DNA of 64,000 bases from Amphibalanus amphitrite. Taxonomy: Eukaryota > Arthropoda > Thecostraca > Balanomorpha > Balanidae. The translations under genes and the position numbers were made by a program. Shown here in pieces: positions 1-64,000 of the stretch (position 1 is the stretch's first letter; each line of letters starts with the position of its first letter). The DNA lies in contig NW_024883116.1 in NCBI RefSeq assembly GCF_019059575.1, positions 62,001 to 126,000 of the forward strand. Reading direction: 5' to 3'. The notes beneath the pieces are model-generated. The model worked only from the letters and a program-made list of their open reading frames with translations. It was not told the DNA's origin and ran no database searches.

Positions 1-52
1 CAGGCCGCTGACGCGCGCCCAGGTGACGGGCATGTCCTCCTCCGTGGCGATA
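1..52 (-). CDS. Possible partial exon at window edge
   Basis: Read on the minus strand, a CAG acceptor at 55-53 is followed by an open frame reading IATEEDMPVTWARVSGL to the window edge. The GC-rich third positions look coding, and a TGA lies a few codons upstream of the acceptor, so the frame would have to begin at the splice site. The upstream pyrimidine tract is poor. The residues are not enough to name a family. An alternative is a start at the internal ATG, or chance. Confidence 0.28.
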
Positions 53-930
53 CTGTCACGGTGACATCAGCGCACCATTCTCGGTCACGGACCTGGACCG
101 TCCTGCTCGATGCCCCGCTCTGACCTGTCGCCCAGCCCACGTCAATCGCGCCGCAGCTGCTCGCTTCGGCTCCAAAACAGAGGCGCGCCTCGGCCGAAAC
201 ACGGAGCGCTCACCACCGCGCCCCTGCACGTGGCTATCATGACGTGCCCAGCGGTCTCTGTCACCTGCCTAGTAAACATGTTGCTGCGGTATACTCGTAC
301 GTATCGTGATTGCACTATGACGTGGCGCTCTCCAGGTGCAGTGTTCATTTCGAGCTTACAATAGGGTGTGATGGATAATGATTCGGTGCGATTGAGCTTC
401 AAGGCCGGTCTTTTTCACCGTTCCGGGCACTTAGAGGCACTTTTCTGAGTGCTGGGGTAGTATTTTAGCAGCATTTGGTGAGGCAAGTGCCCTCCGCCTG
501 TTAGGTGGAGGGAATTATATAAACCCCAAATTGGGCCTCCTGGTTTGGCTTAGAGACATTCGCTCTCTGTTCGAGATCTGCTTCGAAATGGTTTTTTTTC
601 GCAGCTCTTCATGTCGGAGCAGCTCCCCATATAGGAGCTGCGAAAAGATGCTCACATATGTGAAAAAGTCATTCAACTGACGAATCAGCGCGCGTCACAT
701 AGCAGGTGTCATATGACACAGTAAAAGCCTGTTTTATATGTAAACCATATTCGAAATGACAAAACGGCACAATAAATCCTGTGTATCTGTCAAATGTTTG
801 ACATGCAAATGCCATATCAACGGATGATTTAGTGCACATCTTTCCAAAAACTCACGTTTTATACCCGTTTGACTCTGAAGTGGCAGCTACACGGAGAAAA
901 ATGATTACTCCCCCCGGGAATCACGATCCC
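53..930. other. No gene recognised
   Basis: GC-rich sequence to about 250, then ordinary intergenic-looking DNA. An 8-bp stem at 619-641 (arms GCAGCTCC and GGAGCTGC) is the only structure seen. Open frames here overlap on both strands and look like chance. From about 893, CACGGAGAAAAATGATTAC resembles a degenerate CACTGAAAA-type terminus like those at 4107 and 6046. Confidence 0.4.
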
Positions 931-1125
931 CTATTTGGGAATCAACTGACACCCATGGTGTAATCCGATTCTGAAAAACAGTGTCCATACACCGTTTTTT
1001 AGTGTAAATTGATCTCGATCAGAATCACATACCCAAGGGTCATTTGACTCCCAAAATTTTGACTCCCATTTTAGGTGTCGTGTCAAAAGATCCTGCACGG
1101 TGTCAGTGTAAAATAACACATCTAA

Positions 1126-1471
1126 GCGTTTTTGACGCTATCATGAGGAGTTTTTATATCCTATAGGTGTCATTTCACACAGTTGAGTGTTTTCGCAATC
1201 CGTGACTCCCTTATTAGGTGTAATTTGATCCTCAGTGGTGTCATAATATTCCGTTCAAATGACTTATTAAGTGTAATTTGACCCTCGGTAGTGTCATAAT
1301 ATTCCGGTGTCATTTGAGCCCCATTGGGTTCAAATGACACCGGAATATTATGGCACCACTGAGGGTCAAATTACACCTAATAAGCGAGTCACGGATTACG
1401 AAAACGCTTCACTGAGTGAAATGACACCTATAGGGTTCAAAAACTCCACATGATGGTATCAAAAAAACACT
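1126..1471. repeat. Imperfect foldback repeat rich in GGTGTCATTTGA
   Basis: Left arm 1126-1322 and right arm 1324-1471 are reverse complements around CATTTGAGCCCCATTGGG. The left arm carries one extra copy of a roughly 54-bp unit containing GTGTAATTTGA and GTCATAATATTCCG. The words GGTGTCA and CAAATGACACC recur at 3.6-4.1 kb and at 14.9 kb, so this is a dispersed family, probably a non-autonomous DNA element. Confidence 0.7.
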
Positions 1472-1502
1472 AAATTATTACAGAAATTGTTTTAACGTCA
1501 CT

Positions 1503-1553
1503 GGTGGTATACCACCATCCCTTGACTCTGCAGTGCTACACTGCAGAGTCAAG
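1503..1553. other. Two adjacent short hairpins
   Basis: A 14-nt palindrome (GGTGGTATACCACC, 1503-1516) is followed by a perfect 15-bp stem with a 3-nt loop. The arms are 1521-1535 (CTTGACTCTGCAGTG) and 1539-1553. It lies between the foldback and the GACTCC repeats and may mark an element end. Confidence 0.6.
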
Positions 1554-1560
1554 AGATTTT

Positions 1561-1703
1561 CAGTGAATCAGACTCCGAATCCAGCTCCGGCTTCCAATAT
1601 CGACTCCGACTCCGACTACGGCCAGAACTGTCGTTTCCAACCGACTCCGACTACGGCCAGAACTGTCGACTCCAACGGACTCCGACTCTGAATCCGTAAC
1701 CCT
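1561..1703. mobile_element. GACTCC-rich hAT-like miniature element, copy 1
   Basis: The block starts CAGTGAATCAGACTCCGAA and ends GTAACCCTG, with GACTCC and GACTACGGCC repeats between. Ends of the CAGTG...CCCTG type flanking GGAGTCGGAGTC arrays suggest hAT MITEs. Related copies lie at 2310-2472 and 27557-27694. No 8-bp target duplication was found here, so the class is inferred from the ends. Confidence 0.45.
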
Positions 1704-1821
1704 GGTGTAGGTTCAGTGATTTGAATCAATGCCCCGAGTGACGTCATGTGTGAGCTAGCCATGGCTGGTCCGCTACGAAGATGAAATAGGCAAAAGCCCA
1801 ATCAGCAGGCTGCACTGTCAC

Positions 1822-2265
1822 TTAGCGGACGAAGATTTGCGGAAAAAAATGCGAGACGAAGAAATGCGGAGACAAAGAAATGTGCGGACGAAGAAATGCG
1901 AGACAAAAAAATACGGAGACGAAGAAATGCGAGACGAAGAAATGCGAGACGAAGACATGCAAGACGAAGACATGCGAGGCGAAGAAATGCGAGACGAAGA
2001 AATGCGAGACGAAGAAATGCGAGACGAAGAAATGCGAGACGAAGAAAAGCGAAACGAAGAAATGCGAGACGAAGAAATGCGAGACAAAGAAATGCGCGGA
2101 CGAAGAAATGCGGAGACGAAGAAATGCTCGGACGAAGAAATGCGAGACGAAGAAATGCGAGACGAAGAAATGCACGACGAAGAAAGGCGGAGACGAAGAA
2201 ATGCGCGGACGAAGAAATGAGCGGACGAAGTTTTGCGGACGAAGAATTGCGCGACGAAGAAATGC
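1822..2265. repeat. 15-bp minisatellite, consensus GAAGAAATGCGAGAC
   Basis: About 28 tandem copies of a 15-bp unit with point variants. Because 15 is divisible by three and the unit lacks stops in most registers, three plus-strand and three minus-strand frames run open across it. The predicted proteins are mere pentapeptide repeats, and there is no reason to call any of them a gene. The array sits between two copies of a duplicated flank (see 1556-2605). Confidence 0.9.
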
Positions 2266-2309
2266 CATGCAAAGATTTGTCCGGATACGCTGCGGTGTCA
2301 ATTGATTTT

Positions 2310-2472
2310 CGGTGACCCAGACTCCGACTCCAGCTCCGGCTTCCAAAGTCGCCGTCGACTCCGACTCTGACTCAGGCCACAACTGTCAACTCCACCCGAC
2401 TCTGACTCTGACTCTGTAACTGTAACTGTAACTGTAACTGTAACTGTAACTGTAACTGTAACTGTAACCCTG
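2310..2472. mobile_element. GACTCC-rich hAT-like miniature element, copy 2
   Basis: Second copy of the 1561-1703 element, ending GTAACCCTGG. It contains a (TGTAAC)9 hexanucleotide expansion at 2415-2468 that is absent from copy 1. Confidence 0.45.
2415..2468. repeat. (TGTAAC)9 microsatellite
   Basis: Nine uninterrupted copies of the hexamer, inside the second GACTCC-rich element. Confidence 0.95.
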
Positions 2473-2636
2473 GTGCGAACCACAGCTCAGGTCCAGTGGT
2501 TTGAGTCAATGCCCGGCCAATCAGCAAGCTGCATTGTCGTGTGACGTCATTTGTGTTCTAGCCATGCCGGTCCGCCACGAAGATGAAATAGCTCGACCTT
2601 GCAAGAAAACCGTTAGGAAAGCCGTTGACTTCAGTT

Positions 2637-2875
2637 GCCGGAAGTGTGCCCACGTGGGTGCGTGTGGTGTGAGCGGGGAGAGGAACTTATTTGAATTAAC
2701 GCGCTTGTAATGTCGCCAAACGTTGTTTAAAGTGTAGATTTACTTCAAGTAATAGTGCTTTAACGATAAACTTCAGATATTATTTGTAGTTTGCTCAACA
2801 TGCGTATTTAAACAACGAGGCGCCCTGCACTCGGCGAAATTGAAATTCTGAAGTAGGACAAGATAGCAACGCACC
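2637..2875 (+). promoter_or_regulatory. Possible promoter and 5' leader
   Basis: Upstream of the candidate start at 2876 there is a GCCGGAAGTG motif (ETS/GABP type) at about 2639 and an E-box CCACGTGGG at about 2650, then unique-looking AT-rich sequence. ETS motifs near starts are typical of animal housekeeping promoters. No TATA box is obvious. Inference only. Confidence 0.35.
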
Positions 2876-2887
2876 ATGGAGACGGAG
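2876..2887 (+). CDS. Candidate first coding exon, 12 nt
   Basis: CACCATGGAGACGGAG is immediately followed by GTAAGT. It combines a strong Kozak start (ACCATGG) with a consensus 5' splice donor and would encode Met-Glu-Thr-Glu in phase 0. No matching downstream exon was found before the minus-strand gene that ends near 6626, so the transcript would have to be short, overlap that gene, or the site is fortuitous. Confidence 0.3.
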
Positions 2888-2893
2888 GTAAGT

Positions 2894-3640
2894 TTTTATG
2901 TCATTAAGCTGCAGAATAACTCTACCTAAGTACCTAAGTAGCAATAATCACCGGTTGATGGAACATTGTTGAAATGTGAGTAATTCCTTACGGTGAATGG
3001 AGTCACGGACCCATGAGCCTTACGATAAGTTTTCATTAGATTTCGCCATACATTTCGTGCCCAAATGTTTTGGAATTTATTGTTGCATATAAAATAAAGA
3101 ATGACATGCATGTATTGTTAATTTACGTCACGTGGTTAACAACTGCAATTATGACTCTGTTGGAGAGTGTATTTTGATCCCATAAGGTGTATGATTCCGA
3201 GAATCATTTGACAATATCTGGTATAAGGACTGATTGAAAAGAAGACGTCATCGTCAATAGATAAAATTGTAGCTGCAAGGGTGAAGACACATGCAAGCTA
3301 CATTTTAAGTCTCGTTGCAGTCTGGCTAATCGTTCCTATAAGCTTCAGAAGCAGAACATACCCATGGGTATGTTGGTTAGTTGTACCATACTATTGGTCT
3401 CAAGATAAGGGCCCAGGCGACCTGTTTTTCTGATGCGATGAATATACCCTTTATACCATCGCCGCAGCTCGGTTCGAGTGCATCCCTCACCCCACACAAC
3501 CGAATCCCTGCACTCGAATATTACCGGTATTTCTTATATAGGAGACCAATAGTACCGGTAATATTGACATTAGCTGCAATGTATGACGCTAACAGGAACA
3601 GGCTCTGAGCCGGTATAGAAAAACCATCCCAAGAGTCATT
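2894..3640. other. No gene recognised
   Basis: Intergenic or intronic sequence. The only structure noted is an inverted repeat of ATATTACCGGTA around 3518-3565. No open frame here has exon-like boundaries. Confidence 0.4.
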
Positions 3641-4107
3641 TGACACCGTTGAGGTGACACCTAAGAGGGGTGTTTTTTTAGGCGTACCAAAAACGCGCAG
3701 TTTCCAGGAGTCCGATTACACCCGGAATCAGACACCCCCCGAGGTAATCTGTCTCTGGTTGGGAGTGTATTTTATACCACATGTCGTCAAAAGATTCCCG
3801 GAATCATACACCGTGTGGGATCAAAATACACCCTCAAAATCCGATTGCTCCCTGAAGTGACACCTGAAAGGGGTGTTTTTTGAAGCGTACCAAAAACGCG
3901 CAGTTTCCAGGAGTCAGATTACACCCGGAATCAGACTATTATGACTCTGATTTGGGGTGTATTTTTATTCCATAAGGCGTATGATTCCGGGAATCATTTG
4001 ACGCCGTACGGTATAAAAATACACCCTCAACCAGTGTCATAATACCCTAGAAAGTGTCTGATTCCGGGTGTAATCGGACTCCAGAAAACTGCGCGTTTTT
4101 GGTACGC
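3640..4107. repeat. Inverted and tandem repeat block with GCGTACC ends
   Basis: GCGTACCAAAAACGCGCAG occurs directly at 3682-3700 and 3885-3903 and inverted at 4089-4107. Each is joined to CAGGAGTC(C/A)GATTACACCCGG. The spacer carries GGTGTATTTT(A/T)AT and GGAATCATTTGACACC words shared with the 1.1-kb foldback. It abuts the next element at 4107 and is probably a related miniature element. Confidence 0.6.
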
Positions 4108-5890
4108 ACTGAAAACTTTTTTACCATTTCCTAGGGGGTAAACCCGCCATAGCATGGTAGCTTGACACACAGACGTTTTTTACCACCTTCCAGATGGTAC
4201 ATTTTACTCTTTCATGGAGAGTAAACTCGTCAGGGAGGGGTAACGTGACACCCAGACGTTTTTTACCATCTTCTGTATGGTAAACTCTTTTGATTTACTC
4301 TCGTCTAGAGGGTAACATTTTCGGAAGTTACGCTCTGTGGAAGGGTATCTCTTTAATGTGACCCTCCTCTAAAGAGTAGCATGCCATCTACTCTGTGATT
4401 AACCCTCTTACAGAGAGTATACCCTTCTGGCTTACCCTCAGTCATATGGTAATGCTTACTCTTCCCCAAAGAGTTTACCCTCCAGAGGATGGTAGCTTGA
4501 CACACAGACGTTTTTTACCACCTTCCAGATGGTAAATTTTACTCTCTCATGGAGAGTAAACTCGTCAGGGAGGGGTAACGTGACACACAGACGTTTTTTA
4601 TCATCTTCTGTATGGTAAACTCTTTTGATTTACTCTCGTCTAGAGGGTAACATTTTTCAAAGTTACACGCTGTGGAAGGGTAACTCTTTAACGTGACCCT
4701 CCTCTAAAGAGTAGCATGCCATCTACTCTGTGCTTTACCCTCTTACATAGAGTATATCCTTCTGGCTTACCCTTAGTCACATGGTAATGTTTACTCTTTC
4801 CTTTAGTGTAAATCCCCCAGAGGATGGTAACGGACCCACAGACGCTTTCTTCAGAAGCTTCGCGAAGCTTCTGTTAACCGGAGTTCATCAACTAAAAACA
4901 TGATTCCAGAGCAACAATATATTTGGCATGCCGTACAAACAATACGGGGGGATTTACCAGCCATGAACATTGTGAGACTCTCCACTTAATCATACGGAGT
5001 TATAACTCCGTATGAATAAGTGGAGAGTCTCACAATGTTCATGGCTGGTGAACCCCTCGTATTGTTTGTACGGAATGCCAAATATATAGTGTTGCTCTTG
5101 AAGCATGCTGATTAGCTCCGGTTATCAGAAGCTTCGCGAAGCTTCTGAAGAAAGCGTCTGTGGGCCCGTTACCATCCTCTGGGGGGGTTTACACTAAAGG
5201 AAAGAGTAAAATCACCATGTGACTAAGGGTAAGCCAGAAGGATATACTCTATGTAAGAGGGTAAAGCACAGAGTAGATGGCATGCTACTCTTTAGAGGAG
5301 GGTCACGTTAAATAGTTACCCTTCCACAGCGTGTTACTTCGAAAATGTTACCTTCTAGACGAGAGTAAATCAAAAGAGTTTACCATACAGAAGATGGTAA
5401 AAAACGTCTGTGTGTCACGTTACCCCTCCCTGACGAGTTAACTCTCCATGAGAGAGTAAAATTTACCATCTGGAAGGTGCTAAAAAACGTCTGTGTGTCA
5501 AGCTACCATCCTCTGGGGGGTAAATTCTTTGGGGAAGAGTAAGCATTACCATTTGACTGAGGGTAAGCCAAAAGGGTATACTCTCTGCAAGAGGGTAAAT
5601 CACAGAGTAGATGGCATGCTACTCTTAAGAGGAGGGTCAGTTAAAGAGTGACCCTTCCACGGCGTGTAACTTCGGAAATGTTACCCTCTAGACGAAAGTA
5701 AATCAAAAGAGTTTACCATACAGAAGATGATAAAAAACGTCTGTGTGTCACGTTACCCCTCACTGACGAGTTTACTCTTCATGAAAGAGTAAAATTAACC
5801 ATCTGGAGGGTGGTAAAAAACGTCTGTGTGTCAAGCATACCATGCTATGGCGGGTTTCCCCTTCAGGAAATGGAAAAAAAGTTTTCAGTG
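4107..5890. mobile_element. 1.78-kb foldback element with CACTGAAAAC ends
   Basis: Near-palindromic over its whole length: arms 4107-5002 and 5003-5890, centre CGGAGTTATAACTCCG. The left end CACTGAAAACTTTTTTACC matches the reverse complement of the right end. Each arm holds two direct copies of a roughly 335-bp unit (from 4157 and 4491) built from GATGGTA and GAGTAAA words. Two exact copies of the 22-bp palindrome with half-site CAGAAGCTTCG lie at 4852-4873 and 5126-5147. No coding sequence and no clear target duplication. The CACTG end recalls CACTA/Chapaev (CMC) or Transib elements; class unproven. Confidence 0.75.
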
Positions 5891-6045
5891 AACAAAGCGT
5901 TTAGCGATGCACACGCGGTAAATAAACATTACGATACAACTTGAATACAACTTAAATATGAACACTTTAAATGAATACTTGAATATAAATAATAATAAAG
6001 CTCCCTCGAATTGGATAAGGCACAGCGCACAACATTTGAAGTGAA
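5891..6045. other. Spacer between CACTG-ended elements
   Basis: AT-rich 155-bp spacer with no recognisable feature, lying between two CACTGAAAAC-type termini. Confidence 0.5.
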
Positions 6046-6610
6046 CACTGAAAACAAAATTACCCATGGGTGATGAGTAAACTCATGAACCGGCGGTAAT
6101 TTTAAACAACCTATTTGACTGCTCGAGGCGCCGGTAATGTAACTAGGCCTGCACCGGTCATTCCACCTCTCAATTGTGCGTTAACTCATGTCTCTTCACT
6201 CGTGTATTATGAGTTAACCGATTGTGAAAAACTCATGTACTCTTGGTAACTCATTTTGATTACTCATGATATGCGAGTATAGGCTTACTCATATTACACC
6301 GTTAATGAAGACACCACACGTTTGACTACATGAGGCGCTAGTAAATGTTACTAGCCCTGTAGCGGTCACATCACCAATGAGTTGCGGGTTAACTCTCGTT
6401 CCCTCACTCATACCACATGAGTTTACCGTTTGTGACGAATTCAAGCATTGCTAGTAACTCATGCCATGAAACGATTGATACGCGAGTTAAATGTAACTCA
6501 TAACATGATGGTCAAGTGAACACACCTATTAGATCGCTCTGCCGCCGGTTTTTCCACTCTGTCGACTCATCCCCTGGCGGTCAGCCTCACCCATGAGATG
6601 AGAGTCATAA
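6046..6610. repeat. ACTCATG-rich terminal block, left
   Basis: After the CACTGAAAAC end come two diverged direct copies of a roughly 215-bp unit. Each runs from a GACT(G/A)C(T/A) word through GAGGCGC(C/T)(G/A)GTAA and CGGTCA to ACTCAT(G/A)-type words. Related to the block ending at 14185. Confidence 0.55.
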
Positions 6611-6625
6611 CATTAAAACATAAGG

Positions 6626-6631
6626 TTTATT
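6626..6631 (-). terminator. AATAAA polyadenylation signal
   Basis: On the minus strand TTTTAATAAACC lies about 235 nt beyond the stop codon of the terminal exon at 6863, a normal distance for an animal 3' UTR. It supports this exon being the last. Confidence 0.5.
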
Positions 6632-6862
6632 AAAACAATGCATAGCATGCAAATAAACCACGACTATTACATCATTGATCATATGAACAAGGGTGATGAA
6701 CACAGCACGACGCTCATGCCCTTCCAGACATGAACTTGGCCTACACGCATGAAAAGGCGTTAACGCCATTTCTTTGCAAAACTATACCCGGCAGAAACAT
6801 GCAAACACAAAAAGAGACAGAAAGTCCCTAAAGTGCTGCCTCATGTCCCTCCCCGTGCACTC

Positions 6863-7219
6863 CTAAACGCAGCCGGTCATCGCCGCCCACTGCTTTGGGG
6901 GCGGCGACACATCGGTCTTCAGGATCACGGCACACATCAGGTAGCCGGCCAGACGGATGGCTGGGCGGTTGAACGACTGCGCAAACACTGTGAACGCGGC
7001 CCCCCACGTCAGCAGCTTGTTCACCTTTGCCGTTAGCTCCTTAAACTGCACTGCTGGCACGCCCTCTATGGCGTGGAAGTCGTCCGCCACATGAGGCCGT
7101 GGCTGCGGCGCCGATGTGAACACAACTTGGTGCTCTTTAGCACGGTGCAGAGAAGATGGTCGATCGCATCGTCTGCGACGGAAAAATTTACCTTCAGAAA
7201 TCAAGGCCACGAACTGCAA
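6863..7219 (-). CDS. Terminal coding exon of unidentified spliced gene
   Basis: A minus-strand frame closed by TAG at 6865-6863. Its last 90 or so codons are strongly GC-ending (runs of CTG, GCC, GTG, ATC, AAG), the clearest coding signal in the window. It includes HVADDFHAIEGVPAVQFKEL, then KVNKLLTWGAAFTVFAQSF and ends KQWAAMTGCV. The ATG-less upstream part to 7219 is probably intron. Plausible acceptors are CTAAAG at 7135 (exon from 7134, phase fits the exon at 9953-10085) or CGCCGCAG near 7107. A 3' UTR with AATAAA follows. I do not recognise the family; no transposase motif is visible. Confidence 0.6.
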   Translation of the reverse strand: MQFVALISEGKFFRRRRCDRPSSLHRAKEHQVVFTSAPQPRPHVADDFHAIEGVPAVQFKELTAKVNKLLTWGAAFTVFAQSFNRPAIRLAGYLMCAVILKTDVSPPPKQWAAMTGCV

Positions 7220-7339
7220 ACTTTAATTTGGTACAGTATGCCTCTCGCAATTTTAACCCACGTCTAATTTGGCCAAATCTGCACCTAATCTCTTTTACAG
7301 CAAATATCTGTATTTTATGAATTTATTTCAGTGTTTTCA

Positions 7340-8214
7340 TCGATGATACTCTCTGATGATATGGTAAAGCAGGCATATAAGCAATTAGTGCAACCACACT
7401 TAACATGAAAATGGCACCCGTGATCCCGTTTTATGCCCCTGATGACATCTCAGGTCACGAATGGTATCTGACAGTTTTTCGCGAAGAACTTTTGATAGAG
7501 GCATAGAACGATGAAAACACCTTCGTTGTGTTCATCTCGACGAACGGATCAACTGATGTGCAACCTGACCTTTATCGGTCAGGTTCGCTACTGAGAACTA
7601 CCTACCTTGAACTACCTTGAACTACCTTGAACTGAGGTCAAATTTTTAAGTTAACCTTTCAAGGTCACATAATAGTTTATTCAATGCGTCTTGCCGAGAG
7701 AAACACGATTCCGGTAAAAGAAAGCACGTGAAAGGCTTAAGTCAAAAGTTTTTGCTGAAAAACTTTCAGAAAAAAAAAATATATCTATTTTGGCAGTTTT
7801 TACCCCTCCCCCGCATGCAAAACCACTGACGGCAGGTCAAATCTGAGAGAATTAATCAGAAAGAGCGTTAATGGGCTATCAAAGGCGCTTTTATGTGGTT
7901 TTGTAGCTCTATTAGTTTCCGAGCTATGCGTTGATCTGACCAAAATTTGAATGTTGTCAAAAATTGAAAATTATCAAAATTTAACCTGGAAATCGGTGAA
8001 CTTTTGCATTCAATGACCTCTTGTGACCTGACCTTTGACCTGACCAAAAAAGTGACCGAAATAATTTCTTCCTTATTTTTGACGTCCTTTCGAACGCCGC
8101 CTTCGCCGTATCGCTACATGGCCCAGGAGCTAAGTTAAAAGGGGGGTTCAAACGTTTCCTCCCCCCCCCCAGCAGGGCCTGGAAATCCAGGAACTCCCGC
8201 GGGGTGCGGGTTAG
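7340..8214. mobile_element. Old, truncated copy of the 39920-type TTAA element
   Basis: From CATGAAAATGG through ACGAATGGTATCT and AGTTTTTCGC to GGCCCAGGAGC and the C-tract, this matches the right part of the element at 39920-41939, with many substitutions. It ends GTGCGGGTTAG, a decayed GGGTTAA terminus. The left part is missing. It lies in the intron of the minus-strand gene. Confidence 0.65.
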
Positions 8215-8330
8215 AAGATGCTTGTGAGCATAACATTAAAATATGTTTAGAGTAAATAGTGCTCGCATATATTACTTTCAAATTGACGATAAAAATGTGT
8301 TAATCACACTCAATGCCTATAGGTATTGAG

Positions 8331-8358
8331 TATCCACTGTAGTTTACTACAGTGGATA
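8331..8358. other. Perfect 12-bp hairpin
   Basis: TATCCACTGTAG, loop TTTA, CTACAGTGGATA. Intronic; function unknown. Confidence 0.7.
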
Positions 8359-8466
8359 TAACGATGAACTTCTATGATCTCTTATAAGAAGCACGAATGA
8401 AATTTTACATTTTTCTACTCTTTTTTAAATACTTTCCGTGTAAGTGTATACGAGTATATCAAACTG

Positions 8467-9870
8467 TTAAAGGGACTATCCCACCTTCTAAAATGTTGTT
8501 AAAACCAGTTAAATTGTGCCCGACTTTATAGATTGGATGACCAGGAACACGGTTCTGGCATTTATTTTTCATTAAACATCTTAGGCTTCCCATATTCCAA
8601 ACACAAACTTTCAAATATGTGACGTCACAGCCCAAAATTACCTCCTTCCCCAGGCCACATTACTGTCATAAAGCTGATTCTTTTTACTCTGTAGGCACCA
8701 CAACAAAGTTCAGACCAAGTTTTAAGCGATTTTTCAACGAACAAACCCATTTAAATCAGAATGACTAAACGAGGTGACGTCACACTAACGGTCGCTCCAT
8801 GTTGAAGATAGGGCCTTGTACAAGGCCCATTTTCAAATGAAGGGAACGAATTTCTTCAACACCAAGAGGCCGCGGGGGTTGCAACCTAGATAGACAGTGG
8901 TTTCTGAACCTCGCCGCAAACTTGGCTATCTCAACTCAAACCCCATGTTAACCCTCGCATGTGTAGGGGGGGGGGGTCGGATGGACCCCCCCCCATGGTT
9001 TTTCGCGAATAACTCGCGTAAAAAGCGGCCGATCGCGACGAAACTTTCAGTACCCTCGCATTGATCAATTTGACACCTACCCTGAAAATTTCATGACCCT
9101 GACCCAAATGACCTTTGACCTGTGACCTCTTTTCCGAGACCATGTTTGGCCGGAATCGCGATTCGGCGTACGTCGGCTCGCATTAGCCGCGCGTTTGCAA
9201 GCTTTTCGTGGTTTCAAACGTTCAAACATGTGATTTGATGTTGCTCCCATGCATTAGGGCGGGTGTCAAGGTCACCTGAAGGTCAGGTCAGGTCATTGAC
9301 CTTTGGTGACCTCGGGTGACCTCGGTTCACTTTTTCGAGTTTTACATGTTTCTAGGCTAGTTTTTGGAGCTGAATTCGAATTTAGCAACCATTTGAACAT
9401 TTACGAAGTAGTTTTGGTGCCTTCGTAACATGTTACGAAGCTGTCAGAGGCGGTTGACACGTACTACGAATACCCGTCACGACGCCTACTGATTGACCTG
9501 ACCTGACCTGACCCGACCTGGTCTAAATGCTTAAAGACATCATCTGTGATCAAAACTAATACGATATTCGTGATCAGCACCCCGAAAAACCCATTAGCAG
9601 CCACACTTTACGACTTTCTAATAGGTCCCGATTTTCCCGGCTTTGGGTCATTGACCTGACCTGGAAGGTCAACCAATGACCTAGGACCTTAAAATTGGGT
9701 ATCATCGGCTTCCTCTCGTCACGGGCAACACGCTCGTTTTTCCGCGAAGCTCTAGCTCGATCAGGGGCCAAACGGCAAGGGGGGGGGGGTCCAACCGACC
9801 CCCCCCTACACATTAGAAGCTGGAAAACGCCGCACACATGCGAGGGTTAAAGGTGGGATAGTCCCTTTAA
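8467..9870. mobile_element. TTAA element with AGGGAC ends, split by a nested insert
   Basis: TTAA at 8467-8470 is followed by AGGGACTATCCCACCTT. The mirror end AAGGTGGGATAGTCCCT is followed by TTAA at 9867-9870. A second copy without the nested insert is at 50068-50553. The body includes the palindrome GGGCCTTGTACAAGGCCC near 8812. It has no coding sequence and lies in an intron of the minus-strand gene. Confidence 0.85.
8948..9850. mobile_element. TTAA element with CCCTCGCATG ends, nested
   Basis: TTAA at 8948-8951, inverted ends CCCTCGCATGTGT and ACACATGCGAGGG, TTAA at 9847-9850. A G-run/C-run hairpin sits just inside each end and the body is rich in AGGTCA half-sites. The paralogue at 50531 has the same junction with a single TTAA, so insertion into TTAA is shown directly. 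The right end shares the CGCTCGTTTTTCCGCG block with the element at 50674-51713. No transposase. Confidence 0.9.
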
Positions 9871-9952
9871 TAGGACGTTCATAAATACATGAGCTTTTGG
9901 TACCTATTCGGTTACGGTTCCAACATTTCCGGGTAAAATGTTGTTAACTTAC

Positions 9953-10085
9953 CATCTGTGAGGCATCCAGCTGCTCTTTCACCTTCGCCATTGGCCACAA
10001 TCGGGGTCATGGCTTCCCGGGAGAGTTCCAACTCGTTGGTGTCCTGCAAGTCGGCATTTTTTATCCGACTCAGCTCTTTCCAGAC
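9953..10085 (-). CDS. Internal exon of unidentified spliced gene
   Basis: Consensus sites bound a 133-nt exon on the minus strand: acceptor TTGTTTTCAG and donor ATG then GTAAGT. The phase-0 frame is fully open and GC-ending. It begins VWKELSRIKNADLQDTNELE, continues to MTPIVANGEGERAAGCLTD, and leaves phase 1, which fits an acceptor at 7135. A second frame has an in-exon ATG (MAKVKEQLDASQM, phase 0 at the donor) after several stops. Codon usage favours the first. Family not recognised. Confidence 0.6.
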
Positions 10086-10880
10086 CTGAAAACAAAGGAT
10101 TAATGACGCATGCTGAAGGACGACTATACTAGTAAGACGCCATCAATATTCGCATGGCCGGCTTAAATTCTTCTACTTCTTACTGCAGCGTCTGAAAATT
10201 AACTGCCAATCCAGTTCCGTTATCGGTGGTCATGCAAATGCGATGTCACACAAGCACATCTGTTTTACAGTAGCATTAGTAACTCTCGCAATCCCTACCG
10301 TGCGGCGGACATGACTCTGGGGTTATGCATGCATTGTCGGTATAAGTACAGACTTGTGCCTCAGCCAAAAATCAAGATCCAAGATCCGCAAGATCCCATG
10401 CAATGCCAGGATTTCAGAATACTGGATCTCCTTGATCTCATTGAAAAATATAATATAATTTTAGGATCCAAGATCCCCTGGATCGCACGTATAAATAACG
10501 CTTTAGGATTCCGGACCCCACGCGAGAACGAAATGCCAGAGTTCAAATTTCCTGGATCCAACGTAAATGTCATGTCTGTAGACATAAAATTAAGCGTTAA
10601 GTTTGAACTTTAGGGCCAGCGAAGCAGGTTGTGCACAAAGACTTCTTAAACAACCTTGTACGCCTCGCTAATGCAAAGCATTTTGAAATTTAGCAAGAAA
10701 AATGTGTTCTCAGAGACTAAATGTAGGATACAAGATCCCCAGAATCAATCCACAGAGCAAAAATGTAAGATTCAAGATCGCCGGTATTCATCGACGAAAG
10801 AAACATGTTGGATCAAGGACCAGCAGGGTCTCCAAAAAGTATTGATGAATTTATAACCAGTAAAACGCCTTTTGGGCGAA
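10086..10880. other. Intron sequence, no gene recognised
   Basis: Contains recurring degenerate words such as CAAGATC, GGATC and TCCAAGATCCCC between 10370 and 10830, suggesting an old dispersed or tandem repeat. Overlapping open frames on both strands lack exon signals. Confidence 0.4.
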
Positions 10881-11610
10881 GAACGAGCGAGCGAGATAGT
10901 GAGCCCTGCACGTGCGGAAAGGCGAGAGGGTACTTCCAACGGGCTTGTGCAAAGCACCCTTCTAACCGGTTGCTAGCGGTGTGCCAAATTTGAACGCAAT
11001 CGGCCCAGCCTTTCCTGAGATCTGGAAGCAGCATTCTGCACGTGCGCACGTGCAAACGGGGTCCAAACTGACTTTTGCACGGCACCCCACTAACTGGTCC
11101 CCAACCGTGTACCAAATTTGAGCGCAATCGGCCCAGCCGTTCTCGAGATCTGGAAACGCCCCCTGCACGTGCGCACGTGCAGTAGCACCCTAACCGCAAC
11201 ACATGGGAATGCATTGCCTGGTGGGTGCCTACCTGTATGCCAAGTTTCAGCGAAATCGCCCCAGTAATTACCGAGTTACTGAAATGGGAACAAATTTGGC
11301 ACCTCTTATTGTTGTATTTTGCACGTGCAGTGGGGGTCACTCACATAGATGAAGAGTATCCGACCATTGGTAGAAGGGATGCAGCTACCCTACAAAAATT
11401 ACCGCAAGTCAATCGCCCAAGCGGCTGCTGATATATGAGCCTCTCAAAATCACTACTTTTGCAAAACAGCTTGAACACCCTTGACTTTTCACGTGGCACG
11501 TGCCACGACGGTCACTGAGATGTATCAAAAGTAGTCAATTACGGGGTAGAAGGGATGGGGCTACCCAACAAAAAAGACCGCAGGCCAATCGGTCCAGCGG
11601 TTGCTGAGAT
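10880..11610. repeat. Degenerate tandem repeat with CACGTG ladder
   Basis: About five diverged units at 125-160-bp pitch. Each carries a GCACGTGC-type palindrome (near 10908, 11037, 11166, 11323, 11493) and the sentence CCAAATTTG(A/G)(A/G)CGCAATCGG then CCCAGCC(T/G)TT. A reverse-oriented fragment of the same family is at about 26945-27150. E-box words recur at fixed spacing, but no function is shown. Confidence 0.6.
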
Positions 11611-11633
11611 ATAAGCCTCTCAAAAGCGTTACA

Positions 11634-11668
11634 GGCCGGGCCGGGCCGGGCCGGGCCGGGCCGGGCCG
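11634..11668. repeat. (GGGCC)7 microsatellite
   Basis: Seven uninterrupted copies of a GGGCC pentamer, able to form very GC-rich structures. Confidence 0.95.
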
Positions 11669-12016
11669 CTCATACTGAGATTTTTCCGTTATATTGAAAA
11701 GACTCACTTCGCTCGCTGCGCTCGCTCGCTCGTAATCAGATAGAAGAATTGCGCTCTTGGATCCTGTGGATCGAATCATTTTCGGATATTGGCCCTAGTC
11801 TGTCGGTAACAAAGGCAGGGGAAACAAAATACACATGAGGGCGGGTGCAAAATAACTCAAGATGAGCTTCAGAAAGAAAACTGACTCTGAGAGCCGGTGA
11901 AGGCGCGTCTGCAGTTGCACGCACCAAACCACCTGACTCTGACTGCATAGGATCGCTAATTTACAACGCATCAGACCATGTACAATGATTCATGTTATCT
12001 ATGACAATGTACATAC

Positions 12017-12113
12017 TTTGTTTTCATTGACGACGGATGGTGGCCATCGGGATTTTCCTCTTGACGATGAGGTGTCGCCTCTCTGAGAAAGTGGCCTCCA
12101 TGGCACCGTCCAG
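12017..12113 (-). CDS. Internal exon of unidentified spliced gene
   Basis: Minus-strand acceptor CATCTCCTCAG and donor AAA then GTATGT bound 97 nt. The frame best supported by codon usage starts at phase 0 (LDGAMEATFSERRHLIVKRK, then IPMATIRRQ) but meets TGA 9 nt before the donor. It joins in phase to the open frame ending at 13623. A different frame (phase 2 to 0, containing WPPSVVNENK) runs through into the exon at 9953-10085. Either there are two products, alternative splicing, or decay. ATG in perfect Kozak context (GCCATGG) lies inside. Confidence 0.5.
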
Positions 12114-12462
12114 CTGAGGAGATGAGAACATCATGATAGAATCAATTCGACCATGCCTGGTATCTAGATCTCACTCTTGGGGGGTGCAGGGATGGGCTTT
12201 TAGAAGAAGCACTTGGGGTGCTCATTTTTAGAAGGATTCGGCCAAATGATTCAATTACAAGTCGTTTATTACAAAAATACTAGACGAACTACGAGGAAGA
12301 TGAAAAACATGATGAAAAGCTGACCTAGCCTTACCTTATAACCTACTAACTAGACCTTACAACCTAAATAGGTACCTACAATCTACCAGCCTACATCTTA
12401 CAACATACAACCTTCCACATGCCTACCACTCGAACTTCATTTGCACATATACCACCTATCCT

Positions 12463-12939
12463 CATGCGCGGATACAAGGGGGGGGGGCCATGGGGGCCAT
12501 GGCCCCCCCCTTGGCCGATTTTTTCAAAAATAAAATAAAAAGTTAAAAAGTTAAAAAGCTGAAAAGGGGGCCTCCTGAAAATAAAGTGGCCGAAATCCGA
12601 TGAGTTTTTTTTTTTTAACCTACCCACTTAGTTATTTCTTAGAAGACTAGCTGAGAAGACTTCTTTGTTAGAAGATTGGTAAAGCTTTTCATAACTTGGA
12701 GGTCTCTTATACTCACAGAGATGACCACTTTTACAGGGCCTCCTAACCTGCACAGAGGGCCTCCAAGCCTGCACAGATGTTGAGATGTTGCCTGAACAGC
12801 TAGATAAGCTCAATAGACGCAGTTTTTTTGGGGGGGGCCAACAAGTGGGAAGATGGGGCCTCCAACAGGTGGGATTATGGGGGGGGGCCTCCTGGTTTCT
12901 AATGGCCCCTCCCTTGGAGATTTTCTGGATCCGCCCCTG
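12463..12939. mobile_element. hAT-type miniature element with 8-bp TSD
   Basis: The same octamer CCTATCCT flanks both ends (12455-12462 and 12940-12947). Termini are CATGCGCGGATACAAGG and CTTGG...GGATCCGCCCCTG, the CAGGGGCGGATCC type known for hAT MITEs, followed inward by G-runs and C-runs. There is no coding sequence. Its body resembles the hAT-like element at 34999-35301. It lies in the first recognised intron of the minus-strand gene. Confidence 0.9.
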
Positions 12940-13159
12940 CCTATCCTAACCTATAGATGTTTGCACCAGGGTTTGAGCATTAGGGGCTGGCAGAAATAGA
13001 TGCTATAGGCAAAGGCTTAAAGAAAATACTTGATGTTTAATTATTCTGTTAGGCTTCACGCAGGCAAAGCTGCCCGTAGAATAACAGGTTAGGTTTCACT
13101 GTAGGGGCATGTTGAGCATGACTGATATGATATTCCACATTTTGATGGATATTATGAAC

Positions 13160-13390
13160 CAAATAGTAAGAAAATTAACCTCACTCTCATTCTATCTAAA
13201 AGTAAATTCCGGATTCGAAATAAAACAAACTTTTTGAGAAGCTTTCGGCATTGCGCCATCATCAGCTCTCTAAGGAATTGAGAGCTGATGATGGCGCAAT
13301 GCCGAAAGCTTCTCAAAAAGTTTGTTTTATTTCGAATCCGGAATTTACTTTTAGATAGAATGAGAGTGAGGTTAATTTTCTTACTATTTG
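13160..13390. repeat. Perfect 111-bp hairpin
   Basis: Arms 13160-13270 and 13280-13390 are exact reverse complements, with a 9-nt loop TAAGGAATT. No mismatch was seen over 111 bp, which implies very recent origin or active gene conversion. Transcription of either strand through the host intron would give a long perfect stem, a possible hairpin-siRNA source. It has no similarity to the other foldbacks here. Confidence 0.9.
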
Positions 13391-13622
13391 TTACAATGTC
13401 TCTCAAGTTAGCGTTGAAACATATTCAAGATATTATGAACCCCTCAAAAAGGCTTTCATGTTATAGACAATACATAACTAGGAGGGTCAACGAACCCACA
13501 GGACAACCCAAGGTATCAGTAGTGTTGTGTGAGTGCACATGTAGGTACATTTTCAATGAAAATATGCATTTTGCACTTAAACATACCTACAGGCAATAAA
13601 ATACGTAACATTTAACACTCAC

Positions 13623-13716
13623 CAGTCGCTCCAGCCTCCAATTCACTGCGTCCGCCGCGTCCCGTGCTGCACTTCCGGCACAAACATGCAAGATGGCGTC
13701 ATGGCGGTAATATTAA
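13623..13716 (-). CDS. First recognised exon of the spliced gene, boundaries partial
   Basis: Donor GCGACTG then GTGAGT at 13622 is consensus. The frame in phase 0 at the donor is open back to about 13716 and reads CAGSAARDAADAVNWRLERL at its end, with GC-ending codons. It has no ATG, so an upstream exon or an internal acceptor (GTGCAG near 13665) is needed. The same bases contain CCGGAAGTG and its plus-strand neighbourhood has AAGATGGCG, motifs of ETS and YY1 type common at animal promoters, so this could instead be an untranslated first exon. Confidence 0.4.
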
Positions 13717-13799
13717 CGCGTAAGGCTTGTGTAAAGCAGCTCATGGATAATTCACGGTTGATCATATTTACCGGCGCATCATTGGTTTCCTTAAGCTGC

Positions 13800-14185
13800 G
13801 TTTGACGAGTTAATGATTTCAAACTGGTTTTTGAACTCATTACTCACGAACAATGAGTTAGCAAGAATCCCTGTCCTCTTTTTCATGAGTTCTTAAACCC
13901 AAACGTTCAGTTTCACTAACTCACGGGTCGTGAGTACATTCCTTACTCGCCTTACATGAGTTTGCGAGACTCAACAGGGAGGTTTGATACCAATGTTTTG
14001 TGCGTCATGAGTCAGGCAACTCATAGGGAGAAGGTCATGCATTTGGGCAATTGAGTTTTCAAAACGAGTAAACTTTTACTCTTGAGTGTTAACGCTCCAC
14101 GCATGAGTTACTCATCCAAATATACTCATGAATGGCGAGTCAAATATGAATTACTCTCCCCTCATGGGTAGATTTGTTTTCAGTG
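13800..14185. repeat. ACTCATG-rich terminal block, right
   Basis: Dense ACTCATG/CATGAGT words ending in CCCTCATGGG and TTGTTTTCAGTG at 14185, the inverted partner of the end at 6046. Confidence 0.55.
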
Positions 14186-14590
14186 AACGGCAGCGTTCCT
14201 GGATTGTCGCCCGTCTACGTGGGATAATTAAACTGCATCACTACAGTGCATGGCTTTTTCTAAGTCGCCAACAAAATGCATCACAACAAAATGTATGTAC
14301 CTACTTACAACACTCTGCCACGTGGCCGTGCACGGGGTTCTGTTAGCCAGATCAAACAAGCACCACTCAACAGCACGCAATGCTCTATCACATCGGTACT
14401 TACAATAAAATGTCCGCAGAGGCTCTATAGGCGATGAACAGCACACAAGCACAATCACCAACGGCCACGTGGCGCCGCACCGACACTGCTCACACCCTCC
14501 CTCGGAGACCAACGACGGAAAACTGACAGATGCGCGCGCGCCGCGCGGCCTTCAACCTTCAAACGGCCGATCTTGTTTTTGATTGGCTGA
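14186..14590. other. No gene recognised
   Basis: Unique-looking sequence with a CG-rich patch near 14532 (GCGCGCGCGCCGCGCG). The overlapping frames on the two strands lack exon signals. Confidence 0.35.
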
Positions 14591-14599
14591 TTGATACTC

Positions 14600-14932
14600 T
14601 TTCAAATATTGTCTTCACGAGGGTAAACAAGATCCACGCATGAAACGACCACCTGCACACGAGGCACGATACCCAGGAGGAAAGAGTTTTCGTCATGTCT
14701 AGGATTGCGAGAGTAATATTGATATTTACATGGTAATAACACTCTTTGCTGGCGAATAACTTCAATTGAACCACGTACCGTTACCATGCACATAATGGTA
14801 GCAGCGAGGTACCCTTTCAATATACTCTTATCTTGCGGGTTTGGTGAAAATGAATCCTCCAGGAGGTGGTAAAAAAGTTTTGAGTGCGCTTCAAAAAACA
14901 CCCCTTTTAGGTGTCATTATTTTTTTCAGTGT
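14600..14932. repeat. Solo end of a CACTG-type element plus GGTGTCA module
   Basis: GGTGGTAAAAAAGTTTTGAGTG ends at about 14895 and matches the right end of the 4107-5890 foldback. It is followed directly by GCTTCAAAAAACACCCC, GGTGTCATT and TTTTTTCAGTG, which matches the module at 3857-3890. So the two word-families co-occur here as at 3.6-4.1 kb. Confidence 0.5.
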
Positions 14933-15279
14933 ACACCCACATGGGATGCTTCTAAGGCTTTCCTTGGGTGGTGCGCTGCTATCAGCAATAATCAGCCGCA
15001 CTTAGGTCGACACTGGGCGAGCGCTGCCGATCTGGGTGCACCGATCACGCGAGTGTGTCTGCCCGTGTTCACATCACGCCATGTTCTCAGAATGGGCTCG
15101 ACCTGGGAGCATAAAGCACCACCTGGAGCGCCCGATACGGCACGGGCCATGTCCATACAGCACGAGCGACCGACATCGGTTAACGAAGGGTAGTGGGCAA
15201 GACAAAAGGCACCAGCAGCTACCGGGAATCGGAGCTTCTTCTAAGGCGCAGTAGCGAGCGGGTCGGGTGTCTCGGGTTT

Positions 15280-15910
15280 ACAGACTGATGCTGCTACACT
15301 GACGGCTTTATCAGTGCCGGTCGGCCCTTGTCATACCCCTCGATTAGGGGAGTGATTTTCCCGCGCTCCTCTAGTCCTGGCCGCCGGTGAACGGCCTTTC
15401 AGTCAGCCTCACCGCCTCCTCGGGGCTCGCTCTCATCTTACCGCCGCTCGCCACACACACAGGGGTGCGGGTGCGTCCATGGGGAGGTTCGATCGTTTAC
15501 CTACCGCTGCCACCATCTCTCGGTCCCTTCCGGCGCTCCGGTGGAATGCGGGGCTACCCGACACCCTGGGAGCGCGTCCCGGCGCGGTGGGACCAGATCT
15601 CGAGCACCTCACCTCACCGGACCGGCGCCGGACCATCGGACCCGAGACCACACCGGACCACATTGGCCGTCCGTGGAGGGTAGAATGCCGGCCGGATGCC
15701 AGGGCAGCACCGAGAGGAATTCCTCTCCGTCAATTAGCACCCGGGGCGCCGCCGATGTCGGGATCGGACGGCCCGGGTCACGGCGGTGAGGACGGTCTGA
15801 CGTGGGATAGAGGAGCCCCGAGCGACTGGCGGCGTGGCCGAGTGATCGGGATGGCCGGGATAAGTGCGCTTAATGAGTGGTTGGGATGGATGGCCGCCGT
15901 GAAGCGGCTT
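15280..15910. promoter_or_regulatory. CpG-rich island, possible promoter
   Basis: About 630 bp with frequent CG and high GC, where all frames tend to be open simply from composition (plus-strand frames 15387-15913). A donor-like CAG then GTGAGA follows at 16036, so a plus-strand noncoding first exon is conceivable. No start codon with a coding exon is convincing. Confidence 0.3.
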
Positions 15911-16039
15911 TGATCGCTAAAGTAGATTGCTTGAATGACTGTGTAACAAAGGCTGTTGTTATTTACGGCGGCCTATGTGGTTGAGTAGCGTGCTCTGAAG
16001 GTTAAACCGATCATCAACAATTAATCATTCGGTCCAGGT

Positions 16040-19000
16040 GAGATCGAACAGAGGCTTTACGACACCAATCAGAAATACCTCACGATTCAGAAACGTGCGG
16101 AATTCTTGTGAAGGTTCCCTATGAATACGAAAAATATCACCGCCGCAGACAAAGCTGATTCGCTACCAGCACGCTCCTCAAGCCATCACTCTTCTGACAA
16201 GCTGTCACACACGGAGCGTGAGCCAGGGCGATGCGGGGCATGGGAGTCGCGATCCATTACACCCCATGACACGGTCATAATTAGAGGTCTCGGCTGAGAT
16301 AGGAGAGCGCTCCCAGCGACTTCTACAGAGGTCAATTTCACTTTCAGACCGGCGTGCGCCCACCTTCTAGGCGAGGTCAGATGCTAGGTAACATCTAGAG
16401 ACAGCTCGGAATGAAAGTGACAACTGGGTTGCTTCATTCTTCCGTTTGTAACGTCACTAAAGCAAAGAAAGCGGTTTGTGCCTCACCTCTAAGCGTCCCT
16501 CCTGTTGGGTTACATTCAGGACATTCCACGTGGTTTTCGCGGAAATTCCGGAACTAACGCAGGAAAATACCATCAAACAGCGACAAACTCGGATCCCAAA
16601 GCCCGAGGCACAGCGTTGTCTTGGGCCTTGGATACAGTTGTATAAGTACAGTCTTAATGGCTTAGTAATTGGTGAGCGACATGGGGGCGCCGCTACCAGG
16701 ATATCCCAACGGACATCTCTGGCATCCGCCTTACCCTTGCCGGATGATACAAGATGCCGAGGGCGGATCACACAAATGTGCAACTACGAGAAACGCTGTG
16801 AGTGTGGATCATTTTAAGCGGCTTGAATGCCACTAAAGCGCATCATGATCTTGATTGTTCAGAGAACAGCCGCTACGTTGCATGCCCTGCAGATATCTAA
16901 TTTGTTACTCTAGCCGTGAGCTTGACCTGACAGGTATACTCATGGATGCGCCCTTCGTCTGAACATCCCTCTCTTGATCCTCTCGACCCATTTCACGCAT
17001 ACCGTCCAGGTCCACCCGTCCGTTCATCCGGCCGATCGGCCGATAGCACCCTGCGATAGTAACCCGCGGGGACCCATCTCACCCTGGGTGCTGTTTATCT
17101 GCAGGTACCCGCCTGCCCTGGGCGCTGTTTGTCCTCTGAACGACCACTGACAGTTGGCCAATATCTCCGAGAACCCCCAGCGCGGTCCGACAATACCCCG
17201 AGCGCCACTCACGGGTCAGGAGATGGAGCCATGGCGGGCAGTCGGTCGCGTCCTGCAGACGGAGGCCTGTCGAGATGGCACGCGCAGCACGAGCCGTCCC
17301 GGTCCGCCGAGGAATCTGCCAGTCATCCACTTATCGGCGGCGTTGCGGAATCTGACAGGCCATTGTGGAAGCGTGCCCCATATGGCTCTAGTGGTGGCTG
17401 ACGAGAGGCAGCTCTAATTCTGGACTGAGGTGACTCTCGTGTATGGTTCGGAGATACCGAAACTCGGATCGTAGAGTATTTTACTAGGAAAATGCTTGCA
17501 TGCAACAATGAAGTGCGTGTTAAGTATCACATGTTTGTTAGATTCACATATGCATCTGCAATTTTGGAGTTGCTGAAGCACGACGCATCTATGATGTATC
17601 GTATCGGCTCAAATTACTGACTCGAGAGATCATTTCGTCCTACCATCCTGCTTGTCTGTAATTCCAGTTTGCCGTTTCTCTCGTCTGAAAGGACGTCCCA
17701 ATAGGCCACCATTGTCCACCGTTCGAGCCCCCGGACTTCCGTGGACCACCCCAGAGACCCGCTGCTCTCAGTCAGTCGATCGATATGGAAGGCACCACAC
17801 CGCCTCTGCCGTCCATCCCGCGCCGGTGTCACCAACGTCTCCACAGCGCCGATAACGTCGCCGTAGCGCCGATAACGTCGCCGTAGCGCCGAAATGGTCG
17901 CCGCGGCGCGGTATTGCGTGCCGCAGCTGCCGCCAAAGTTTACCCTAACGACGTAACAAACATCGCACCGGGGCCACCTAACGACCAATCAGAGGACGCA
18001 CGCGCTCTTATCTCGTGGACTGAGAACGAAAAGGTGTGGAAGAACTTTTATACTGGTCAGTGAAGAATCAGTGAAATGTTACCCTTTTCAACTCTGTAAT
18101 TACTCTGTAATTACTCTGTAATTAGTAAACGGAACTGAAAATATATGTTGTTAAAAAATGTTCAAATTTACATATTTGAACATAACATGCAACGATTAGC
18201 CTGGCTACATTTAGTCACGACATCATTTATATAAGACACGTCTAGAGTTTCTAAACAAGACATAAATCACCACCCGATCACATATCCAAGGTTTCACTAA
18301 AGCCGCTCGGTCGCATGCGTTATCCACTTTCGTTCAGGTGCCGCTACAGTTTCGTGCGGTGGGTGACAATTTCACCGGCCGGTTTCTCGCCTAAGCGGTA
18401 CAGTTCATCCGCCCTGCGCTGTATACGACGCCTGATGAGAGCACATCCACAGTGTTGGAGACCTCCACCAGAGTGGAAGGCAGCCTGATTGGGCCTTAGT
18501 GGTGAGCTGTCGAGGCTCCAGCGGCTGCGACAGCTGTGGTCCAGCTGAGGAGCGGAGCGTCCAGTACAAGGACAGTGTCAATGACTGCTTGAATGAAGAT
18601 CGGCACCATGGTGGACGGCGGTGGGAAACAGCATTGGGTTTGAGCAAGTGAAAGTCGCAGTAATCAGTAAAATTTGAAAATGTTTGATATTTCTGAATAG
18701 AGTGAGGATAAAGAAATCCATTCTGAAATGAAACTAGAGTTTTAAAAGATCTGACAAGAGCAGATAATTAAAAATGTATAAATTCGGTGATGTGTTTCAC
18801 TGAAGATTAGACCAAATCTTTAGCCCAGCCAGTTTGCTAGCTTCTCCCAATTCTGTCCCGGCATGTGACGCTCTTCACTTACCACACTTCAGGTTATCTA
18901 TGTAGTCAGTAAAAAGTAAAAAAAGTATTGGCCAGTTCATTGCAATTATTATCCGTTAGCCGAAAAACCCTACATATCATAGGAAAGGATAAAATGCTTC

Positions 19001-21140
19001 TGCTCCGAATCCGACACATTTGCATTAGTCACCCGTTAGAGATCTGACGCCATGACTCAGTCAGCAATCGCCGCTGAATGGTAGGTGCGAAAATGACAGC
19101 AACTCGCTCTAATTATGATTATTTATTTTCGTGTGCGCACTGTCAGCTGTGCGGTGTCATACGTGTAAGCTTCGCATTAGCGCCGCCACAGTCGTGTGTA
19201 GGTCGATCTCTCTCCAGCCGTCTAATTTAGACTTCCGCCAGCTCGCTGATGAACTTGTGAAACTGAGAAAATGTGAGGGGAGAGTGCTGAATGACATCTG
19301 AAACAAACACACCGTTTTCACAATGCTTTTATAGTTTGTTCAACTCCCTTCACAGCTAGAGAAACATTTTGCATCGTCTTTTACCCTCATAAAACAGTGG
19401 TAAGCTTTTAGTTGCCTCTCAAACGCTGGCCTCTTCCTTCCTATTACAACAGAGGGACAACTCTGGGCATAACAACAGTGATATCACTTCTCGTGATCTA
19501 GATACACGCTTACCCTCCAACGAAAATTCAAGGGGGCGCGTTTCCCGGTGCCCTCGTTCCTTGCCTACTCTCCACCCCTGTGTCACTGCCTGGTTAAATG
19601 TTGTCCCTATTCGTCACGTCACCAGCTCACCATAAAAGGCAGCTGCTAATTGGTTCATCAGACACACTGGGTGCTCTTGACTCCAGCTGTCACGACCAAT
19701 CAGAACAGCCGTTATCTCGCCATCATTCGAAGGTGCTTCGATTCCATCCCACACGCCTCTCCATTTGGGGAGTACTAATTGGATGTAGCTGGTATCCAGT
19801 GAACTGTGAAGCTAGCAAGCGCGCTCGACGCTTAGCTGCAAGATACAATGATGCAAAATGCACATTGCACAGAAAGCACAGTGCGATAACTTATTGGTGG
19901 TTTTGAATCAGTCTATTTCACATCTATTATGTAGAACGAACAACAAACTGTTTCGGTTGATGTGTTGTTAGAAAAATGTTTTATATACGTTTAAAACATT
20001 TTCTCAGTGAAAAGATCCTGTTAAAAAAAAACTATGCAATAAACAGTATATAGAAACTGACGCATCCCACTACCCTATACGTGACCCATTTTATAGCACA
20101 GGGAAAAGTAACGCTGTTCAATAGAGCTCTTACGGTGTTGGAATTCAGCTGTCTGTGCAATGCATGCATGCAATGTAGGTGCGTCCAGATGAGGTATTCA
20201 ATTTCGTAAACATTTTTCAGTCCGATTATTAGCCTAACTTGACTGTGTATGGTGGGGGTGTGCCACTGCACAGCGCATCTGTATGCTGTTAAAATAGCGC
20301 GATAGACATCTATGGCACGAGCGTGCCATTGGATTTGGACATATGAATGAGCCTGATGGGTGGCATCACTTGTTCATAGAAACACAATTAGCTTCGTCCC
20401 CATTCCCTGAAAAGTCACCTCTTGTTACAAGTAGCGGAGAAAATCTTCCAAAGATCTTGTCAACTAACTACTGCTTCATGTTTACAAACAACGCTGGTCG
20501 ACTGCACCTGATTCGGAATGTCTTCATCAAAGAACTACGTCTAATTCCGCTACGAATGCATTTTAGCTATCCTTCAGATATTATCGAGCACCAGTACACA
20601 TAACAATGACCTAAAGTAGCTGATACGTCATCAAACACCATCATATTTAGCCAGTCCTCATAAGTGAAAGGCAGGCGTTGGGGGCGGACTGCTTCGGGTG
20701 CAGCCATTCCGTGTGCGAAGACGGGCGGGTCTCCTCAGGAGCGGCGCTCATCCATACTGTAACAATCCGGTGACGAAACCCGCAGTTCGGGGCGTGGGAG
20801 TCGAGGCGTAAACACACACCAAGTTGGCATAGCTGCACCACCTGTCATCGGCGGGTGCTACTGTACTCGCCCTAGGTGTGTATTGTGGTACCGACTCCCT
20901 TCGTTGATTCTCTCGGCCCCTTCGGTTGTCGCTCTCCTTCCACGCCCCTATATTCCACTGAAGAAGGACCACCCCGAAAATAGGTATATATTGGATTTAT
21001 TTTTGGGTTCCTTTAGTTAAAAGCAAAAGTTATTCATTCTTGCTATACAATCATCATTATAATCATGCTAAAAAACGTTGCAAGTCATTCAAACTGTAAT
21101 GCAGCTCATGTGACGCTGATGTTCTTGAAGCTTCGGGAGC
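16040..21140. other. Long stretch with no supported gene
   Basis: Open frames (for example 16457-16817 on both strands, 17614-17988 minus, 19598-19906 plus) overlap each other and lack splice or start context. A block at 18420-18650 is open on both strands; its plus frame includes CRGSSGCDSCGPAEERS but no entry signal. Short tandem repeats: CGCCGATAACGTCGCCGTAG about 2.5 times at 17846-17890, and CTCTGTAATTA three times near 18090-18125. A CCAAT-containing patch at about 19690 could be promoter DNA. Confidence 0.4.
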
Positions 21141-21144
21141 TGTC

Positions 21145-21198
21145 ATGGAGCCTTCAGAAGCCGCAGAACTAAGTGGAGCTTCACGATGCCGGATGTGG
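21145..21198 (+). CDS. Candidate first coding exon, 18 codons
   Basis: ATGG start at 21145, open for exactly 54 nt (MEPSEAAELSGASRCRMW), then GTAAGT at 21199. The donor is good and the start context (TGTCATGG) fair. No partner exon was identified downstream, where a mariner-type element begins at 22021. It could be chance. Confidence 0.25.
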
Positions 21199-22020
21199 GT
21201 AAGTATATATCACTCACGAGGTCTCAAATCAGGCACCTTGAGTGGTGAGATTTGTCGCAGCTCTCTGTCCAATTACTTCCAAACGCAAAACAGGTTGTAT
21301 GTAGTGTGGTCTGAATTTATAAGGGTGGCCCCTTTGCGACCCAGGTGACCTCGCTGCTGCATATGACCTCTGGCGTGACACATGCCTCCGTCAGCCGTCA
21401 CCTTCCGTGATCGCGGTCACCGGGTCACGACAAGGGCACGGTAGTCGAAGTGTGTACGCCGTGCCCGTCAGTCGGTGGGGGACGGTTGCCCCGCCTCCCC
21501 CACCTCTGGCAGTCCCCCGCTGAGGCAGACAAACAATGCTCACCTGGCTCTCGGGGGCACCGCCCTAACTAAATGGCTCGTGGGGGAGAGTGCGACCCGC
21601 CCGAGACCCACGGATTGATTCATAGTGACTGTCTGTGGCGGCAAGATGACAACACAGTATGTCACGTCGGTTACATTTAGCTATAGTCTTTCTTGACCGA
21701 AGGTGGCTCTATTTACCACTAAAAGGCCATTGCAGAAAGCACCGTTGCTTGGGTTGGTAGGTATCCGCGGCTCTGCCCCATGGCCTAGTTGTATAATTAG
21801 CGATGGCCTGGTTAGACCTGGCCACACCGTCTCAGGCTAAAGGTCAGACTAGGTCAAACAGCGACTCAGTTCCCACCTTATCGCGCATCAGTTGCAGACC
21901 AATGTTGCACATACACAGTAGGTCGCCGCTTCCCAAACCGCCACCAATTGTCCATGCATAAGCGTTATGACGTCATCAACATCCTGCGTCAGCTACGGTT
22001 GGGTCACCGCCGGAGGTATA

Positions 22021-23017
22021 CCGGGTGGCCCAGAAAAAACGTTCCGAACTTTGGAGGCCTATATATCAAATTCGAGTACAAATATCGAGCCAAAATTTTC
22101 ATCAAGTTTGCGTCATTTCTTTGCGCATTGGTATGCCAAATTATAACACTATACCATCATTTTCAAGCTGGGAATCTTGAGTTGAATTAAGGAAGACGTT
22201 TTTGCATTTTTTGCCATGCCAAACGATAGTGATAATAGGGTTAGACGTCCCATGTTACAAAAAGAATAAAAAAATAGAGCACGTGAATGAAACCAACACG
22301 TATGTTCTTATCTTAAATATTTTTGTCACACTTATGTGCCAAATATTCAAATACTGAGCCAAAATGGTGCTCATGGATGCTATTCGTTTCAACACCAAAT
22401 TATGTTTCGAGCAGGAGTGGCACGGTGCATGGATTACTGCTGATTACCCTCCTTTCAGTGGATCAAATAGTAAATCGACCAGATAAGGAAAACAAACTAA
22501 AGCAGACTGGTTCCTGTGCCAGAAGACCACAGAATAGCTTATGAAAAACAACATTGCCAGCAGATGACAACAAAAACTGGTTGAAAAGCTACCTTTTCCC
22601 AGGAATGTCAGCCAGGAAAGCATTTGAGCCACAAGACGGTTAGAAAACTGGAAACTTCTTCCGATGCCGCTGGCAGAGAGCCATCGTGGTTGCCTGAGGG
22701 AATGTGTCATCCTGAGACCCGAACCATCAATGAGACTAGCTGCCAGTAGAAGTCATGGCTCTAGGCCGCGGTGCCGCGGGGTGAAAGTGACCCGCTCACT
22801 CACATTTTTTAGTAAGCATCGGAGCAAAAAAGTAATTTTTACATGGCATGCTTGAAACACGAACCGTTTAAAAAGTAATTTACCGAACCCCATGAAAATC
22901 GCACAATTTACTGAAAATGTGTGCCGCATTGACTACTCGAAGTTTCAATGTTGTATCTTTATCACTTTCTGAGAAATATGGATTTAAAGTTGGGAACGTT
23001 TTTTCTGGGCCACCCGG
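22021..23017. mobile_element. Tc1/mariner-type element, transposase decayed
   Basis: Inverted ends CCGGGTGGCCCAGAAAAAAC and the reverse complement near 22995-23017 are perfect over 26 bp. Each is flanked by TA (22019-22020 and 23018-23019), the mariner target. The GGGTGGCCCA end is typical of mariner relatives. At 997 bp the element could once have held a transposase, but I see no DDD/DDE motif or long frame, so it is non-autonomous. Confidence 0.85.
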
Positions 23018-23552
23018 TATGTCTGTCGTTTCCTGAGGAAGGGCGATTACAGCGGCGCAGGGTGTCTGAGGAATGTGCTGCATTTAGGGCGCCTGCCGCT
23101 GTATTTCTGGTTCAGAGCTGCCACCCGCTGAGCTGGTAGCAATGAAGCGGTTGACTTTATTGGTTGTTGGACGGGCCCGGCTTTCCTTGTGAGATTCCGA
23201 CATGTTAATTGACGACGTACATTCTGTGTAGTTAGCTGGGTCGCCGACCTAATTTCAACGCAATGCAGTAGCCTGAATAAGTATAACGGATACGCTGCTC
23301 AGAGCAGATATGTGCAGTGTGCAATTGGTGCATGAATTTGAATGAAATGAATCCGAGAGCTTCATTTCTGAGCTTATGGACCTCGGGATACAGATTCAAA
23401 TTTTCGAAGCATTGCTTGGAGTTATATGACAATTTTATCATTTATTTATGTTCAGATATTCAGGAATGAGATCATGGATCATAAAGTGATTTTTTGTAGA
23501 GACTTATAATGCAAGATATATGAGAGACATTTGAAGCACTGTGTCGTGATTT

Positions 23553-23830
23553 GTGCCTAGCGCCGTTCAGTTTGTTACGCGCTCAGCGGTAGCGGTCAGC
23601 CGGCCGGCGAACGGCCGGCGCGGTGGGTGCACGCGTACGGGCCGTGGGCCGTGTGCTGTGTCTATGGCCCGGGGCGGTGACCCGAGCTTATGTCAGGGCC
23701 GGCCAGGTAGCGCCGGCCAGTTGATCTCTGGACCTCCTCGCGAGCGGGTACGGTACTGATACCGCCCCGGTCTGTGAGGCAAGGGCCGGCGTATCAACTC
23801 GGGCTCCGGGCGGAATCGGTTTAGCTACCG
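23553..23830. promoter_or_regulatory. CpG-rich patch
   Basis: High CG density with repeated GCCGGC words (CGGCCGGCGAACGGCCGGCG near 23600). Open frames follow from composition. It could be a CpG-island promoter or GC-rich repeat; no other evidence. Confidence 0.25.
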
Positions 23831-24639
23831 GTCCACTGCACCCCGGTGTCGGCGAAATTAAACACTGGCAAATAACTTAAACTATCAATGTCCCCACTTG
23901 AATATTACGTTGTATTGATCTCGATGTAAGGTCCGCTGGTTTAGTTTGCATCGTTTGGGTCGCTTCAATTAGGCATATTGTGAGCCTCGTCATATCTGTT
24001 TGCTCAGTTGTATATGCAATACAGATCCACTTGAGTTAATTTCTTGTTATTTGAAAATCAAGGTAAATCGTTCGGTTGGTGTCGTCACCATCGTTCTGAT
24101 CGAAAGACGTAAATGTAACAAATACAGTCCACTTTTATCAGTAATCACAACACACTGTAATTCCAATTGTCAGCGTCGTTTTTGGCAGAGGAGGTAAATG
24201 AGATCCTACCTAACGGATATAAAAGCACTGTAACGGTAGTCCGGGTCCCACGTAGAGTCAGGAGGGCGTTTTTGCGCCCACGTCCAACTTCACCCCTGGG
24301 CCGTGTCATGTTTCGATAAGCGGTTAGTGTAGTTTTCGAAAGAGTGTAAACATTGGAGAACTTAAATTATTTTTGGGTGCGGTGAGAAATCAGAACGGCA
24401 AAGTTACAACGAATTATTGAAGAAGTCGACTCAAAGCTATTGGAGCTTCAACATCGATTGAAAAATAAAACTGTTGCTCATTTGAAGTTCTTACACTATT
24501 TATAGACTGAGAAGGAATCTAGAATCAACTAATTGGCTTTCAGACAGATTACTTACCTAATGCAAACGTAACCTGTCTGTAAGACTGTAATGCGTTGCAT
24601 CTGACCTCGGTGTCATCGCCGACGATTTTAGGACTAAAG

Positions 24640-24843
24640 TACGTAGGACAAAAGTACGTATGCAAATGTTCGTACGCAAATATACGTAGGCGATAAAGTT
24701 CGTATGCCAAAAGTACGTACGCAAATGTTCGTACGCAAAAGTACGTATGCAAAAGTACGTAGTGCATAAAATACGTATGTCAAAAGTACGTACGCAAATG
24801 TTCGTACGCAAAAGTACGTATGGAAAAGTACGTAGTGCATAAA
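24640..24843. repeat. TACGTA-rich tandem array, segment 1
   Basis: Units built from AAAGTACGTATGC, AAAGTACGTACGCAAATG and TTCGTACGC, higher-order period about 80 bp. All minus-strand frames stay open, giving meaningless YFCVRTFAYVLL-type repeats. Confidence 0.9.
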
Positions 24844-26024
24844 TCCCGCGCCCCAGTGGCGGTCTCCGCCAACTTCGCCCCAGTGAGGGGGGGCATATGT
24901 TACCACCCACCTCTAACTCAAAAACTAAGAGGGCTAGAAAGACGCGGTGAAAAGCAGTCGATAGCTCTTGATGCGTACGTTTGAAAGTATTTCGGTCATT
25001 TTTCATCTTAGAGCAATATTGGGGTCACCAGAGGTCATCAAAGGTCAAAATTTGCGAATTGTCATTTTATTTTTCAGAAAACATGCCATTATCTCAGGAA
25101 CTATGATAGCTAGAAAAACACTGGGAAAAGCAATCGATAGCTTTTGAACTCTTCTTTTGATAAGGTCATCATCAAAAATGACCTCAGGTCAACGGTTTAG
25201 CCTCCAGAGGGCAAAAACTCCAAAAATAGCTGTTTTTAAGAAAAGTGTTTTTCGACAATAACTTTTGACTAAAAAAAAGCTAGGTCATTTCTAATGCCAG
25301 AATCGTGTTTCTCTCGCCAAGACGCGTCGAATGAACTATAATTTGACCTTGAAAGGTCAACTTCAAAATTTGACCTCAGGTCAAGGTCATGACCTGACCG
25401 GAAAAGGTCATGTTGCATATCAGTCGATGCGTCTCGGCAAGACAAACACAATGACTGCCAACCCCAGCGTTCTATCTCTTTCCAATCGAGAGTTATTGGC
25501 AAAAAACTGTTTGTAGCGTCAAATGACCTCGGATGACCTTTCAAGAGGCTATCAGCAAAAAAGACATCTTGGTCGTCACGGGTGGTCCAAATCATTGTTA
25601 TCCTGAAATATTTGGACTGTTCCTATGCGTACACACGGATCTAGAGGCATTTTCGTTTTTCTCCATTGACTTATAATGGAAAGGTCACGCCACTGACCTG
25701 ACCTTAGGTCACGCATATAAAAAATCATAGATATACAAATTGTAGGCACCCATAACATCATGTAATCCACCAGGTTTGAAACCTCTCTGACAAACACTGC
25801 AGGCTGGACATGATTGCAAACTTTTTTTTAGGCTTGGTCAGTTAACTTGACCTAGTGACCTGACCTGACATGACCTGGGGTCAAAAATTTCACACATTGT
25901 CCAAAATTGATGTACCAAAAGCTACCCCAAGCGGCGCGGCGCTACGCGCCGCGGTTTTTTATTTATACGAAAAAAACGCGACAGGGTGGTAACATATGCC
26001 CCCCCCCCCACTGGGGCGAAGGAT
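24844..26024. mobile_element. AGGTCA-rich element inserted in the TACGTA array
   Basis: Left end ATCCCGCGCCCCAGTGG with GGGGGGGCATATGTTACCACC, right end mirrored (GGTGGTAACATATGCCCCCC, then CCACTGGGGCGAAGGAT). Many GGTCA half-sites. Contains the conserved block CCATTGACTTATAATGG at 25663-25679. TACGTA array resumes directly on the right. Flanks are ATAA-like rather than TTAA. Confidence 0.75.
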
Positions 26025-26388
26025 AAAGTTCGTATGCTAAAAGTACGTACGCAAATGTTCGTACGCAAAAGTACGTATGCAAAAGTACGTAGTGTAAAAT
26101 GTACGTATGAAAAAAGTACGTACGCAAATGTTCGTACGAAAAAGTTCGTATGCAAAAGTACGTAGTGTATAAAGTACGTATGCCAAAAGTACGTACGCAA
26201 ATGTTCGTACGCAAAAGTACGTATGCAAAAGTACGCAGTGTATAAAGTACGTATACCAAAAGTACGTACGCAAATGTTCGTACGCAAAAGTTCGTATGCA
26301 AAAGTACGTAGTGTAAAAAGTACGTATGCCAAAAGTACGTACGGTTCGTATGCCAAAGTACGTAGTGTATAAAGTTCGTATGCTAGAA
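26025..26388. repeat. TACGTA-rich tandem array, segment 2
   Basis: Continuation of segment 1, same orientation and unit. Confidence 0.9.
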
Positions 26389-26944
26389 GTAGGGTATAGT
26401 AGTGTAAGTTGAGCCACTTTTTCTTTATTGCTGCTCTGTTGCCATACTAGAGGGAACTCATGATAAATTCATATACCAAATAATATAGCCATGGATGATA
26501 TAACACTGGATTGGTGTCTCGTGGAAATTAACATTGGGATCCGCGACATTGGGATCAGGCCTGCCATCTAGCGAGAGAATTATCGTAAGTTAGGAGCAAG
26601 CCGAGTAAACGCCATCTCTCAGCATTATGACACACGTGGGTGTGGTGTGTTAGTTGGCTCGAAGTGCATATTCCCAAGAGTTGGAGGTAATCTAACTGGA
26701 CCTGAGACGACAAAAAATGTCTTAAATGCTTGAAAGCCAAAAACGTCAAGCAGCCTTTACTTAATAACAAAAATAAAATGCGTAAGACGGTGTGCATTGA
26801 AACGCCCAGTCCCATTGGCTTGTACGAGCTTTTATATGGCCATTTACTCACAATGGTACAGCAGTTTGACAATATGTCATACATATTTGGTAGGCTTATT
26901 CCTTCTCCGAATTTCGCCCGATTTTCTTCATCTTAGTTAATGTT

Positions 26945-27240
26945 ACGGCACGTGCCACGTGCCAACTTAGGGGTGTCGAAATTGTTCCACATGAAGTAAC
27001 TCCGCAATGGCTGGGCCCATTACAGTAAAATTTCGTCAATAGTTAGGCACCCAGGGCCAGTGGCAAATGCATTTCCATGTGTCACTATGGGGGTGCTACT
27101 GCACGTGCGCACGTGTGGGGTGCCGCTTCCATATCTCAAGAACGGCTGGGCGGATAACACTCAAACTTTGTACACAAATGTCACATCGATGCTCGCACTG
27201 CATTGATCAGTGCTTACATTGGTGCAGAGTCGTAAAGAAA
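26945..27240. repeat. Reverse copy of the CACGTG-ladder repeat
   Basis: GCACGTGCCACGTGCC, then GCACGTGCGCACGTG and CAAGAACGGCTGGGCGGAT match the 10.9-11.6-kb repeat in reverse complement. Confidence 0.55.
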
Positions 27241-27556
27241 ACGAGGAAATGAGATGCGTGGTGTTTATGCCATTCTGTTCCAGCAGCTGATTGATCCGCA
27301 ACAGAAGATCCTTGTTTGTGAAGGCTTCGTCTCCTTTTTCCACCCCTTATTTAAAATAACATTAACAATGTACGTACGAAGAAGATCACACATCATTCAT
27401 CAAAGTTGTTTTAGGCGGCTATCTTGGGCCAGGGCTGCGGAGTTGTTGTCAGAGCCAGCGGTTCAGTTCCGACTCGGAGTCGGTTGATTTTTAAAAGCTG
27501 TAGTCGGATCGTATGAGTCGAACGTCACCGAAAAGTTATCGACTCCACAGACTTAC

Positions 27557-27694
27557 CAGGGCTGCAGAGTCGGAGTCAGAGTCGGAGTCTGTGTGAATCG
27601 ACAGTTCTGCCCGGAGGAGTCAGAGTCGATATTTTGATACCGGAATCGAAGTTGGAGCCAAAGTTACTGAAATTTCATCGACTACGCAGCACTG
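27557..27694. mobile_element. hAT-like miniature element, CAGGGCTGC ends
   Basis: CAGGGCTGCAGAGTCGGAGTC at the left and GACTACGCAGCACTG at the right are inverted ends around GGAGTC repeats, a common hAT MITE design. A second solo end (CAGGGCTGCGGAGTTG) lies at about 27432. No 8-bp duplication found. Confidence 0.55.
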
Positions 27695-28349
27695 GTTGGG
27701 TCCTTTTCAAAGAGCGTCTTGAATGACATATTGAGCGGCAATGACGTTAGCAATTCCGTTCAACTTTTTCATTAGACTTATAGATACTGATAGTACTTAA
27801 CGTTCGTTTTTTTTTTCTTTGATCGGGCAATTTGTTTGATTTAGGCCAAGTAAAGACTCACGTGAAAAAAAGCGAAAACGACACGTGCTGGCGAAGTCTC
27901 CAATAACTCCCTGTTTCACGATTTAATGAGGAAATAACATGGGACTGCTTATCTTATTACTGACGCCAAGATTACTTTACTTATACTGACGCTGCACATA
28001 AATCTATTAATTTCTTCGCTTTTACTGACATATATAGACGTAACCTTTTGAAAAAATTGCACAACAAGCCCGCTACTACACCACACTCCCGTGTGTCACA
28101 ATGCTAATCAGCGGCGTTCACTCGGCTTGCTCCTAACTTACGATAATTCTCCCGCTAGATGGCAGGCCTGAGCTCAATGTCGCCAAAAACTGCGAAGACA
28201 CCAATCCATTATTATCTCATCCATGATATAGCTTTCCATTTCGCCCATTTACTCATCGAAAAATTTTGTTATGCCTTGTAACAAATGCTCATTAAATAAA
28301 GAATAAGAAAGGTATTACACATTGATCAACTTAACCCAAGGGTGGGGTA

Positions 28350-28420
28350 CGTACTTAATACCCTACGTACATTTGCTATACGTACTTTTGTCCGTGACGT
28401 ACTTTTGTCCACACGTAGGG
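28350..28420. repeat. TACGTA array, segment 3 (reverse orientation)
   Basis: TACGTACTTTTGTCC-type units, reverse complement of segments 1-2 but with a different subunit (TTTGTCC instead of TTTGCAT). Confidence 0.8.
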
Positions 28421-28510
28421 TAGACCGGGGCAAGTCTCCCCGCCGAGGTAAAACGCCTCATCGATGTTTCTCGGAACTGGCAGGGTTCTGGGAAAAGATC
28501 CTCTCTTCTG

Positions 28511-29949
28511 TTAACCCGGCCGGGCCCGGGGGGTAATTCCAACCACCGCAGCCCGGGGAGGGGCGTTTTTCGCCCCCTGTCTAACTCCGTAAATAAGAGA
28601 GCTACGCAAACAAAAGCAATACCAAACGAAAGGTCCTTACGAGACGCTTCTAAAGCACCCAAAATTTTTGACCTCAGATCAATTTTCAAGGTCAGAGGTC
28701 AAGGTCAAGGGGAAAACCGGCACATGTGTAGTGATCTCAAAGTGAGCGTTCTAGAGGACGGCAGGATGCATAAAACCGGTAAAATTGGGTGTCAAACGAA
28801 AGAAGAGAATCTGAGAATTCCGAAAATGTACTCAACATCAAAGGTCAAGGTCAAGGTCATGCTCAAAATTGACCTCAAACTTACACTTTTTCGTACATCT
28901 TGTGTGTCAACTTCCAAGGTGTTTTGAAATGTTTTGAGGCTTATCAGGTCCCTATTTGTGGTTCATCTTACGATACAAGGCTGCTCAAAGGTCAAGGTCA
29001 CAGAAGAGAGTCCTTGCTAGAGACTATTTCACTGATTCAAGTTAGTAATACTAAATAAGACAATTTTGCCATCCGGAGGCTCTAAATAAAGGCTTAGAGG
29101 AAAATAGATGCCAGATTCGTGATCAGCGGGTACGAATCCATCATAAGCGACTTTTGATGTGTCAAGGTCAACCAAAGGTCATTCGAGGTCACATGAGGTC
29201 AACATAAAACTTGCCCTTTTCCAAACAAAATATATATCATTCGACGCGGCTTGACAAGACAAATGCGATGGTACCACTGCCGTAGCTCTAGGACCATTTT
29301 TGTCGAAGTTATTTGCGAAAAACTAAAACCACAGCTCGGGGTCGTTGATCTGACCTCTGATCTCAGGTCACTAAAACTATTTTTGTATTTTTGTCTAGGT
29401 CAAATGCTACACAACCGTGCTCGTAATTTGTCTTTATCTTTAAAACTCTATTTTTAGCAGCTATTTGAAGTTCGCGTCTGTGACACCGAAGTTTGCCGTG
29501 CAGGGGTCTAGAAAAATCGACTTTGTGACTGCCGTAGCTCTAGGACCATTTTTGTCGAAGTTATTTGCGAAAAACTAAAACCACAGCTCGGGGTCGTTGA
29601 CCTGACCTCTGATCTCAGGTCACTAAAACTATTTTTGTATTTTTGTCTAGGTCAAATGCTACACAACCGTGCTCGTAATTTGTCTTTATCTTTAAAACTC
29701 TATTTTTAGCAGCTATTTGAAGTTCGCGTCTGTGACACCGAAGTTTGCCGTGCAGGGCTCTAGAAAAATCGACTTTGTGACGTCATCAATGGGGCTAGGT
29801 CCATTTTTTTTATTTCAGAAGATGCCAAATTGATGGAAGAAAAGGTACTGAAAATTTCGCTTTCCTATCCCTATGCGTTCGGGAGCTATCGCAAATATTC
29901 GCCAGGAGGGGGGGCGTTTTTTCGCCCCCCCCGGGCCCGCGAGGGTTAA
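28511..29949. mobile_element. TTAA element with CCCGGCCGGGCCC ends
   Basis: TTAA at 28511-28514 and 29946-29949. Ends CCCGGCCGGGCCCGGGG and CCCCCCGGGCCCGCGAGGG, with GGGGCGTTTTTCGCCCC hairpins just inside. Body rich in AGGTCA. Contains the tandem duplication 29277-29781. No coding sequence. Confidence 0.85.
29277..29781. repeat. 252-bp tandem duplication
   Basis: Two head-to-tail copies starting ACTGCCGTAGCTCTAGGACC at about 29277 and 29529. I noticed only two substitutions (GTTGATCTG/GTTGACCTG and CAGGGGTCT/CAGGGCTCT), so the duplication is recent. Confidence 0.9.
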
Positions 29950-30214
29950 TCTAGTGTATGGGGCTTCTTGCCTCAGGCCTGGGGCGTTTTGCCCTGGGGT
30001 TGGGGCAAAATGCCCCATTTGCAGTTGCTTCACAAAGCACTTCCTAGCTGGGAGTCCGATCATAAGTGAATGAATTTGAGGGATGGAATTTAAAGTAAAA
30101 TGTCCAAAGAACACATTGAGCACAAATTTGGCCTTCCAGGTGATGTGAGACAAAAGAAGGTACCTATGTAGCGAAATAAATTATCTGGGGCGTCTTGCCC
30201 AAGGCTACCCTACT

Positions 30215-30595
30215 TTATACCCTACGTAGTACGTACATTTGCTATACGAAGGCTTTTGTACGTGACGTACTTTTGTCCATACGTACTTTATACCCTACGT
30301 ACTTCTGCGATACGTACTTTTGTCCGTGACGTACTTTTGTCCATACGTACTTTTTACCCTACGTACATTAGCTATACGTACTTTTGTCCGTGACGTACTT
30401 TTGTCCATACGTACTTTATACCCTACGTACTTCTGCGATACGTACTTTTGTCCCTGACGTACTTTTGTCCATACGTACTTTATACTGTACGTACTTCTGT
30501 GATACGTACTTTAATCCTACGTACTTTTGCTTACGTACTTTTGTCCTACGTACTTTTGTCCTACGTACTTTAGCGATACGTACTTTTGTCCGTAA
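30215..30595. repeat. TACGTA array, segment 4 (reverse orientation)
   Basis: Higher-order unit of about 75 bp: CATACGTACTTTATACCC, TACGTACTTCTGCGA, TACGTACTTTTGTCCGTGA. Ends at GTCCGTAACCC. Confidence 0.9.
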
Positions 30596-30599
30596 CCCA

Positions 30600-33195
30600 T
30601 CGCCGACAGAGCTTTGGCTGTTGGCAGCGTCACCTACTCGCCCCAACCGGCTGCCCGCAGAGACGCCTGGCGGTCATTGGCTGCAGCGACTGTTTTCCAG
30701 ACTCAGCCTCTGCTGACACAGACAGCCGAGCCGTTTCGCCTTACGCTTGGATTGTAAATGATCAACGTCTACAGACACACATCAATGGCTAATGCACGCT
30801 TCCATAGCTTAAGTAACCTTGCTGATGCTAACTCACAGCATAATTAGTTTCGCTATGATAAGCCTCCTTTTAATCCCATGTGATGATATAATCCGTGAGG
30901 CACATTACAGACATTGGCAAGTTCACCAAGTTGGATGGGCTTGCTCTTGGTATGCGAAGGATGCTCGCAATTTTGTAACTTGACTTAGTTACTCTCACTT
31001 TAGGATCTATGGAAAATCTGTAATATATCTTATATGAAGTGGTATCGAAATTGTGCCCATGTTTTGAATTTATGATGTTGCACAAATGAACAGCGTCTAG
31101 CGTTTGCTCCAGGACCGTTTGTTTTACTTTATATTCGGCCCTTTTTAGTTATGGTAAAAGCACGGCTGACGTCACACGACCTATTTGTAAGCATGACTTG
31201 TCAAAGCCTTGATTGAACATATGACTGAATATGAGTACTCTTCCTAGCATCCAAATTTGACACCATACCAGTCCCTTCATATTAGTCTAAATCAGTCTAA
31301 GGTTTGCAGATATTAGCAAAATACAAGCATTCATACATTCCTTAGCGTTCGTTCAGGCTGGTCCCTTCCAGTTGTTGGTAAGTAAGTACGATTGTCGACA
31401 TATCTGTTCTGAGAACACAGCAAGACTTCATGCGAACTGACGATGCGAACTGACGAACTGACGATACCTACATCCAGTGGCGTCAGTGCGCCTAATCGTA
31501 TATAGATTGGAAGCAACTGTGTGAGTCCGCACCAAATCCTGCTTTTGTGTCGTGAACCATGGCCTATCCAGTGCAGTGTTTGGGTACTGCTGCGCTGTGC
31601 AAGAGACGTCGAATGGCACACTGTGCTTCGGTGTAGCGATGAGCGCCCCTACATCTTGTGCCGTTGAATTTTATAGTGCAATGGATCAGAGCAACTAACT
31701 AATGGAAAATACGAACGCTCGCCACTTGTCTATATATATCCTCACACTCGAGTTAGAGCGGAACTTTTTACCTACTGCTTCTTGAACTGTTAAAATCAGT
31801 TTACCGCCGCGAGTTAGCTTGTTTACAAAATGTAACTATTGCCGATAAAGAATGAACTCTACTATGCCATTTTTATCCTGCTTCTGCACCTAACTACATT
31901 TAATGACGTACTAGCTGTATGGGTAATATAGAACTGCGCAGTACCTAATATGCGAGCCACATTTACCCTCGGGAAGTGCATGCACAGTTGCACGTATGCT
32001 CTCCATATTCTGTGCATTTCAACATCACATCCTAAAACAACGTTGCAGCTTTCTCGACACATCGCTCTCGAACAGAGTTCAAAATCACATTCCCATCGAT
32101 CATGTGTTCCAACTTCATCTGTCTCTCAGCAGCGCTCGGCTTTTTAACTGCAGCTGCGCCAGCTACGAGAACGATGATCCAAACGAGTCTGACGGCACCC
32201 GGGAGGCCAATTACCATCTGTCGGGGACCGGTACACTGCCACTCTGAACTAGTCATCGGCTCGGCAGGAGAGTCGTCACCAGTTCGTCGACCTAATGTTC
32301 CCATCGGCCCGGCCCAGGGAACTTTGAGCAGTGGCGATGGCCGGCCGAACGGGAACACTCTCTCTGCAGCGCTGATCACTAACCGGTGATGAGCGCCGCG
32401 GTTTGCAGGCCAGAACCGGCAAAAGCGTGAGTGATGGCTGGGATAATAGTACGGGAAAGTCTATCGACGGCAAGGGAATGCTCAGTTGCTCGAATGATGC
32501 TCATCAAATGTGCAATGGTCAAAGTACGATGTAGCTTTTTCCAACAAATATACTACATAGAATCAAGACTTCGGAAACATCAAAACGAGTGTTTGCACTA
32601 AAACTTTTTTTAGCACAACATCGACCACGCAAAATCTGCAAAATTTAAGATCACAGTAAAATGCATGTTTTATAGAGTTATAGGCAGACATGATCAGCAA
32701 TATGAAGTGTTTCACCCATTACCATTTCTCCGAGCTCTGAGTCACCAACAAAAACCCTCGCGCCAGTAACCTCTGCAGTCCAGCGAGCCTCTCTCCCCCC
32801 TTCCTCTGCGGGACACTCAGCGCGGCGGTCAGGCTCTGAGGGCGGCGGCCGTGTCGCGCTGAGCCGGCGGACCGTTTTCCGGGCTGATTCGCCGCGGCCG
32901 GTCGGACTTGCGTCGTTGAGGGGCCGCCGCAGAGTCGATACGGTGCTGCGGGTTCGTAGAATCACCGCGTGGCGCGCCGGCAGGGATGTGAGTGGGCTGT
33001 TTGAGTCGCGCCGCCACCGCCGGCCTCCCAGCAGAGCACTGAACACCAGAATGGACCGGGAAACGTGGAAACGGACCCATCGTGTCCGGATCGATGGCCA
33101 ATTTCGGGCCAGGTAGCCCACGTCAGTGTAGTGGGCGGCAATTCTGCAGTGGAGGTCGGATTGCTGTTCTAAATGAGGGATATATGGCCGCTCGT
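30600..33195. other. No gene recognised; CpG-rich patch at 32740-33120
   Basis: Ordinary sequence with overlapping frames at 32032-32389 and 32678-33121. The latter (147 codons, minus) lies in a CpG-rich patch where frames are open on both strands. The patch could be an island promoter. Nothing identifies a protein. Confidence 0.35.
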
Positions 33196-33199
33196 GAAA

Positions 33200-34206
33200 T
33201 TAACCCGCGCACCGACGGGGGGGGGCGGATATCCGCCCCCCCTGAGGTTTTTCGCGAATAGCGGAAAAACCGCGGCGCGTAGCGCCGCGAAATTTGGTAT
33301 GACTATTCCCTTATCAATTTTACACATGGTGTGCAAGTTTGAACCTCCTACCTTTAAAGGTCAGGTCACCAGGTCACTTTGAATGACCCAACCTCAAGTC
33401 ACTTTTTTGCAACTTTGTCACCGTGCCAGAGCTACAGTAGATGTCGGAGGCCTTTGAAAGTCGCAGGATGTTATTAGGTCATTAGTAGCTACAATTTGTA
33501 TATCTCGGAATTTTGATATCGGTGACCTAAGGTCAGGTCAATTTCGCGACCTCCCCATTATAAGTCAATGGGGGAAAAATCAACTCCCTGTTTTTACCAC
33601 TAAAACGGGTCGGAATGGCCCCATATACCATACATGACTTCATATACGATCAACCTTCACTACCTTGAGGTCTGTTTTGCTGTTGAGCAGCTGTGAGGTC
33701 ATGTGACGTCATCAAAGGTCACCAAAGGTTTTTGGCCAATAACTCCGTACAGGAACAAGATACAGACGCGTGGATGGTCTCATTGTGTTCAGCTCGTCAA
33801 GACGCATCGAATGATATACATGATGACCTCGAGGTCACGTGACCTGAGGTCAACCTTTGACCTTGACCTTTCGAGGTCAACATATATATCATTCGATGCG
33901 GATTGACGAGAGGATCACAATGATGCCCTTAGTTTGTTCCTATCTTGACTAATTCGAAAGTTATTCGAGAAAAACTCTCTCCATATTTAGCGCCGCCATT
34001 TTGACTTTTTCGACCCCTGTGACGTCATCATTGACCTGACCTGAAAATGACCTTAGTAAAAATTGTAGATCTTGACCGTGCGTATCCGATGCCGTTTACC
34101 GCTTGTCGCTATCTTGCTTCGTTCTCGAGATCTCAGGGGGGGGCGGTCATCCGCCCCCCCCCGTCGGTACTAAGTTGGCACAGACCCCCGTCGGTGCGCG
34201 GGTTAA
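33200..34206. mobile_element. TTAA element, CCCGCGCACCGACGGGG ends, copy 1
   Basis: TTAA at 33200-33203 and 34203-34206, inverted ends CCCGCGCACCGACGGGG. A nearly identical copy in reverse orientation is at 57577-58584. G/C-run hairpins (GGGGCGGATATCCGCCCC type) sit inside both ends. The centre has opposed AGGTCA half-sites (GACCTCGAGGTCACGTGACC near 33826). Conserved block CCATTATAAGTCAATGG at 33555-33571. Confidence 0.92.
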
Positions 34207-34567
34207 GGGAATTAGGTTACAGCATGCAACTATATTAGAAAAAGGGGGTTATAACGTTGCGGGTGGGTACGCTGATAGAGTAGTTGTGACATTTCAGACA
34301 GTGCAAATCATGTAGAATGCCTCAAACTGTCTACTCTAATGTGTGAAAAGCGATAATGTGAACACATATATTGCACAAACCGGTTTCGATATTACTTCGT
34401 CAGTGTGCAAATATATAAATAAAACACACAAAATACAAAACGGAGACGAAATAGGTAGAGCAGAGCAAATTATTTGCAAACGTCAAACTGTCATACCACA
34501 ATATGTCTACTCTAATATACGATACTAGCATAACACTGAAGCAATGACAAGGAAAAAAAATACTATA

Positions 34568-34744
<177 letters not shown>

Positions 34745-34998
34745 ACGGGCCAAGTGCGAAGGCTAGTCCGTTTGCGAACGGACTAGTCCATTCGCGAATG
34801 GACTAGGCCGTTTGCGAATGGCGGTCCGTTCGCAAACGGACTAGTCCGTTTGCGAATGGCCGGCCATTCGCGAATGGCCTAGGCCGTTTGCGAACGGACG
34901 GGTTTGTGGCGTTGCACTTGTGGCCCGAGGATCCGCCGGAAGCATGGATCCTCGGGTTGGGGTACGATTCCGAATGAATGGGGGACCGCTGGTCGATG

Positions 34999-35301
34999 CA
35001 GGGGCGTCGCCGACGGGGGGGGGGGGGGGCTCGGAGGGGTCCGGACCCCCCCCCCCCCCACACACACACACATTCTTGAAAATATGCCGGTCCGACGCCC
35101 CCCCCCCCTCCCCCCCACGCACACACACACTTTTGGCCACGAAAATCGATCAAGAATAAAATAAAATATTTTAAAAACGATTTTGGTGCATTCTCAAAAT
35201 AAAATTGTCTAAATCCGAGGAGTTTTCAGTATTTGGTGGGGATTACTTTGACTGACCGTCCGACCAGATCCCCTAGTCGAAAATCCGTGGCGACGCCACT
35301 G
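34999..35301. mobile_element. hAT-like miniature element
   Basis: Ends CAGGGGCGTCGCCGACGGGG and CCGTGGCGACGCCACTG are inverted. G-run, C-run and CA-run blocks follow. The body (AATAAAATAAAA, AAATCCGAGGAGTTTT) resembles the 12463-12939 hAT element. No clean 8-bp duplication. Confidence 0.6.
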
Positions 35302-35312
35302 CGTCTATATGT

Positions 35313-35540
35313 TTAGTTTGTTCTCCGGAGCAGATCTGCGAGCTGGCGCAACTCTGGGTTAAGGTCTCCACACACCTGGTCCATTCGGGACATGCGACTT
35401 TCCGCTGAACCCTGCACAACGCGGAAATTATAGCAACGTGTTGCCGCTCGCCAGGCTTCGGCCACCGATCTGGATCTGGGGAGGTCAAATATCCCCGTGA
35501 CCTTCGAACAGCGGAGAGTCGCGTGGTGTGCGGAGACCAT
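35313..35540 (-). pseudogene. Possible coding remnant inside (AT)n element 1
   Basis: Minus-strand frame of 75 codons ending DLNPELRQLADLLRRTN then stop, with protein-like composition in its second half. It starts with no clear entry signal, and other frames nearby are also open. Could be a captured fragment or a decayed element protein. Family not recognised. Confidence 0.22.
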
Positions 35541-36194
35541 TAGTACCGTGCTCCGGGCTCCCCGCTGATGACCCGACCTGACCTTGGTCGAGTTTGTGGC
35601 GCTCGATTCATTCTGCTCTGGTGTGGTGTACCGGGACGGTGCGGCTTGTGTGTGGTGAGTGCGGTGCGGTGAGTGTTCGAAAAACTGTTGTGTTGCATTG
35701 CATTTAACAATACGCGCACTGCAGGGGGGTTGCTTTCAACCCCCCTGTGGTTTTTCACAGATCACGAGAAAACGGCGGTGCGCAGCAAAGCCAAATTTTG
35801 TATACCTTTTCTCCCATATGCTGCGCACATTATGTGAAAATGCTAACTCCAGATGACCTAAGGTCAGGTCACCAGGCCAGGTTAAGTGACGCCGGTTGAG
35901 TTACCAATTCCATGCCAATACTTTGCACGCATCATTTCACACGGGACTTTGCACATGCGAAGTTGACTTGCCAAGTTGGCGTCACTTTGCTGGATATTTC
36001 GCACTTGGCCTGACTTCGCACTTGGACTGGGAGCATAAACGCCCGTCCATTCGCAAACGGCCTAGGCCAACTGCAATAACGCACATGGACTAGTCCATTC
36101 GCAAACGGCCTAGTCCAAGTGCGTTATTGCACTTGGACTAGGCCATTCGCGAATGGACTAGCCTTCGCACTTGGCCCGCAACATATATATATAT

Positions 36195-37575
36195 GTTACA
36201 GGCAAAGTGAAAACTCGGGCATTTTGCAAAATGCCTAGGCAATTTGCAAAATGCCTGACCGGCCAGGCATTTTGCAAAATGCCTAGGCAGTTTGCAAACT
36301 GCCTGACCCACCAGGCATTTTGCAAACTGCCTGAAATATTTTCTCAGGCATTTTGCAAAATGCCTGACATCAAACTCGCACTAGCGACGATGTATAGGTA
36401 AGCATCATTTGTCACTGCCGCTTACAAAAGTTAATCGCTGTCAATGCGCACAAAGTGAGGGGACACTGCGTTCTCCGGGTAGCGCCGCCGAGTTCAGGTC
36501 ACTGAGCCCCAGCGGCCGTCGGGTGCCGAGCACCGAGCGTGGTTTCGTGGGTAAACATGCGCTCGGTACAATGATTGTACTGTTTCTACGAGCTCTTGGT
36601 GGCTTTTTGAAAATACTATGGGTGGATATTGATCAGAAAAGAATACTCTTCCAATTTACGAAAATTTAATTGTTACACGTTTACATTATCAATCGTCTCT
36701 GCCGTAACAGTTGCCCACCAGGGCAGAATACTGGACATCGCAGCTTTTATACACACGGCTACAACTCCGTATATAGGAAAGGTACGGAGACAGTAGCTCA
36801 AGTCCATTCAGCGGTGGCTCGATCTCGACAGAATTGACGCAAGACGGAGGTATACAGAGTGTCACGAACTTGATACGCGGTTGGCGCGGTCTTGTCCCTC
36901 CATGCCCCTCCTGAGTGCTGAATGGATGCAATTTTAACGGGTCCGGCACCAGGACATCTGGACCAGGGCACTCGGCATCTAAATCGGCCATCCCCCGGTA
37001 TCTGAAGACTTTACCCTGAAGCTGAAGCCGCTCAACCTCAGGCTGCAACCCTGACTTACCGTCGCCCATTAGTGGTGCAGCTGGATTTCGACAAAACCCA
37101 CCAAATCTGGACCATTCAGGACTAGAGACCATTCAGGCCGCGGGGACAGACCACGTGGCCGCTGATAACTTGTCAGCGAGGTGCTGGAGAACACTGACGC
37201 AACTACGATGCAATACATTTCGGGACACAAGTACAACATCCCGCAATAATGTCGTGACACCCTGTATTCGTGACCGTGGAATGTGTCACATGTGCCCACA
37301 ATACATGTGAAATGTGTTGTGGGCACAGTCACAGTGGAACGTTTATGATCAACGCCTGTAGTCAACAAAAACGGTGGAATATATGGAAACTCAGGCATTT
37401 TGCAAAATGCCTGGCGGGTCAGGCATTTTGTAAAATGCCTAGGCAGTTTGCAAAATGCCTGGTGGGTCAGGCAGTTTGCAAACTGCCTAGGCAATTTGCA
37501 AAATGCCTGGCGGGTCAGGCATTTTGCAAATTGCCTAGGCATTTTGCAAAATGCCCGAGTTTTCACTTTGCCTGT

Positions 37576-37578
<3 letters not shown>
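36195..37578. mobile_element. (AT)n-inserted element 2 with palindrome arrays
   Basis: Ends GTTACAGGCAAAGTG and CACTTTGCCTGTAAC, both abutting (AT)n (36183-36194 and 37579-37612). Each end carries about eight palindromes of the type GGCATTTTGCAAAATGCC or GGCAGTTTGCAAACTGCC, separated by TA or short linkers. The interior (36400-37370) is unique-looking and matches element 3 in reverse. Confidence 0.8.
36689..37132 (-). CDS. Hypothetical 147-codon frame inside element 2
   Basis: Open minus-strand frame in the element interior. It contains GGCGACG then GTAAGT near 37065, so the frame may cross a real donor. A TATAAAAG box with CGTGTGTATAAAAGCTGCG lies at about 36757 on the same strand. The homologous part of element 3 (about 38010-38060) has lost the TATA. 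No domain recognised; it may be promoter and leader of a lost element gene rather than coding. Confidence 0.25.
   Translation of the reverse strand: MVSSPEWSRFGGFCRNPAAPLMGDGKSGLQPEVERLQLQGKVFRYRGMADLDAECPGPDVLVPDPLKLHPFSTQEGHGGTRPRQPRIKFVTLCIPPSCVNSVEIEPPLNGLELLSPYLSYIRSCSRVYKSCDVQYSALVGNCYGRDD

Positions 37579-37612
<34 letters not shown>
37579..37612. repeat. (AT)n tract between two inverted elements
   Basis: 34-bp AT tract flanked by CCTGTAAC and GTTACAGG. Together with the palindrome arrays either side this forms a nearly perfect 0.4-kb palindromic junction. Confidence 0.95.
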
Positions 37613-39919
<2,307 letters not shown>

Positions 39920-40995
39920 TTAACCCGCGCCCTGCTGGGGGGTGTTTGAACACCGTGACCTTGACCTGTGACCCTTGTGGTTTTTCGTGAATATCTCAAA
40001 ACGGCGGCGCCGCCGTTTTTAGTACACCTTATCATACATCAATTCTACACATGGTGTGAAAAATTTCAGACCAAGGTCATTCAAGGTCAGGTCACCAGGT
40101 CACTTAAAGTGACCTCACCTCGTAAAAAGTTTCAATGTCTGTCATATACACCGAGTGACCGATCGCTTTGAAACTTTCAGCGATTGCTAAGAGCAATAGC
40201 ATGTACAAAATGTTTATCTCAGAATTTTGATATCGATGACCTAAGGTCAGGTCAATTTTGCGACCTCCCCATTATAAGTCAATGGGAGAAAATTGAAATG
40301 CGCCTCTTTTGGACGAAAGACATTATAAACACTCCCAAACACCGAATTACAAGTGGTTTAGACACACTGAACATGAAAATGGTGTCCGTGACCCTTGTTT
40401 ATGCCCTGAGGTCATCTTAGGTCACGAATGGTATCTAACAGTTTTTCGCAAATAACTTTTGATAGAGGCATGCTAGAGCGATGAAAACGCCTTAGATGTG
40501 TTCAGCTCGACGATACGGATCGACTGATATGCAACATGACCCTTTCCTGTCAGGTCATGACCTTGACCTGAGGTCAAATTTTCAAGTTGACCTTTTAAGG
40601 TCAAGGTATAGTACATTCGATGCGTCTTGACGAGAGGAACACGATGCCGGTAAAAGTAAGCTCGTACAGGGCTTGGGTCAAAAGTTATTGCAGAAAAACT
40701 GTTTCCGAAAAAATCGGCTATTTTTGCAGTTTTTGCCCCCTGCAGAAAGGGCGTTAATAGGGCTATCGAATGCGCTTTTCCGCGGCGCTGTAGCTCTATT
40801 GGTTCCCGAGTTATGCGTTGGCTTCTTGGGAATTTTCGACATTCGACCTGGAAATCGGCGAAATTTTGCCTTCAATGACCTCTGGTGACCTGACCTTTGA
40901 CCTGACCAAAAATTGACCGAAGTGATTTCGTCATTATTTTTGACGCTCTTTCGAACGCCGCTTTCTGCGTATCGCTACGTGGCCCAGGAGCCGAG

Positions 40996-41857
40996 TTTGT
41001 TTGTTTGTTTGTTTATTTGCTCATCACCAACAGGTACAGATAAAACCCGGTTACAGGTGAAGTCATGGATAAATATAAGATAAATCTATATAAATACACG
41101 CATCCCTTCGGACGGACAAAAGCTCAATAAAAGCCAGCTCGTGCAGCATGGAGCCTTACAGAGGCCTTGTACACTGATATCGGAGAATAAAAGAAGTCTA
41201 GAGATGTGTTGTCTCTTAAAAGCTCATTGCACCTCGATGGGATACGGCAGAAGGTATTGTTTTTGATCGTTGCCACTCGAGCAAACGGCACATGCCAAAG
41301 AGCTGGGGACCTGTTGCGTCTGACAGGTGTCGACAGCTGAAACTGATGTAGCAGCTGAGGACAGTCAATGTGGCCGTGAAACACACCGTAAAGGAACATC
41401 AGGTCATGTTGCATGAGACGTGATTTGATCGAGGGAACGTTAAAATGCTGAAGTAGGTGATCATAGCTAAGATTTTGTGAGCAAGTGTTACTAGAACAGG
41501 CCAGCCAGATGAGAAATGTGTGCTGAATACGTTCGAGTCTTTTGAGGTGAGTCACAGCTGCACCAGACCAGACCACACTGCCGTATTCGATGATGGAGCG
41601 AACATGAGCGTAAAACACAGACAGTAAAGGCTTAAAACTGACCCTGGCGCGGCGCGGGACGGCCGATCGCTGCATGCTTCTGATCAGCAGACCGACCATG
41701 CGTTTCGCTTTGGCGACCGTGGCATCTACGTGACCAGCAAAGGTCAGTTTGCTGTCAAGCACAACTCCTAAATCGCGCACCTGCGTACATCGTTCCAGTG
41801 CGGCGTCACCTATCTTGTATGATGCTAATACAGGTGAGGTGCGCAAAGTAAAAGTTA
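40996..41857 (-). mobile_element. 5'-truncated LINE insertion
   Basis: Splits the TTAA element after CCAGGAGCCGAG. On the minus strand it runs from a truncated reverse-transcriptase frame through a roughly 130-bp 3' UTR to a tail of four CAAA-type repeats (plus-strand TTTGTTTGTTTG at 40996). The intact 53-kb copy reads GCCGAGTTACAAGG across the same point, which defines the insertion. Confidence 0.85.
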
Positions 41858-41861
41858 TCAC
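41124..41861 (-). CDS. Non-LTR reverse transcriptase, C-terminal part
   Basis: 245-codon frame to a stop. It begins at the ITFTLR strand and has the family's DLGVVLDSKLTFAGHV segment, followed by the thumb-like stretch with SVFYAHVRSIIEYGSVVWSG and the C-terminal tail. This region follows the catalytic palm in Jockey/CR1-type elements. The endonuclease and the catalytic palm motif are absent, so it cannot be active. The frame is undamaged, hence a fairly young insertion. The first codons come from the truncation junction. Confidence 0.88.
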   Translation of the reverse strand: MITFTLRTSPVLASYKIGDAALERCTQVRDLGVVLDSKLTFAGHVDATVAKAKRMVGLLIRSMQRSAVPRRARVSFKPLLSVFYAHVRSIIEYGSVVWSGAAVTHLKRLERIQHTFLIWLACSSNTCSQNLSYDHLLQHFNVPSIKSRLMQHDLMFLYGVFHGHIDCPQLLHQFQLSTPVRRNRSPALWHVPFARVATIKNNTFCRIPSRCNELLRDNTSLDFFYSPISVYKASVRLHAARAGFY

Positions 41862-41939
41862 AAGGGGGGGGGGGGGTGTTCAAACATCCCCCCCCAGCAG
41901 GGCGTGGAAATCCAGGACCCCCAGCCGGGCGCGGGTTAA

Positions 41940-42915
41940 TTACAGCATCTACTAAAGTGTAAAACCGTGCTGATAATGTTTGCCGTTTGGTGATAGTCAA
42001 TGCTAGTTGACAAAAACTGAAATATTGCAACATTATACGAACTTCTTTCGTAAGAATGTTCAGTAGCATTTATTTCTCAGCCAAAACTTCTTGTCGAGAA
42101 ACCGTAGCATTTTCTGTGGTTTCCATATATTTTGCTAGTACCTATACCTAGCACAGTTCAAATATAGGTATGCTGTAGTCATGCAGTCTTATCCAGGCAT
42201 TATTGCTGTCGCTTAATGCAATCTCTATGCCGGCATTACATGTCGTTGCATCTATTTTTTAACGTTAGTATTGCATTGCTTCATTAATTTGATGGTTTCA
42301 AAAGCAGCATTATCAAAAATAAATGTTTATCAAGCCATGGGTCACCATAACGATCTTATAAGATTGCTTTATCAAACGGTTTATAAACCGGCGCCAACCT
42401 GACTTCTGTTGACGTACGTGGGTTTTGTGGAGGCAGCACATTGAAGCCACTTAGCCGCCCAAACGATGCCCGCCATAATTATGGTCCGTTATGTTCAGTG
42501 TCAACATACAGGCCAATATTAGTACATCAGAGAGACCGCTGCGTTCGATGCCTTGCTCTCGGCTTGTCCTTAGCTCGTGTTTATATAGTAGACTGATACA
42601 CGCAATGTGCCTGCACATTTGCACGTACGTACATACATACGTACACCGCGGCTGTCCGTACTCAGCTGACTCTCGGCCGGACATCCGACCCTGTAAAAAT
42701 CTTCTGTAAACATTTTGATCCGGCCCCCGTCAGTATCACATCTCCGGCCGGCGCAGCGGCTCGGTGGGTCTGTCCCTGCCCAGCCCGAGTTTCATCAGCC
42801 TCTCATCCCCAGCCCCCACGCACTTTTTTACTACAATTTATCTCGACTAAATATTTTGTTATTGTTATTGGCTGCAGATACATGCAGCTCAATAAGCCAG
42901 ACATATAAAATACTG
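41940..42915. other. No gene recognised
   Basis: Unique-looking AT-rich then mixed sequence. TATA-like GTTTATATAG at about 42578 and a GTACGTACATACATACGTAC run near 42622 are the only structures noted. Confidence 0.4.
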
Positions 42916-45316
42916 TTAACCCGGCAGGCGGTGGGCCTCCCGGCCGCCTTCCGCGCGGTGGGGGGAGGCATTTTTTTTGCCCCCCCCCCCCGGATCTCCG
43001 AAACTACTGGACGGATCCGGAAAATTCAAACGGCGTTCGATAGCCCTGTCAAATTTGTTGAAAGAAACCAAATTTCATTGACCTCGGGGTCACCGATGAC
43101 GTCACAGGTCAGGTCAAAGATAAAATGTTTCACCGTTCACGGGTCTTCTAGCCTCTAGGGAAAGCGCTATAACACCGAGGAAAACGCATTTTGTCGAAAA
43201 TCAGCGACAGGGCGTCAGTTGTCTAGTACATATGTTGCTATTAGAGGTCACTGGTCATACCAGGTCAGGTCACAGGTCAGGTCACCAAGGGTCACCATAT
43301 CCCGCGCCCTGGTGGGGTCTGTTTATAACGCGACCTGGTGGTGGGGGGGGGGGGTTATTTTTTGCCCCCCCCCCTCGTATCTCCGAAACTACTGGACGGA
43401 TCCGCAAAATTCAAACGGCGCTCGAAAGGCCTGTCAAATTTGTCGAAGGAAACCAACTTTCATTGAACTCGGGGTCACCGATGACGTCACAGGTCAGGTC
43501 AAAGATGAAATGTTTCACCGTTCACGGGTCATCTAGGGAATGCGCTATAATACCGAAGAAAACGCATTTTGTCGAGAATCAGCGATAGGGCGTCAGTTGC
43601 CTAGTACATATGTTGCTATAACAGGTCACTGACATCACCAGGTCAGGTCACAGGTCAGGTCACCAAGGGTCACAGGTCAGGTCACATGAACCTAACTTTA
43701 GGTACTAAGGTTGTGCGATGCATGTTATATGGCCAATTTTTCATTTCCAACTCAATGGTGTTGGTTACAAGACTATCAGGTACGGCTTAGGTCACTTTCT
43801 GGTGAAGGTCAGGTCAAGGTCAGGTCAAAAAAGGCCAAATTTTTAAGTTGATAGTTTTGCATAAAATGGGTATTGATTTTATGCAGCTCGTCACGGGGAG
43901 TCTAATGGTAGTCTTTGTTTTGCGCTACAGGGTCTAGAATGGCTAAAAATTGAGTTTGAAAATTTTACGTCATCAATTTTGAACAGTTTTTTCGCTATAA
44001 CTTGGCCAAAAAAAGAGGTATCAATCTCAAATTTGGTATGTGGATAGAAGGCGGTAAGGACTATCACATATATTCTGTTTTTTGCGAAATTCAAAAACTT
44101 TTTTGGATTTTTCGACTTTTATATTCAAAAAATCTATTTTTTTTATTTTTGGGGGCCAAAATCCAAAAATTTCAAAAATCTGAGATTAGAGTTTTGTAGC
44201 CCTGTCAATTCTACAGCTTTTATGTTTTATCGTTTTTCTGTATTTGCAAAGCTATAGGCCTGACAGCTCTTCCCGCGAAACCCTTTTTTGGGTCGAAAAC
44301 GGCAGAACATGACGTCACTCTGACGTCATTTCCGGCCAACCTATCATAGCCTTTGGAATATTGTTTGTAACAATGTGTAAAATTGATGTCCGCGAGGGTA
44401 CTGAAAGTTTGGTGACGATCGGCGCAGCGGTTCTGGAGATATATTGAAAAGTCTGGAAGGGGGGCAAAAAATAGCCCCCCCCCCACCTGGGCGCGGGATA
44501 TGAACCCAACTTTACTAAGGTTGTGCGATGCATGTTTCATGGCCAATTTTTCATTTCCAACGCAATGGTGTTGGTTATAAGACCATCAGGTACAGTTTAG
44601 GTCACTTTCTGGTGGAGGTCAGGTCAAGGTCAGGTAAAAAAGGTCAAATTTTAAAGTTGATAGTTTTGCATAAAATGGGCATTGATTCGATGTAACTCGT
44701 CATGGAGATTCTAATGGTGGTCTTTGTTTCGCGTTACGAGTTCTAGAATTGCTAAAACTTGAGTTCGAAAATTTGACGTCATCAATTTTGAGCAGTTTTT
44801 TCGCTATAACTTGGCCAAAAAAAGAGGTATCGATCTCAAATTTGGTATGTAGATAGAAGGCGGTAGGGACTATCACATATATTTTGTTTTGTTTTTGAAA
44901 TTCGAAAAACTTTTTGGATTTTTCGGCTTTTATATTCAAAAAATCTATTTTTTATTTTTGGGGGTCAAAATCCAAAAATTTCAGAAATCCGAGATGCCAG
45001 TTTTGTAATCCTCTTAATTCAACACCTTTATGTCTGAAATATTTTTTCTGTATCTCTAAAGTTGTAGGCCTGACAGCTCTTCCCGCGAAACCTTTTTTGG
45101 GTCGAAAATGGCAGAAATGACGTCACTGTGACGTCATTAGCGGTCAACCTATCATAGCCTTTGAAAAAAGTTTTGGTCACAATGTGCAATAGCTTCACGG
45201 GAGGGTACTGAAAGTTTGGTGACCATCGGCGCAGCGGTTCTGGAGATATATCGAAAAAACTAAAGGGGGTGGGGGCAAAAAAATGCCCCCCCCCACCCCA
45301 CTGCCTGGAAGGTTAA
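42916..45316. mobile_element. TTAA element, CCCGGCAGGCGGTGGG ends, self-interrupted
   Basis: TTAA at 42916-42919 and 45313-45316, G/C-run hairpins at both ends. The left part 42960-43296 and right part 44502-45290 are homologous to the two halves of the inner copy 43297-44501, so the same family has inserted into itself. AGGTCA-rich, including runs of GGTCAGGTCAC. Confidence 0.85.
43297..44501. mobile_element. Inner copy of the same family with ATAT duplication
   Basis: Ends CCCGCGCCCTGGTGGGG and CCACCTGGGCGCGGG flanked by ATAT on both sides (43297-43300, 44498-44501), not TTAA. The interrupted outer sequence continues in register on both sides (CAAGGGTCACC, then GAACCCAAC). Confidence 0.85.
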
Positions 45317-46682
45317 ATAGTAGGCCTTTAGGTTTAGGCTGCTAGAGACTCTGGCTTGCACTATAAATCATTCACCCGGCACACTTCATTTTATCCAGCG
45401 CATTGTTACGATTGTCTCAATGTGTATTTCTTGAACGGTAGGTATTGTAAGGACACAAATCGGATTGCCTAAGATTGTGGGTTCCAAAGTATGGCCAACA
45501 GCGCCGTACTTTCCGATAAGAAGATTTGAATAGAATGTCTCGTGACAGTCACATGACACATGACGTGTGATTCACTCGAGCCTGTCTTGGAGACATATGT
45601 AGTATCCAGTATCCACGAAAATATCTTTATAATGACCCTGATGTTGGATCCTATTTGAGGTCATATTGGACGGCTCGATTGGACCTCGTGTTTGGTATTC
45701 ACGGTTCAGAGGGGTTCAATTTATGGCTTCTTGACATTCGCTGATGACATTCAGAACTGAGGACAAGATCACGCTGGTGAGTGGAGCGGGCTGTGTCGAA
45801 AGCTACACTATACATATGTAAGCACGTACGAATTACCACCTGTCCGGAATTCTCGATCACGTGGTATAGGTCAGGATCTAAGTAAGTAGCTTAGCTTCCT
45901 GTTGCCCTGACATTTGAAGTCGCCTGACACTGCATTCAAATACCTTTCAAAGAAATAAGTAAAAACCATCAGTTCACCGTCCCCGCTCTATCACGACACG
46001 AATCCCTTCGCTCGACGCTTGGCCTGTCAGCGACAAGGTACGACACCCACCCCCGGCCCTCTGACGCAGTCGGTCTGGCGATGGCAGGAGGCGTTTACCA
46101 CACATCCTAGTCCGGCCCCGGGGCTCGTATTTTCAGCACGCCTATCCAATAGCCCAGCGGCCGTAATTCGCCTGCCCAGAGCGGCGGCGCCGCGGTGCGT
46201 TTGACATCTAGCAGAAGCAAACCTCACGCAGAACTAGGTGAGGCGTACCGCTCGGTTGAGAGGCGACAGCAAGCCCCACTCTTTTCATCAGGCAAGTCCA
46301 CAGTCGATTTACGCGGGCCCACAGTCGGGTCCCTTTCAGTCGTAAGAAGTCAGCGCACAGCTAAAACGGAACCTATAAGCTCCGGGCTGCTGCCCCGGAG
46401 TCAGGGCAGCTCACTCGCTAGCCGTCCGGAATTAGATTGAGTAATTACTGGCGAGCTGGGACCACCGCGCGGCGTGGCACGACAAGCCACCACAAATCGA
46501 TGTCCGTCAGACCACTATTTACACCGTGGATTAATTTTCCACCCCAAATAGCACGATACGTCCGGGATGACAGAGCTGTCGCCTTGGAAAGGCAAAGGTG
46601 CGACCCAAGAATGTTCTATAGCGAGGAGCTTCTGATTGGCTATCGCAGAAGAAACGTAGCGGCGGTCACAGATGGCTATAAG

Positions 46683-46685
<3 letters not shown>
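45317..46685. other. No supported gene
   Basis: A diverged copy of the 39.4-kb repeat at about 45555-45600. A GC-rich patch at 45980-46430 has a CCAATAG word and a donor-like CTAG then GTGAGG at 46234; overlapping frames. A minus-strand stretch at 45845-45882 reads DPDLYHVIENSGQ after an acceptor-like TTACTTAG, but its donor (GTGGTA) is poor. Confidence 0.35.
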
Positions 46686-46687
<2 letters not shown>

Positions 46688-46760
<73 letters not shown>

Positions 46761-46802
46761 GGAGGAAGGGAGGAAGGGAGGAAGGGAAGAAGGAAGGAAG
46801 GG
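46688..46802. repeat. (GA)n then (GGAA)n microsatellite
   Basis: About 70 bp of GA followed by GGAAGGGA repeats. Purine-only on the plus strand, so capable of triplex formation. Frames through it are artefacts. Confidence 0.95.
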
Positions 46803-47526
46803 AGATAAAAAGAAAGAAAAACTGCTCATTCAACTGCCCCAAATAATGGGACTTCAAGAAATATAAAAAACGGAATAAGTACAGAAAGGCGTCACTTAAG
46901 TGCTACTTAGCTATATAGAGTATGAAGTTGCACTTTTTGCAGCATTTTTACGATAAATAACGAATCTAAATCGCTTTACTTCAGTTTTAGAAACATAATT
47001 TGATTTAAAAAGAAGAAAAAACGTTCGAATCTCAGGCAGTAAAAATGCAGGGTAGCACCTCACTTGCTCATGGAAGTTTCTGTCTGAGCATGGTCAGAAT
47101 ATCCGACAGTCTGTGACAGGAAGCGGCTTATTATAGATGATCCCGGCGCTACCTAGACAGTCGTACTTTATTCCGCGCGGACAGCTGGTCCAAATGGGGG
47201 CGGCGCTGTGCCCCCGAGCCAGATAGCAGCCGACATTGAAACGAGGAATAGCCAATGTAAGGGCAAAGGATTTACGGGGGCCCCAGCCGGAGATATTGGG
47301 ACTCCTGCAGCGAGTTACCTTGCGGGATTTTGGTTTAGCCGCTCCGTGTCTGCAGAGACCTTGAAATGGTCTCTGTTTGTGGGATAGACTAAGCTCAATT
47401 CAGTTACGAACTTGTTATGTGATGGCAAATGCATGCATGAAATATAATTATCATCAAATAATTGGCTGTATAAGACATTGGTACAGTTCAACTTTTCCCG
47501 CTAGCTCTTCGAAAGCTCACCATCCA
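46803..47526. other. No gene recognised
   Basis: Unique-looking sequence without exon signals. Confidence 0.4.
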
Positions 47527-48716
47527 TTAACCCGCGCGGGGCTGGGGTCCCCAGCCGAACGCGCGGGGCGGGGGGGGGGGTAAATTTTACCCCCCCCTGT
47601 TATCTCCCGAACTAATGGTCCGATTTGGAAAATTCAAACGCCAATCGAAAGCTCTCATCACGAACTACTAAAAACATGTACTTAATTTAAAGTTTGAGGT
47701 CAAGGTCAAGGTCAGGTCAAGGGTACAAATTGCAAGTTTCTACAGTATCGGCCTTGCACCGTAGTTGCCGAAGAATGGAGTCATGGACTGAGACTGATCG
47801 CCCAAAACGTGTTCTTAGGCTACCAAGACAATATTCGTTGCATACAATATCATTCAGAGGTCAAGGTCAAGGTCAGGTCAGGTCAGGTCAGGTCACCAAA
47901 AAACAAAATACAGAAAAGGGCATGTGCGACACTTGTTTTATGGGTCATTTTACTCATAGAATTCAATAGGCACACTCAATAAGTGATATGGACCACCTCT
48001 GGATGAATTTCAGGTCGAGGTCAGGTCAAGGTCAGGTCAAGTGAGGTCAAATTTTGAAGTTGGTTGTTAAGGCCTAAAAAGGTGACTATCTGATGCAGTT
48101 TTTCGCGGCGAATCGAATGGTGCTATTTTTGTTTCCGTACGAGGCCTAGAACTTCCAAAACAGTCATTTTTCAAAAAAAAATTGTGTGTCGTGACGTCAT
48201 AAAATTTTGAATAACTCCCACATTTTTGAGCCGATTCTTCTAAAATTTGGTATGTAGGTGCACATAGACCACTTCTCTGACATATATTCCGGTTTTTTCG
48301 ATAGACTCAAAATTTTGGATTTTATAATGATTTTCCCAAAAAAGTAAGTTTTTTGAAAAAAAAAAATTTGGCCAAAATCCAAAATTTTCAAAAAATCGAG
48401 ATAGCCATTTGATAGACAAAGTAAAATTACGTATAACCTTTTTTGTTACGTCTTGATTCCTTTAAAAATGAAGATGTTAGCGGCGTTTGAACTTTTGCCG
48501 TTTTTGAGGCGAAAATGGCGAACATGACGTCACTAAAACGTCAATTTCTCAAAAATTTTCCGACGGATTTCGCTCAAATTTTCAGGAAACGTGTCAAATT
48601 GATGTAAGAAACGGTACTGAAAGTTTGGCGCCGCTGCGCGCCGCCGTTTTTGAGATATCGCAAAAATTCGCGAGGGGGGGTAAAATTTACCCCCCCCCCA
48701 GCCCGGCGCGGGTTAA
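47527..48716. mobile_element. TTAA element, CCCGCGCGGGGCTGGGG ends
   Basis: TTAA at 47527-47530 and 48713-48716. Inside the ends are GGGGTAAATTTTACCCC and GGGGTAAAATTTACCCC hairpins. GGTCA runs (GGTCAGGTCAGGTCAGGTCA at about 47873). The layout parallels the 42916 family but the sequence differs. Confidence 0.9.
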
Positions 48717-48965
48717 GCGAGGAGTCAGAGCCATGCCACTGAGACAATGCACACATGCGAACTAATTACGAAGAAAATTCTACCTACCCAACAGGCAGTA
48801 ACCTTCAATCAAATCAACATCAGTCAGGAAGCATTACATCTGCAGCTATCATTATACAATATAGCATATTACACACCACTGTGAGTATGTCGTCCTGCAG
48901 GATATCAGTCTCCGACTCTCCATGTCAGTGTGCCATAACGCCGCCGTCGGAGCTCGGCTGCGCAA

Positions 48966-49307
48966 TAGTCAATACCTGTCAAAAAGCACTTGTACCGTAC
49001 ATATTGTGCTAATGTGTATGGGGTTCATTTGTGGCATTCTTTTCGTGTATCAGTGTTGCGTAAATTTATTGTATGTCTCAACAATGCTGCCAGGATGTTT
49101 TTTGGCTATGCTCGTTTTTGCAGTGCTTCTCAAATGTTTGTTAGCGAACAAATTGATAACTTTAATGTCATGCATAGAAAAGCTGTGTTTGGCTTCATGT
49201 CACGCCTCGACAAGACTGACAATCGAATTGTGTCGGGATTGCACAATAGTGACTTGGTGCATATGTCCTCTGTGAGGAAAGCGTGGCACGCCACTCTACA
49301 TTTATAG
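48966..49307 (+). pseudogene. LINE reverse transcriptase C-terminal remnant
   Basis: After a TAG at 48966 the frame is open to the stop at 49307: KKHLYRTYCANVYGVHLW, then ARFCSASQMFVSEQIDNF and HRKAVFGFMSRL. The LYxxYCxxxYGxxLW...RFCSAS...F pattern is the C-terminal tail of CR1/L2-like non-LTR reverse transcriptases. No ATG is needed, since this is the tail of a longer ORF. A short 3' UTR (ATGGACCATGAGTCTGTAAA) leads into the CT tract. Confidence 0.75.
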
Positions 49308-49349
49308 TTGTATAGTCTCATCTAATGGACCATGAGTCTGTAAATACAG

Positions 49350-49627
<278 letters not shown>

Positions 49628-49629
49628 CA

Positions 49630-50067
49630 TACGGCTACCGTCGCACCATTCCTGGCACATTCGGCCGAGCCGGGCTGTCTCCTCTCTCGCTCTCTGACTC
49701 TGTTTTTGTGCCTCACGCTGTCGGTGGTTCTTTATGCAGCTCTTTCCTCTCCTTGCCGGCCCACCGAGCGTGGCCATCCAATTCAATATAGCTGGTGTGC
49801 GGCCGGTGACGGCGACGTCGGTCGGACGTCGCTGCCACCACTGCGCGCACCTAATGTGCCGCTTCCGGCAGCGCCCACGCCGATGGCCGCCTGGCGTGTT
49901 GTACATTACGGCGCGTCTCCGCGGCCATACGACAGTGCATTATTGCTCAGAGCAGAACAGCTCACTCGCCTTGGAAGGCTAAATTCCGCTGTGGATGAAG
50001 ATAATTGGGTTACCTCTACATTTAAAAGGTTTAATTTGGCGGACGATTGTTGTCTTCAATAACATGT
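49630..50067. other. No supported gene
   Basis: GC-rich sequence. A long plus-strand frame (49325-50062) crosses the CT tract and is open mainly because of it; the part after 49630 (for example CCRPTERGHPIQYSW) has no domain I recognise. Confidence 0.3.
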
Positions 50068-50553
50068 TTAAAGGGACCCTCCCACCTTCAAAAAAGTTTA
50101 TGAATTGGCATGAAAGTGATGTCGCTCGGTTCAGAAAGAGCGAAAACGAATATCTACCAAATTTCACCGAAAAATATTCACCGGTTTTCAAGATATTAGA
50201 CTTTTACTTTTGTTTACTTTTTTGGGATCTCCGCTGTTTCTAGCGACTTTATTTTAGAAGTGCGGCGTTTGCGGCAGATGTTGCGCGCAAATAGCATATA
50301 CCACCGCGTGCTACAAAACGTTTTAGTCAAACATTTAAAAATCGTTAGATATCTGCGCTGACGTCACACATTCAGAGGGGTATTCCTAAGCATTAGCCCC
50401 TCTGAATCAAAATGCTGCAATTTTGAAATTCAATATTTCCGATTTAAGGCATTTCTCGATGTTGTGAGTGCCGAAACCGGTAATTGTGAGCCAGGGACCC
50501 CATTTTGGCTATCTCAACTCAAATCTAATGTTAAGGTGGGAGGGTCCCTGTAA
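50068..50553. mobile_element. TTAA element with AGGGAC ends, uninterrupted copy
   Basis: TTAA at 50068-50071, AGGGACCCTCCCACCTTC, and the mirrored end GGTGGGAGGGTCCCTGTAA (TTAA decayed to GTAA). At 50531-50534 it has a single TTAA exactly where the 8467-9870 copy carries the nested element. Confidence 0.85.
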
Positions 50554-50673
50554 CCCGACCAGGTTGTGCATCCCACGGGAAACAAGCGCTCGGTATGGGC
50601 TGGATAGCCGACAGTCCAGCACAACTAGGCTCATCAACATATCGCCTATAGCTCCGGATAAGATCATTGAATC

Positions 50674-51713
50674 TTAACCCTCGCCGGCCGAGGGGGGGGG
50701 GCGGGTGCCGCCCCCCCCCATAGGGTTTTTTCGCGATAGCTCCGAACACGCTGGCGATAGAGAGCTGAAACTTGGCATACCTGACCTTTGATCCAAGCCG
50801 GATCTTTTGACACCAACCGCATTTTTGGGTCAGGTCAGGTCACTGACCTATGACGTCACAAGTGAACCTCTGCACGGTCTTCAGATGTCGCAACTTCGCA
50901 ACGCCCTCACTGCCAGAGGAGATGTCACAGGGAAATGAAACTTGCAGGATCTAGTATCCATTATGAGTCCCACAACTTGTATATCTCGGATTTTTCCTAA
51001 AGGTCATATGAGGTCAGGTCATTTTCGTGACCTCACCATTATAAGTCAATGGGGAAAAATGAAAACTGCTATTCTGGCGCCGGGAACGATCTCCAACTAT
51101 CTCAAGCACACAGAATCGTGATTTGATGCACTCCTTGCAAGGTTAGATGCGTCACTTTTGCAATGCTGACCTTTCGTGACGTCATTTATGACGTCATCAA
51201 GGTCATATTAGTTTTTCGTCAATAACTCTTGATCAAATTGAGCTAGCGAGTCGGGAAAGCCACCAATGGACTCAGGAAGACCTGCCGAATCGAATGATAT
51301 GCGACATGACCTCTTTCGACCAACTTCGTGACCTGGGGGTGCTGACCTGACCTTGACCTGAGGTCAACACCCCAAGTTGACCTGACCCGGACAAAAAGTA
51401 TATCATTCGACGCGCCTGAGCGAGGCGAACACGATGCTGCCAAAATCGGCGCTCTGCGGCCGTTTTTGGCGAAGTTATTCACCAAAACCTGAACCGTACC
51501 TTGGGGCACTTGACCTGACCTCAGAGGTCACCGGTTGACCTAGGACCTTAAAATCGGGTACCAATCTCTGCGTCTCGTAACGGCGCACACGCTCGTTTTT
51601 TCCGCGACGCGCTAGCTCCACCAGGGGCGAAACGGCGAGGGGGGGGGTCGTACCCGCCCCCCCCCCCTCGGCCGGCGCGTATGTAGAAAACCAATAGGTC
51701 CGGCGAGGGTTAA
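50674..51713. mobile_element. TTAA element, CCCTCGCCGG ends, copy 1
   Basis: TTAA at 50674-50677 and 51710-51713, ends CCCTCGCCGGCCGAGGGG and CCGGCGAGGG. AGGTCA half-sites, TGACGTCA words near 51180-51200, and the conserved block at 51036-51052. Near-identical copy at 62216-63240 and an old copy at 54294-55375. Confidence 0.92.
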
Positions 51714-52057
51714 GGTTTTAGGCACAAACCTTAACCCTTCAATGCATTCCACACTTCGAAATTATTATTTACTGAAAGTGAGTGCTTCTAATTCGGCTGA
51801 AAATTGAGAGGAGGATGTGGATTATTCCACAGTGTATATAAATACAGTGCCGGCAAATGCGCTTGGTCACGTGACCAAATCTGCACGTGCGGTTGTGGCG
51901 AGGGCACTTCCCGAAACTCTGGTGCCAACGGCCTCGCGGCGCCCATAGAGAATACATGGGACCTTTTCTTTTCAGACCTAATGGGGTTCACGAGTGGCTA
52001 TAAATACCCAAAAGTCAAGTTTATCAAATCGAGTTAATTGCGATATGGCCGAGTAGA
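51714..52057. other. No gene; TATA-like and E-box palindrome words
   Basis: GTATATAAATAC at about 51834 is followed by the 12-bp palindrome GGTCACGTGACC (about 51867) and GCACGTGCGG. The palindrome recurs at about 60812. Possible promoter remnant; no coding exon follows. Confidence 0.3.
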
Positions 52058-53065
52058 CAAATGTTCGGGGCATCTGAAATCACATGGTTTTCATGTTTTT
52101 GTCAAAACCGGCCTCGTGTATAATCGTCAGAAGTCGTGACATTTTCTAGGTCGTAAAATGACGGTCAGACACTCGCAAGTTCAATCGCCGCTGGTTTGCG
52201 TTCATTTCGTACAAATTGAAACAATTATGCATGGGAATGATCCCCAAAGCCTTCTGCTTCTAATGCCGGGTCACAAAAAGCCGTATCTCATTCGCTTTGG
52301 CGGTAATCTGACTATTTATCATCATGTTGCAATCGCAGTTTTTTACTAAGAAAAAAATGCTTTCGTTTCACCTACAGCACTTAACACAGTGTGTGCCCGT
52401 TAGTCCACCATACCATAGCCTTCCCTAATCATTTCTGAGTCGCATCGTGAAAGAATTAAGGCGCTAGCACAGGGCTGACCGGCGCTACAGAGGTTTTTGT
52501 CCGGACGGTCGGGTGCCGCAGTGGGCGCGCAGTGGGCGGGTGGGTGTCGTCGCGCGGTGTCCGGGCGGCGCGGCGGCGCGGCCGCCCGGGCCGCCCGCTG
52601 CGCCGCGGCACCCGACCGTGCCGGACGAAAACTTCTGTAGCGCCGGTCAGCCCTGTGCTAGCGCCTAGATTCTTTCACGATGCGACTCAGAAATGATTAG
52701 GGAATGCTATGATATAGTGCACTAACGGGCACACACTGTGTGAAGTGCTGTAGGTGAATTGAAAGCAAATATTTTTGGTAAAAAACTGCGGTTGCAACAT
52801 GATTACAAATAGTTAGCTTACTGCCAAACCAAAATAGATACGGCGTTTTATGACGTGGCATTAGAAGCAGCATGTTTCGGGGATCATTTTCATGTATAAT
52901 TTTTGCAGTTTGTATGACATGAACGCACGCTAGCGGCACTTGAATTTCAAGTACCTGACAGTCATTTTACGACATCGAAAATGTCTCGACTTCTGACAAT
53001 CCTACACGAGGCCGGTTTTGACAAAAACATTAGAATCATACTTTTTTAGACACCCCAAACATTTG
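52058..53065. mobile_element. 1.0-kb foldback element with GC-rich centre
   Basis: Left arm from CAAATGTTCGGGG and right arm ending CCCCAAACATTTG are diverged reverse complements meeting near 52561. The central 130 bp (52500-52630) is extremely GC-rich (GGCGCGGCGGCGCGGCCGCC). Each arm holds the same open frame (52158-52349 plus; 52697-52939 minus) with LLLMPxHKxPYLxxFG in both. Only about 20 bp from the adjacent TTAA element. Confidence 0.75.
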
Positions 53066-53094
53066 CCTGACTGACCATATTACGATTTATTCGA

Positions 53095-54293
53095 TTAACC
53101 CGCGCCCTGCTGGGGGTCCTGGATTTCCACGCCCTGCTGGGGGGGGGGGGTGTTTGAACACCCCCCTTGTAACTCGGCTCCTGGGCCACGTAGCGATACG
53201 CGGAAGGCGGCATTCGAAAGAGCGTCAAAAATAATGACGAAATCACTTCGGTCAATTTTTTGGTCAGGTCAAAGGTCAGGTCACCAGAGGTCATTGAAGG
53301 CAAAATTTCGCCGATTTCCAGGTCGAATGTCAAAAATTTCCAAGAAGCCAGCGCATAACTCGGGAACCAATAGAGCTACAGCGCCGCGGAAAAGCGCATT
53401 CGATAGCCCCATTAACGCCCTTTCTGAGCAATTCTCTCAGATTTGACCTAACGTCAACGGTTTTGCCTGCAGGGGGCAAAAACTGCAAAAATAGCCGATT
53501 TTTTCGAAAACAGTTTTTCTGCAATAACTTTTGACCCAAGCCTTGTACGAGCTTACTTTTACCGGCATCGTGTTCCTCTCGTCAAGACGCATCGAATGAA
53601 CTATGACCTGACCTTGAAAGGTCAACTTGAAAATTTGACCTCAGGTCAAGGTCATGACCTGACCGGAAAGGGTCATGTTGCATATCAGTCGATCCGTATC
53701 GTCGAGCTGAACACATCTAAAGCGTTTTCATCGCTCTAGCATGCCTCTATCAAAAGTTATTTGCGAAAAACTGTTAGATACCATTCGTGACCTAAGATGA
53801 CCTCAGGGCATAAACAAGGGTCACGGACACCATTTTCAAGTTCAGTATGTCTAAAACACTTGTAATTCGGTGTTTGGGAGTGTTTATAATGTCTTTCATC
53901 CAAAAGAGGCGCATTTCAATTTTCTCCCATTGACTTATAATGGGGAGGTCGCAAAATTGACCTGACCTTAGGGCATCGATATCAAAATTCTGAGATATAC
54001 ATTTTGTACATGCTATTGCTCTTAGCAATCGCTGAAAGTTTCAAAGCAATCGGTAACTCGGTGTAGCTATGACAGACATTGAAAGTTTTTATGAGGTGAG
54101 GTCACTTCAAGTGACCTGGTGACCTGACCTTGAATGACCTTGGTCTGAAATTTTTACAACATGTGTAGAATTGATGTATGATAAGGTGTACCAAAAACGG
54201 CGGCGCTCCGCGCTGCCGTTTTTGAGATATTCGCGAAAAACCACAAGGGGGGGGGGGGGTGTTCAAACACCCCCCCAGCAGGGCGCGGGTTAT
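53095..54293. mobile_element. TTAA element, CCCGCGCCCTGCTGGGG ends, intact copy
   Basis: TTAA at 53095-53098; right flank decayed to TTAT (54290-54293). Reverse-oriented match to 39920-41939 without the LINE. Conserved block at 53927-53943. Confidence 0.9.
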
Positions 54294-55375
54294 GTGAACT
54301 TGAATTTTGGGCCTTTTTCGTATTTATGGCCACTCGTGAACCCCATTTGCATCACTGTGCCCCCGGCGGCCGACCGGAGAGTCAGTAGCGCTCCACTCAC
54401 GACTTTTGGCGATAGCTCAAAACACCTTACAGCTAGAGGGCTGCTATTTGGCATACCTTATCTTTGCTTCCATACGCATCTTTGGAAACCAATTGCATTT
54501 CCGTCTCAGGTCATATCACTGACTTATGACGTCACACGTGAACCTCTGCAATAGTTCCAAAATACCGAAACTTCGCAATGCCCTCGGTGCCAGAGGAGCT
54601 GTCACAGCGAGATGATACTTACAGGACCTAGTATCCTCTAGGAGTCTCAAAACTTGTATATCTCGGATTTCTCCTAGAGGTCACATGAGGTCAGGCCGAT
54701 CGCGTGACGTCACCATTACAAGTCAATGGGGAAAATATGGAAACTGTAATTTTGACGCCGAGAATGATCTAAACCTAGCTCAAGCACATGGAATCGCAAT
54801 TTCATGCAATTCTTGCAATGTCCAATGCTTCACTTTTGCATCTTTAACCTAGCGTGACGTCATTCATGACGTCACAAAGGTCACAAGTTTTTTCGTCAAT
54901 AACTCCTGACAAACTTGAACTGGCAAGTCGGAAAAGTCACCAATAGACTCGGGAAGACCTACCGAATCGAATGATATACGATATGACCTCCTCCGACCAA
55001 GTTCGTGACCTGAGTGCCTCTGACCTGGCTTTGACCCGGTGTGAGCACCTTATGTTGACCCCACCCAAACAAAAGTGTACCATTTTGACACACCGGAGCA
55101 TGACAAACATGATGGTACTAAAATCGCGACTCTGCGCCGTTTTTTCGGCAAAGTTATTTTTCAAAACCCAAAATCGTATTTTGGCCTTCGGGGCACTTGA
55201 CCTGACCCTCAGAGCTGCCACCAGTTGACCTGAGACTTTTTAACCGTGCATCAATCGCTGCGTCCCGGTCCCGTAACGGCACACATGCTTGTTTTTCCCG
55301 CGAGGCTAGCTCAATTAGGGCGAGGGAGACGAGTCGTACCCGCCCACTCTCGCGGCGGGGGCGTAGGTATGTAAA
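54294..55375. mobile_element. Degenerate copy of the 50674-type element
   Basis: Diverged over its length but alignable: GCCAGAGGAGCTGTCACAG, CTTGTATATCTCGG, ATCGAATGATAT, TTCGTGACCTGAG. The conserved block has one change (CCATTACAAGTCAATGG, 54713-54729). Termini are lost. It abuts the previous element. Confidence 0.8.
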
Positions 55376-56195
55376 AAAAAGCTAAGAAGTCTGGTGATGA
55401 TTGATGCAAGCTTCTTACAGATAATGGTAGATGAGGGTAGGGCATCAGTTATTAAAGATAAGTGAAACAAATTTGCAGCCCTCAGTAGCATTGATTTATG
55501 CATTAAGAGTTATAAAACCATAGGCGGCGGAACGGGGAGGGCACCGGGGCACCGTGCCCCCTATAATTTTGGCATTTAAACATTAACCCTATGGGCGTTG
55601 CATGGAAAGAATCGGACCGAAAGTCGGCAGTGCCCCCCCCCCCCTATTGAAGGTGTTCCGCCGCTACTGTATAGAACAACTGTAAGCTGCAGGCTCAGCC
55701 ATGGGTGGAGAATGTTTGAAAAAGTTACCCCGGCCGGCGACCGATAGTCGCGGGAAGACGATATACTCACGTTGTTCTCAACGGTCATCATCAAACCCCT
55801 ATTCTGACGCATGGAATAGGATGCTGTGTTTGCTCAAGGATGAGCGTTGTATCCGACACCGGATTATTCATAACATTTTTGGAATGATCGAAAAGGCAAT
55901 TTCCTTTTAAATTATTATTTCTTTTTACTTAAACTTCCAATTTCACACCGAACCCAAACCAAACCATATGCCATTTTGAGTACCTAAATGTTGCGTTTTC
56001 AGCTTTTTATTGTGTCTCAAAATAGCTACAAAAAGACAACTCACCATAGTAGAAGCTTTACAGAGAAATTGACAGATCGAACCAAGCAAAGCACTAAAAT
56101 AGGTCACTGACATCCACGGGCGTAGCCTTTTTCAATGTTGGGCGGCTCTTATAATACAAACAGGGAGTCGATCCAGGAATATCGACCGGTCCCGG
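55376..56195. other. Repeat fragments, no gene
   Basis: An inverted pair CGGCGGAAC (about 55525) and GTTCCGCCG (about 55663) brackets a G-run/C-run fragment. CAGCCATGGGTGGAGAA with GTTACCCCGGCC (55698-55736) recurs inverted at about 60478-60560. CACGGGCGTAGCC near 56116 resembles a hAT end. Confidence 0.4.
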
Positions 56196-56202
56196 TCTCG
56201 TA

Positions 56203-56285
56203 GCTCAGTTGCTAGAGCGTTGGATTCCGCGTGGCGAGAGCACGCGGCCCGGTTACAACAGTCCGAGTTCGAAGCATGATGGCCG
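56203..56285 (+). ncRNA. tRNA-like pol III head, possible SINE
   Basis: TCGTAGCTCAGTTGCTAGAGC fits a tRNA A box, and about 55 nt later CCGAGTTCGAAGC fits a B box. Between them is a perfect 7-bp stem CCGCGTG/CACGCGG with a 7-nt loop. The loop lacks the invariant U33 and the arms do not close into a clean cloverleaf, so a tRNA-derived SINE or tRNA pseudogene is more likely than a functional tRNA. Confidence 0.38.
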
Positions 56286-57335
56286 CTCGGTGTTTATGAG
56301 CACCCTGACGGGTAAGTACGCTCATAAACGGGTGTGGTTGCGGTTGGTGGCAGGTCAGTTGAAGGCAATGAGGTCAAGCAGTAGTTTTGAAAAAGTGCGC
56401 CGAAGGCGCGCCAAAATTTCGAAACTGAACAGGATTTGAGAGCAATCTTGGCATTGGCGACCACACGCGGGTCTTAGGGTTGGAGATTATGGCAAGTTAA
56501 GTAAATGGTAAATACCTACCTGATTTGCAATATTACGCCCATGAAAGTCAACATTCGAAGAGCGTGAGTTTTCTTTTCTCGTATGGAGACAGCTTTTAGG
56601 ATTTACAAGCAGGGCATATTTTAAGGATTTTTCACTGCGTCCCAAAGGTGGCATAGGGCACACGCTTTGATCGGAAAGGGCACATTGCAAGCGAAATAGT
56701 ATACAATGCAAGTGAGATAATGTACAGATACATTGTGTACTGTGCTGGTGGAGGGGCACTGCAAGCGGGATATTGGGAGCTGGCTGTGATTGCTTTTGGC
56801 CAGTCTCGAAATTCGCCCAGTCGAAGTGCGTTCTTTATACGCATTCAAAGGGCGGACCGGCGATTTAATGACATTTACATTGTTGTTAGTCACTCGTTTT
56901 CCTGAACGGCGTTGGGCGTGTTTGACCTCCCTTGACGCACCAAATTGTACCTATGCTTGGAGAATAAACATGAATATGCACATGATTAAAATGTGATACA
57001 TACGTCTCTTCATGCGTTTTTCACCATTATCAATCGATTCAAAATAGAGGGTTGACGTGTAAAACATTGCCAATTTGCATTGAAGATACTATGTGTTTGA
57101 AATAATTAGATGACGTAAGGTCAAACAGTACCCACCTAAGTTGTGACAAGAAATCATCGGGTTTAAAGCTACATAAAAAATCCATCATAGATTAATGCTT
57201 TGGATGAACGGATGCTTTGGATGCTTCGGATTTCGCTTCCTTACTGCCTATCATGTAATATAACCCAAACTTTTCCCAATGGAAGTTCCTTTGTTTAATT
57301 ATTATGCCCAGAAATGTGTCGATTTTGTGCCATTT
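56286..57335. other. No gene recognised
   Basis: Overlapping frames at 56487-56996 lack exon signals. The sequence CACTGCGTCCCAAA at 56634 has inverted partners at about 60363-60440, so it may be one end of a larger repeat. Confidence 0.35.
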
Positions 57336-57339
57336 CCGG

Positions 57340-58830
57340 GCGCTTGGGGGGGGGGGGCATGGCCCCGTGGCCCCCTCTATATCCTCCTATGGCCAGACGG
57401 CCATGACGGCCCTGATCTGACCGTATGCCATCAAATGTCAAACTTCGCAATGATGCGATATTTTTTCGGAAAACGTGCCGGTATCTCAAAAACTATGATA
57501 GCTAGGAGGGCGCAATCGATATATCTTGAACAGCTCTTTCGTCAATATTTCGTCAGAATTGAGTTCAGATCAACGGTTAACCCGCGCACCGACGGGGGTC
57601 TGCGCCAACTTCGTACCGACGGGGGGGGGGGGCGGATGACCGCCCCCCCTGAGATCTCGAGAACGAAGCAAGATAGCGACAAGCGGTAAACGGCATCGGA
57701 TACGCACGGTCAAGATCTACAATTTTTACAAAGGTCATTTTCAGGTCAGGTCAAAGATGACGTCACAGGGGTCGAAAAAGTCAAAATGGCGGCGCTGGAT
57801 ATGGAGAGAGTTTTTCTCGAATAATTTTCGAATTAGTCAAGATAGGAACAAACTAAGGGCAGCATCGTGATCCTCTCGTCAATCCGCATCGAATGATATA
57901 TATGTTGACCTCGAAAGGTCAAGGTCAAAGGTTGACCTCAGGTCACGTGACCTCGAGGTCATCATATATATCATTCGATGCGTCTTGACGAGCTGAACAC
58001 AATGAGACCATCCACGCGTCTGTATCTTGTTCCTGTAAGGAGTTATTGGCCAAAAACCTTTGGTGACCTTTGATGACGTCACATGACCTCACAGCTGCCC
58101 AACAGCAAAACAGACCTCAAGGTAGTAAAGGTTGATCGTATATGAAGTCATGCATGGTATATGGGGCCATTCCGACCCGTTTTAGTGGTAAAAACAGGGA
58201 GTTGATTTTTCCCCCATTGACTTATAATGGGGAGGTCGCGAAATTGACCTGACCTTAGGTCACCGATATCAAAATTCCGAGATATACAAATTGTAGCTAC
58301 TAATGACCTAATAACATCCTGCGAGTTTCAAAGGCCTCCGACATCTACTGTAGCTCTGGCACGGTGACAAAGTTGCAAAAAAGTGACTTGAGGTTGGGTC
58401 ATTCAAAGTGACCTGGTGACCTGACCTTGAAAGGTAGGAGGTTCAAACTTGCACACCATGTGTAAAATTGATGAGGAAATAGTCATACCAAATTTCGCGG
58501 CGCTACGCGCCGCGGTTTTCCCGCTATTCGCGAAAAACCTCAGGGGGGGCGGATATCCGCCCCCCCCGTCGGTGCGCGGGTTAAGGCTCCATAGCCAAAA
58601 ACGGGTAAAATTACAATCTTTGTCAATAAAGGTTTCATGAAAAGCTTTTGAACTAAAAAAAAAGGTAGAGAATTTTCGTTTGCACGATCGTTCTTCTCTC
58701 ATTTCTACCTCGAAATGTCAAGGCCAGAACTTGACCTCACATTAAGGTCATTTCGTGACCAAGATCATGTCGAATATCAGTCGATGCGTTTCGATGAGGT
58801 ACCTCAAAACAATGATACAATCCACTGTGC
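57340..58830. mobile_element. Diverged copy of the 24844-type element, split by a TTAA element
   Basis: ATCTCAAAAACTATGATAGC, CAATCGATA and TCAGATCAACGG left of the insert, then GCAAAAAC-like, TCAGTCGATGCGT and GAGGTACC on the right, follow the order of 25068-25460. A G-run/C-run (57347-57376) marks the left side. Confidence 0.6.
57577..58584. mobile_element. TTAA element, CCCGCGCACCGACGGGG ends, copy 2
   Basis: TTAA at 57577-57580 and 58581-58584. Nearly identical to 33200-34206 in reverse orientation, with lengths of 1008 and 1007. Inserted at the position equivalent to TCAACGGTTTAGCCTCC in the 25.2-kb relative. Conserved block at 58214-58230. Confidence 0.92.
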
Positions 58831-60225
58831 ATGCAAAAGCCATGTAGGGCCGGATTTTGGGCCAGGCTCCGGGCCTGCGGGCTCCAACTTGACATCTCTA
58901 AACAGGACTTTAGGGAAGGGCAGGACACAGAGTCTGAGCCCTAAGGACAGGGCAGGCACAGGCCATGAAGCTAAGATAAGACGGATACTTGAGGGCTGGG
59001 TAGGATGCAAGGTCCGAGGGCAAGGCAAGGCGCGGGTCTGAGGCTATCATTACACAAGGCCGGAGAGTAGTGCAAGACACAGGGCCTTAGAACACCTGAT
59101 GATCAACACACCTGATGGCAGGGCAACACGCAGGATCTTGGGCAAGAAATAGTACCTAAAGGTAGAGCAAGACATAAGACACAGGTATGGCACAAGGCCC
59201 GAAACACCGCCCACGTCTTGTCATACCTTCGGGCCCCGAAGGTATGACAAGACGTGGGCGGTGTTTCACGGACGCTGCTATCAAATTCCGCGAGCTGACG
59301 TCATACTTGTGGTAGTGTTTGAGCAATGGGCCTGTTGATGTCTCCATGGAAACCCAATTTGACACGTGTAATAGCAGCGTGCTGTTATCACCGGTGAAAC
59401 AGGGCCAGGGTATGGGGCCTGAGGGCAGGGCAAGGCTCAGGGCATGAAGACAGAACAAAGCACGGGTTCTGAGGACAGGTAAGGGCACGGGGCATGAGGA
59501 CGGGAAACGGCACGGGACCTGAGAGCGGGCATGGGACACGAGACCTTAGGGCAATGCAGAATACAGGGCTTGAGGGCAGAGTAGGACACAGGGTCTGGTG
59601 GCATGGGACGGCACAAGGCCTGACGACAGGGCAGAGCACAACAACTTAGGGCGAGGCAGGGCACGGGCTGAGGGCGATACAACGCATAAGGCTTAATGGC
59701 AGAATAGGGCACAGGGTCTAAGGGCAGGGCAATGCACATGAGGCCTGGAAGCAGAACATGACAGGACAGGGCCTGAGGCAGGGCAAGGCATTAGGCTCGA
59801 GGATGGGCGCGGGGCCGGGGCATGAGGACATGTGAGGGCACAAGGCCTGATGGCAGGGCAGGGCACAGTACCTGAAGACAAGGCAGCGGCACGGGGTCTG
59901 ATGGCAGGACAAGTGTACAAGGCTTGAGGGCAGAGAAGGGCAGGGGGCCCCAAACTAGGGTAGGACAGGGCACGGGGCCAAAAGACGGGAAAACAGCGCA
60001 TACAATTTCAAGGCAGAATATATAAAGTATCGTGTTTGAGGGCAGGGCAGAGCGGGGCACAGGGCCTGAATGCAGAGCAGGGCACAGGGCCTGAAGAAAG
60101 GGCAGGGCAAGGAACAAGACCTAAGGGCAGGGCACTGGGCAGGGCACATATCCTAGGGGTATAGTAGGGAAGAACATAATAAGGTGTATGACCAAGGGCA
60201 GGGCAGGGCACAAGGACTGGAGAGG
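58830..60225. repeat. 1.4-kb degenerate GC-rich minisatellite
   Basis: Loose units of 20-60 bp around GGGCAGGGCA(A/C)GGCAC, GGGCCTGAGG and AGGACA. Minus-strand frames stay open and give CPALRPCALPC repeats, which I do not regard as genes. Interrupted at about 59195-59400 by unique sequence with a perfect hairpin. Confidence 0.85.
59201..59267. other. Perfect 32-bp hairpin inside the minisatellite
   Basis: Arms 59201-59232 (from GAAACACCGCCCACG) and 59236-59267 are exact complements, with a 3-nt loop GCC. Confidence 0.85.
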
Positions 60226-60560
60226 GCATGTATGTGCTTAGGTACATAGTAAATCAGGGCACAAAACAAGCGGAAAGCCAACATCTTTTACACAGTAAAA
60301 GACCGAGGCATGTTACTTATTTTTGCTCGCACTTTTCGGCTGAAACCGTGGCATTTCAGTGTGGGACGCAGTGGTCCAAATTTCGCGAGGGCTACGTCCC
60401 AAAGGCAGGGGGCTGCGTCCCAAAATGGGACGCAGTCAGTATGTTAAAATATGCCCTGTTTACAAGAGTAGAAAAGTTACCCCGGCCGCGCCGGGGTAGG
60501 CTGAAAGTTACCCCGGCCACGGCCGGGGTGGCCGGGGCAGGTTCTCCACCCATGGGCTCA
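60226..60560. repeat. Inverted GGGACGCAG and CCCCGGCC hairpins
   Basis: GTGGGACGCAGTGG, CTGCGTCCCA and TGGGACGCAG lie at 60361-60440. TACCCCGGC/GCCGGGGTA forms a 9-bp stem at 60478-60498, followed by a second (ACCCCGGCC/GGCCGGGGT). The block matches 55698-55736 in inverse. Confidence 0.55.
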
Positions 60561-60914
60561 GCTCTTCAGTTTCTACCTATGCCTGCAAACACAATAAAAT
60601 CAATGGAAGAGTAATAATAGATTAATTGCATTTTATTGATGCTATTCAAGTATCAATGGTAACTATGTCACCGATGATTCAATATTATTTGCACGGTATC
60701 ATTTACCACCATGCATCTAAATATTTAGTATCTAAAATAATGCAGTAAAATAAGCTGCGCCACGTCTGTCGACAAAATCTGGTGCCAACTCAAGGTCACA
60801 CGGAAAATATGGTCACGTGACCAATGTCCGGCAGCTGGATTATTCGACACATATGCTGCAGATTTCACCAGCGATGCCATTCCTTGGGATTTGTCCCAAG
60901 ATCTTGGGATTTGA
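60561..60914. other. No gene; CTTGGGAT repeats begin
   Basis: The GGTCACGTGACC palindrome near 60812 and repeated CTTGGGATTTG/CTTGGGATC words (60893-60960) recur at 62118-62170. Confidence 0.4.
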
Positions 60915-61475
60915 ACATTAACATTGGGATCTTGTGATTTGCACTGCATATCTTGGGATCTGGCAGAAGCTGATTTCACTTTGTCTTCTCATGCTGTCGA
61001 ATGCTTTTCCTTGGTCGATAATATATTTAGGATGGGTTTGCCTCACGGACGGTTTATCAAACATTGTAGTAACGGACGAAGCTTGCGATGTTTCTAGCAG
61101 GCATTATCTTACCGAGATCGCAGGATTATTTTTGTACCATTACCTACTTGTTATAGGTATAGTAGCAGCTTTCAGTCGCTGTTCGCAACTGGCGCTCATT
61201 TGTTTAATTTCCAACTACCGATCAACGGGGATGGGTGGTTTAGCGGCATGCTGTTGGGTGGCTATGAAAAGCTTTTACAAACATTATGCCTAAAAAATAT
61301 TTCAGAAAGCGGCTCCCGCACAAAGCGTTTCATTTTACGGTTTTCCTCTATGGAGGCTTATCCGTTGACCGCGAACCAAAATAAGGGCAATTTGTCTTTG
61401 ACCTCGGAAAAGTGTCTGCTCTGCTGGACCAAAAATAATCAAAGCGTAACCTTGCGACCTTCACAACATTGCTGA
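60915..61475 (+). pseudogene. Long frame with one stop, possible decayed gene
   Basis: One plus-strand frame is open from about 60915 to the TGA at 61475 except for a TAG near 61105. It reads SSHAVECFSLVDNIFRMG before the stop and FQLPINGDGWFSGMLLGGYE after it. About 185 codons with one stop is more than expected by chance, but there is no recognisable domain. A second overlapping frame (60934-61293) is also open. Weak. Confidence 0.2.
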
Positions 61476-62215
61476 CGTCTTGTAACTATATAGTCCAGGG
61501 GACGAGTTAGGTCCTCGTTTAGACCCCCTCGCCATCGTCGGCTTGAAAATTCATGGGCCCCGCGGGCACTGGCTTATGCGCAGATTCACAGCAAAGGCTT
61601 TTCGATTTCGGGATTCACATAAGCTTTTAAGAGCTTGTTTTGGAGCCCATATTTCAAAACTCAGTGGTGGAAAACACTTAAAATCAGCTTGACCTCACCT
61701 AACCCTAGCTTCTCCAAATCTGTCACGAGAAAAATTTCGAAATAAATCCAAAATGCCACAGACTTCGTTTCCAAGAAGTTCTAACAGATTCGGACTTTGT
61801 GTTTTGGGTCCTTGACCCACCATTGACGGTCGACGAATGACCTGACCATAATATCAGATACCACCGGTTTCATGTTGTCTAGGCCAGCATCTTCATTTTT
61901 CGTGAATCTCTTATACTCTGTCAGGAACCGATCAGCTGTAGGAGTCCGATCGACCCCCTCCCCCTCCCCCCGGCCTCTAGGTACATTAGCTGCTGTAAAT
62001 ACGCCAATAAGGACAAGGGTGGACCCGAAGAAGAGAAAGTTGAATACTAAACACACTAATATGTCCAAAATAAGCTATGGATTTACTTGGGGTACTCCTA
62101 AGGATATGCGATGGGTAGTCTTGGGATTCGAGACGAGAATCTTGGGAAATTCTGGTCGAGATCTTGGGATGGAGCAAAAATGTGGATGGCATCACTGGAT
62201 TTCACGCTTATACTT
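61476..62215. other. AGGTCA-element remnants, no gene
   Basis: Scattered half-sites (GCTTGACCTCACC, GAATGACCTGACC) and a C-run at 61955-61975 suggest a decayed TTAA-type element between about 61540 and 61980. CTTGGGAT words at 62118-62170. Confidence 0.4.
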
Positions 62216-63240
62216 TTAACCCTCGCCGGCCGAGGGGGGGGCGGGTGCCGCCCACCCCATAGGGTTTTTTCGCGATAGCTCCGAACACGCTGGAGATAGA
62301 GAGCTGAAACCTGGCATACCTGACCTTTGATCCAAGCCGCATCTTTTGACACTAACCGCATTTTTGGGTCAGGTCAGGTCACTGACCTATGACGTCATAA
62401 GTGAACCTCTGCACGGTCTTCAGATGTCGCAACTTCGCAACGCCCTCACTGCCAGAGGAGATGTCACAGGGAAATGAAACTTGCAGGATCTAGTATCCAT
62501 TATGAGTCCCACAACTTGTATATCTCGGATTTTTCCTAAAGGTCATATGAGGTCAGGTCATTTTCGTGACCTCACCATTATAAGTCAATGGGGAAAAATG
62601 AAAACTGCTATTCTGGCGCCGGGAACGATCTCCAACTATATCAAGCACACAGCATCGTGATTTGATGCACTCCTTGCAAGGTTAGATGCGTCACTTTTGC
62701 AATGTTGACCTTGCGTGACGTCATTTATGACGTCATCAAGGTCATATTAGTTTTTCGTCAATAAACCTTGATAAAATTGAGCTAGCGAGTCAGGAAAGCC
62801 ACCAATGGACTCAAGAAGGCCTGCCGAATCGAATGATATGCGACATGACCTCTTTCGACCAACTTCGTGACCTGGGGGTGCTGACCTGACCTTGACCTGA
62901 GGTCAACACCCCAAGTTGACCTGACCCGGACAAAAAGTATATCAATCGACGCGCCTGAGCGAGGCGAACACGATGCTGCCAAAATCGGCCCCCTGCGGCC
63001 GTTGTTTGCGAAGTTATTCACCAAAAACTGAACCGTACCTTGGGGCACTTGACCTGACCTCAGAGGTCGCCGGTTGACCTAGGAACTTAAAATCTGGTAC
63101 CAACCTCTGCGTCTCGTTACGGCGCACACGCTCGTTTTTTTCCGCGACGCGCTAGCTCCACCAGGGGCGAAACGGCGAGGGGAGGGGTCGTACCCGCCCC
63201 CCCCCCCCCTCGGCCGGCGCGTATGTAGAAAACCAATAGG
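62216..63240. mobile_element. TTAA element, CCCTCGCCGG ends, copy 2, right end lost
   Basis: TTAA at 62216-62219. Nearly identical to 50674-51713 up to AAAACCAATAGG, but the last 15 bases including the inverted end and TTAA are replaced by unrelated sequence. Conserved block at 62575-62591. Confidence 0.9.
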
Positions 63241-63502
63241 CAGAGGTGAATAAAACTCAAAAGCTGTCACCTACGCGATGTCTAGCTGTCGGCAATTTTT
63301 CACAAGTCATCTTGAAACAGAAGGTACCATTTTTTGCCGTTTTCTCATCACCTTTGAGGCCAAAAAAGTAAATTTGAAAATGAGGCTAGAATGTTAGAAA
63401 TAAACTTATCTTTCAAATTTCAGACTCTGGGCATCACAACGCATCACCATATTTCAATACCTAGTTACACAACAAAAAATAAATCACTATCACTAAACTT
63501 AC

Positions 63503-63565
63503 CTATAGGTCTGATCGACTTCCTATAGCTCGTCCTGGCTTCCTGATCCAGTTCAGTCGGGCAAA
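63503..63565 (-). CDS. Well-formed 63-nt internal exon, gene unknown
   Basis: Minus-strand acceptor TTACCTCCCTGCAG and donor CTATAG then GTAAGT are both consensus. 63 nt is a phase-symmetric exon; the phase-1 frame is open throughout (CPTELDQEARTSYRKSIRPI), whereas the other two contain stops. No matching exon was found at lower coordinates, where repeats begin at 63240. Identity unknown. Confidence 0.45.
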   Translation of the reverse strand, partial: FARLNWIRKPGRAIGSRSDL

Positions 63566-64000
63566 CTGCAGGGAGGTAATCTAAAATAAGATTAATCTAA
63601 TTTGAGATTATGACGTCACCAAAATGGGCGGAGCGATGACCATATAAGAAGCGATAATCAATATTTAGATTATATTTCCGACATGTCCTCATTCAAACCC
63701 CCCATAACCATCGAAGGACTGCTCATAACCACGTTATTTTTGGGTTGAGGGACAGACAAAACTCGATCCTACAGATTGCGAACTGGCCAGCACATTTGAG
63801 ATTGGACTTTGGGAGTTATGACGTGAATAGTCGAGGTCACCGCTGAACGGGGAAATACATCAATCTATTTTTACTCCTTTTTATCATACTCATTAAATGT
63901 TAAGAAAGGTTTTTTCAGCAGTTCTGAGATAAGAAATATTCAATTATTCATTCCCACTACAAAAAATGCGCATAATACAACGCATTTATTTCATTTCGGC
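63566..64000. other. No gene; intron-like sequence upstream of the exon
   Basis: AT-rich, with a TGACGTCA word at about 63611 and GGGCGGAG at about 63628. If the exon at 63503 is real this is its upstream intron. Confidence 0.35.

Follow-up and report, generated by a model that had tools for sequence, protein, structure and literature searches.

What kind of unit is the 8.1-kb segment that runs from CACTG to CAGTG in this barnacle DNA, and is the spliced gene inside it a transposase or a passenger? The earlier note on the window (the whole stretch of 64,000 nucleotides that was analysed) described a gene-carrying element with matching inverted termini and ACTCATG-type repeats shared by both ends, and both observations held. 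The CACTGAAAACAAA sequence at 6046–6058 (plus strand) and 14173–14185 (minus strand), which has no other exact match in the window, is the tip of a 35-bp terminal inverted repeat (TIR), and 23 of the 35 ACTCAT/ATGAGT copies of the window fall in two end zones, 6046–6650 and 13780–14185. No structured RNA was matched in Rfam at the gathering score. The boundaries were the following:

6044..6045 (no strand): target-site duplication AA, left, 2 bp
6046..14185 (no strand): whole element, CACTG...CAGTG, 8,140 bp, with boundaries common to copies that have unrelated flanks
6046..6080 (plus strand): left TIR, 35 bp, 82.9% identical to the right end (E 2e-6)
6073..6571 (no strand): left subterminal repeat zone, where ACTCAT/ATGAGT occurs in either orientation, with 14 copies in 6046–6650
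13780..14150 (no strand): right subterminal repeat zone, with 9 ACTCAT/ATGAGT copies in 13780–14185
14151..14185 (minus strand): right TIR, 35 bp, in the same 82.9% pairing
14186..14187 (no strand): target-site duplication AA, right, 2 bp

Copies were searched in the window's own 807.55-Mb assembly. The left end (595-bp query) gave 40 scored matches, 19 of them over the full query, and the right end (586-bp query) gave 27, of which 21 were full-length; the genome thus has some two dozen nearly identical copies of the element. The CACTG...CAGTG ends were exact junctions with unrelated flanks. On the left, the window copy and all 20 loci of the first-read set, loci selected for a match starting at base 1, have CACTG; on the right, CAGTG was found at 13 of 13 ends in that set and 9 of 9 in a later one. 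A chance TIR is excluded because identity starts and stops at the same bases in copies with different flanks. The target duplication that had been reported as missing is in fact present: AA flanks the window copy on both sides, and a perfect 2-bp duplication was read in 16 of the 20 copies readable at both ends, the dinucleotide not being limited to TA. A 3-bp duplication was rejected. The two ends form one unit in the copies bearing duplications, and independent ends were not found, so that the reading as two independent short elements was also rejected. The CACTG-ended element is therefore real. Segmental duplication in place of transposition was rejected for the first-read set, in which the flanks differ beyond the ends; in the later-read set, the two C350 copies may represent such a duplication. 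Such a young element, with easily read copies, provides clean boundaries and a 2-bp duplication for a CACTA-type family.

The size of about 8.1 kb is correct for the window copy, and the basic size is smaller. The usual length is approximately 5.46 kb (5,415–5,470 bp in six uninterrupted copies), and the window element corresponds to this type with nested insertions added and one internal deletion:

7264..7265 (no strand): point at which the window lineage lacks about 390 bp that the 5.46-kb copies have
8471..9866 (no strand): nested insertion with AGGGACTATCCC ends and a TTAA duplication, piggyBac/Kolobok-like by its duplication only
10857..11733 (no strand): nested insertion, absent from the 5.46-kb copies
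12463..12939 (no strand): nested insertion with the 8-bp duplication CCTATCCT, hAT-like by its duplication only
13161..13430 (no strand): nested hairpin insertion within repeated TATTATGAACC, with two 116-bp arms, 98% complementary
4107..5890 (no strand): separate foldback element next to the 8.1-kb unit, likewise with CACTGAAAAC ends, recognised by repeat I18 and nested inverted repeats

The flanks of the foldback element, CG on the left and AA on the right, form no 2-bp duplication. The enlarged version of about 8.1 kb was found in five copies with different flanks, two of them read only in part. One of them, L021, aligns with the whole of 6046–14185 at 99.4%. Differences among the window copy, L021, L022 and L023 amount to 0.04–0.29%, compared to 1.15–2.15% between these and the 12 other copies in which over 3,000 bases were aligned. 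The lineage is marked by 32 fixed differences, and L038 sides with it at all 18 readable ones. The enlarged version has itself jumped, its nested insertions moving together: the 8.1-kb composite has moved as a unit.

The gene was described as a single spliced minus-strand gene fitting between the ends. Its parts are:

6626..6631 (minus strand): poly(A) signal AATAAA, read in the sequence
6863..7172 (minus strand): last exon, D, with the stop codon; the acceptor CAG|ACGATGC is common to family 2, a sister transposon family, and 7134 is an alternative start
9953..10085 (minus strand): candidate exon C (VWKELSRIKNADLQDTNELELSREAMTPIVANGEGERAAGCLTD), acceptor TTTTCAG, donor GTAAGT
12017..12113 (minus strand): candidate exon B, with a TGA in one frame and two other frames open
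13623..13712 (minus strand): candidate exon A, donor CTG|GTGAGT, uncertain at its 5' limit, the open frames having no start codon

The poly(A) signal and the last exon, which encodes FKELTAKVNKLLTWGAAFTVFAQSF...KQWAAMTGCV, were as described. The TGA that had been pointed out in exon B is real in the frame continuing from YYRHDAIL...RLERL, and the same stop is present in L026, a 5.46-kb copy; it can be avoided by another splice or frame. When exon B is skipped (13623/10085, 9953/7134), one frame of the window copy stays open as far as the final stop, and the junctions 13623/12113, 12017/10085 and 9953/7134 are open in another frame that starts just after a stop in exon A. Stop-free splice paths thus exist inside the element, and the part of the description that gained no support is the completeness of the gene: the stop-free paths A-C-D, A-B-C-D and A-B-D have no start codon in exon A. 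Exon C holds the first methionine of A-C-D and A-B-C-D, and in A-B-D it comes only as exon B ends.

Could the element then carry a working spliced gene, perhaps read along 13623/10085 and 9953/7134 with a further 5' exon? Its good splice sites and poly(A) signal, the open A-C-D path and the last exon, free of internal stops in 12 of the 13 matches covering residues 1–87 or more, would agree with this. The lack of an exon A start codon in that path speaks against it, as does a break in the exon D frame between DDAIDHLL and EHQVVF, relative to family 2 and to relatives on C950 and C1927. Variants among copies gave no sign of selective constraint, although they are few: 5 synonymous against 11 non-synonymous in exon D (over 68 and 205 sites), 1 against 6 in exon C (30 and 102 sites) and 1 against 6 in exon B (23 and 73 sites), with stops in single copies. 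Codon periodicity gave no consistent signal between L041 and L042 of family 2, where one segment, an intron under the splice reading, had 11 of its 17 changes at a single codon position. We consider a working gene very unlikely. The frame break relative to relatives, set beside paths that avoid the stops, makes decay of the gene likely and leaves it unproven.

The protein pieces had been said to match no familiar transposase, and the profile search agreed: no Pfam family was above the cut-off for the exon pieces, nor for the 10 searched of the 24 L026 open reading frames of at least 55 aa, which gave four DUF or other matches (E 0.04–0.094), all far below the cut-off. Ten window frames outside the gene gave one sub-cut-off match (DUF4736, E 0.13). 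The best PDB matches (E 0.25 or worse) were taken as noise, and of five IMG/VR pattern matches none was confirmed. A single-sequence fold of the last exon, with three helices and a mean pLDDT of 55, was too weak for a structure search. The domain of this exon may have some likeness to the gag-like proteins of DIRS retroelements; we make no claim of it.

The last exon (KVNKLLTWGAAFTVFAQSF) has 87 genome matches at E values up to 10, a result opposite to the single-copy host gene that would have spoken against a mobile gene, as far as this exon is concerned. It is a member of a gene family that is multicopy and in part clustered, and for which neither Pfam nor PDB supplied a name. Many relatives lie outside the transposon copies, at 27–47% identity, with several matches per contig on C428, C556, C1010, C1335, C264 and C1313. 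Relatives at 41% with equal E-values on C264, C414, C545, C1010 and C1954 look like a repeat family. In practice, where gene models of the "KVNKLLTWGAAFTVFAQSF" type recur in many copies in such genomes, they can be passengers of transposons.

Two loci on C172 bear on the origin of the gene. At one, the 3' end of the gene continues without the left end of the element: similarity starts at element base 504 (window 6549), with identities of 57/60 on one side of this base and 14/60 on the other. The second is 86% identical over the coding end, stop included, and has the same stop codon (C172:664.2 kb). The gene end is thus common to both loci, and the absence of the left end was seen at one. The C172 loci may also be another repeat and not a host gene. 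The gene end without the element's left end favours, over a transposase, captured cargo from a multigene family for the gene with its FKEL...LTWGAAFTVFAQ domain; between the unfamiliar transposase and the cargo that had both been proposed, cargo is favoured by this locus and by the multicopy exon family, short of proof.

It is also conceivable that the gene originated within this group of transposons, as the remnant of an accessory protein or of a multi-exon transposase from a larger autonomous CACTG element; its multicopy relatives would then be old copies of such elements. Family 2, whose ends are also CACTGAAAACAAA, carries a homologous last exon in the same orientation, and in both families it lies within approximately 1–1.7 kb of the left end, an arrangement that a native gene would explain as well as capture does; some last-exon relatives also appear dispersed. 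This reading, which we hold to be unlikely, conflicts with the sharp C172 limit at base 504, which excludes the left end, and with the lack of any transposase family in the pieces searched. Nor was a CACTGAAAAC end found on either side of the relatives on C950 and C1927, within the short sequence considered (1,401 and 2,301 bp).

We propose, with a little more than even confidence, that the element is a non-autonomous CACTA/EnSpm (CMC) transposon with a captured gene, decayed or truncated, that was recently amplified. In this model, an ancestor of the transposon and its sister family would have captured a gene of the multigene family at the DNA level, and the gene would then have decayed or been truncated, with loss of function. 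A recent amplification would have followed, and a young sub-lineage including the window copy would have gathered other insertions and kept jumping as an 8.1-kb unit. Between its subterminal zones the element carries a piece of a minus-strand gene, with introns and with a 3' end and a poly(A) signal that belong to it. A transposase supplied by another genomic locus would attach to the ends and the subterminal repeats and move the unit; since no transposase was recognised, the element is probably non-autonomous and mobilised in trans.

CACTA elements are marked by short repeats that lie close to each end in the two orientations, and their classical target duplication is 3 bp. CAGTG/CACTG ends also occur in hAT, and Transib and Chapaev make 5-bp or 4-bp duplications. 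The 2-bp duplication rules out these last two, as well as hAT (8 bp). The CA(C)...(G)TG starts of the TIR, a 2-bp duplication within the 2–5 bp range and subterminal repeats in two orientations are CMC features. For a CMC member, a DDE transposase bearing C(2)C and H(3–4)H motifs is also expected, in the element or in a partner with the same ends; neither a transposase nor an autonomous partner was recognised in the exon pieces and L026 frames searched, so the probable assignment to CMC is drawn from the ends, the duplication and the subterminal repeats. This leaves some room for another cut-and-paste superfamily with coincidental CACTG ends and a 2-bp duplication. We find it improbable, given the dense subterminal repeats and the match of ends and duplication with published animal CACTA elements.

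Ciona ENS1_Cis and CMC MITEs in viral genomes share CAC...GTG ends and a 2-bp duplication with the present element (PMC6004678); no transposase was found here. Hydra Spongebob (EnSpm-4N1_HM, "TRC" group) is similar in its length of about 5.8 kb, 2-bp duplication, unreadable transposase and many copies per genome, whereas its TIR starts with CCC and not CACTG, and the accessible portion describes no internal gene like that found here (PMC4298943). ESTA (EnSpm-like, TA duplication) and other CMCT elements have CA...TG ends and 2–5 bp duplications, and CMCT lineages are known to carry cargo genes in addition to the transposase; these are fungal, with TET/JBP cargo, whereas the 2-bp duplication here is not restricted to TA (PMC12730594). 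Plant Pack-TYPE elements, including Pack-CACTA, are likewise non-autonomous, with TIR, duplication and gene pieces inside (PMC8903248). Here, TIR and duplication are present, the gene end recurs at two C172 loci and the exon is multicopy; this exon is common to two transposon families and its source is unproven, in contrast to the Pack-TYPE elements described from plants. It is possible, at somewhat less than even confidence, that the barnacle element is an animal counterpart of Pack-CACTA, in which a member of a clustered, lineage-specific gene family, with introns and its own poly(A) signal, was captured and carried through two families to about two dozen copies, the nested insertions coming later. 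If the capture is true, exon shuffling of the Pack-TYPE kind, which the report cited for it (PMC8903248) treats in plants, would extend to another kind of genome.

The genome copies settle the reality of the element (window 6046–14185). In the assembly containing the window (G000; 807,550,619 bases, 2,644 contigs), its first 595 bp had at least 40 matching places, 40 of the 53 candidates being scored. At 98–100% identity, 19 of the left-end matches, the window counted, spanned the whole query and one spanned 548 bases. The last 586 bp matched at 27 places, 21 of them whole and one over 582 bases. CACTG and CAGTG were the junctions at which copies met differing flanking DNA, and the CACTG-ended structure proposed in the earlier note was correct. 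The 13-bp terminal motifs occurred within the window as these two exact copies, with no others, and the terminal repeat reached 35 bp with 82.9% identity between the ends. ACTCAT/ATGAGT words were found at 6046–6650 (14 of the window's 35) and 13780–14185 (9 of 35).

The main doubt raised in that note, a missing target duplication, is gone. The search it had suggested for other end pairs found matching copies, of which 20 were read at both ends (two sets, 13 and 7). An identical flanking dinucleotide was present in 16, AA/AA at the window copy and TA, CA, CT, TG, CG, TT, AG or GC at others; it was not matched in L021, L029, C1414 and C590. The target site duplication (TSD) is 2 bp, because the third flanking base differs.

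The six uninterrupted copies measured 5,415–5,470 bp, and L035 was a deletion form of 2,335 bp. Other copies were lengthened by insertions that varied between copies. We take the open frames inserted in copies L036 and L022 to be piggyBac-like and hAT-like, respectively, as judged from translation and not by database. The window copy lacked about 390 bp at 7264/7265 and carried the following extra blocks:

about 7584–7624, extra block
about 8471–9866, extra block
about 10857–11733, extra block
about 12463–12939, extra block
about 13161–13430, extra block

Duplications TTAA and CCTATCCT flanked two of them. All were common to L021 and L023, and were also present in L022 and L038 over their read portions. 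The mutual divergence of the window copy, L021, L022 and L023 was 0.04–0.29%, compared with 1.15–2.15% against the 12 other copies for which over 3,000 bases were aligned. This lineage had 32 group-fixed sites, and L038 sided with the group at 18 of 18 readable. The enlarged copies lay in differing flanks; therefore, the enlarged unit moved as a whole. Judging from end positions, three copies (contigs C590, C199 and C557) now span approximately 20–29 kb, with matching TSDs in C199 and C557 and no match in C590. The family copies at 73.6–78.1 kb and 218.5–224.9 kb of contig C350 had the same eight bases past the right end (AAGGCATT), and are possibly a segmental duplication instead of two insertions.

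The spliced minus-strand gene of the earlier note stood as to its candidate exons, usable splice sites and AATAAA, but not as a complete gene:

3' limit 13623, minus strand, candidate exon A
12113–12017, minus strand, candidate exon B
10085–9953, minus strand, candidate exon C
7172 or 7134 to 6863, minus strand, candidate exon D
6626–6631, minus strand, AATAAA

With the exons joined unchanged, A-B-C-D by the junctions first drawn hit, in one frame, the TGA previously noticed in exon B (12017–12113), but another frame was open, starting right after a stop in A. A-C-D via acceptor 7134 was open from the drawn start of A through to the final stop, and A-B-D via acceptor 7172 was open past a stop near A's start. 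Exon A contained no start codon in the open frames of these three paths, and the gene as drawn is therefore incomplete, yet not proven dead. The first Met was in exon C in A-C-D and A-B-C-D, and at the end of exon B in A-B-D.

A sister transposon family (L041, L042, L045 and L046; ends CACTGAAAACAAATCTACTC; L041 of 3,723 bp with TSD TA/TA) carried a homologue of the last exon, which had the same orientation and likewise the acceptor CAG|ACGATGC. In distant relatives on contigs C950 and C1927, a single frame ran from the acceptor (DEKLAHVLMEMREEHVVF) on into VEGVxVAQF. In exon D of the window, DDAIDHLL and EHQVVF were in separate frames, and in the sister family the DDAVDHLL frame was not continuous with VEFKEL. 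These frame breaks point to a decay of the last exon in both transposon families; acceptor 7134 could sidestep the break in the window copy. Variants among copies were 5 synonymous and 11 non-synonymous in exon D (over 68 and 205 sites), 1 and 6 in exon C (30 and 102 sites) and 1 and 6 in exon B, in the frame with the stop (23 and 73 sites), with stops in single copies; these small numbers gave no sign of constraint after insertion.

With an E-value limit of 10, the last exon (89 aa) had 87 matches, among which 22 contigs were the transposon's own copies, known from end matches. Elsewhere, matches at 71–80% were located on C359, C1797, C172 and C121, and others at 27–47%, several per contig on C428, C556, C1010, C1335, C264 and C1313. 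Five places on five contigs with an identical E-value may represent a repeat family. The relatives L059 and L060, on two contigs of similar sequence, adjoined long CTCTCT-type simple repeats (open frames LSLSLS). LTWGAAFTVFAQ was kept in C950 and C1927, and the CACTGAAAAC end was absent from their fetched 1,401 and 2,301 bp. The element's 3' part matched at two C172 loci approximately 15 kb apart (91% and 86%). At the first, identity was 14/60 up to element base 504 and 57/60 beyond it. The second matched the coding end, stop codon included, with 86% identity over 96 bases. The gene thus goes on beyond the element, and does so with no left end of the element attached. These comparisons favour capture of a multigene-family member by the element. 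A host origin is not proven: C172 may be a further repeat, and the exon is also found in the sister family. The element carries what is probably a gene remnant.

A foldback element at 4107–5890, with 155 bp between it and the left end of the main element, had the same CACTGAAAAC ends but subterminal palindromes of GTAAACTC type; a second foldback nest (3650–4107) adjoined it. At 14847–14916 a CACTCAAAACTTTTTTACC end lay beside TGACACCTAAAAGGGGTGTTTTTTGAAGCG, like the junction at 3853–4137 (repeats I21 and I25), and the two element types seem to stand side by side twice in the window. Upstream of the element in L038 (1–41) and L019 (reverse complement), another CACTG-type end, TTGTTTTCAGTG|TA, was visible 158 bp from the element copy, with a tRNA-like piece (by eye) and ACCCGC/GCGGGT repeats, a third subterminal vocabulary on the same ends. 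Elsewhere in the window, three arrays of 14–15 bp ACGTACTTTTGC-like units (24636–24843, 26025–26343 and 30230–30591) were organised as 73- or 64-bp higher-order repeats, and a palindromic AGGCATTTTGCAAAATGCCT satellite (36218–36334, 37391–37847 and 38911–38997), its longer arrays built of 48-bp units, had AT runs close by.

Pfam assigned no family at its cut-off to the exon pieces, nor to the 10 ORFs searched out of 24 (at least 55 aa) in the 5.46-kb copy L026. The window element is a member of a real, young family, probably CACTA-type and probably non-autonomous, of a class already known. Several animal CACTA elements share its CA(C)...(G)TG ends and 2-bp TSD: a 2-bp TSD is described for Ciona ENS1_Cis and viral CMC MITEs (PMC6004678) and for Hydra Spongebob (PMC4298943), and CA..TG ends with a TSD of 2–5 bp for the CMCT clade (PMC12730594).
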